From positions 1-42,220 of the forward strand of contig JASJCC010000005.1 in assembly GCA_030066175.1 (NCBI GenBank): a DNA stretch of 42,220 nt, given 5' to 3'. The notes under the pieces were generated by a model that had not been told where the DNA came from, ran no database searches, and worked only from the letters and a program-made list of their open reading frames with translations. Positions 1 to 42,220 of the stretch are shown in pieces. The stretch is from Paracoccaceae bacterium (GTDB lineage Bacteria > Pseudomonadota > Alphaproteobacteria > Rhodobacterales > Rhodobacteraceae). A program made the translations under genes and the position numbers. How positions within the stretch are numbered: position 1 is the first letter of the stretch; each line of letters opens with the position of its first letter.

Positions 1-3000
1 AGAAGCGCGGGATGCAGCTCACAGCCATCTCCCTGCGCCGCCGCAGGTAGCGACAGGTCTGCGATGCCCTCCCCCTGGCCAAAGGCGCGGCTGTCCAGCA
101 CCTGCCAGCGCGGTCCAAAGGCCAGGTGCACCTCTTGCGCACTGGTCAGTTTGCCGCCCGTTTCGGCCTGTCCGCAGCGGTCGCGAATCGCATCCAGGTC
201 CAGCGGTTCCGGCCGCGCCATGGCGCCCAGCGCCAAAGTCGCTTGCGCCGTCAGGCAATGGCCGTGACGGCCGTTCAACGTACAATCGGCCAGCACGTCG
301 AAGCCATAGCCTTCGCCGCTCCGCGTCAGCCGCACCCTCACGTCCCGCGCCGCGCCATCGGCCACCCGCAGGGGCCGCAGGAAGTTCAGATCGCGGATCT
401 CGAAACTGCCGGACTCGTGATGCGCCCGCAGCGCATGCGCCGCTAGCGTCAGGTACCCCGATCCCGGCAGCAGCGCATCGCCTGCCTTGGTCCGGTGTTC
501 ATCGATAAACCAATCCGCGGCGCTATAGCTCGCGTGGAACACCCGGTTGCCCTGCGCGTCGAAACTGGCCGTCTCCAGCATCGGCAGGTCCACCGGCGTC
601 TCCACCGCTTTCGGCAGATCCCCTGCACGTGCCGCAACCGCCTCGGCCGCCATGCCGACCTCGTTCCAGATGCCCCAATTGATCGCCACGACGGGCGTCT
701 TGCCGCCCGCCCGCGACTGGGCAAAGGCGTTGAGGAATTCGTTGGCCGCGACGTAATCCACCTGCCCCGCCGGGGCCGTGACGGTCGACGAAGAGCTGAA
801 CAAAGCGATCCACTCGACCGACCCATCGGGAAAGAGCTGATCCAGCACCTCGGTGCCGTGGATCTTCGGCGTAAACACGTCCTCGACCCCCGCCGGGCTC
901 TTGGTCAGCAGCGGCGCGTCGGCGATCACCCCGGCGCCGTGGATCACGCCGGTGATCGGGCCAAAGCGCTTCTCGGCCTCGGCTTTCACGCGCTGCATCT
1001 GCGTCAGGTTGCAGACATCCGCGGCGGCGATCATCACCTCGGCGCCGGCCTCCTCCAGCGCCTGCACGGCGCGAATCCGGCGGGCGATGGCGTCCTGCGG
1101 CGCGTGGCGCGCGAGGTAGTCGGCCCAAAGCGCCCGCTCTGGCAGCGCTTGCCGGGCCACCAGCACCAGCTTGCCACCCTGCGCCGCGAAATCTTGCGCC
1201 AGGCTCTGGCCAATCCCGCCAAAGCCGCCGGTGATGAAGTAAACACCATCCTGTTTCGGCGCCGGGCGCTCGGCCGTCAGCGCCACGGGGCGCATCGCAC
1301 ATTCAAACCGCCGGTCGGCGCGCAACGCGGCAATCACATTGGCCGGCTCGGAACAGAGCTCTTCCAGCACCGACTTACCCAGCGCCTGCATCGCCGCGTC
1401 CTGCGTCGCCTCAGCCTGCCCCCGCCGCCAGAACGGTGCGTCCATCCTCGCGGGCAAAGCCACATCCAGGGTCCCAACCGTCACCCCCGGCAATTCCCGC
1501 GGGATCACCCGCGCCGGGCCGGCGATGGTGGCCTTGCCGGGATAGGGCAACGCCTCATCCCGCAGACGCACAGCGCCATTGGTGATGACCGAGATATGCA
1601 GCGGCCCGGGCAGGTTTTCATCGGCAATCGCCTGCGCCAGGAACATCAGCGCATAGAATCCCTGCTCCTGAATCCGGTGGAAAAAGCTCCCGCCGGGGCG
1701 GAAGGATTCATCCCTAGTCACCATCCAGAAATGCGCGACGCGGCTGGGCATCAGCCCCTGCCGCAGGATGTCCTGGATCAGCAGATCATAGCCTTCGCGC
1801 CCGCGTTCCGGCGCCAGAACATAGCGGTTGTCGGCCAGCCTTTGGAAGGTATCCCCGGCCCGCACCTCGATCACCGTGTGGCCCGCGTCACGCAGCCGCA
1901 AAGCACAATCCTCGGCCAGGCCCGCATCGTCCATGAACATCAGCCAGGTCTGCGGTTCACTCTTATCCAGGGCGTCACGCACATCCACCTCAACCTGCGC
2001 CGCGCGCGGTCGCCAGACCGGAGCCCAACCCCAGTCGGACATCTCGTCATTGCGCATCAGGTATTGCGGACCGCTTTCGGTCTGCGCCTTGCCCGGCGCG
2101 ATGAAATAAGGCGCTTGTTGGAAGGCATAGGTGGGCAAAGGCACGCGGTGGCGGGTGGCGTCACCCCAGATCTGCTCCCAATCGATCGGCACACCCAACG
2201 CCCAGAGACGGCCCAGCACCTCGAACATGTGCTTGTCATCGGCGATGACGTCATCCGGGTGGCGCAGCGACGACAGCGCCTGATTGGCGCTGACATCCGG
2301 GTGCTGACGCGACAGCGCGGTCAGCGCCTTGCCCGGTCCGACCTCGAGGAACACGCGGTTAGGCGCCGCCAAAGCTCCAATGCAATCGGCAAAGAGCACC
2401 GTGCCGCGCAGATGCTCGACCCAGTAATCCGGGTCGGTGGCCTGCGCGTCGGTCATCATCTGGCCCGTGCGGTTCGAGGTCAGCGGGATCTGCGGTGGGT
2501 GCAATGTGATGCCATGCAGATAGGCGCGGAAATCCTCGAGGATCGGCACAAGCATCCGCGAATGCGCGGCGATGTCGATGGGGATGCGCTGGCAGTCGAT
2601 ATCCTGCTTACGCAACTCAGCCTGCAAAGCATCCAAAGCTGCTTGCGGGCCGGAGGCAACCGACAGCTCGGGCCCGTTCACGGCGCCAAGGTCCAGCGCG
2701 TCGCCCAGCAGAGGCTCCAGCCGTTCCGCCGGTACCGCGACCGACAGCATGCCGCCGGCAGGCACGGTGTCAAAGAGCCGTCCGCGCAGATGGACCAGAC
2801 CGATGCAATCCTCGAACGACATCACACCCGCCACGCAGGCAGCGGTGTTTTCACCCATCGAATGCCCGGCCAAGGCCGCCGGTTGTATGCCCCAACCAAT
2901 CCAGAGCTGCGCCAGCGCGTATTCGACGATCATGATCAGCGGCAGCTGTAGGCTGGGCTGTGTCAACGCGGCATCGGCCGCCTCCCGCTCTGCCTCTGCA

Positions 3001-4757
3001 GGCAGCCACAAACCGCGGATATCGGTGTCGGTCAGCGTCGCCAGATGCGCCAGCCCGCGGTCCATCCATTCGGCAAAAACCGGCTCGGTCTCGTAAAGAT
3101 CGCGGGCCATGCCGGCATATTGCGCCCCGCCGCCGGGAAACAGGAAGGCCACATCGGGCTGATCCAGCGCCGTGTGGTCAAAGACGCGCCGGGGCGAGCC
3201 TTCGGTCAGCAACCGCGCTGCCTCTTCATGCGAGTCCGCGACGACAACCCGGCGTTTGTCAATCGCACGACGCCCCTCTTGCAGGGTCCACGCGACGTCG
3301 GCCAAGGGTTGCTCCGGGTGATCCCGCAAATGCTGCGCCAAACGCTGCGCGTTGCCGTCCAGCGCCGCCTTGCTGCGTGCCGACAGGCTCAGGATCTGGA
3401 ACGGCCAGTCGCTGTTGTCGGAAGCGGCCCGCGCCGGGGCCTCTTCCAGCACCACATGCGCATTGGTGCCCCCCACGCCCAAGGAGTTCACACCAGCGCG
3501 CCGCGGATGCGCCGTTTCCGGCCAGTCGGTCAGGCGGTCATTCACCTTGAAGGGGGAGCTCTCGAAATCAATCGCCGGGTTGGGCGCCTCGTAGCCCAAA
3601 GACGGCGGCATCTGCTTGTGATGCAACGCCAAAGACGCCTTGATCAGGCTGGCCACCCCGGCCGCCGTATCGAGATGGCCGATATTGGTTTTCACGCTGC
3701 CGATGCGGGTGCTGCCCACCGCGTCCGAGGTTTCGCGAAACGCCTGGGTCAGCGCCGCCACCTCGATCGGGTCGCCCAGATAGGTGCCGGTGCCGTGGCA
3801 TTCGACGTAATCGACCGTATCGGCGGTAACCCCCGCAATCGCCTGCGCCTCGGCCACCGCCTGCGCCTGGCCGTCCACCGACGGCGCCAGATAGCCGGCC
3901 TTGGCCGCGCCATCATTGTTGACCGCCGATCCCTTGATCACCGCCCAGATATGATCGCCATCCGCCACAGCATCCGCCAACCGGCGCAGCACAACCACAC
4001 CTGCGCCCGAGCCAAACACCGTGCCCTGCGCGCGGTGGTCAAAGGCGTGGCAAGCGCCATCCGGCGACAGGATCTCATTTTCCTTGTAGAGATACCCCCG
4101 CCCCTGCGGCAGCTCGATCGTCACACCGCCAGCCAGGGCCATGTCACACTCGCCGTTCAGCAAAGCCTGACAGGCGTAATGCGTCGCCACCAGCGAGGTA
4201 GAGCACGCCGTCTGCAAGTTGATCGACGGCCCGTGCAGGTCCAGCACATGGGAAAGCCGCGTCGTCAGGAAATCCTTGTCATTACCGGTATGGCGCAACA
4301 GGAACATGCCGGTGTTGTCCACCAGATCGGGGTTCGAACAGACGTTGAAGTAGAAATAGCTGCCCATGCCGCAGCCCGCAAAAACACCCACCTGGCCGGG
4401 GAAATTCTCGGGCACATGGCCGGCGGTTTCCAACGCCTCCCACGCGGTTTCCAGGAACCGGCGGTGCTGCGGGTCCATGATCGCCGCCTCTTTCGGCGAC
4501 AGACCAAAGAACTCCGCATCAAACAGCTCAAACCCGTCCAGCGGCGCGGCGTATGGCACGTAATCGCGGTGGCGCATCAGGCCGGGGTCTTCCCCCGCCT
4601 CGCGCAAAGCCTCTTCCGACAGTTTGCGGATCGACGACACCCCATCGCGCAGGTTGCGCCAGTAGGCCGCAATATCCGCCGCGCCGGGCAGATGTGCGGC
4701 CATGCCGACGACGGCGATATCGGTATCGCCGGCTGCGTTCAGGTTGTCACTCGTCAT
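1..4757 (-). CDS. Type I polyketide synthase, partial (3' end off window); domains KS-AT-KR-DH(start)
   Basis: Open minus-strand frame from ATG at 4757 to the left edge, absent from the ORF track because it has no stop in the window. KS motifs QTACSTSL, VECHGTGTYLGDP, KTNIGHLD; AT GHSMGE and IAAHS; KR YFITGGFGGIG and SSSSTVTAPAGQVDYVAANEFL; DH-like DEHRTKAGDALLPGSGYLTLA near the left edge. Frame checked at 1238 and at position 5. Confidence 0.93.
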   Translation of the reverse strand, partial: MTSDNLNAAGDTDIAVVGMAAHLPGAADIAAYWRNLRDGVSSIRKLSEEALREAGEDPGLMRHRDYVPYAAPLDGFELFDAEFFGLSPKEAAIMDPQHRRFLETAWEALETAGHVPENFPGQVGVFAGCGMGSYFYFNVCSNPDLVDNTGMFLLRHTGNDKDFLTTRLSHVLDLHGPSINLQTACSTSLVATHYACQALLNGECDMALAGGVTIELPQGRGYLYKENEILSPDGACHAFDHRAQGTVFGSGAGVVVLRRLADAVADGDHIWAVIKGSAVNNDGAAKAGYLAPSVDGQAQAVAEAQAIAGVTADTVDYVECHGTGTYLGDPIEVAALTQAFRETSDAVGSTRIGSVKTNIGHLDTAAGVASLIKASLALHHKQMPPSLGYEAPNPAIDFESSPFKVNDRLTDWPETAHPRRAGVNSLGVGGTNAHVVLEEAPARAASDNSDWPFQILSLSARSKAALDGNAQRLAQHLRDHPEQPLADVAWTLQEGRRAIDKRRVVVADSHEEAARLLTEGSPRRVFDHTALDQPDVAFLFPGGGAQYAGMARDLYETEPVFAEWMDRGLAHLATLTDTDIRGLWLPAEAEREAADAALTQPSLQLPLIMIVEYALAQLWIGWGIQPAALAGHSMGENTAACVAGVMSFEDCIGLVHLRGRLFDTVPAGGMLSVAVPAERLEPLLGDALDLGAVNGPELSVASGPQAALDALQAELRKQDIDCQRIPIDIAAHSRMLVPILEDFRAYLHGITLHPPQIPLTSNRTGQMMTDAQATDPDYWVEHLRGTVLFADCIGALAAPNRVFLEVGPGKALTALSRQHPDVSANQALSSLRHPDDVIADDKHMFEVLGRLWALGVPIDWEQIWGDATRHRVPLPTYAFQQAPYFIAPGKAQTESGPQYLMRNDEMSDWGWAPVWRPRAAQVEVDVRDALDKSEPQTWLMFMDDAGLAEDCALRLRDAGHTVIEVRAGDTFQRLADNRYVLAPERGREGYDLLIQDILRQGLMPSRVAHFWMVTRDESFRPGGSFFHRIQEQGFYALMFLAQAIADENLPGPLHISVITNGAVRLRDEALPYPGKATIAGPARVIPRELPGVTVGTLDVALPARMDAPFWRRGQAEATQDAAMQALGKSVLEELCSEPANVIAALRADRRFECAMRPVALTAERPAPKQDGVYFITGGFGGIGQSLAQDFAAQGGKLVLVARQALPERALWADYLARHAPQDAIARRIRAVQALEEAGAEVMIAAADVCNLTQMQRVKAEAEKRFGPITGVIHGAGVIADAPLLTKSPAGVEDVFTPKIHGTEVLDQLFPDGSVEWIALFSSSSTVTAPAGQVDYVAANEFLNAFAQSRAGGKTPVVAINWGIWNEVGMAAEAVAARAGDLPKAVETPVDLPMLETASFDAQGNRVFHASYSAADWFIDEHRTKAGDALLPGSGYLTLAAHALRAHHESGSFEIRDLNFLRPLRVADGAARDVRVRLTRSGEGYGFDVLADCTLNGRHGHCLTAQATLALGAMARPEPLDLDAIRDRCGQAETGGKLTSAQEVHLAFGPRWQVLDSRAFGQGEGIADLSLPAAAQGDGCELHPAL

Positions 4758-4949
4758 CTTGATCACGACCCCGCCACATATGACGCGCCCACCCTAGGTG
4801 GGAAATGGGCGCAAAATACGGCGATTTTTAGGAATAGAGCCCGAAATCGCCGCAATCAGGGGGAGTTTTCCTGTGCATTTATCACTCAACGGAAACACTA
4901 GCACGACAGACGGCCATTGTTGCAAGTTTGGCAACAATAGGCAGCCGCG

Positions 4950-6311
4950 CTAATGCGCACTCAGCGCCACAATTGGCGCCCAGTTGAGCGAGACGGCAAT
5001 CAGCGCCAGACCGGCCCCAAGAACCGCAAACAACAGGTCATGCAGCGGGTCCCAGGCGCCCATGCGCCGCGCCAGCCAGACCACCACCGGATAGGCCAGC
5101 AGAAACGCCACCCCCTGCGCAATCAGCCCGCCCATCAGGCCCGACATCTCAAGCCCGATGATCAGCGCCCCGATCATGAACACCGCCCGGGCAAAGGCCA
5201 GGGCAAAGAACCGCTTGGAATCCCCCGCCGCCAGCGCCGCCTGATCATAGGTGGCGACAATGATCTGCGGCATCTGCATCACCGCCATCACCACAACAAT
5301 CGCGCCGGCCTTCTGGTAACGCGGATCGTATAGCAGATCGACCAGCCAGACCCCCAGCACGCCAAACCCCGCCACCATCAGTAGCAACACCGCCGTCACC
5401 ACCATGCGCATCCGGCGCAGTTTCAGAAAGTTCTCGCGGCTCTCACCCGGGGGCGTTTCGCGATAGATCGGGATCAGCACCTTGCTGGTCACCAGCCCAC
5501 CCAGCAGCATCGGGAAGGAGGCGAGGAAGAACCCGATATTGTAGATCCCGAAGATCTCCAGATCGAGGTATTTGCCGATCAAGAGCTTGTCGCCCTGCGT
5601 GAAGAGGAACCCGCAAACGGTGGACAGGAAAATCCACTTGCCGAAATGGATCAGCTCACGCGCGGCGGCCGGCTCCCACCTCAGATGATTGCGCGGGCCG
5701 GGCAGAAAGCGGTTGCTGATCAGCACCTCGACCGTGACGCTGATGATGCCGCTCATCACCAGCGCCCAGACCGATCCGGTCAGCCAGGCCAGGATCACCG
5801 CGCTGATCAGGCCCGACAGCTGCGTGACCATCTCCAGCACCGTCACGCGGCCAAGGCTCAGATGCCGGTTCGCCGTGTCGATGCGCGTCGGTTTGAACCC
5901 GGTGATAAACAGCGCCAGCGCCGCGACGGGCAACAGCTGCAGCAATTGCGGCTCGTCATAGAACCAGGCCATCGGCCAGGCGCAAAGGCACGCTACCGCC
6001 CAGAGGCAGACCCCGCGGATGACCTGTATGGTCCAGGCCGTATTCAGGAATTCCGGGTCGTCGCCTCGTTTGCTTTGCAGGATCGCAGGGGTGACGCCGA
6101 CATCGGAAAACATCGACAGACCCATCATGAAAACCATCAGAAGCGCCATCATCCCGAACGCTTCGGGAAACAGCAGGCGGGTCAGGATCAGGTTCGACGC
6201 GAGCCGCAGCATCTGGCTGAAAGCAAACCCGCCCACCGTCAGCAGCGACGACCGGATCACGCGGGCGCCAAGGGTCGACCCCTGCACCTGTTGGACCAGC
6301 GACGCGATCAT
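4950..6311 (-). CDS. Oligosaccharide/polysaccharide flippase (Wzx/MATE-like, polytopic membrane protein)
   Basis: 453 aa, multiple hydrophobic helices; RSSLLTVGGFAFSQMLRLASNLILTRLLFPEAFGMMAL is typical of the polysaccharide flippase N-terminus. Start overlaps the stop of the upstream glycosyltransferase. Confidence 0.85.
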   Translation of the reverse strand: MIASLVQQVQGSTLGARVIRSSLLTVGGFAFSQMLRLASNLILTRLLFPEAFGMMALLMVFMMGLSMFSDVGVTPAILQSKRGDDPEFLNTAWTIQVIRGVCLWAVACLCAWPMAWFYDEPQLLQLLPVAALALFITGFKPTRIDTANRHLSLGRVTVLEMVTQLSGLISAVILAWLTGSVWALVMSGIISVTVEVLISNRFLPGPRNHLRWEPAAARELIHFGKWIFLSTVCGFLFTQGDKLLIGKYLDLEIFGIYNIGFFLASFPMLLGGLVTSKVLIPIYRETPPGESRENFLKLRRMRMVVTAVLLLMVAGFGVLGVWLVDLLYDPRYQKAGAIVVVMAVMQMPQIIVATYDQAALAAGDSKRFFALAFARAVFMIGALIIGLEMSGLMGGLIAQGVAFLLAYPVVVWLARRMGAWDPLHDLLFAVLGAGLALIAVSLNWAPIVALSAH

Positions 6312-7183
6312 CGGCCCCGGCTCCAGCTTTGGGCGCGCGCGGGGCTGAGCCGTACCGCCAGCGCCACGCCGGCATAGACCGCAAAGCCGATAGGATCGCG
6401 CAGGGCGAGCCGCAGTTTCGCGGCCAGAGGAAAGGGCGGTTTGTCGTCATTGCGGGTCAGCTGCGGGAACTTCTGCGCCACCTCCTGCACCCCGGCATCC
6501 TGCCGCCGCCGCACCCGGATCAGCGCCGCCAGGCCTTCGACAAGCGGCCAGGCATAGGGCGACGGCACGCCGATCCGTTCCTCGGGCGCAAAGCTGAGCC
6601 GCACAAACGTGTCGTCGGAAATGATATCGGGAAAGGCCCCCCACCGGGCCCGCCCGGCGGCGTTGACGGCAAAAACCCCGCAACCCGGAACACCTTGGCG
6701 CATAAACGGCACCTGGGCATAGATCCGGGCATAGGCGCGGCTGGCCCAGCTCTGCGGCGGCGCGATCTGCACCTGCCCGCTGGCATAGCGCGGCGTCTCG
6801 GTCGCTAGCGCCTCATGCAATTGACCCAAGAGCCCAGGCGACACCGTCACATCCGCATCCAGATACACCCGGATACCGGCCGAAGCCGCCGCATCCCCCG
6901 CGTTCAACGCCGCCAGCTTGTTGCCCTCCGCCCGCTCGATCACCTGCAAGTCCCATCCCCGCGCGGCAAACGCGCCGGCCCATCCCCGCGCCACATCAGC
7001 GGTATCATCGACACAGCCATTGGCCACAACGATCACCTCAGCCACGCCCTCCCAGACCGACGCGCACAGCGCCTGAAGGCAGCCGCCAATCAGCGCTGCC
7101 TCGTTGCTCGCCGGAAGGATCACGGAAACGGACGGGGCCGTTTCCGGTGCTTGCTCTGCCATCTGCCGTACCAATGGGGTCAC
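6308..7183 (-). CDS. Glycosyltransferase family 2 protein
   Basis: SVSVILPASNEAALIGGCLQAL...EVIVVANGCVDDTADVA and YLDADVTVSPGLL, GT-A fold motifs. GTG start at 7183, alternative ATG at 7162. 4-nt ATGA overlap with the flippase. Confidence 0.85.
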   Translation of the reverse strand: MTPLVRQMAEQAPETAPSVSVILPASNEAALIGGCLQALCASVWEGVAEVIVVANGCVDDTADVARGWAGAFAARGWDLQVIERAEGNKLAALNAGDAAASAGIRVYLDADVTVSPGLLGQLHEALATETPRYASGQVQIAPPQSWASRAYARIYAQVPFMRQGVPGCGVFAVNAAGRARWGAFPDIISDDTFVRLSFAPEERIGVPSPYAWPLVEGLAALIRVRRRQDAGVQEVAQKFPQLTRNDDKPPFPLAAKLRLALRDPIGFAVYAGVALAVRLSPARAQSWSRGR

Positions 7184-7315
7184 ACATTGGAAAATTCCGA
7201 CCCTCTTTGCCAGAATAGATGCCCGGTCACTGTGGCCAAAGCATGAAATCCCGTAGGTATTGCCAAGACACCCGTTGCTGCTTCGGGGACACTCACAAGC
7301 TCAGGGCCAATACGC

Positions 7316-8548
7316 GTGACGCGCTCATTGCGGATCGGATATCTCGTCCCGCAGTTTCCGGGACAGACCCACATGTTTTTCTGGCGCGAGGTGCAGGCGC
7401 TGGAGGCGATGGGCCACGCGGTGCACCTGCTGTCGACCCGCAAACCGCCCAAGGGGCTGATCGCGCATAGCTGGTCTGAGACCGCGATGGCGCGGACCCG
7501 CTATCTGGGTGATCCGGATGTGGCGGCGGCCTTGGGCGCCTTGACCCGGCTCTTGCCACGCGGCCTGCTGCTCTGGATGGCGCGCGAAGGGGTGGGGTTT
7601 GCCAAAGACGCCGCCCTGGTGATGGCCGCGGCGCACAAGCTGCTGAGCTATGCCCGCGCCGAGGGGCTTGACCACGTGCATGTGCATTCCTGCGGCCGCG
7701 CCGCTTTGGTGGCCGCTTTGGCGCAGCGCATGGGCGGGCCAGGGTACTCCCTGACGCTGCATGGGCCGCTCTCGGATTACGGCCCCGGCCAACGCTTCAA
7801 ATGGCGCCGCGCCCGCTTTGCCACCGTGATCACGACTAAGCTGCGGGACGAGGTGCAAGAGACCTTGGCCGGCCACCTGCCCGAGCGTCTGGTCATCCGC
7901 CCCATGGGCGTCGATACCGACACGCTCACCCGCGACACCCCCTATGTGCCGCCCGAAAACGGACGCCCGGTGCAGCTCTTCTCCTGCGGGCGGCTGAACG
8001 TCGTCAAAGGCCATCAGGACCTGATGACCGCCATGCGGCAGCTCTTGGATCAGGGGGTCGATGTCAGGCTTGAGATTGCGGGGGAGGATGATGACGGAGG
8101 CACCGGCTACCGCCAAACGCTTGAAAAGCAAATGAAAAAACTGCACCTGCGCGACCACGTCAAACTGCTGGGCGCGATCGACGCCGACGCCGTCCGCGCC
8201 AAGCTGCAAGACGCGCATGTCTTTGTCCTTGCCAGTTGGCACGAACCACTGGGCGTGGCCTATATGGAGGCGATGGCGATGGGTGTACCGGCCATCGGCA
8301 CCGATGCGGGCGGCGTGCGAGAGCTGATCGAGGACGGTGTGAACGGCGTCCTGGTCGAGCCGAAAAACCCCTCGCACCTCGCCCGTGCGATCCGCGATCT
8401 GGCGGCTGACCATGACACCGCCCTGCGCCTCAGCACAGCCGGCCGCGCGCATGTGGAGGCGCATTTCCGCTCGTCCCTCGGCGCTGAAACCCTGGTCACC
8501 GAGATCCAAACAGCCCTGGATCAGAGCCCCGAGACCGGCACCACATGA
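7316..8548 (+). CDS. Glycosyltransferase group 1 (GT4-like, GT-B fold)
   Basis: 410 aa, GTG start; LFSCGRLNVVKGHQDLMTAM and VFVLASWHEPLGVAYMEAMAMGVPAIGTDAGGVRELIEDGVNGVLVEP are GT4 signatures. Confidence 0.88.
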   Translation: MTRSLRIGYLVPQFPGQTHMFFWREVQALEAMGHAVHLLSTRKPPKGLIAHSWSETAMARTRYLGDPDVAAALGALTRLLPRGLLLWMAREGVGFAKDAALVMAAAHKLLSYARAEGLDHVHVHSCGRAALVAALAQRMGGPGYSLTLHGPLSDYGPGQRFKWRRARFATVITTKLRDEVQETLAGHLPERLVIRPMGVDTDTLTRDTPYVPPENGRPVQLFSCGRLNVVKGHQDLMTAMRQLLDQGVDVRLEIAGEDDDGGTGYRQTLEKQMKKLHLRDHVKLLGAIDADAVRAKLQDAHVFVLASWHEPLGVAYMEAMAMGVPAIGTDAGGVRELIEDGVNGVLVEPKNPSHLARAIRDLAADHDTALRLSTAGRAHVEAHFRSSLGAETLVTEIQTALDQSPETGTT

Positions 8549-11463
8549 CCGGGCGCCGCCTCGAACTCCAGGCTTTCGACCTGCGCCATGGTGATCCGGC
8601 CAAACCGCCCCTCGGCCACCAGCCGCACACCATTCTGCACAAAGGCATAGTCACTGCGCGACCCCGGTAGGATCACCCGGTCGCTCCCGCTGCCGCCATG
8701 CAGATGATCCATCCCACCCTTTGAGACCAGAATGTCATTGCCGGGACCCCCCAGCATGATGTCCTCATGCGGTGTGCCTTCCAGCCGCTGACCGCCTGCC
8801 CCACGCACCCGCGTGATGCCGTTGGCAAAAGCCGCCTCTTCCCGCCGTTCCCACGCATTCGGGCCCGAGGCGTTGAACGCCATCAGCATATCCCAGCGCG
8901 GGTTGTCGTCATCCAGATGCCGCAGCGCGCCCCAGCTGCCCCATTTTGACGCTCGCGCCACATCGACAAAGGCGTTGAACAGCGTCCCACCGGACTCGAC
9001 CCAGCCCGCCAACAGGATCTCATAGAGCTTCGCCATCTCGGGGGTGTAGTTGAACGCGGTAAAGAACTCGGCGAGGCGTTCGTCATTCACCTGGCTGCCA
9101 TTGGGCGCCGCATGGGTGCCGCCTTCATACATGATCAGCCGCAGACCCGCCTGACTGGCAACAGCGGCGTGATAGGGGAACACCTCTTGCGTCAGCTCGC
9201 GCAGCGACCCCTCTTGCAGGGCAATCGCGACAGGGGCAATCGCCGCCTCGAACCGCGCCTCGCGGATGAACTCGCGCAAAGCGACCCGGCGCAGGCCCTG
9301 CGCCTCACCCGCCAGCCGCGCCACCTCTTCGGCCTGATCCAGCCAGGTGTTCATCTGATCCGCCATTTCGGGGCTGCCCATCTCGTACCCGAAATAGCCG
9401 GTCACCGCGTAGGCATCGAAACTGTCCTGCGGTGGGCGGCCCAGGGTCAGCAAGGCCAGGGGCGCAATCAGGATCGCCTCTTCCAGCTCGGGCCAGCCGG
9501 TATGGGTGCTGACCACCCGCACCAGCCTGTCATCGGCCGCGTCGCCAAACACCTCGGTCCAGATGTCCATCATCTGCGCCGCCCGCAGGCCGTAGAATTG
9601 CAGCCAGCCAGTGTCGGACTCCCCCCACAGCGCATCCGCCTCGGCCGCGGCCCAGGCGGCCTGCGGAAAGATCCGGTTCCAGACCTCGTTGGAATACTCC
9701 ACATAGGCCTTCAACCGCGGGTCGAGCCCGTCGCGCACGACCTCGGCGAAACGCCTGGCATAGTCGTCATCGGCCATATGCGGCAGGGTGAACCACGGAT
9801 CGGCGCCGATGTGATTGGCCAGCGCCAGCATCACCTCCAGCGGCACCCCCCAAGACGTCCAGGTGGCATCGCTCATACGCGGCCTGTCGGCCCAGGTCTG
9901 CTGCGGCGATCCGTTGGTCATCATCCAGTCCATGAAGCGCACCACGCGCAGGTCCTGCACCCGTTCCAGCCAGTCGGGGTTAAACAGCACCCCGGCCTCA
10001 TGCAGTTCCAGATGATCGCGCCGGATCACCCGGATATTGCGCATCGGGTTTTCGGCCGGAATCTCCGAGATCGCGATGCCCACCAGCCCGCTCCCCGGCG
10101 TATAGCGAAAGCTGACCTGCCCCGGCTCCGGCCGCACTCGCCGCGCTCGGCCGGTCAGCTCAAACTCTGCCTCGCCGTCGTAGAACATCACGTATTCGCC
10201 ACGCAGGTGTTCGGCGTCGTCGTATTGATCCGTCAGCAGCACCGACTCCAGCCGCTCAACGCCTTCTGGAATGCTGATCGGCCAGCCGTTTTCATCCAGA
10301 TGCCCGCCGGCGCGCAGCTCATCGGCGGTGACGCCGCCCCATTGACCGGGCAGGTGCCCAACCCAATCCCGCGCCGTCTTCATCACGTCGATAAACGGAT
10401 GCTGCGTCGACCAGTCGGCGATGCCATTCAACCCCATGCCCAACGCCGGAATCCCCGTCGGCCGCACCCCGCTGGGCGGCAAGGCCACCGGCTGGCGCTG
10501 TGGCAGCGCTTCCACCGTCTGTGGCGCCTCCTCCGTCTCCACCACCGCCCGCGTCACCGGCGGCGGCACCGCTTGCCAGATCCGCTCGCGCAGCGCGGCA
10601 TAGTTCTCCACCACCGCCGGATGCAGGTTGGCCGGCGGCGTGTACCCGGCCGGCGGCGGCGCCTCGTATATCGCCGCATAGGTCACCATGGCGGCCAGGA
10701 AATACGCCGTCGGCGTGCCATGCGGCGCGTCATCGGTGAAAAGCGCCGCCGCCGGAATCTCGGCCAAGGGCCCGCCTTCGGCCAAAAACTCGGCCATCAC
10801 CGACGCCACCGGGATCAGCCGCGGCGCCATGCCCGGCCGGGCCAAGGCAATCCCCGCCGCAAGCTCTTGGTACCAGGCGTGATATTCGGCCCGGGTAAAG
10901 GCGTGAAACCGGGCAAACGCCTCGTCCGAAGGGGGAAACGTGCCCGACACACCGGCCAGCTCGGCCCAGCCCTCGAACACAAAGAGCCGCGCGTCTCGCG
11001 CATTCGCCGCCACCCAGTCAAACAGCCGCAAGGACGCGCCCAAAGGGCTCTCCCGGTTCGCGTTGTCACCGTCATAGGGCGCGTCGGGTGGCTGGTACTG
11101 GATGAAATTCGCCGGCGTCGCGATCACTGCATCGAAGCCCGCCTGGCCAAACCCGACACTGTCTGGCGACCACGCCCCCGACACGCCGGGGAACGACCAG
11201 TTCGCCGTGGGCGGCAACCCATCCGCGAAATTCCGCAAGAACCCCCACTGCCCGTCAATCGCAAACCGCCGCCCATCAGCCTCGGCCATCGCATCCAGCC
11301 AATGCGGCACATTGGTGTGATCCTCCTCGCCCAGATGATGGACCAGCGAATTGCCAAAGACATAGACGCGCGACGCATCACGCCGCTCCTGCGCCGCCGC
11401 CTGCAAGGGCAGGTTCAGCGCCAGCAGCACCACAGCCAGCACGCAAAAGACCCGTCGGTACAT
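8521..11463 (-). CDS. Secreted hydrolase-like protein with C-terminal RTX-type repeats
   Basis: 980 aa; Sec-type signal peptide MYRRVFCVLAVVLLALNLPLQAAAQ; SGNH-like start VYVFGNSLVHHLG; central segment with WFTLPHMADDDYARRF and YVEYSNEVWN resembling glycoside-hydrolase barrels; C-terminal GGPGNDILVSKGGMDHLHGGSGSDRV resembles RTX nonapeptides. Confidence 0.7.
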   Translation of the reverse strand: MYRRVFCVLAVVLLALNLPLQAAAQERRDASRVYVFGNSLVHHLGEEDHTNVPHWLDAMAEADGRRFAIDGQWGFLRNFADGLPPTANWSFPGVSGAWSPDSVGFGQAGFDAVIATPANFIQYQPPDAPYDGDNANRESPLGASLRLFDWVAANARDARLFVFEGWAELAGVSGTFPPSDEAFARFHAFTRAEYHAWYQELAAGIALARPGMAPRLIPVASVMAEFLAEGGPLAEIPAAALFTDDAPHGTPTAYFLAAMVTYAAIYEAPPPAGYTPPANLHPAVVENYAALRERIWQAVPPPVTRAVVETEEAPQTVEALPQRQPVALPPSGVRPTGIPALGMGLNGIADWSTQHPFIDVMKTARDWVGHLPGQWGGVTADELRAGGHLDENGWPISIPEGVERLESVLLTDQYDDAEHLRGEYVMFYDGEAEFELTGRARRVRPEPGQVSFRYTPGSGLVGIAISEIPAENPMRNIRVIRRDHLELHEAGVLFNPDWLERVQDLRVVRFMDWMMTNGSPQQTWADRPRMSDATWTSWGVPLEVMLALANHIGADPWFTLPHMADDDYARRFAEVVRDGLDPRLKAYVEYSNEVWNRIFPQAAWAAAEADALWGESDTGWLQFYGLRAAQMMDIWTEVFGDAADDRLVRVVSTHTGWPELEEAILIAPLALLTLGRPPQDSFDAYAVTGYFGYEMGSPEMADQMNTWLDQAEEVARLAGEAQGLRRVALREFIREARFEAAIAPVAIALQEGSLRELTQEVFPYHAAVASQAGLRLIMYEGGTHAAPNGSQVNDERLAEFFTAFNYTPEMAKLYEILLAGWVESGGTLFNAFVDVARASKWGSWGALRHLDDDNPRWDMLMAFNASGPNAWERREEAAFANGITRVRGAGGQRLEGTPHEDIMLGGPGNDILVSKGGMDHLHGGSGSDRVILPGSRSDYAFVQNGVRLVAEGRFGRITMAQVESLEFEAAPGHVVPVSGL

Positions 11464-11587
11464 GGATCAACCCGAAAAATTGCCTCTCCCGCAACTATGC
11501 CGCAACCCGCCGCAGGCTCAAAGCGCAAAGCCGTGAACAGTGAATTTTGGGTTTTCTTTTACATTCACCGGCGTATAGTTCGGCACC

Positions 11588-11674
11588 ATGACGATGATTG
11601 GCCATATCCCATGCACAGCGCGCAGCCACGCGCCGCTTGCGCTTGGCCTGCGTCTTCTCCTAACACGCCTCTGA
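11588..11674 (+). CDS. Putative leucine leader peptide (28 aa) upstream of leuA
   Basis: ATG 11588, TGA 11672-11674: MTMIGHIPCTARSHAPLALGLRLLLTRL*. 7 of the last 12 residues are Leu (CTT CTT CTG CTT CTC CTA CTC). Followed by overlapping inverted repeats, then leuA. Confidence 0.75.
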   Translation: MTMIGHIPCTARSHAPLALGLRLLLTRL

Positions 11675-11721
11675 GCGTGCCGTCCCGGCGCGTCCGCTCA
11701 GAGGGCTGTTTGACCGCGCCG
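11628..11721 (+). promoter_or_regulatory. Candidate transcription attenuator with mutually exclusive hairpins
   Basis: A: 11628-11635 acgcgccg pairs with 11686-11693 cggcgcgt. B: 11668-11677 cctctgagcg pairs with 11695-11704 cgctcagagg. C: 11686-11694 cggcgcgtc pairs with 11712-11721 gac(c)gcgccg, one bulge. Any two conflict. Confidence 0.6.
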
Positions 11722-11752
11722 CCGACCCCGAGAAGACAAGAAAGACAGTGAC

Positions 11753-13315
11753 ATGACACATTCCGACAAAGACCGCGTGGTGATCTTCGACACCACCCTG
11801 CGTGACGGCGAACAAAGCCCCGGCGCCACCATGACCCATGACGAAAAGCTCGAGATTGCCGAGCTTCTGGACGACATGGGTGTCGACATCATCGAAGCCG
11901 GTTTTCCCATCGCCTCCGAGGGCGACTTTCGCGCCGTCTCCGAGATTGCCGAACGCGCCAAAGATGCGGTGATCTGCGGCCTCGCCCGCGCGCAACTGCC
12001 CGATATCGACCGCTGTTGGGAGGCCGTGCGCAACGCCCAGCGCCCCCGCATCCACACCTTCATCGGCACCTCCCCGCTGCACCGCGCCATCCCGAACCTG
12101 ACCATGGACGAAATGGCCGAGCGGATCGAACAGACCGTGACCCATGCCCGCAACCTCTGCGACAACGTGCAATGGTCCCCGATGGATGCCACGCGCACCG
12201 AATGGGATTATCTCTGCCGCGTGGTCGAGATCGCCATCAAGGCCGGCGCCAGCACGATCAACATCCCCGACACCGTCGGCTACACCGCCCCGCGCGAATC
12301 CGCCGACCTGATCAAGCGGCTGATCGAAACCGTGCCGGGCGCCGATGAGGTGGTGTTCGCCACCCACTGCCACAATGATCTGGGTATGGCCACCGCCAAC
12401 GCTTTGGCCGCTGTCGAGGGCGGCGCGCGGCAGATCGAATGCACGATCAATGGCCTCGGCGAACGCGCCGGCAACACCGCGCTCGAAGAGGTGGTGATGG
12501 CCCTCAAGGTGCGCGGCGACATCATGCCGTTCTACACCGAGATCGACACGCAAAAGATCATGCACATTTCGCGCCGCGTCTCGACCGTGTCGGGCTTCCC
12601 GGTACAGTTCAACAAGGCCATCGTCGGCAAAAACGCCTTTGCGCACGAAAGCGGCATCCACCAGGACGGCATGCTGAAAAACGCCGAAACCTTTGAGATC
12701 ATGCGCCCCGAGGATGTGGGCCTCTCGGCCACCAACCTGGTGATGGGCAAACACTCGGGCCGTGCGGCGCTGCGCGACAAGCTGCGCCAGATGGGGGTCG
12801 AGGTGGGTGACAACCAGCTCAAGGACATCTTTGTGCGGTTCAAGGAACTCGCCGACCGTAAGAAAGAGGTCTATGACGACGACATCCTCGCCCTGGTCAC
12901 CGCCACCGGGGATGAGGCCGACCGCCTGCAACTGGTGAACCTCTCAGTACAATGCGGCACCGGTGGCCCGGCGCAAGCCGCACTTGAGATGGAGATCGAC
13001 GGCAAAGAGGTCTCCGCCACCTGCGAAGGCGACGGGCCGGTGGACGCCACCTTCAAAGCCGTGCGCGAACTCCACCCCAACAAGGCCCGCCTGCAACTCT
13101 ACCAGGTCCACGCCGTGACCGAAGGCACCGACGCCCAGGCCACCGTGTCGGTCCGCCTCGAAGAAGACGGCATGATCGCCACGGGTCAATCCGCCGACAC
13201 CGACACCGTCGTCGCCTCCGCCAAAGCCTACATCAACGCCCTAAACCGCCTGCTGGTGAGACGCGGTAAAACCGGCAAAGACGTCAAAGAAATCAGCTAC
13301 AAAGACGTCGGCTAA
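11753..13315 (+). CDS. leuA: 2-isopropylmalate synthase
   Basis: 520 aa; VVIFDTTLRDGEQSPGATM, HCHNDLGMATANALAAVEGGARQIECTINGLGERAGN, C-terminal regulatory domain present. Confidence 0.97.
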   Translation: MTHSDKDRVVIFDTTLRDGEQSPGATMTHDEKLEIAELLDDMGVDIIEAGFPIASEGDFRAVSEIAERAKDAVICGLARAQLPDIDRCWEAVRNAQRPRIHTFIGTSPLHRAIPNLTMDEMAERIEQTVTHARNLCDNVQWSPMDATRTEWDYLCRVVEIAIKAGASTINIPDTVGYTAPRESADLIKRLIETVPGADEVVFATHCHNDLGMATANALAAVEGGARQIECTINGLGERAGNTALEEVVMALKVRGDIMPFYTEIDTQKIMHISRRVSTVSGFPVQFNKAIVGKNAFAHESGIHQDGMLKNAETFEIMRPEDVGLSATNLVMGKHSGRAALRDKLRQMGVEVGDNQLKDIFVRFKELADRKKEVYDDDILALVTATGDEADRLQLVNLSVQCGTGGPAQAALEMEIDGKEVSATCEGDGPVDATFKAVRELHPNKARLQLYQVHAVTEGTDAQATVSVRLEEDGMIATGQSADTDTVVASAKAYINALNRLLVRRGKTGKDVKEISYKDVG

Positions 13316-13319
13316 GACA

Positions 13320-13347
13320 AAGCGGCGGACCCCAAAGCCCGCCGTTT
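13320..13347 (+). terminator. Probable intrinsic terminator of leuA
   Basis: Stem aagcggcgg / ccgccgttt (13320-13328 with 13339-13347, one G-T wobble), a few nt after the stop. Confidence 0.55.
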
Positions 13348-13629
13348 CCTGATGGTGTCGCAAGACTTCTGGGTAAAAACCTGCCGAGACTTTAGCGGTT
13401 TCGCTAAAGGCTCGTTCCCTAACCACATCAGGATTTCTACTCGATGGCGGAGAGTAGAAAACGACAGTGTTTGGCACACAGCTCACGAAGTTGCGCCTGC
13501 AAGGGTTGCGCGTTCGCTATCACAAAAGTCGACTTCTCCAAACCGAATACAGATTTCTTATCACGTCGTGTAACAGGCGCATTTCGCCAGATACCCCCGG
13601 GTCACACCTCTGGTCATGCGGTCCATCGC

Positions 13630-14976
13630 CTAGGGACGTTTTGAGAGCAGAAACTCTGCCACCGCCTGATAGGCGGGCAATGAGGTGGGGTCGATGAAGC
13701 CGTTCTGTGCGCGGGGGTAGGAGGCGAGGCGGACGAGGACCATCTCGGCTGTTGGGTCGACATAGATTGTCTGACCGTGCACGCCGCGGGCGGCGTAGGC
13801 GCCGTGCTCGTTGTGGAACACCCACCATTGGCTGGTGTAGCTGCCCGCGCCAACGGTCGGGAAACCGGACCCGAACTTGGCGCGATCGCCGCCAGCGCTG
13901 ATCCGCTCGACGACCTCAGCCGGGAAAAGACGTGCGCCGTTCAATTCCCCGCCGTTCAGCATCAGCTGGCCCAAGCGGCCCAGATCACGCAAGCCCGCGG
14001 TGATGCCGCCGCCGGCAAAGGGCACACCCTTGCCATCGACCGTCTGGTAGGCGTCCTGTTCCACGCCCATCCGGCGCCAAAGCCGTTCGGAGGCAAGCTC
14101 GGTCACCGACTTGCCGGACACACGGCTGATGATCCACCCCAGCATGTCGGAATTGATCGTCTTGTAGTGGAACTCGTCGCCGTGGTTGCCCTCGGGCTGC
14201 ACTTGCTGGAGGTATTCCCAATAGCCGTCCGGGCCGACGTAATCGGCAGGCTTGGGCAGCGGGCTCGCTGCAGCGGAGTACAGCCAGATATCGGCATTGG
14301 GGTCGGAGTAATCCTCGGAATACTGCACGCCCGTCGTCATATCCATGACCTGCCGCACGGTCGCCGAGGCAAAGGCGCTGTCACCGATCTCCGGAATGAT
14401 GTCGCGCACCAGGGCCGTGTCGTCCAAAGCACCTTCCACCACCATGATCTCTGCCAGCAGGCCGGTGAAGGACTTGGTCATCGACATGATGGCGTGTTTG
14501 CCGGCCTCATCAAGGCAGCCGAAGTAGCGTTCATAGACCACCTCACCGCGATGCAGGATCAGCATGCCATCGGTGTAGTTGGCGTAAAGCGACTCTTCCC
14601 ACGTCATCGTGTCGTCGCTGTTCTGCGGGGTGAAGGTCACCGCGTCGATCTGCTGGCGCATGTCGGCAAAATCCGCCGGCGGCAGGTAGTCGAGCGGGAC
14701 AGGGGCGTCCAACCCGCGGCTGATCTCTTCGGTGGGCAGGAATTCCCGCAGGTGGCAGACCGACCAGCGCAGCTTGGGAAAGCTGAAATAGTTGGAATCG
14801 GGCTGGGTGATCAGCTTGTCGGGCGGCGGTGGAAAACCCTGCATCCAGCCCATCACATTGGGGTCGGACTCTTGCGCCGTCAGCGGCGCCGACTGGGCAA
14901 CAGCACCTGTGGGTGCGCCCAAGGCCAGGGCAACCCCCAAACTCAGAGCGAAAAGACTAGTAGTTGACGACGACAT
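13630..14976 (-). CDS. Serine hydrolase, class C beta-lactamase-like, secreted
   Basis: SMTKSFTGLL (SxxK) motif; LRDLGRLGQLMLNGGELNGARLFPAEVVE typical of the family; signal peptide MSSSTTSLFALSLGVALALGAPTGAVAQ. ATG 14976 chosen because AGGAGGG lies just upstream; the ORF track starts at 15021. Confidence 0.87.
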   Translation of the reverse strand: MSSSTTSLFALSLGVALALGAPTGAVAQSAPLTAQESDPNVMGWMQGFPPPPDKLITQPDSNYFSFPKLRWSVCHLREFLPTEEISRGLDAPVPLDYLPPADFADMRQQIDAVTFTPQNSDDTMTWEESLYANYTDGMLILHRGEVVYERYFGCLDEAGKHAIMSMTKSFTGLLAEIMVVEGALDDTALVRDIIPEIGDSAFASATVRQVMDMTTGVQYSEDYSDPNADIWLYSAAASPLPKPADYVGPDGYWEYLQQVQPEGNHGDEFHYKTINSDMLGWIISRVSGKSVTELASERLWRRMGVEQDAYQTVDGKGVPFAGGGITAGLRDLGRLGQLMLNGGELNGARLFPAEVVERISAGGDRAKFGSGFPTVGAGSYTSQWWVFHNEHGAYAARGVHGQTIYVDPTAEMVLVRLASYPRAQNGFIDPTSLPAYQAVAEFLLSKRP

Positions 14977-16384
14977 TGATGAACCCTCCTGTCCATGGGT
15001 CGGCGCTGCGCCCGATGACATTGTCGATGGCGGCCCCGGGATACGAGACCGAGAAACCGGCGGTTAGAAACGTGTTGCGATTGATGACGCGGCTGTATTC
15101 CAGAAAAACGTCATCGGCGAGATGATGGTCAGTGACCCCGGTGACCACGTTGCCATTGACGTTCACGCGGGTTGCTTGGCCGAACTGCACCGGGCTCATC
15201 AACTCATTGGCGCGGATATGCGCATAGCGCAGGGTCAGCGTGTCCTGCCGCGTGGGCTGGACGCGCAGCGCCAAGGACAGCGCGTTCACGTTTGAGTTGA
15301 TAAAGGTCGAGGCGGATTTTGATCCCGTCGCCCAGGCACTTGGGCTGCCCTGATAGTAAAGCGGATCGAACCGTTCGAGCTGGGTTGTTTTCGGATCATC
15401 TCCGGAAAAACTCTGGTAGCCCAGGGTCAGGCTCGGCGTCCATGGCAGGGTGGCAAATGTATAGCCGGCGGTCACGCGCCCGGCCCAGGCCTCCAGATCG
15501 ATCCTGTCATTCCACTGATAGGCAACCTCACCGGTGAAGGTCCAGTTCTGCAACACACCCGCCAACGGGCTGGTCTTGGCGTAGAGGTTGAACGTCTTGG
15601 TGCCCTCCCGCGCGCCTGGTGTCACGGTCGGGGGGCCGATCCCGCCCGGGGCGGCCTGCGGATAGGGCGAGTTGGAGTTGAGCACACTGACATAGGTCGC
15701 GCCAAGATAACCGCCCGCTGGGTCGTCATAGCGCAGATCAACGCCTGCCAATTGGTTGTCACCGTCGGTGGAGGGCAGCTCGTTGGGGTCGAGATAAAAG
15801 GCGGTCCCGGTCACATTGCCGGACTTTAGCCGCCCGATCACCGCCATCTCCCACGCCTTGCGTGGTCCAAGTTTTAGCGCCCCGCGCTCAAACCCGCTGG
15901 TCGCACCATTGGCAATCAGCATGCCGGTCCCAAGGGTCAATTCCCGCGCGCCCAACGACAGATCGTAGCTAAGGCCATCGCCCAGATCACCGCGGATCGC
16001 AAGGTAGGCTTCCTCAACGGTTTCCGCGCCAACATCACCGGTATCGAACGCGTCCGTGCCCCAGGTGTAAGACGCGACGGCAGACAGCTTGCCGTATAGC
16101 GCGGCGCCAGAGTCGAGCTGATACGTGAAACTCAGGCCAGGTTTGACGTAGCCTTCCAGCCACGAGGTATCCGGGTCAAACCCACTGCCCGGCGCGGTTG
16201 TTGCAGCGAGATCCCAAAACAGGTTGCTTTCCACTACCGCGTTCAACCCCGCCTGGAAATGCCCGCGCACAGTGAGACCATTGTCACTGTAGAACAACAT
16301 CGGGTCACTGTCTTGAGCGCGTGCGCTTCCCGCGCTCAGGAAAGCCGCTGAAATCAAAACTTTTCCAAAAAGGGAGTAGTACAC
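14957..16384 (-). CDS. Outer-membrane beta-barrel (porin/alginate-export-like) protein
   Basis: 475 aa; signal peptide (ISAAFLSAGSARAQ), alternating amphipathic strands, terminal aromatic residue (FINVVVNY*). GTG start. Confidence 0.65.
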   Translation of the reverse strand: MYYSLFGKVLISAAFLSAGSARAQDSDPMLFYSDNGLTVRGHFQAGLNAVVESNLFWDLAATTAPGSGFDPDTSWLEGYVKPGLSFTYQLDSGAALYGKLSAVASYTWGTDAFDTGDVGAETVEEAYLAIRGDLGDGLSYDLSLGARELTLGTGMLIANGATSGFERGALKLGPRKAWEMAVIGRLKSGNVTGTAFYLDPNELPSTDGDNQLAGVDLRYDDPAGGYLGATYVSVLNSNSPYPQAAPGGIGPPTVTPGAREGTKTFNLYAKTSPLAGVLQNWTFTGEVAYQWNDRIDLEAWAGRVTAGYTFATLPWTPSLTLGYQSFSGDDPKTTQLERFDPLYYQGSPSAWATGSKSASTFINSNVNALSLALRVQPTRQDTLTLRYAHIRANELMSPVQFGQATRVNVNGNVVTGVTDHHLADDVFLEYSRVINRNTFLTAGFSVSYPGAAIDNVIGRSADPWTGGFINVVVNY

Positions 16385-16627
16385 CGCGTCGCCTCGGGAA
16401 AAAGCATTCTAGCGGATAGATAAATCTAATGAAGTTCGTGGCTAGCACTTTTTTGCCTGCTGTCCGGACCATTTTCTTATGCGCAGCGGCTGCCCTGAAT
16501 GTCCCAACACTTGACCGGTTCAACTGCGCTGACTTGGCTCTGGACACTTGATTTTGCGTTTTTTGATGTGCAAATCGAAGACTGCGCAGATCATCGGTCC
16601 CGACAGGCGATTGAAAACTCGGATGGT

Positions 16628-17755
16628 TCAAAGCCGCCTTCGTATGAAACTGGCTAGTCGAGACAAAGCCGTCGAACGTGGGGCTGTTCCCGTGTCTGCT
16701 GCTAATTGACTGAAGTCCTGTGCTGGTTGCTTCTCCGAATAGGGCAGATCGAAACCATACGTTTCTCTCAAGAAATCAATGACTTCATCACTTGGCTTCT
16801 CACCATAGCTACTTGCGACGACCGTTCCAAAGTCTTCAAGATCGATCACACCCTTCGAAGCAATAGCTGCAAGGAAATCTTGTTCACGATTCTCCTCTAC
16901 ATGCACAAAATAATATGCCCAACGCCCGGTACTGTCTTTGGCCTTCAGCTTGTGGATCAGATGGCCCTCACGAGCAAAGTCAGGGACAACTCGACCAAGA
17001 CCATGTTCGCGAACACCGCGCATCGCTTGGGCTGAGGTGGGAGCATCTTGAGCCACTTGAGCTTTCTCAAAGACCACCTCGTTCATAAGCGCAGAGTGAT
17101 CCCATGGCACCTGAGCCCCGCCAGTAACAACGTGGACATCATTTCGAACACGTCGCAACATGATCTCTATAGGCTCGCCGTACTTTCCAATATTTTCACT
17201 GAGCGACGCCGCATAAGGACTATGACGCCCGAGCCCATCTAACGCCACCTGTCCGGGAGACGTAGAAAAAGCGATCAGTGTGTTCGGTGGTGAACTTGGA
17301 AATGCAAGCCCTCTGTATCCACCGCGCACCTGAGAGAAAAATGGGTAGTTCCGACATCCGTCGACAAAGATCATACGGGTATGTTGCACACCAGGAACAA
17401 CCAACTTGCCCTGTAGCCAGGTGAGCGAAACAGCAGACCGCTCAAGCCATTGCACATCCTTTTCTCGCATTGAGACAGGTAGAAGGTAGTTTTCGCCCAT
17501 ATGCTGAATAGCATGTCCAGCATAGTACAATACGATTTCTGCCTTGGAGGGGAGCAGTTTCGCTCTCTCAGCAAACTGAACACAAAGCTCAAGCATTCTT
17601 TCGATATCGGCATCGGGGACAACGAACACATCGTAACCCACCGATTTCAAACTATTTGCGACTAATTCGATGTCATGCACCGGGTTCTTCAGATCGGATA
17701 ATTCGGAGTAATGAGAATTCCCTATGAGTAGAGCGACCCTCTTTGTTTTCTGCAT
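16628..17755 (-). CDS. Caspase-family protease (peptidase C14-like) with extra C-terminal domain
   Basis: RVALLIGNSHYSELSDLKNPVHDIELVANSLKSVGYDV; catalytic His in EIVLYYAGHAIQ, catalytic Cys in RMIFVDGCRNYPF; STSPGQVALDGLGRHSPYAASL and QVPWDHSALMNEV. ATG 17755 (GTG 17764 possible). Confidence 0.92.
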   Translation of the reverse strand: MQKTKRVALLIGNSHYSELSDLKNPVHDIELVANSLKSVGYDVFVVPDADIERMLELCVQFAERAKLLPSKAEIVLYYAGHAIQHMGENYLLPVSMREKDVQWLERSAVSLTWLQGKLVVPGVQHTRMIFVDGCRNYPFFSQVRGGYRGLAFPSSPPNTLIAFSTSPGQVALDGLGRHSPYAASLSENIGKYGEPIEIMLRRVRNDVHVVTGGAQVPWDHSALMNEVVFEKAQVAQDAPTSAQAMRGVREHGLGRVVPDFAREGHLIHKLKAKDSTGRWAYYFVHVEENREQDFLAAIASKGVIDLEDFGTVVASSYGEKPSDEVIDFLRETYGFDLPYSEKQPAQDFSQLAADTGTAPRSTALSRLASFIRRRL

Positions 17756-17756
17756 C

Positions 17757-18542
17757 TTACACACTCTCGATCCGATAACGGATCACGTATGCTGCAGCCA
17801 CTTCCTCGGAATACTGAGACAGTGTTTTGGCTATACTGTCATCTCGAATTTCCCGAACCGAGAAATCACGATCGTACACGTGTAAGAGAGCAGACTTAGC
17901 TGGAAAAATCACTATGAATAGATCATTTGGCCCTACCGGCGGACCAACTACAAAGCCTTCTTCACGATCATCCAAGGCGCTGTTTGGAATCGAGATATGG
18001 CCATCTATGCTTTCTTGTTGACACTCACCCCAATGCCGACCCGGGTGCAGCATAACTGTTTGATTGTCAGGATAGGAGTGATTGAAAACAAACAATAAGC
18101 AGTCCTCACCGCATGGAACTAACAAGTCCAGCATTCCTCCAAGCGGCACTATTCTCCTTTCGTTAACCATACCCTCCGCAGGCCTCTGCAGGGCACGCCA
18201 GTTTCTCAATCTGAGAATAGTGTTGTCGACCTTCGCAGGAAGTGAATGCAGCCAGTTGATCAGAGTGTCTCCAACGCCATGCCACGGGCGCTCTCCGAGT
18301 AGAATTTCGTGCTCGGTAGAACCTGGCTTGATGTCGAAACAAGCGAGTAATGCCCTGTGCCTTGCCCCGTTCGACGGAGGACCGTTGTGGAACCATACTG
18401 CCACACGACCCGGTGCCAACGGGTCGAAAACCTCGTTTGTATCCGCAGCGGCTTGTTCCAGCTTCCCAATGAACTCCTTCACCGACCACCCGCGAACCTG
18501 AACCAGATAGCGAAGAAACCTCCCGGACGAAACCTGCGGCAT
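17757..18542 (-). CDS. HTH-like N-terminus plus DUF4384-like C-terminal domain protein
   Basis: N-term RFLRYLVQVRGWSVKEFIGKLEQ...VAVWFHNGPPSNGARHRALLACFDI resembles an XRE-type HTH; C-term LLFVFNHSYPDNQTVMLHPGRHWGECQQESIDGHISIPNSA...FVVGPPVGPNDLFIVIFPAKS resembles DUF4384. ATG 18542 preferred over the TTG at 18647. Stop is 1 nt from the caspase ATG. Confidence 0.65.
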   Translation of the reverse strand: MPQVSSGRFLRYLVQVRGWSVKEFIGKLEQAAADTNEVFDPLAPGRVAVWFHNGPPSNGARHRALLACFDIKPGSTEHEILLGERPWHGVGDTLINWLHSLPAKVDNTILRLRNWRALQRPAEGMVNERRIVPLGGMLDLLVPCGEDCLLFVFNHSYPDNQTVMLHPGRHWGECQQESIDGHISIPNSALDDREEGFVVGPPVGPNDLFIVIFPAKSALLHVYDRDFSVREIRDDSIAKTLSQYSEEVAAAYVIRYRIESV

Positions 18543-18638
18543 GAGATTCACCGTGCAATTGCGTGCATCAACGTGGCTACGAGAAACGTGCCGAAAACGC
18601 GAGCCTTGAGACACTGCAAATTGCTCAAGGAGGCTATA

Positions 18639-18992
18639 ATGCCGCAATTAAAGTCAATCCTCGCCGCGTGTGCATCTGTGTCAATTGCCTGCGCTCCCCT
18701 ACCTTCATTCGCGCAGAGCTGTGCGCAACTGGAAAGGCAAAAACAGAGCTTAGAGAACGAGAAGTCGCGATTGTACGAAGAGTATCCCGGCACCTTACTG
18801 TCACTTTTCACATGTTTCGCAGTAGCAAATGAAGCAGACGAAACAGAACAAGTGCCAGTCTTTCTCATCTGCGCTGCAGGCGTCTGTCTATTTAGCGGCG
18901 TCGACAACTGCGTGAACATCGGAACACGGGCGTTTAACGCAGAGCGCCGCTCCAACGAAGTTGATCGGTTGATGAGTCGCGAAAGCTGCTAA
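18639..18992 (+). CDS. Small secreted Cys-rich protein, unknown family (117 aa)
   Basis: ATG 18639 preceded by AAGGAGG; signal peptide MPQLKSILAACASVSIACAPLPSFAQS; coiled segment LERQKQSLENEKSRLYEE and hydrophobic VPVFLICAAGVCLF. The ORF track extends it falsely to 18357. Confidence 0.7.
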   Translation: MPQLKSILAACASVSIACAPLPSFAQSCAQLERQKQSLENEKSRLYEEYPGTLLSLFTCFAVANEADETEQVPVFLICAAGVCLFSGVDNCVNIGTRAFNAERRSNEVDRLMSRESC

Positions 18993-19002
18993 CCAAGAAA
19001 GC

Positions 19003-19036
19003 GAGGCGCGCAGGGGGCAATAAACCTGCGCGTCTC
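19003..19036 (+). terminator. Strong terminator-like hairpin
   Basis: gaggcgcgcagg (19003-19014) pairs with cctgcgcgtctc (19025-19036), 12 bp with one G-T, loop 10 nt; immediately after the 18639 gene. Confidence 0.55.
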
Positions 19037-19285
19037 TCGTCTTTGCTCAATGGCTTTCTCATCTTTTGCACAGTTCTGTAGCAGACTGCCCAAAAGAGTG
19101 TCATGAAATGATCGCGTGTCACTAACAACAAGGTCAAAACTGAAGCAAGGCCGCACCAAAGTGGATGACCGCTCGTAGAGACGATGCGAGTTTTTGCCTC
19201 AGTTTTCGAAATAGGAGTTCAAACGCTCCATCGACAGGCTAGTATCCGAAAAAGCTTTTCATTCAAAATCGAAGGTTTCACAAAA

Positions 19286-21073
19286 ATGAAAAATTTGCGC
19301 TTAGTGACATGGGCAAGTGCGCTTTTCTTTTCCATTGTGCCTGTGATCGCCATTTCACAGTCCGCACCTTCTCAGTTTGAAGACTGCTCCAACCTCAGCA
19401 GCGATGAAATTCAGACTCATATCTCGGACATTGTTTCGAAAAATATGACTGGTTACCTGCGGGGTACGAATTTCTACCCTCTCGTCTACGACTCCTGGGC
19501 CGCGGTCGACGGAGACCGGAAGTTCTCCGCTATCGTCGACACATATATCGACCGAAAACTGGACGATCGGCAGTCGCTAATGGACTTTTTCAATGTTTTT
19601 CGGGCCAACTACCAGCCCGGTTGGGCCGAGGAGCTCGCAAGAGAAGTCATTGAGGAAATCTTTACTTCCCCGGAGTTCTCGGACCTTTCAGACGAAATCG
19701 GTAAAGAGATCTCGGGACGCATTGAGCAGTCTTCCAATGCTCTACAAGCTACTGAGCAAACCCAGCTTGATATTGCAGAGTGCATGGCGGCTCATCTTGG
19801 CAGCAAATACAATGAGACGATCGCCAGTTTTGCACAACTAGAAGTGCCATCAATCAGCCCTGAAATCCCTGCGGGCGCGGAAGCTTCCGTCATATTCAAC
19901 TTTGCGACCATCATATCAGGTATTCTGCTACTGATCGGCAGGCGTATTATTGCGCGCATTCTCGCTCGCCTATTGGGAAGAATTGCTACAGCGCTAGGTG
20001 CGCGAGTACTTGCCACCTTTACAGGTGTTGGGGGTGTCATTCTCATCATTGTTGACCTAGTGGCAGGAGGCGATGGACCTTACCCCCTGATCAGGGAAGA
20101 ACTCAAAAACACTGCAACGCGTGATCAGATAATAAGGAGCATAGCAGACGCTATTCCTGAACAGGCGCTCGAAGACCTCCCAAAGGAAGTCAGGGATGCG
20201 GCCGCAAGACTTGAAGCTGAGCTCAACCGGTTCAGAGAAAGCAATCGTGTCTTGCTTGATCTGACCGAGAGCGTGGCACCCTTCAATGTATTTGTAGGGA
20301 ACCTGGACCCTGCGGAGGAACTCAACGACCTCATTTCGATCATCCGACCGCTCCAGGCAGATGGGGGCAGTCAGGCAGTTAAAGACGCATTTGATCGTGG
20401 CGAACTACAACGTTACATGTTGATGTCGGACGCTGGAAAACGATTGGCTCAAACCCTGCGGTCGATCCCCAAGGCCGAGGCTTGGATCGAGGCCGTACCA
20501 GGCCACGTCAATCGACTCATGGAAGCTGAGCTGTTCCGCTATCTCGAACCCGACACGCTCCGTGTGACACAGCTTGAACGTCTCCTTGAGATGGACAATG
20601 CTGAAACCATTCAAGAGCTTTCACAGATGCCCGAAGAGGCACTGGATGAACTCCTGGACCTACCAACCGCCACGCTGAACAATTTGGGCGACACGCTGTC
20701 CACGCGTGAGCTTCGTGACCTAGCAGATGTTTTGGGCAACCTCGAAGGCGCGGCGGAGCGTATCGCCTTTGTAAGGACGCTGATCAACGACGGAGGCGCT
20801 CGCGCTTCAGAAATCCTTGGAAACGGTGGCCTTATTCAGGGGATCATTGCGAGTTCTGATCAGGTCGGCGCAATCGAGCTAGTCGAACGGCCCGGGCTTA
20901 GAAGCCTTATGAAGGGTATTTCAATGACGCTCCAAGGCGAGATCGACTGGAGAGTGGTCAGCCAATCAAACGCACTCGTGCGAACAATTCTACTTCTGAT
21001 TGTCGCTTTGGGGATCCTTGCTGGTCTCAAATGGTTCTGGCCTCGCAAGGCGAGGGCATCGAAGGATGCCTGA
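19286..21073 (+). CDS. Large membrane protein of unknown family
   Basis: ATG 19286, then MKNLRLVTWASALFFSIVPVIAISQS signal peptide; central hydrophobic Gly-rich FNFATIISGILLLIGRRIIARILARLLGRIATALGARVLATFTGVGGVILIIVDLVAGG; helical Leu-rich region; C-terminal TM TILLLIVALGILAGLKWFW then RKARASK. Confidence 0.75.
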   Translation: MKNLRLVTWASALFFSIVPVIAISQSAPSQFEDCSNLSSDEIQTHISDIVSKNMTGYLRGTNFYPLVYDSWAAVDGDRKFSAIVDTYIDRKLDDRQSLMDFFNVFRANYQPGWAEELAREVIEEIFTSPEFSDLSDEIGKEISGRIEQSSNALQATEQTQLDIAECMAAHLGSKYNETIASFAQLEVPSISPEIPAGAEASVIFNFATIISGILLLIGRRIIARILARLLGRIATALGARVLATFTGVGGVILIIVDLVAGGDGPYPLIREELKNTATRDQIIRSIADAIPEQALEDLPKEVRDAAARLEAELNRFRESNRVLLDLTESVAPFNVFVGNLDPAEELNDLISIIRPLQADGGSQAVKDAFDRGELQRYMLMSDAGKRLAQTLRSIPKAEAWIEAVPGHVNRLMEAELFRYLEPDTLRVTQLERLLEMDNAETIQELSQMPEEALDELLDLPTATLNNLGDTLSTRELRDLADVLGNLEGAAERIAFVRTLINDGGARASEILGNGGLIQGIIASSDQVGAIELVERPGLRSLMKGISMTLQGEIDWRVVSQSNALVRTILLLIVALGILAGLKWFWPRKARASKDA

Positions 21074-21395
21074 CCCGAATGAGCTTTTGCTTCTGTCCAT
21101 TGAAGCGGTGCCAGCGGATTACGAGCTTGGTGGCATCGTAGTTGTTTCTCACGTGCGCGCAGTAAACATCCTGCGCGACTTTCGAGAAATGCTCACGAAC
21201 GTAACTGGAGGGCATATGAAGCGGTACGAGGCTCTGCTCAAAGAAGCACTGGATGAGGTCGAGAGCCGCTTTCGTTCAGAGCTCATCATACGAGGGTATG
21301 ATGGTGCCGTTGGAGTACGTATTGCACACCCTCAGGTCGTAGGTGGCGGAGCTGAGCTCATTATGTACGGGACAGGAATAAAGCTCAGGCTCTAG
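21066..21395 (+). CDS. YbjQ/UPF0145-like protein
   Basis: 109 aa; GGIVVVSHVRAVNILRDFREMLTNVTGGHMKRYEALLKEALDEVESRFRSELIIRGYDGAVGVRIAHPQVVGGGAELIMYGTGIKL matches the family pattern. ATG 21066 overlaps the upstream stop by 8 nt (ATGCCTGA). Confidence 0.75.
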   Translation: MPDPNELLLLSIEAVPADYELGGIVVVSHVRAVNILRDFREMLTNVTGGHMKRYEALLKEALDEVESRFRSELIIRGYDGAVGVRIAHPQVVGGGAELIMYGTGIKLRL

Positions 21396-21681
21396 CCTTG
21401 CGCACAGATACCGTCCAAGGTTCGTTGGGAGGCTGGAGCCAAAAAGGCGTTCGAAAAGGAAAATGAGCCTGATATCTCATAAGTAATACTCAGATTTCCG
21501 CACTCGCTATCTGTCACTGCCACGTAGATGACAAGGTTTATGTTTCTGACAAAAATTGAAACGTTCTGGCGCAGCGCTCAGAGTTCTTCACACGTTGTAA
21601 CTGTCGCTTGTTCTCTCTGGCTGCGTTTACTTTTAGCCCAATTAACCGGCTCTGCCCCGAACATACCTGCCCGCCTTGGGC

Positions 21682-22107
21682 TCAGCGTTTGATCGACCAA
21701 ACCATTGCCGTCTCGTAACCGGCGTTCTCCAACAACTCGATCTTGGAGCGCCATGCGGCCGGACAGACGACAAACGCCGCTTGCACCCCTCTCTTGTCGA
21801 ACGCGGTTTCAGCGGCATGCAGAAGCGCGGCAGCGCCCTCTCCGCCGTTGGCAATCGTTTCCGGATCGGCCAAATCCGGATGGTGATAGTCATCGATGAC
21901 ACCCGTTCCGGTGATGTCATGTGCCGGCGGAAAATGCAGGCGCGACGCAGGTTGCGCGATGACATAGCCGTCAACACTGTCGGATGACCCCATAGCCGAC
22001 CTAGATATCGAGGCCAGATTTGTGCGCACGCCGGATACTGCCGTCGCTCTGCGTTTGATCAATGACTGGTGGTCGCAAAATCCGTTCCGCTCACTCCCCC
22101 AACGCAA
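21682..22107 (-). pseudogene. GNAT-like acetyltransferase, possibly N-terminally truncated remnant
   Basis: C-terminal part GYVIAQPASRLHFPPAHDITGTGVIDDYHHPDL...AAFVVCPAAWRSKIELLENAGYETAMVWSIKR looks GNAT-like; the N-terminal ~40 aa look non-homologous. Adjoins the island edge. Confidence 0.4.
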
Positions 22108-23875
22108 TCCCTTCCCGCCGGGGATCAGCCCCGCCTGTCAGTCCGTCCCGGCCAACCGCAATGGCGTGCAGGCCGGAGTTCAAGCCGCGCACGCTCACCT
22201 TATAGCCCAGCGCCTCCAGCTCCGGTTGCAGCGCCGCAACCGAAGAGCCTTCCTCCAGATCATACGTCCCAAACCGGTTCACCGCGTGGCCCATCGCCAC
22301 CGCCTGCTGCGCGTTCATCCCCCAGTCCAGATGCGCCACAATCGCCTGCGCCACGTAACCGATGATGCGCGACCCTCCCGGCGACCCGATCACCAGCACC
22401 GGCGCGCCGTCCTTCAGCACAATCGTCGGCGACATCGACGAGCGTGGCCGCTTGCCCGGCTCCACCCGGTTGGCAATCGGCACACCCTCGCGATGCGACC
22501 GGAAGGAGAAATCCGTCAGCTCGTTGTTCAGAAGGAACCCGTTGGTCATCAGCCGCGCGCCAAAGCTGTTCTCGATTGTCGTCGTCATCGACAGCGCGTT
22601 GCCATAGCTGTCGACAATCGAGATATGAGAGGTCGAGGGCAGCTCCAGGCTCTCATCATCAGCCCAAAGCATCGCATGATCCCATTCCGGGTTGCCCGGT
22701 GTCACCTTGGGCAGGGCATCGTCGCCCGCCAGCAGCGCGGCGCGCTCATCCAGATAGGCCGGCGCCACCAGCCCCTCGGTCGGCATCGGCACAAAGTCGC
22801 TGTCGGCCATGTAGCGCCCGCGATCCGCAAAGGCCAAACGCGAGGCATCGCCAATCCGACGCCAGGTCTGCGGGTCGTCCACGGCTCCCACCTCATGAGC
22901 ATCCAGCATCCCCAGGATCTGCCCGACGGTCAGAGCCCCGGAGGACGGCGGCCCCATCCCGCAGACTGCATGCTCGCGGAACGGCGCGCAGACGGCGGGC
23001 CGCTCCTTGACCGCGTAGATCGCCAGATCGACCGCGGCCAGCACGCCGGGATTATCTTCCACCCCGCGCACCGTGGTCACGATGTCCTGCGCCAACGTCC
23101 CGCCATAGAACACCTCTGCGCCTTCGTCCGACATCCGCCGCAACACCGCGGCATAGGCCGGGTTGCGCAGGGTGTCGCCCTCGGCCAACGGCTCCCCACC
23201 CGGCAGGAAATACGCCGCCGTCGCCGGGTAGCGCCCGAGCCGCTCCGCGTCCCGCGCCACCGACGCGGCCAGACGCGGCGACACGGCAAACCCGTCCTCG
23301 GCCAACCCAACGGCCGCTTCGAACAGCCCCGACCACGCTGCCGTGCCCCACCGGTCATGCGCCGCCTGCATCAGTGCCGGTGTGCCCGGCACGCCAACGG
23401 ACCGGCCGCCAACAACCGCGTCAAAGAACTTCAAAGGCTCCCCAGCCGCATCCTGAAACAGCCGCGGCGTCGCCGCCAAAGGCGCCGTCTCCCGCCCATC
23501 GAGCGTCGTGATCTCGCCGCTCTCAGCATCGTACCAAACCAGGAACGCCCCACCGCCCAGGCCCGAACTTTGCGGCTCCACCAGCCCCAGCACCGCCTGC
23601 ACCGCCACCATCGCATCCGCCGCCGTCCCGCCAGCGCGCAAGACATCGGCCCCCGCCTGCACCGCATGGGGATGCGCCGCAGCAACCATCCAGTCCGACG
23701 CCACCACCGGCTGACCCGCCGCCTTGGCGTCCAAAGCCGCGGAAATCTCGGGGGACAGAGTGGCAAACCCGGTCTCGCTCGCCGCCTCGGGGGCCACCGC
23801 ATCCGCCGCTTGCTGCGCCGACACGACACCCGACACACAGGCCGCCAGAACCAAGCCCAAACCCCATCTGATCAT
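22091..23875 (-). CDS. ggt: Gamma-glutamyltransferase
   Basis: 594 aa; signal peptide; VLRAGGTAADAMVAVQAVLGLVEPQSSGLGGGAF; catalytic Thr in TSHISIVDSYGNALSMTTTIENSFGARL; IGSPGGSRIIGYVAQAI. Confidence 0.95.
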   Translation of the reverse strand: MIRWGLGLVLAACVSGVVSAQQAADAVAPEAASETGFATLSPEISAALDAKAAGQPVVASDWMVAAAHPHAVQAGADVLRAGGTAADAMVAVQAVLGLVEPQSSGLGGGAFLVWYDAESGEITTLDGRETAPLAATPRLFQDAAGEPLKFFDAVVGGRSVGVPGTPALMQAAHDRWGTAAWSGLFEAAVGLAEDGFAVSPRLAASVARDAERLGRYPATAAYFLPGGEPLAEGDTLRNPAYAAVLRRMSDEGAEVFYGGTLAQDIVTTVRGVEDNPGVLAAVDLAIYAVKERPAVCAPFREHAVCGMGPPSSGALTVGQILGMLDAHEVGAVDDPQTWRRIGDASRLAFADRGRYMADSDFVPMPTEGLVAPAYLDERAALLAGDDALPKVTPGNPEWDHAMLWADDESLELPSTSHISIVDSYGNALSMTTTIENSFGARLMTNGFLLNNELTDFSFRSHREGVPIANRVEPGKRPRSSMSPTIVLKDGAPVLVIGSPGGSRIIGYVAQAIVAHLDWGMNAQQAVAMGHAVNRFGTYDLEEGSSVAALQPELEALGYKVSVRGLNSGLHAIAVGRDGLTGGADPRREGIALGE

Positions 23876-23998
23876 CGCGACCTCCTTTGCCCTAAAGCGC
23901 AGCTATACCACGGCAGACACAGCCCTGTCCCGCCGCCAGCCAAACCTGCAAACCCAAATCAAACGGTCTCACGCCAGCCACAAGTCCCAGAAACCTGC

Positions 23999-24017
23999 GA
24001 GGCGCCGCAGGCGCCTC
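23999..24017 (-). terminator. Hairpin terminator downstream of the hydroxyacid dehydrogenase
   Basis: Perfect 8-bp stem gaggcgcc-gca-ggcgcctc ~10 nt past the minus-strand stop at 24027; weak T tract. Confidence 0.5.
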
Positions 24018-24026
24018 ACATTTGGA

Positions 24027-25013
24027 TCACAGCATCGCCGGGACAACCTGGTCGGGCGGGCGATGCCCATCGGCAAAGGTCTTCACATTGATGATGACCT
24101 TCTCCCCCATCTCGACGCGGCCCTCCTGCGTGGCCGACCCCATATGCGGCAGCATCACCACGTTGGGCATGTTCATCAGCTCCGGATTGCCCCGCAGCCC
24201 GTGTTCATAGACATCCAGACCCGCCCCCGCCAGTTCCCCCGACTTCAGCATCCGGGTCAGAGCGTTCTCGTCCAACACCTCGCCACGCGACGTATTGATG
24301 ATAATCCCCGTGGGCTTCATCAGCTTCAACCGCCGCGCGTTCAGCAAGTGAAAGGTCGACGGCGTGTGCGGGCAGTTCACGCTGATCACGTCCATCCGCG
24401 CCACCATCTGATCGAGGCTCTCCCAATAGGTCGCCTCCAACGCCTCTTCGATCTCGGGCCGCAAGCGCCGCCGGTTGTGATAGTGGATCTGCATACCAAA
24501 GGCCGCCGCGCGCCGCGCCACCGCCTGGCCGATCCTCCCCATGCCGAGAATCCCCAAACGTTTGCCGCCCAAACGCCCACCCAGGAACGCCGTCGGCGCC
24601 CAGCCGTCCCAGTCGCCCGACTGCATGACGCTCAGCCCCTCCTGGATCCGCCGCGTCACCCCCAGCATCAGCGCCATCACCATGTCAGCGGTGTCTTCGG
24701 TCACCACCCCGGGTGTGTTCGACACCAGAATGCCGCGCGACCGGGCGGTCTCGACGTCGATATGATCGACCCCGGCGCCATAATTCGCAATCAGCTTCAG
24801 CTGCTCACCGGCCTGCCCGATCAGCCCCGCATCGATCTTGTCGGTCAGCGTCGGCACCAGCACATCCGCCGTCTTGACCGCCTCGGTCAGCTGCGCCCGC
24901 GTCATCGGCGTGTCTTCGCTGCGCAGGCTCACGTCGAACAGCTCTTTCAGCCGCGTCTCGACCACTTCGGGCAAGCGTCGCGTCACAACAACACTCAGAC
25001 GTTTTGATGGCAT
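24027..25013 (-). CDS. D-2-hydroxyacid dehydrogenase (glyoxylate/hydroxypyruvate reductase-like)
   Basis: 328 aa from ATG 25013 (MPSKRLSVVVTRRLP); GGKRLGILGMGRIGQAVARRAAAFGM, NTSRGEVLDENAL, LPHMGSAT motifs. The ORF-track N-terminal extension to 25433 is rejected. Confidence 0.92.
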   Translation of the reverse strand: MPSKRLSVVVTRRLPEVVETRLKELFDVSLRSEDTPMTRAQLTEAVKTADVLVPTLTDKIDAGLIGQAGEQLKLIANYGAGVDHIDVETARSRGILVSNTPGVVTEDTADMVMALMLGVTRRIQEGLSVMQSGDWDGWAPTAFLGGRLGGKRLGILGMGRIGQAVARRAAAFGMQIHYHNRRRLRPEIEEALEATYWESLDQMVARMDVISVNCPHTPSTFHLLNARRLKLMKPTGIIINTSRGEVLDENALTRMLKSGELAGAGLDVYEHGLRGNPELMNMPNVVMLPHMGSATQEGRVEMGEKVIINVKTFADGHRPPDQVVPAML

Positions 25014-25118
25014 CCAAAGCCTCCCCTCGCTTCCCAGCAGCGCTGCTTTTTGGCACAGTGTCGCAAGAGCGGACGGGGCACAAGAACCCCGCCGGAAAAA
25101 CTCGGGCAGGACGACGAC

Positions 25119-25619
25119 ATGAGTTTTCAGACATGGGCCCTTGGGCTGGTGACAAGCCTTATGATCGCAACCGCGGCCAGCGCCGGGCAGGATCGCGGCC
25201 CGGTGACCAACCTGCCGCTGCCGCGCTACGTGTCGATGAAAGCGGCCGAGGGCAATGTCCGCCGCGGTCCGTCGCTGACCCACCGGATCGACTGGATTTA
25301 CACACGCCGCGACATGCCGCTGCAGATCACCGCCGAACACGGCCATTGGCGCCGGGTGCAGGACCGCGACGGCGCGGGCGGCTGGGTGCATTACTCGCTG
25401 CTCTCGGGCGTCCGCACCGTGATCGTGGAACAAGACATGTTGGAGCTACACGCCCGCCCCGATCCGCGCGCGCAGGTCACCGCGAAACTGGCTTTGGGTG
25501 TGATCGCCCGCCTGGGCGCCTGTGAGCTGGACTGGTGCCGCCTGACGGCCGGCGGCTATCGCGGCTGGGCGCCCAAAAGCGCCCTCTGGGGGGTAAAAAA
25601 CTCCGAGCTGCGCGACTGA
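25119..25619 (+). CDS. Secreted SH3-like domain protein
   Basis: ATG 25119; signal peptide MSFQTWALGLVTSLMIATAASA; two SH3-like segments (EGNVRRGPSLTHRIDWIYTRRDMPLQI...GGWVHYSLLSG and ARPDPRAQVTAKLALGVIARL...GWAPKSALWGV). Confidence 0.85.
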   Translation: MSFQTWALGLVTSLMIATAASAGQDRGPVTNLPLPRYVSMKAAEGNVRRGPSLTHRIDWIYTRRDMPLQITAEHGHWRRVQDRDGAGGWVHYSLLSGVRTVIVEQDMLELHARPDPRAQVTAKLALGVIARLGACELDWCRLTAGGYRGWAPKSALWGVKNSELRD

Positions 25620-25640
25620 CGCGCAGCGCCTTAAGCCCCC

Positions 25641-26705
25641 TTACGCCGCCTCATGCATCAGGATCGCCGCCTCTGACGACGACAGGTTGCGCCGCGCATA
25701 GGCGCCATAGCTGTGCGGGTTCTCAGCCAGCTTGGGCAGATAGGTAAAGAGCCGCGCCCGGTCATCATCGCTGATCGTCGAAAGCGCCGTGTTCGCCGGG
25801 TGAAAGCTCTCGGTCTCCACCCCGTTGGCAAACAGCACCTCATGGCGCGGCAACAGCATGTGGATATAGGTCACCTCGCGCGCCAGCCGGTCGCGCACAA
25901 CGCTGTGGCCATTGATCAGGTCCTTGGCCGACACGAGCACCTCGGGCGTGTTGAACAGCGACCGCGCCACCGCGCCCTGCACCAGCATCCGATGCTCAGG
26001 CGACACCAGCACATCCGCATCCGGCGTGCCGATCCCAAAGGCGCCGCCACGGATGCGCACCGGCCGCAGGTTCGGCATCGCAAAAAGCCGCGCCCCGGTC
26101 ATCCGCCGGCTGCCGACCCACAGGATCTCCTGCGCGCCGCTATCCTTGGTCTGCACCGCGTCGCCCTCACGCAGATCGTCGATCAGCTTGGGCCCCTCGG
26201 GCGTCAGGATCTGCGTACCCGGGGTGAAACAGATCACCCCGCCGCCTTGTTCACCCACGCTTTGCGTGCGGATCGCCTCGATATTGTGATGCACGATCCA
26301 CAGCTCGGCGCCCTTCGGCGGCATCTCATCCAGGAACATCAACAGCGGCTTTGACCCGCCGCCCACCTCGATCAGCGTGACCGTATAGCTCTGCAGCCCG
26401 TTGGTGACCACAAAACTGCTGTCGGACAGCGGATGCTCGATCTCGATGTCGTCCAGATTGTTGGTATGTGTAACCGCCGCGCCCACCAGCCGGCGCACCG
26501 TGCGCGCCGCACGCCTGCGGATATCTGCTTCGCCTTCGGTCTGGTCCAGGTTCAGGATCGACGAAGGGCCGTCAATCCGAACTGCTTCCCCTTGCCAGGC
26601 CCACGAGGACCCAACGCTGAAGGATGACGGAGGTGCAGCCTTGAGGCCGTCTATTTCCGTCTGTGACCAGGAGATGACGAACGTGCCTCGATAGCCCGTC
26701 CCCAT
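25641..26705 (-). CDS. Hint-domain (hedgehog/intein-like) protein
   Basis: CFTPGTQILTPEGPKLIDDLREGDAVQTKDSGAQEILWVGSRRM...PDADVLVSPEHRMLV...FHPANTALSTIS, typical Hint domain. Confidence 0.87.
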   Translation of the reverse strand: MGTGYRGTFVISWSQTEIDGLKAAPPSSFSVGSSWAWQGEAVRIDGPSSILNLDQTEGEADIRRRAARTVRRLVGAAVTHTNNLDDIEIEHPLSDSSFVVTNGLQSYTVTLIEVGGGSKPLLMFLDEMPPKGAELWIVHHNIEAIRTQSVGEQGGGVICFTPGTQILTPEGPKLIDDLREGDAVQTKDSGAQEILWVGSRRMTGARLFAMPNLRPVRIRGGAFGIGTPDADVLVSPEHRMLVQGAVARSLFNTPEVLVSAKDLINGHSVVRDRLAREVTYIHMLLPRHEVLFANGVETESFHPANTALSTISDDDRARLFTYLPKLAENPHSYGAYARRNLSSSEAAILMHEAA

Positions 26706-26862
26706 GACCCGTGTGCCTGCCTCTTATATTCTTTATTGGAGATAGGATATCGCACCGGTTTGCGCGGTCAAAGCTTTTCTCTCGATTTCGGGATTTCCCG
26801 TATAGGTAGACTGGCACTTACGTGACAAATCCGCAACAAAACGGGTGATACGGTAACGTTTT

Positions 26863-27777
26863 TCAGAACCGCAGCTGTAGCCGGAACGATCCCACCACCT
26901 GGCCCTCGGGCTGCGCCTGGAATTCTTCGCTGAGATACGTCACCCCGTAAAAGGCCGCGTTCTTTTCGCCCTGCCAATGCACACCGGCGCGCAACCGGCT
27001 GCGGCTGTCGGTCAACGCAAAGCCGCGATCAGCGGGCAGAAAGGCGCTCTCGTCCACATAGGCGATGTCACCGCCCACCACATAGCTGAATCCGGGCACA
27101 CGCTCATGCACCGCGCGATAGCGCTGGCCCGTCACCGCGTCGCGGATCAGCAGCTCACCCTGCCCAACCGACCCGATGGTCAGATCGGCGCCGACACGCG
27201 CCAGAGTCTCCACGCCCCAACGCAGCTCGGCAAAGGGGCGCAGCACGGTCCGACCACCCAGGGTCAGGCTCGATCCCGCCTCACCCACAAAGGTTGGATG
27301 CACCGCATTGCCGATTTGGTTCGCCAGAACCGCGCGCGCGGGTGGCTTCATGCCAAACGCGTCATGCACCGCAGTCTGAAACTCCCCCAGCCCGGTTTGC
27401 GGCCCGGTAAAGACCAGATCCAACCCCGCGGCAAACTCGGTCATGCCACGGGCAAAATGCGTGTGCACGCCCAGCGAGATTGCCCCGCCATACGGCCGGT
27501 CCCCCGCCGCCGGTTGGCGCAGGTTGTCCGGGGCCACCAGTTGCGACCCAACCCGGTACTCGATCAGCGAAAACGCCCGTTCGGGCAGCATGCCGTCCCA
27601 GCCATAGCCGCGCACCCGGCTTGATGACACTGACCCGGTTTGCCAGCGGTCCCGCACATCACCAAACGAGTCGTTGTTGACCAGACGCCCATAGCCCAGC
27701 GTCTCGCGCTCTTGCGACAAAGCCGGGGTGCCAAGGGCAAACGCCGCCACAAGGGCCGCACACAGGAAACGGATCAT
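26863..27777 (-). CDS. LpxR-like (lipid A deacylase family) outer-membrane protein
   Basis: Signal peptide MIRFLCAALVAAFALGTPALSQ; VNNDSFGDVRDRWQTGSV, DRPYGGAISLG, FTGPQTGLGEFQTAVHDAFG; C-terminal F (FRLQLRF*). Confidence 0.7.
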   Translation of the reverse strand: MIRFLCAALVAAFALGTPALSQERETLGYGRLVNNDSFGDVRDRWQTGSVSSSRVRGYGWDGMLPERAFSLIEYRVGSQLVAPDNLRQPAAGDRPYGGAISLGVHTHFARGMTEFAAGLDLVFTGPQTGLGEFQTAVHDAFGMKPPARAVLANQIGNAVHPTFVGEAGSSLTLGGRTVLRPFAELRWGVETLARVGADLTIGSVGQGELLIRDAVTGQRYRAVHERVPGFSYVVGGDIAYVDESAFLPADRGFALTDSRSRLRAGVHWQGEKNAAFYGVTYLSEEFQAQPEGQVVGSFRLQLRF

Positions 27778-27900
27778 GTCCATCCTCGAAATCGTTGTGC
27801 CCCCCAAGGCAAATTTTGGTTAACACGGCAATCACGGCGGAAATAGGGCAGAGCACCCCGATTCTCGCGCCTGTGGCGCCTTTGCCGACGATTTCAGCGA

Positions 27901-29220
27901 TCAGGCTTCGAACCCCGCGCGCCCGATGCTTTCATAGGCATCAAACCCGGCGCGTTTGGCGTCTTTCACCGAATAGATATTGCGCAGATCGGCCATGCGC
28001 GGCGCCGCCATCTTTTTCGCCAGCTTTTTCAGATCCAGCGCCCGGAATTCGTTCCATTCGGTCAGGATCACCAGCAGGTCAGCATTCTGCGCCGCCTTAT
28101 ACGGGTCCTCGACCCAGTTCACCCCCGGCAACAGCGCCTCGCCCTCATGCTGGCCCTGCGGATCGCAGGCCCGCACCTTGGCGCCCCCGCCCACCAGCGC
28201 CGGCACGATGGTCAAGGCGGGCGCATCGCGCATGTCGTCGGTGTTGGGTTTGAACGTCACCCCCAGCACCGCCACCGTCTTGCCGTTAAAGCTGCCACCA
28301 CAAAGGTCGAGCAGCTTGTCGATCATCCGGCGCTTGACCTCTTCATTGACCTTGATCACCGCCTCGGTGATCTGCATCGGCGCAGCATGTTCCTGCCCGA
28401 TCCGGGCCAAAGCCTTGGTATCCTTGGGAAAACACGATCCGCCATAGCCCGGCCCCGCATGCAAGAACTTGTTGCCAATGCGGTTGTCCATGCCCATGCC
28501 CTTGGACACCTGTTTCACATCCGCCCCCACCTTTTCACACAAGGCAGCGATCTCATTGATAAAGGTGATCTTGGTCGCCAGAAACGCGTTGGCCGCGTAT
28601 TTGATCATCTCAGCCGATTCCAGATCGGTGGTGATGATCGGGAAATCACGCAGGTACAGCGGGCGATAGATGTCCTCCATCACCGCAGCGGCGCGGTCAT
28701 TCTGAACGCCAACAACCACGCGGTCGGGTTTCATGAAATCCTCGATCGCCGCCCCTTCCCGCAGAAACTCGGGGTTCGAGGCAACGTCAAACTCCAACCC
28801 GGGATTGGCCTTGGCCACCACCTGCTTGACCTGCCGATTGGTCCCCACCGGCACGGTCGATTTCGTGACGATCACCACATAATCCTTGGCCGTCCTGGCG
28901 ATCTCTTCGGCCGCGGCCATCACATAGGTCAGATCCGCATGCCCATCGCCGCGCCGCGTCGGCGTGCCCACGGCGATAAACACCGCCTGCGCGCCATCGA
29001 TCGCCGCCGCCAGATCCAGCGTAAAGGTCAACCGCCCGGCCTCGACATTCTTGGCCATCAGCGCGTCCAAACCGGGCTCGTAAATCGGCACCTCGCCACG
29101 CTCCAGCATCTCGATCTTGCGCAGATCCTTGTCGACGCAGACCACCTCATGCCCGAAATCGGAAAAGCACACCCCGGACACAAGGCCCACATAGCCCGTC
29201 CCGATCATCGCGATTTTCAT
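27901..29220 (-). CDS. ugd: UDP-glucose 6-dehydrogenase
   Basis: MKIAMIGTGYVGLVSGVCFSDFGHEVVCVDKD; VGTPTRRGDGHADLTYV; GPGYGGSCFPKDTKAL; VAVLGVTFKPNTDDMRDAP. ATG 29220. Confidence 0.96.
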   Translation of the reverse strand: MKIAMIGTGYVGLVSGVCFSDFGHEVVCVDKDLRKIEMLERGEVPIYEPGLDALMAKNVEAGRLTFTLDLAAAIDGAQAVFIAVGTPTRRGDGHADLTYVMAAAEEIARTAKDYVVIVTKSTVPVGTNRQVKQVVAKANPGLEFDVASNPEFLREGAAIEDFMKPDRVVVGVQNDRAAAVMEDIYRPLYLRDFPIITTDLESAEMIKYAANAFLATKITFINEIAALCEKVGADVKQVSKGMGMDNRIGNKFLHAGPGYGGSCFPKDTKALARIGQEHAAPMQITEAVIKVNEEVKRRMIDKLLDLCGGSFNGKTVAVLGVTFKPNTDDMRDAPALTIVPALVGGGAKVRACDPQGQHEGEALLPGVNWVEDPYKAAQNADLLVILTEWNEFRALDLKKLAKKMAAPRMADLRNIYSVKDAKRAGFDAYESIGRAGFEA

Positions 29221-29380
29221 GGTGACTGCCCCTTTGCCACGCCGCTTTTGCGCCCTCATGACGTGAGGCAGCGGGCTTTGTCAACGCGGACCCGCCGCGT
29301 GGGCAAAGATGTGTTGCGCCATTGGACAAGCGCGCCGTTGCTGGCTAAACGGGCCTCAACGGTTTTTTGCAGGCGCCCTC

Positions 29381-30334
29381 ATGTCCCAGTCCCCATCCGA
29401 CATCGCACGCAACGTGCTGGAAATCGAAAGCGCGGCGCTGGCGCAGCTGGGCGCCGAACTGCCCGCCGATTTCGATGCCGTGGTGGATGAGCTTTTGGCG
29501 ATCAAAGGCCGGGTGATCGTCTCGGGCATGGGCAAATCCGGCCATGTGGCGGGCAAGATCGCCGCAACGCTGGCCAGCACCGGCACCCCCGCCCAGGTCG
29601 TGCACCCGGGTGAGGCGAGCCACGGTGATCTCGGCATGATCACCGCCGATGACGCGGTGATCCTGATTTCCAACTCGGGTGAAACCCGCGAGCTGGCCGA
29701 TATGATCGGCCATTGCGCGCGCTTTGCCATCCCGATGATCGCCATGACCCGCAAATCAGGCTCCACCCTGGCGCGCTCGGCAGACCACGTGCTGCTCTTG
29801 CCCGACGCGCCCGAGGCCTGCGCCATCGGCATGGCGCCTACCACCTCGACCACCATGGCGATGGCTTTGGGCGATGCTTTGGCCGTCGCCCTGATGCAGC
29901 ATCGCGGCTTTGACAAGGAACGCTTTCTCACCTTCCACCCCGGCGGCACCTTGGGTGCGCAGCTCTTGCGCGTCTCCGCCGTGATGCATCGCGATGATGA
30001 GCTGCCCATCGTGCCCGCCAAGGCCGCGATGAGCGAGACACTGCTGGTCATGAGCCAGAAGGGCTTTGGCGTTGCCGCCCTGGTGAACGGCGACCGTCTC
30101 GCCGGGATCATCACCGACGGCGATTTGCGCCGCAATATGGACGGTCTTATGGACCGCACCGCGGGCCAGGTCGCCACCCGCACCCCTTTGGTGACCCGCC
30201 CCGACACCCTTCTGACCGAAGCCCTCGGGATCATGAACGCCACCAAACGCACCGTCCTTTTGGTGGTCGAAGAGGATCACAAGCTGGTCGGCCTTCTGCA
30301 CATCCACGACGCGCTGCGGGCCGGTGTCGCATGA
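29381..30334 (+). CDS. kdsD: Arabinose-5-phosphate isomerase (KpsF/GutQ family, SIS plus CBS domains)
   Basis: VIVSGMGKSGHVAGKIAATLASTGTPAQVVHPGEASHGDLGMI; HPGGTLGAQL; C-terminal CBS domains. ATG 29381. Confidence 0.93.
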   Translation: MSQSPSDIARNVLEIESAALAQLGAELPADFDAVVDELLAIKGRVIVSGMGKSGHVAGKIAATLASTGTPAQVVHPGEASHGDLGMITADDAVILISNSGETRELADMIGHCARFAIPMIAMTRKSGSTLARSADHVLLLPDAPEACAIGMAPTTSTTMAMALGDALAVALMQHRGFDKERFLTFHPGGTLGAQLLRVSAVMHRDDELPIVPAKAAMSETLLVMSQKGFGVAALVNGDRLAGIITDGDLRRNMDGLMDRTAGQVATRTPLVTRPDTLLTEALGIMNATKRTVLLVVEEDHKLVGLLHIHDALRAGVA

Positions 30335-31119
30335 GCGCTGTCATCTTCATCCCCGCCCGCTACGCCAGCACGCGCTACCCCGGCAAGCCGCTAGTCGAAC
30401 TCACTGGCGCCACGGGCGAGAAAAAGACCCTGATCCAGCGCAGCTACGAGGCCGCCAAGGCCGTCAAAGGTGACCATCAGGTCTATGTCCTGACCGACGA
30501 TGACCGCATCCGCGACGCCGCTTTGGGCTTTGGCGCGCCGGTGCTGATGACCTCGTCGAACGCCCGCAACGGCACCGAACGCTGCGCCGAGGCGGTGGGT
30601 ATGCTCGATCACGAACCCGACGTCGTGGTGAACCTGCAGGGCGACGCCCCCCTCACCCCCGCCTGGTTTGTCGAAGACCTGGTCGCCGCCATGGCCGACC
30701 CCGCCGTGCAGATGGCCACCCCCGTCCTGCGCTGCGATCCCGAAACCCTAACCAACCTCGTGACCGACCGCATGAACGGCCGCGTCGGCGGCACCACCGC
30801 GGTCATGCGCAGCGACGGCACCGCGGTCTATTTCTCCAAGGAAGTGCTGCCCCATGTCGGCAGCCTCGACCACCCGCCCGAGGTCTGGCACCATGTCGGC
30901 GTCTACGCCTACCGCCCCGCCGCCCTGCGCGCCTACGCCGCCTGGCCCGAAGGCCCGCTGGAACAGGCCGAAGGGCTCGAACAACTGCGCTTTCTGGAAA
31001 ACGCCACCCCGGTGACCTGCGTCCCGGTCGAAGGCAAAGGCCGCGTGTTCTGGGAGCTCAACAACTCCATCGACGTCGCCCGCATCGAAAGCGTGCTGCA
31101 GAAAGAGGGGATCGTATGA
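30331..31119 (+). CDS. kdsB: 3-deoxy-manno-octulosonate cytidylyltransferase
   Basis: [47 protein letters not shown]. 4-nt overlap with kdsD. Confidence 0.92.
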
Positions 31120-31964
31120 AATCCGTCGCCATCGGGGGCATCGAAGTCTCGAACGTCGCCCCCTTTGCCCTGATCGCCGGCCCCTGCCAGCTCGAAAGCC
31201 TCGACCACGCCCGCATGCTGGCCGACCGCATCGCGACCGCGGCCGAGGCCGCGCGCACGCCGTGGATCTTCAAGGCGAGCTATGACAAGGCCAACCGCTC
31301 ATCACTGTCGGGCAAACGCGGTCTGGGGATGGACACCGGCCTGCACATCCTTGCGCATATCAAGAAGGAATTTGGCGTCCCGGTGCTCACCGACGTGCAC
31401 GCCCCCGACCAATGCGCCCCGGTGGCCGAGGTGGTCGACGTGCTGCAAATCCCCGCCTTCCTGTCACGCCAGACCGATCTCTTGCTCGCCGCCGGTGAAA
31501 CCGGCGCCGCGATCAACGTCAAGAAAGGCCAGTTCCTCGCCCCGTGGGACATGGCCAATGTCGCCGACAAGATTGCCAGCACCGGCAATGAACACATCCT
31601 GCTCTGCGAACGCGGGGCAAGCTTTGGTTACAACATGCTGGTCAGCGACATGCGGTCCCTGCCGATCATGGCCGAAACCGGCTACCCGGTGGTCTTCGAC
31701 GCCACCCATTCGGTACAGCTGCCGGGCGGTCAGGGCACCTCGTCAGGGGGTCAGCGCCAGTATGTCGAACCCCTGGCCCGCGCCGCCGTCGCGGTGGGCT
31801 GCGCCGCCGTCTTCATCGAAACCCATGACGATCCCGACAACGCCCCCAGCGACGGGCCCAACATGGTCCCGGTCGAACATCTCGCACACCTGCTACACGG
31901 CCTGCGCGCCATCGATGATCTGACCAAGGGCCGGACCGAGGCGCTAGCCAAGCTCTTTCCCTAA
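31116..31964 (+). CDS. kdsA: 3-deoxy-8-phosphooctulonate synthase
   Basis: [70 protein letters not shown]. 4-nt overlap with kdsB. Confidence 0.96.
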
Positions 31965-33329
31965 CCGCGTCAGGTGTAGCGCAACCAACTCCGCCGCCCG
32001 CGCCGCAGAATCCGCCTCGGCATAACAGCGAAACTCCGGCGCATTGCCCGACGGGCGCAGATGCACGACCTCGCCACTGTCGAACGTCACGCGCAGGCCA
32101 TCCGTCAGGTCAATCGCCTGCTCTGCTCCCATTTCCGGAAAAAACGCCCGCCGCTTGTCAGCACTCTCTGTCATCTCAGCCAGAAACGCCTTCGACACCT
32201 CTGTCGCGATCCCCGCGATCCGATCCGCGGCGGTAAAGCGTGGCGGCAAACCCGCCACCAGATCGGCCAACGCCACGCCTTGCGCGCGGGCCGCGGCCAA
32301 AGGCGCCACGATCGGCAACAGGCAATCCCGCGTCATCAGCGGCGGCAACGCCCCCGCCGGCCCCTGCGCGGTGAACCCCAAAAGGAACCCGCCATTGGCC
32401 TCATAGCCCACCACCTTGGCCGCTTTATCCTCGGCCAAAGCCGCCTCCATCGCGGCGATCACAAACGGCGATCCGATGCGGGTGCGGGTGATCGCAAACC
32501 CCTCCATCAGGTCCACATTGGTGTTCGACGACACCGGCGTGCAGACCACCTTTGCGCCCAAAGCCTGCGCGGTCAGCGCGCCCAGCACATCCCCCGGCAC
32601 GATCTGGCCAGCCGCATCCGCCACCATCGGCCGGTCCGCATCCCCGTCGGTCGAGATCACCGCATCCAGTGCATTCTCTCCGCACCACCCTGACAGCATG
32701 GCCCGCGTCTCTGGGTCCAACGCCTCGGTATCCACCGGAATGAACGTGTCCGACGGCGCCAAGGGTACCGGCGTGCCCCCCAACCCCGCCACCACATCCA
32801 CCATGATCTGCCGCGCGACCGAGCTGTGCTGATACACCCCGATCCGCAAACCCTTCAACGCCTCCGCCCCAAACGCGCCGACATAGCGCGCGACATAGGC
32901 GCCACTGCCATCCTGGGCCTGCCGCGTGGCCTGGCCCCCCTGGGCCGGCGCGCCCAAAGCACCCAGAATCCGCCCCTCATCGTCTTTGGAAATCTCACCC
33001 GCCGGCACGTAAAACTTCAGCCCGTTGCGATCCGCCGGAATGTGACTGCCCGTGACCATCACCGCAGCACAGCCGGCCCCCATCGATGACAGCGCCAACG
33101 CCGGGGTCGGCACCACGCCACAATCCACCGCCGCCATGCCCGCCTCTTCGGCGGCTGCCATCACCCAGCCTGCGATCTGAGGCGACGACGGCCGCAAATC
33201 CTGCCCCACATGCAGGGCCGTCCCCTGCGGACAAGCCGCTAAAAACGCCCTTGTGTAATCCTTGACCAAATCCTCGGTCAATTCGGTCACCAATCCACGC
33301 AACCCGCTTGTGCCAAATTTCGGGGCCAT
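31944..33329 (-). CDS. Phosphohexomutase (phosphomannomutase/phosphoglucosamine mutase-like)
   Basis: [31 protein letters not shown] (active-site Ser loop); [28 protein letters not shown]. 3' end overlaps kdsA by 21 nt, convergent. Confidence 0.9.
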
Positions 33330-33670
33330 CCGACGCTCCTCTCAAATGCCGCCCCCTTTTGGCGACTTACCCCTGGTTTCGCAAGCCGCCGGTGGTCGGG
33401 TTGTGGACGGGGCGCGCCGTGGCACCTACCAGAGCGATTTTTGGACATGTCACTGGATTGTGAGGGCCGATTTCTGGCTCTACTGGCCCGGATTGGAGCG
33501 TGTCCGATCAATCCGTACCGAATTGGCGTCGAATCAGACGTTTTACCTTGATCCGGGGCCCCAAACCGCCGGATCTGGGGGCAGCAATCCGTACTGAACT
33601 CAGGCAAAACAGGACGGATTGCTGGTTGCCAAGGGGTTAATCCCCCGCCTTTAACGAACCGCGCGCCGGT

Positions 33671-35200
33671 TTAAACCCGGTCTCCGGCGTCCATCCGCGC
33701 CAACCAAGCGTCTGCCTCTCTCAGGATCGTCTCGCGCCGCTCTTCGGCCATCCGATCCCAGGTCGCGTACATCTGCCCCATCCGCGGATTGCCTTTGAAC
33801 TTGCCCCGGTGTCGGTTCAGGAAATGCCAGTACAAGAGGTTGAAAGGACAGGCTTTTTCACCCGTCTTCACCTTCGCCTTATAGTGGCAAGAGCCGCAAT
33901 AATCCGACATCTTGTCGATGTAATTCGCCGACGACACATAGGGTTTCGACGCGATGATCCCGTCATCGGCAAACTGGCTCATCCCGATCACATTCGGCGC
34001 CTCCACCCACTCAAACGCATCGACGTAAACCCGCAGGTACCACTCATGCACCTCATAGGGCGAAATACCTGATAACAAAGCGAAATTTCCGGTTACCATC
34101 AGGCGCTGAATGTGGTGCGCATAGGCCTCCTCCTCAGTCTGCTTCACCGCCTGCGCCACGCAGTTCATCTGCGTCTGCTCGCCCCAGAAGAAGCTGGGGA
34201 GTTTTCGCTGATGATTCAACGCGTTACGGCTGGTATAGTCCGGCCCCTCACGGAAATAGATGCCCCTTATGTATTCCCGCCAGCCGATGATCTGCCGGAT
34301 GAATCCCTCCACCGCATTCAGCGGCGCGTCGCCATTTTTATACGCGTTTTCAGCCGCTTGGCAGACCTCCAGCGGATCCAAAAGGCCGATATGGATGTAG
34401 GGGGAGATCATCCCGTGATAGAGAAACTTCTGCCCCTCCAGCATCGCGTCCTGATAATCGCCGAACTTCGCCAGCCCATGCCGAATGAAATGCGCCAAAG
34501 CCTGCCGCGCCTGGGCCCGATCCGTGGCAAACCAGAACGGGCGTAACTGCCCGAAACTATTGCCAAAACGCGCCTCAACGAGGTCGAGAACTTCGGCCAC
34601 CGTCGCGTCCAGCTCAAACCGCAAGGGCCCGTCAAACGTGATCTCCTCCGGCGCCGGTTTGCGGTTGTCGTGGTCGTAATTCCACTTGCCGCCTTCCGGC
34701 GCGTCACCCTCCATCAAAAGCCCGGTCTTGCGCCGCATCTCGCGATAAAAGTATTCCATTCTCAATGACTTGCGCCCTTTGGCCCAGTCATCGAACATCC
34801 CGTGCGAGGCGATAAACCGGTCATCCTCGACTTGCGTGATCCGCAAAGGCGCATCGTTAAAAGCCGCAATCAACCGCCATTCCCCGGGTTCCGTGGCGAT
34901 CACCTCCGTCGCCCCCGTCTCATCCGCCCGCTGCAAAAGCTCGCCCACGATCGAGCCTGTGTTGTCGGTATCGTCCAATTGCGTGTAGCGCACGTCCCAG
35001 CCATCGGCGCGCAGTTCGGCCGCAAATTTGCGCATGGCGGCAAAGATCAGGGCGATCTTTTTCGGGTGGTGCTGGACATAGCTTGCCTCATCCGCAACCT
35101 CGGCCATCACAATGAAATCACTGGCTTTCTCGGCGGCTTTCAACGCGGCGATGTCGGGCGAAAGCTGGTCCCCGAGGATCAGGATCAAACGGCTCACCAC
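33671..35200 (-). CDS. Cryptochrome/photolyase-family protein, FeS-containing class ((6-4) photolyase-like)
   Basis: 509 aa; LILILGDQLSPDIAAL start; MNCVAQ plus DYCGSCHYKAKVKTGEKACPFNLLYW supplies four Cys for a 4Fe-4S cluster. Confidence 0.92.
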   Translation of the reverse strand: MVSRLILILGDQLSPDIAALKAAEKASDFIVMAEVADEASYVQHHPKKIALIFAAMRKFAAELRADGWDVRYTQLDDTDNTGSIVGELLQRADETGATEVIATEPGEWRLIAAFNDAPLRITQVEDDRFIASHGMFDDWAKGRKSLRMEYFYREMRRKTGLLMEGDAPEGGKWNYDHDNRKPAPEEITFDGPLRFELDATVAEVLDLVEARFGNSFGQLRPFWFATDRAQARQALAHFIRHGLAKFGDYQDAMLEGQKFLYHGMISPYIHIGLLDPLEVCQAAENAYKNGDAPLNAVEGFIRQIIGWREYIRGIYFREGPDYTSRNALNHQRKLPSFFWGEQTQMNCVAQAVKQTEEEAYAHHIQRLMVTGNFALLSGISPYEVHEWYLRVYVDAFEWVEAPNVIGMSQFADDGIIASKPYVSSANYIDKMSDYCGSCHYKAKVKTGEKACPFNLLYWHFLNRHRGKFKGNPRMGQMYATWDRMAEERRETILREADAWLARMDAGDRV

Positions 35201-35859
35201 GGCACCTCTTGCCCGGCCCAGTCATAGAACTTGCCGGTGTCTTCTGGCCCCAGCCCATCAATCACCCGCAGCAAATTCTCTGCCGCCTCAGCCGCGGGGA
35301 CCGAGGGGTGGCGGCCCAGATATTTCTCGGTAAATTGCGTCTGCACGGTGCCGGGATGCAGGCAAACGCAGGCCAGGTGTTTATGCGTCCGCGCCAGCTC
35401 GATCGCGGCGCTGTGGATCAGCTGATTGAGCGCCGCCTTGGCCGTGCGATAGCTGTACCAGCCGCCTTTGCGATTGTCGCCGATGCTGCCGACGCGGGCG
35501 GACAGCGCCGCAAAAACGCAAAATTTCTCCCGCGAAATCAGTGGCTTGGCGTGTTTCAGCACTAAAGCCGGGCCAATCGCGTTGAGGCAAAACTGATCGA
35601 TCAAAGCGTCGGGATCCACATGGCGCAAGGTCTTTTCCGGCTCGGCCCCGTCGATCTCCAACGCACCAGTGGCCACCAGTATCAGGTCAAACGGCCCCTC
35701 CAACGCGCCGAGGTGATGCACAACCGACGCCTCATCCGTCACGTCGAGCCCATCGCCCGACCGCGACAGGCCAACCACCTGCACGCCCCGCTGCGCCAGG
35801 GCGTCCGCCATGGCCCGGCCAATGCCCCCCGAGGCGCCAATGATCAGTGCTTTTTCCAT
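35194..35859 (-). CDS. SDR-family oxidoreductase
   Basis: ALIIGASGGIGRAMADAL; GGWYSYRTAKAALNQLIHSAAIEL (YxxxK). Overlaps the photolyase start by 7 nt. Confidence 0.88.
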   Translation of the reverse strand: MEKALIIGASGGIGRAMADALAQRGVQVVGLSRSGDGLDVTDEASVVHHLGALEGPFDLILVATGALEIDGAEPEKTLRHVDPDALIDQFCLNAIGPALVLKHAKPLISREKFCVFAALSARVGSIGDNRKGGWYSYRTAKAALNQLIHSAAIELARTHKHLACVCLHPGTVQTQFTEKYLGRHPSVPAAEAAENLLRVIDGLGPEDTGKFYDWAGQEVPW

Positions 35860-35911
35860 GCTCCCCAGCTAGCGGCGACCGCAGGCCGATCAAGTGCCAT
35901 CAACTCCGCGC

Positions 35912-35925
35912 TTGATCCAAATCAT
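35912..35925. promoter_or_regulatory. FNR/CRP-family-like palindrome
   Basis: TTGATccaaATCAT against consensus TTGAT-N4-ATCAA (9 of 10 conserved positions), in the divergent intergenic region. Confidence 0.45.
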
Positions 35926-35994
35926 GGCCACGTCGGACCGGCAATCCGACTATGTCGGGCACGCGGTGGCGACCGAGAGAAGTGGGAGGTATCA

Positions 35995-36048
35995 ATGCTT
36001 TGGACAGTTTGGGGCAGCGTGATCGGCACCGAATGCCCCCAGCGTTGA
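35995..36048 (+). CDS. Putative 17-aa upstream ORF before the Na/Pi cotransporter gene
   Basis: gtGGGAGGtatcaATG...TGA: MLWTVWGSVIGTECPQR*. Stop lies 4 nt before the downstream ATG (36053), different frame; no strong SD inside the short gap. Confidence 0.45.
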   Translation: MLWTVWGSVIGTECPQR

Positions 36049-36052
36049 CCGT

Positions 36053-37735
36053 ATGACGACCGAGCTGAACCAGCTAGACCTGACCATCGGCCTGATCGGT
36101 GGTCTGGCGCTGTTTTTGTTCGGCATGGACATCATGACCCGAGCGCTCAAGCAGGTGGCCGGGTCGTCGATGAAAACGATCCTCGCCCGGATGACCGGCA
36201 ACCGCTTTCTGGGGCTGATCGCCGGGGCGTCCGTCACAGCAATCATCCAGTCTTCGTCGATCACCACGGTGCTGTTGGTCGGGTTCATCTCGGCCGGGCT
36301 GATGACCTCCGCCCAAAGCGTGGCGGTCATCCTTGGCGCCAATATCGGCACCACGATCACCGCGCAGATCCTTGCCTTCAAGGTCGCGGCCCTCGCGCTG
36401 CCGGTGCTGTCGCTAGGGTTTTTCATCTCGCTGATCGCGCGGCGCAAGGTGTTGCGCGAATACGGCCGGATCATCCTGGGCCTCGGCATGGTGTTTTATG
36501 GCATGGCGATCATGAGCGACGCGATGAAGCCGCTCCGCGACTACGCGCCGTTTCTGCAGTTCATGCTGTCGCTCGACAATGTGGTGTTGGCCGCGCTTGT
36601 GGGAGCAGGCTTTACCGCGTTGGTGCAGTCGTCTTCGGCCACCACCGGTATTCTGATTGTCATGGCCGGTCAGGGGCTGATTTCGTTGGAGTCCGCAGTG
36701 GCGCTGGCCCTGGGCGCCAATATCGGCACCTGCGTCACCGCCCTTCTGGCCTGTATCGGTAACCCGCGTGAGGCTGTGCGCGCCGCCCTTGTGCACACGT
36801 TTTTCAACGTCGCAGGCGTGCTGATCTGGATTGGCCTGGTGGATCAGCTGGCGATGATCGCGCGTATGATCTCGCCCACCGACCTGGCCACCGAAGGTGC
36901 CGGGATCCCGCGGCAGCTGGCCAATGTGCACACGTTTTTCAACGTCGCCAATGCGCTGCTCTTTGTCGGGTTTACCAAGCAGATCACCTGGCTGGTGGAA
37001 TGGGTGGTGCCTGACCGTGCCGAACCGAAAGAGCCGGAATTCGCGGCCAAGCATCTGGACCCGAAATTCCTTGATGTGCCGGCCTTTGCCATCGATGCCG
37101 TACGGCTTGAGGTGCTGCATCTGGGACAGCTTTTGCAGTCGCTGGTGGCGCAGGCGATCCCGACGCTGACCACCGGCAGCCCGCTGGATATCGACCGGGT
37201 CAGGGTCATGGACCGACCCATCGACCTGCTGCACCGCGAGATTGTCGGCTATATCCGCCAGATCAGCCTGCGCAGCCTGCCGTCGGATCAATCGGCGCTG
37301 CTCGTCGGGCTGATCCGCATCGCAAACGATATGGAGCATATCGGTGATATGGTGTCGGTCGGCATGGTGGAATCCGCCCGCAAGCGGATCGAGGAAAACG
37401 TCATCGTCAGCCCGACCACCGAAGCGGTGCTGGAAGAGCTTCATGCCGAGGTGATGCAGGCGCTACACGGGGTTTTACAGGCGCTGGACTCGCAGGACCC
37501 GAACGTCGCCGAAGAGGTGCGCCGGATGAAGGCCGGGTTCTCGACGCTGATCGAAGAGGTTGCCAGCCATCAGGCCGAACGCCTGCGTGCCGAAGAGCCG
37601 CGCCGCCTGCACACCTATTCTCGGGAAATCGAGCTGAGCGAAACGCTTGAGGACATTTTTCGCATCCTGCGCCGCATCGCCCGAAGCGAGATCGACATCT
37701 TTACCAAACCCGCCAAACCCAAATCCGCGGCCTGA
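36053..37735 (+). CDS. Na/Pi cotransporter family protein with C-terminal PhoU-like domain
   Basis: Two repeats GASVTAIIQSSSITTVLLVGF and GAGFTALVQSSSATTGILIVMAGQG; ALGANIGTCVTALLA; C-terminal helical PhoU-like region. Confidence 0.93.
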   Translation: MTTELNQLDLTIGLIGGLALFLFGMDIMTRALKQVAGSSMKTILARMTGNRFLGLIAGASVTAIIQSSSITTVLLVGFISAGLMTSAQSVAVILGANIGTTITAQILAFKVAALALPVLSLGFFISLIARRKVLREYGRIILGLGMVFYGMAIMSDAMKPLRDYAPFLQFMLSLDNVVLAALVGAGFTALVQSSSATTGILIVMAGQGLISLESAVALALGANIGTCVTALLACIGNPREAVRAALVHTFFNVAGVLIWIGLVDQLAMIARMISPTDLATEGAGIPRQLANVHTFFNVANALLFVGFTKQITWLVEWVVPDRAEPKEPEFAAKHLDPKFLDVPAFAIDAVRLEVLHLGQLLQSLVAQAIPTLTTGSPLDIDRVRVMDRPIDLLHREIVGYIRQISLRSLPSDQSALLVGLIRIANDMEHIGDMVSVGMVESARKRIEENVIVSPTTEAVLEELHAEVMQALHGVLQALDSQDPNVAEEVRRMKAGFSTLIEEVASHQAERLRAEEPRRLHTYSREIELSETLEDIFRILRRIARSEIDIFTKPAKPKSAA

Positions 37736-37803
37736 CCCGATTTCGGGAATTGCGCGCGGGGGTGTAGACTGGATTTGGCACCATATTAAAGGAGGCCACC
37801 GAC

Positions 37804-38619
37804 ATGTCCAGCGACACACAAGAAAAACCCGCGAAAGTGTCGGAAAAAGCCTATCTGCACGAGCTGGCGCGGCTGCAGATCGAGCTGGTGAAGATGCAGG
37901 AATGGGTCCGCGCCACCGGTCACCGCATCGCCATTGTCTTTGAGGGCCGCGACGCGGCCGGCAAGGGGGGGACGATCAAGCGGATCACCGAGGCGCTGAA
38001 CCCGCGGATTTGCCAGGTGGTCGCCCTGCCCGCCCCCACCGAACGCGAAAAGACCCAGTGGTATTTCCAGCGTTACGCCGCCCACCTGCCCGCCGCGGGT
38101 GAGATCGTGATCTTTGACCGCTCCTGGTACAACCGCGCGGGTGTCGAGCGGGTGATGGGGTTTTGTACCGACAACGAATATCGCGAGTTTCTGCGCAGCT
38201 GCCCGGAGTTCGAACGCATGCTGGTGCGTTCAGGCATCCAGCTGATCAAATACTGGTTTTCGGTCAGTGACGAAGAACAGGAACGCCGCTTTCAGAAGCG
38301 TCTGAACGACCCAACCAAGCAGTGGAAGCTCAGCCCGATGGATCTGGAAAGCCGCAAACGCTGGGTGGATTATTCGCGCGCCAAGGACGTGATGTTCAAT
38401 CACACCGATATCAAGCAGGCGCCGTGGCACGTGGTCGACTCCGACGTCAAGAAACACGCCAGGCTGAACTGCATCAGCCATCTGCTGTCGCTGGTGCCCT
38501 ATCAGGACGTGCCCGCCGAACCCATCGTGCTGGAGGACCGGCCCACCCAGCGCGGCTATGTCCGGCCGCCGATGGACGATCAGGAATTCGTGCCTGAGGT
38601 GCATCGCAAGCTGCTGTAA
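37804..38619 (+). CDS. ppk2: Polyphosphate kinase 2 (single-domain)
   Basis: IAIVFEGRDAAGKGGTIKRI (Walker A), FDRSWYNRAGVERVMGF (Walker B/lid), RFQKRLNDPTKQWKLSPMDLESRKRW. AAAGGAGG SD. Confidence 0.94.
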   Translation: MSSDTQEKPAKVSEKAYLHELARLQIELVKMQEWVRATGHRIAIVFEGRDAAGKGGTIKRITEALNPRICQVVALPAPTEREKTQWYFQRYAAHLPAAGEIVIFDRSWYNRAGVERVMGFCTDNEYREFLRSCPEFERMLVRSGIQLIKYWFSVSDEEQERRFQKRLNDPTKQWKLSPMDLESRKRWVDYSRAKDVMFNHTDIKQAPWHVVDSDVKKHARLNCISHLLSLVPYQDVPAEPIVLEDRPTQRGYVRPPMDDQEFVPEVHRKLL

Positions 38620-38650
38620 CGCGCCTCGGCTTTTGCCCGTCGTTAGACCT

Positions 38651-41395
38651 ATGTCAAATCCCGCACGTCGCGCTGCCCGTAAGGTGCTGGAAAACAGACG
38701 GGACAGTCGGCATATGGCGGAATTGCATACCGGGTCGCTCCGGCAGGCGATGGACGTGCTGGAAACGAACGAGAACGGTTTGACGGAAACCGAGGCGCGG
38801 GCGCGCCTGGAGCGTTTTGGCACCAATGAACTGACCGTGGGCAAACAAACGCCCGAGCTGATCAAGTTCCTGCTGCAATTCAAGAATTTCTTTGCCCTGT
38901 TGCTGATCTTTGGTGGGGTTCTTGCGCTGACGGCAGAACGGCTCGATCCCGGGCAAGGCAATCTTTACATCGCCATTGCCCTCTTGGCGGTGGTGTTTCT
39001 GAACGCGGCCTTCACCTACCTGCAGGAACACCAGAGCGAAAAGATCATGGAAGGCTTCCGCAAGATGCTGCCTTCGATGATCACCGCTTTGCGCGATGGC
39101 AGCCCGCGCGAGATTGCCGCCGAAGAGCTGGTGCCCGGCGATGTCATCATCCTCAACGAAGGGGACCGTGTGCCCGCCGATGGCCGCCTGATCGCCGCCA
39201 AGGAGCTGCGGGTCGACAACTCGAGCCTGACGGGCGAAAGCGAACCGCAACTTTTGGACGCCGGCAAATCGGCCGACCGAGTGCTGGAAAGCCCCAACAT
39301 GGTGTTTTCCGGCAGTCTGGTCGCCAATGGCGAAGGCCATGTGGTGGTGTCGGCAACGGGGATGCAGACCCAGATCGGCTCGATCGTCGAGCTGACGAAA
39401 TCCACCGACGCGGCTGAAACCCCGATCCACAAAGAGCTGAAGTATTTCATCCAGGTGATCAGCGCGATTGCCATTGTGCTGGGGGTGTCGTTCTTTGCGA
39501 TCTCGGTCCTGATTGGCAACAACGTCATCGCCAGCCTGATCTTTGCCATCGGGATCATCGTGGCCAACGTGCCCGAAGGGTTGTTGCCCACCGTGACGCT
39601 CAGCCTGACCATGGCGAGCCGCCGGATGGCACAGAAGAACGCCCTGATCAAGAACCTGGAAAGCGTTGAGACGCTGGGCTCAACCACGGTGATCTGCACC
39701 GACAAGACCGGCACGCTGACGCAGAACCGGCTGGCGGTGAACACCGTGGTTGTGGGGCTGCAAAGCTATGCCGCGAATGATGCGTCGCTGCCTGGCGATC
39801 CTCGGCTGAACGATCTGCTGCACGTCATGGCGGTGTGCAACAACGCCTATTTGACCGAGGAGGGTTTTGCCGGCGATGCGACCGATGGGGCGCTGCTGCT
39901 CTTTGCCAACCCGCTGATCGATCTCGACGCGGCGCGCCGGGTCGAGGAGATTGCCGAACAGCCCTTCAACTCGATGACCAAGCGGATGGTCGTTTTGACC
40001 GATGCCGGCGACGGGCCGGTCGCCAGCCTGAAAGGCGCGCCCGAGGTGGTACTGGACATGTGCGACCACATCGCTCTGAACGGCGAAGTGCTGCCGCTGA
40101 CGCCGGAACGCCGGGCCGAGGTGATAGACGCCTATCGCGATCTGGCTGCGCGCGGCGAACGCGGCCTCGGGTTTGCCCATCGCAGCGCCCCGCGCGGGCC
40201 GATCCCCGAGGATGGCTACACCTTCCTGGGTCTCTCCGGCATGATCGATCCGCCCCGCCCCGAGGTACCCGCTGCTTTGGACAAGTGTCGCTCTGCCGGG
40301 ATCCGGGTGATCATGCTGACCGGCGATTTTGGCCTCACCGCCAAAAGCATCGCGCAACAGATCGGGCTGATGTCGTCGACCGGCCGGGTGGTGCAGGGCG
40401 ATGAGCTGGCTGAGATGTCGGATGACGATCTGCAACGCGTCCTGCAGGACGAACCGGAAATCATCTTTGCCCGCATCGCGCCGGCGCAAAAGCTGCAGGT
40501 GGTGCAGGCGCTGCAAGCTTTGGGGCATATCGTGACCGTGACCGGCGACGGGGTGAACGACGCCCCTGCGCTGAAGAACGCCGATATGGGTGTCGCCATG
40601 GGCAAGAGCGGCACCGAGGTCGCCAAGGAAGCGTCGAACATGGTGCTGATGGATGACAACTTTGCCACCATCGTGAGTGCTGTCGAAGAGGGCCGGACCA
40701 TCTTTGACAACATCAAGAAGTTCATCGCATACATCCTGACCTCGAACATCCCGGAAATCCTGCCCTTCATCGCCTATGTGCTGCTGGACATTCCTCTACC
40801 GCTGACGGTGATCCTGATCCTGTCGATTGACCTCGGCACCGACATCCTGCCGGCCTTGGGGCTGGGGGCCGAGCGGCCCGAGACAGACGTGATGAAACGC
40901 GCGCCGCGGCCGCGGGGGGAACGGCTGCTGAGCCGCAACCTCTTGTTCATGAGCTACGGCATCGTCGGCATGGCGCAGGCGGCGGCGGGGTTTTTTACCT
41001 ATTTCACCATCCTTTACAGCGGCGGTTGGGAATGGGGGCAGGATCTGGCCAATTCCGATCCGCTCTATCGCACTGCAATCACCGGGTTCTTTGCCTCGAT
41101 CATCATCTGCCAGATCGCCGATGTGATCATCTGCCGAACCCGAACGCAGAGCCTGTTAACGGTTGGGCTCTTCAGCAACCGGCTGGTGCTGGTGGGCATC
41201 GCGGCCGAGCTGCTGCTCCTGTTCGGGATTTCCTACATCCCGGCGTTCAACACGTTCTTCGGCACAGCACCTTTGGAGCTGTGGCATCTGGGCCTGTCGG
41301 TGCCTTTCGCCATCGCGATCCTGTTAGGGGACGAGCTGCGCCGGGTGTTCGTGCGGCGCGAGAACGGGTTTGTGCTGCGCTGGCTGACGTGGTGA
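38651..41395 (+). CDS. Cation-transporting P-type ATPase, P2-type (IIC-like)
   Basis: 914 aa from ATG 38651; TGESEPQ, NVPEGLLPTVTLSLTMASRRMAQKNALIKNLESVETLGSTTVICTDKTGTLTQNRLAV, VTGDGVNDAPALKNADMGVAMG. Confidence 0.93.
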   Translation: MSNPARRAARKVLENRRDSRHMAELHTGSLRQAMDVLETNENGLTETEARARLERFGTNELTVGKQTPELIKFLLQFKNFFALLLIFGGVLALTAERLDPGQGNLYIAIALLAVVFLNAAFTYLQEHQSEKIMEGFRKMLPSMITALRDGSPREIAAEELVPGDVIILNEGDRVPADGRLIAAKELRVDNSSLTGESEPQLLDAGKSADRVLESPNMVFSGSLVANGEGHVVVSATGMQTQIGSIVELTKSTDAAETPIHKELKYFIQVISAIAIVLGVSFFAISVLIGNNVIASLIFAIGIIVANVPEGLLPTVTLSLTMASRRMAQKNALIKNLESVETLGSTTVICTDKTGTLTQNRLAVNTVVVGLQSYAANDASLPGDPRLNDLLHVMAVCNNAYLTEEGFAGDATDGALLLFANPLIDLDAARRVEEIAEQPFNSMTKRMVVLTDAGDGPVASLKGAPEVVLDMCDHIALNGEVLPLTPERRAEVIDAYRDLAARGERGLGFAHRSAPRGPIPEDGYTFLGLSGMIDPPRPEVPAALDKCRSAGIRVIMLTGDFGLTAKSIAQQIGLMSSTGRVVQGDELAEMSDDDLQRVLQDEPEIIFARIAPAQKLQVVQALQALGHIVTVTGDGVNDAPALKNADMGVAMGKSGTEVAKEASNMVLMDDNFATIVSAVEEGRTIFDNIKKFIAYILTSNIPEILPFIAYVLLDIPLPLTVILILSIDLGTDILPALGLGAERPETDVMKRAPRPRGERLLSRNLLFMSYGIVGMAQAAAGFFTYFTILYSGGWEWGQDLANSDPLYRTAITGFFASIIICQIADVIICRTRTQSLLTVGLFSNRLVLVGIAAELLLLFGISYIPAFNTFFGTAPLELWHLGLSVPFAIAILLGDELRRVFVRRENGFVLRWLTW

Positions 41396-41522
41396 GTAGC
41401 CGCGCCATCGCCGGGCCGCGGTGCGGCGAAACTACCTTCGATGTGTGCGATTTATTCCTGCCACTGGCGCGCTAGTTTCAGTCGGAGTGCCCACGTCACC
41501 CAATCGCCGTGCCGGGGGGCGG

Positions 41523-41554
41523 CGTCATGCCCGAGGCATGCCTTCAGCATGACG
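41523..41554. terminator. Hairpin between convergent genes, possible bidirectional terminator
   Basis: cgtcatgc (41523-41530) pairs perfectly with gcatgacg (41547-41554); between the P-type ATPase and TRAP gene 3' ends. Confidence 0.4.
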
Positions 41555-41587
41555 ATGGCGCGGTGGCCTGCGGCCTTGATTCCGCGC

Positions 41588-42220
41588 CTACAAAGACGGC
41601 AGCCACAACGCGATTTGTGGAAAGGCAATCAGCAGCGCCACCAACAGCAGCGAACAGCCGATGAACGGGAAGGCCGAGGTGTAGATCTCGCGCATCGTCG
41701 TACCGGGCGGCGCCACCCCTTTCATCACAAAGAGTAAGAGCCCAAAGGGCGGCGTGGTGAAACTGATCTCCAAGGCCAGCAGCATGATCAGCCCAAACCA
41801 GACCAGATCGAAATCCAGCGTTGCGGCCAGCGGGAAAAAGATCGGCACGGTCAGGAGCATGATCGAGATCTGCTCCATGAACATGCCCAGAAGCAACAGC
41901 ACCGCGAACATCACCATCAGCATGGCCAGCGGTGCCAGTTCAAACGAAATCGCCCAGTTGACCAGCCCGCGCGAGGCGCCGGAAAAGGCCAAGAGCTGGC
42001 TGAACGTGGCCGAGCCGAAGACGATCAGGTAGGCCATGAGCGTCACGCGTAGCGCGCCTCGGATCGAGGCCTTGAGCGCGTCCCAGGTCAGGCAACGGTA
42101 GAACACGGCCAGGACCAGCACTCCCAAAGCACCAAAGGCGGCAGCCTCAGATGGGGTTACGATCCCGTTGATCATCATCACGACGATCACGACCATCAGG
42201 CCGATCATTGGGATCACGTC
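41588..42220 (-). CDS. TRAP transporter large permease (DctM-like), partial (5' end off window)
   Basis: INGIVTPSEAAAFGALGVLVLAVFYRCLTW; LEISFTTPPFGLLLFVMKGVAPPGTTMREIY; open to the right edge. Confidence 0.9.
   Translation of the reverse strand, partial: DVIPMIGLMVVIVVMMINGIVTPSEAAAFGALGVLVLAVFYRCLTWDALKASIRGALRVTLMAYLIVFGSATFSQLLAFSGASRGLVNWAISFELAPLAMLMVMFAVLLLLGMFMEQISIMLLTVPIFFPLAATLDFDLVWFGLIMLLALEISFTTPPFGLLLFVMKGVAPPGTTMREIYTSAFPFIGCSLLLVALLIAFPQIALWLPSL

Follow-up and report, generated by a model that had tools for sequence, protein, structure and literature searches.

Bacterial caspases are common relatives of the animal cell-death proteases, and a partner or substrate is known for few of them. 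The window analyzed here, a 42,220-nucleotide stretch from a Paracoccaceae bacterium (contig JASJCC010000005.1, assembly GCA_030066175.1), carries a caspase-like gene within a block of five genes, which raises the question of whether the protease and its neighbors form one system and what such a system might do.

A Five-Gene Block Recurs in Two Unrelated Settings

Inspection of positions 16628–21395 recovered every open reading frame of the block that the original prediction had described:

16628..17764, minus strand: P0001, caspase-fold protease of the orthocaspase type, 378 aa from a GTG start, with an alternative ATG at 17755
17757..18542, minus strand: P0002, 261 aa from ATG, HTH-like N-terminus and beta-rich C-terminus (low confidence)
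18543..18638, no strand: putative divergent promoter/operator region
18639..18992, plus strand: P0003, predicted exported Cys-rich protein, 117 aa (signal peptide, hydrophobicity)
18981..19058, plus strand: imperfect hairpin past the P0003 stop, an inverted repeat with 34-nt arms that are 71% complementary
19286..21073, plus strand: P0004, predicted exported helical membrane protein, 595 aa
21066..21395, plus strand: P0005, YbjQ/UPF0145 family, 109 aa, its start overlapping the P0004 stop by 8 nt

The block was said to be poorer in GC than its surroundings and to sit between unrelated metabolic genes, and both statements agree with what we observed: its GC content is 49–54% versus about 59–69% outside, its GC3 is 0.47–0.55 versus 0.72–0.81, and its neighbors encode a serine beta-lactamase-family protein, an alginate-export-like porin, a gamma-glutamyltranspeptidase and a 2-hydroxyacid dehydrogenase. 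No defense gene or integrase was recognized in these flanks, and Rfam gave no match inside the block. Promoter and terminator consensus scans of the block performed at the level of shuffled sequence and were not used. The PADLOC models contained no system matching the five-gene set and returned a single weak caspase match (E 2.1e-5).

A search with the C-terminal domain of the caspase led to a second locus, in an Aestuariivita genome (L060), where all five genes recur with order and orientations unchanged. The two copies are separated by near-saturated synonymous divergence (dS about 1.2–2.1, with low dN in the core genes), and their flanks are unrelated, with no similarity beyond the five-gene block. 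Even so, the junctions agree to the base: in both loci the P0002 stop is followed by one nucleotide and then the caspase ATG, and the 8-nt overlap between the membrane protein and YbjQ genes is identical. Because the same order, orientations and base-level junctions persist over long divergence between unrelated flanks, the five genes are, judged by this comparison, a conserved module and not a chance grouping. The predicted co-occurrence of an undescribed caspase-centered set thus holds in a second genome, whereas conservation across Rhodobacterales does not, as the set is very rare and known from two loci. The membrane protein gene was not found without the caspase in the sampled genomes; its occurrence alone would have spoken against the prediction. 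Plasmids searched with the DNA of the block, and phages searched with the DNA of the core, gave no match.

The second copy resides on a mobile element with a recombinase, an integrase and IS30, near an nSTAND1 NTPase and PADLOC matches to an NsnA/PD-T4-2-like protein (2.4e-58) and to PD-Lambda-1 (4e-102). An island or mobile-element location is thus seen for the Aestuariivita copy, while the window copy lies among metabolic genes. The defense island around the former supports a role in conflict or defense.

An Orthocaspase With an Undescribed C-Terminal Domain

The protease matches Pfam PF00656 (Peptidase_C14; E 2.3e-31, 109.7 bits against a curated cut-off of 21.4), no p10 domain was recognized in it, and the nearest sequence with a solved structure is MALT1. 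Its parts, all on the minus strand, are:

17087..17743: caspase domain (Pfam; alignment of homologues)
codon 17513–17515: catalytic His84
codon 17354–17356: catalytic Cys137
16745..16978: C-terminal domain of about 75 aa (aa 263–340), delimited by homologue searches

The catalytic residues and the two acidic residues of the S1 pocket, Asp31 and Asp135, are invariant across 33 aligned homologues. Orthocaspases cleave C-terminal to basic residues (PMC6426788) and, since the His/Cys pair and both pocket aspartates are kept, this caspase is predicted to cut after Arg or Lys, an expectation to which the MALT1 match also points. It is 75% identical to its Aestuariivita counterpart (dN 0.15, dS about 1.8).

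The C-terminal domain is undescribed. It belongs to no family in Pfam or NCBIfam, gave no match in a scan of IMG/VR, and recurs in other phyla either as a protein on its own or as the C-terminal part of larger ones, so that an unnamed 75-aa domain is now exposed on a caspase and on several other large proteins across phyla.

Putative Regulatory and Exported Partners

P0002 had been described as HTH-like and DUF4384-like. The first description keeps some footing, as a helix pattern is present in an AlphaFold model built from a two-sequence alignment and agrees with a reading of the sequence, albeit at low confidence (pLDDT 39). The second is not supported: there was no Pfam match, and the hhalign probability was at most 0.5% in a low-power comparison with only two P0002 sequences. 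The protein is 75% identical between the two loci and had no relative in 296 genomes of the order, none in 240 genomes of the class searched with its profile, and no match in plasmids or IMG/VR.

The P0002 reading frame could be extended upstream to 18647, where third codon positions are 85% identical between the loci versus 49% in the gene body; because of this contrast, the extension is, on codon-position evidence, non-coding DNA. The intergenic interval, which we regard as a putative divergent promoter/operator, is where conservation within the core peaks over 50 bp, the best windows of this length reaching 92% identity to the Aestuariivita copy.

On its other side lies the small secreted Cys-rich protein of the original prediction, a description borne out by the signal peptide and by six Cys in the mature sequence, which also has one further hydrophobic segment. 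It is the most conserved of the five at 84% identity (dN 0.08); its profile found nothing convincing in 81 genomes, and an IMG/VR scan gave no match. The hairpin that follows is terminator-like by eye, and the terminator scan did not call it.

A Diverged Membrane Protein and Its YbjQ-Family Partner

DNA similarity between the loci stops at 19009, within the hairpin. Caspase, P0002 and P0003 form a conserved core (75–84% identity), and the two genes beyond are strongly diverged together: the membrane protein shares 23% identity with its syntenic homologue (E 1.7e-20) and the YbjQ-family protein 34%.

The membrane protein belongs to no family in Pfam, NCBIfam, PADLOC, PHROGs or the PDB. Hydropathy and charge give a signal peptide or anchor, a TM segment at 202–218, a hydrophobic segment at 245–261 and a C-terminal TM segment at 563–579; the remainder consists of soluble helices, including large acidic regions, so that the earlier label of a multi-TM protein does not apply in its usual sense. 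The AlphaFold model, from a two-sequence alignment, was unusable (pLDDT 39). One short segment stands out:

19937..20023, plus strand: Arg-rich loop (aa 218–246) between two hydrophobic segments, from charge and alignment

This loop carries six basic and no acidic residues here and eight and none in the Aestuariivita protein, its motif being kept despite the low overall identity. It is the sole sizeable segment of the protein predicted to be cytosolic, and is a plausible candidate substrate of the caspase.

Searches with the single sequence, a central segment or a two-sequence profile, in samples of 246, 198, 395 and 240 genomes, found only the protein itself. Weak matches (E about 1e-3 to 1) proved unrelated on reading, among them coiled coils, a recombinase and a protein that resembles CvpA by eye; two partial profile matches from the class-level search, at E 4.6e-4 and 0.0097, were taken as chance. 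Neither this protein nor its Aestuariivita homologue matched plasmids, and an IMG/VR scan with the former gave no match. A contig search with exact peptide patterns returned none, although such patterns also miss the known 23%-identical homologue.

The overlapping YbjQ-like gene had been recognized correctly: its product matches PF01906 (YbjQ_1; E 4.3e-12, 47 bits against a cut-off of 23) as well as solved UPF0145 structures. It is a member by sequence of the YbjQ/UPF0145 family, whose known members have no assigned function, and in the literature searched no paper joined YbjQ and caspase. A widespread family is here tied to a diversifying membrane protein.

Proposed Function and Alternative Explanations

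The set is probably an undescribed, rare conflict or defense system. The fuller claim, that the five genes, foreign in composition, are one functional, horizontally acquired module with a likely role against phages or competitors, we hold at slightly less than an even chance, having counted against it the two loci, the window copy without defense neighbors and the lack of a PADLOC system.

In the scheme that we infer, from cellular locations and DNA binding by P0002 through activation and substrate to outcome and defense role, the exported Cys-rich protein and the diverging membrane protein would monitor the cell envelope, and YbjQ would be the cognate partner of the latter. Envelope disturbance would alter the membrane protein, P0002 or both; the cytosolic caspase, regulated via P0002 and/or its modular C-terminal domain, would cut after Arg or Lys, with the Arg-rich loop as prime candidate. 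Cleavage could free or open the membrane protein and thereby damage the membrane, arrest growth or alter signaling, and P0002 might govern both arms from the common divergent promoter. A protease-activated membrane effector is therefore possible. Its most specific form seems improbable as yet: the caspase with its C-terminal adaptor domain, the HTH-like regulator and the periplasmic Cys-rich protein would together be the conserved trigger of an undescribed mobile system, and would act on a fast-diversifying transmembrane protein/YbjQ pair through a cut in the cytosolic Arg-rich loop of the transmembrane protein. If true, this would give a member of the YbjQ family a defined role for the first time, that of cognate partner to a sensor or effector in conflict.

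There is perhaps one chance in a handful or slightly better that the genes instead form an envelope-stress signaling module without killing, an island-borne adaptive trait in which the exported proteins and YbjQ report on the periplasm, the caspase is regulatory and P0002 alters transcription. The two exported proteins, the HTH-like partner co-transcribed with the caspase, the conserved divergent regulatory region and the metabolic setting of the window copy would all suit it; the defense-island surroundings of the other copy, the rarity of the set and a divergence of the membrane protein and YbjQ that is atypical of a housekeeping signaling chain would not. The joint divergence of this overlapping, translationally coupled pair beside a core that did not diverge, together with the sharp loss of similarity at the hairpin ahead of it, suggests an exchangeable effector-immunity (toxin-antitoxin-like) cassette, in which the membrane protein would be harmful to the membrane, kept in check by YbjQ and freed through proteolysis by the core. 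We think this unlikely, as the membrane protein matches no toxin family, its length of 595 aa and its extensive acidic helices are atypical of small pore toxins, and YbjQ has no known inhibitor role. That the core and the pair are unrelated units, adjacent by chance on related islands, would accord with the two loci, the differing conservation of the halves and their separate predicted transcription units, yet is very improbable given that gene order, orientation and junctions have survived near-saturated dS while everything outside the five genes differs. Under the conflict or defense reading, which we prefer, the locus would, if confirmed, represent a new, rare caspase-based defense or cell-death module in marine-type Alphaproteobacteria.

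Comparison With Known Systems

Bacterial gasdermin systems pair a gasdermin with a protease. They offer a working analogy only, in that a caspase-like protease is encoded next to a protein that may act on membranes, as the membrane protein here is exported, helical and far larger, and no gasdermin match was present in Pfam or PADLOC.

A closer likeness is offered by the EACC1-caspase system (System 4 of PMC7159879), in which the caspase is constant, its C-terminal domain is exchangeable and a membrane component is encoded alongside, and for which proteolytic activation at the membrane was proposed (PMC7159879). Both have a caspase with a modular C-terminal domain near a membrane protein gene. 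The EACC1 gene, however, lies 5' of its caspase gene and encodes a small protein with a single TM segment, whereas the 5' position here is occupied by the 261-aa P0002, which has no EACC1 match; the other partners (exported Cys-rich, 595-aa membrane and YbjQ proteins, beside the HTH-like one) also differ, and the EACC1-type caspase model scored 29.5 bits against the protease, below its cut-off of 140. Within the same order, a Roseobacter plasmid caspase lies beside TolQ-ExbD-ExbD-DUF4384 operons, often near T6SS genes, and likewise has genes for membrane proteins and small secreted proteins nearby, although none of the four partners here is related in sequence to its partners.

With the orthocaspases, or Peptidase_C14 proteins, of Alphaproteobacteria (PMC6426788), the protease shares the His-Cys dyad and the two S1-pocket aspartates. 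Other caspases of the order align to it over the caspase domain only, at about 31–40% identity; what sets it apart from them is the unnamed domain at its C-terminus and the constancy of its genomic partners. This caspase has kept four such partners over long divergence, one of which has a single short basic loop, predicted to be cytosolic, that could be tested as a substrate.

A five-gene module centred on a caspase

Of the five ORFs at 16.6-21.4 kb of the window, just two match known families convincingly: the caspase (PF00656, E 2.3e-31) and the YbjQ-family protein (PF01906, E 4.3e-12). The PADLOC match to the caspase is weak.

Genes of the block
16628-17764, minus: caspase, 378 aa
16745-16978, minus: C-terminal domain of the caspase (aa 263-340; ~75 aa)
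17757-18542, minus: P0002, HTH-like, upstream of the caspase, 261 aa
18639-18992, plus: P0003, exported Cys-rich protein, 117 aa
19286-21073, plus: P0004, exported membrane protein, 595 aa
21066-21395, plus: P0005, YbjQ-family protein, 109 aa

As originally noted, the block is lower in GC than its neighbours (49-54% vs about 59-69%; GC3 0.47-0.55 vs 0.72-0.81), and it is flanked by genes for a beta-lactamase-family protein, an alginate-export-like porin, a gamma-glutamyltranspeptidase and a 2-hydroxyacid dehydrogenase. The window spans a whole contig, and the genome it belongs to is 84% complete and assembled into 253 contigs. It also holds an ORF of 980 aa that weakly matches RTX repeats (8521-11463, minus) and a gene for a Hint_2-domain protein (25641-26705, minus), neither related to the caspase module.

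The set is rare, since no relatives of P0002 or P0004 were found in the hundreds of genomes of the order or class searched, nor in the plasmids or viral contigs. Scanning one genome per species with the caspase C-terminal domain as query yielded 29 loci, one of which (L060, Aestuariivita sp. FE80 MAG) carries all five genes in identical order and orientation. The caspase and P0002 are each 75% identical between the two loci, P0003 84%, YbjQ 34-35% and P0004 23% (phmmer E 1.7e-20 across most of its length). Both junctions recur with base-level precision: the P0002 stop and one nucleotide precede the caspase ATG (TAAGATG / TAGGATG), and the YbjQ start overlaps the P0004 stop by 8 nt (ATGCCTGA / ATGACTAG). 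DNA similarity is confined to 16702-19009, and nothing aligns beyond the block. In the core (caspase, P0002 and P0003), dS is near saturation (1.2-2.1) and dN low (0.08-0.16), indicating that linkage has been maintained by purifying selection through long divergence. The caspase-centred set proposed from the original reading stands, and the five genes very probably form a conserved module.

The core is conserved, whereas the overlapping P0004-YbjQ pair has strongly diverged (dN 1.08 and 0.74), the change falling at an imperfect hairpin 3' of the P0003 stop (18981-19058). Either fast evolution (recognition, arms race) or cassette exchange would account for this, the two loci being compatible with both. 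The divergent region shared by both arms (18543-18638) is unusually conserved; when 18543-18620 is translated as a P0002 extension, third positions are 85% identical vs 49% in the gene body, and the region is therefore regulatory DNA, with P0002 starting at 18542. The P0002 structure model (pLDDT 39; five helices, then strands) is compatible with an HTH plus beta domain. Its earlier DUF4384-like label found no support from hhalign against Roseobacter-plasmid DUF4384 proteins, a weak test because P0002 is known from two sequences only.

Expected caspase specificity and a candidate substrate

H84, C137, D31 and D135 of the caspase are invariant across 33 aligned homologues of the order. The nearest solved sequence is the MALT1 paracaspase, which is Arg-specific. 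D31 and D135, equated by motif rather than structure with TbMC2 residues, appear to correspond to the acidic-pocket Asp of basic-P1 family members, and prokaryotic orthocaspases cut after basic residues (PMC6426788). From the conserved pocket, the MALT1 match and orthocaspase specificity, cleavage after Arg/Lys would be expected. The genome to which the window belongs has a second caspase gene (L057; G000:C119 11027-11674, minus; 341-aa protein) with a different active-site motif (DCC), adjoining a gene for an SMP-30-like beta-propeller protein (by eye).

The two P0004 copies share one layout. A signal peptide or anchor and an acidic N-terminal region come first, then a TM at about 202-218 and a loop that has six basic residues in the window copy, eight in L060 and no acidic ones. 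Next are another hydrophobic stretch, which is less pronounced in L060, and an extended helical region that is acidic, and after these a C-terminal TM with basic residues behind it. The multi-TM label first given to P0004 does not fit this layout. The AlphaFold model (pLDDT 39.5, low confidence) indicates an all-helical protein and nothing more. The Arg-rich loop motif is kept in L060 although overall identity is 23%, and by the positive-inside rule this loop is predicted to be the sole sizeable cytosolic segment. A presumably cytosolic, Arg/Lys-specific caspase and a membrane protein whose single exposed loop is basic together suggest an enzyme-substrate pair, although we regard action of the caspase on this loop as a rather unlikely, tentative proposal.

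The caspase C-terminal domain, for which no family was found in Pfam or NCBIfam, is highly conserved (HLIHKLKAKDSTGRWAYYFV...YGFDV; window and L058-L088). MAGs of Rickettsiales and other Alphaproteobacteria encode it as a standalone protein, and it also forms the C-terminus of a 1050-aa Nostoc protein (ATPase-like region by eye, NPHP3_N match under cut-off), of HEAT-repeat-like proteins of other cyanobacteria and of unassigned Bacteroidota proteins; a diverged copy on a Runella plasmid is flanked by two caspase genes. The domain resembles a portable adaptor. Its standalone form adjoins glutaredoxin-2 and DUF6746 genes in one lineage of alphaproteobacterial MAGs, and it is therefore not necessarily defence-specific. 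A single MAG contig (L064) carries two distant versions as separate small genes (1-324, minus; 5932-6234, plus).

Genomic context and comparison with described systems

The surroundings of L060 (L092-L094) resemble a defence island carried by mobile DNA, probably an integrative one.

Genes around L060 (L092-L094; NZ_JAAWWD010000003.1, about 133-162 kb)
tRNA-Cys
large serine recombinase
conjugation-like ATPases
nSTAND1 NTPase
tyrosine integrase
IS30-like transposase (named by eye, from HTH_38 + rve)
past the YbjQ end: NsnA/PD-T4-2-matching protein(s) (PADLOC, E 2.4e-58 for NsnA)
past the YbjQ end: HerA-like ATPase (weaker mad8 match, E 6e-12)
past the YbjQ end: PD-Lambda-1-matching protein (PADLOC, E 4e-102)

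This context, guilt by association at one of the two loci, is the main support for a role of the module in defence or conflict, which we marginally favour.

Among described systems, the EACC1-caspase membrane-associated conflict system comes closest in design, with a constant caspase, a variable C-terminal part and a membrane component (PMC7159879), but the EACC1-type caspase model falls far under cut-off for the window caspase, and the module lacks the single-TM EACC1 gene. Roseobacter plasmid caspases of the same order lie beside TolQ-ExbD-ExbD-DUF4384 operons, often with T6SS genes, and have different partners. At Roseobacter plasmid loci L033, L098, L099, L100 and L101, a conserved operon encodes a small secreted protein, MotA/TolQ, two ExbD and DUF4384. 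In Ruegeria and Leisingera this operon directly adjoins T6SS genes and a gene for a caspase, and it may be another caspase-linked envelope module. Since the EACC1 system does not match, the Roseobacter partners differ and the literature searched holds no link between YbjQ and caspases, we place the five-gene module among caspase-based conflict systems as a variant of them; if the role of the P0004-YbjQ pair is confirmed, its mechanism may be new.
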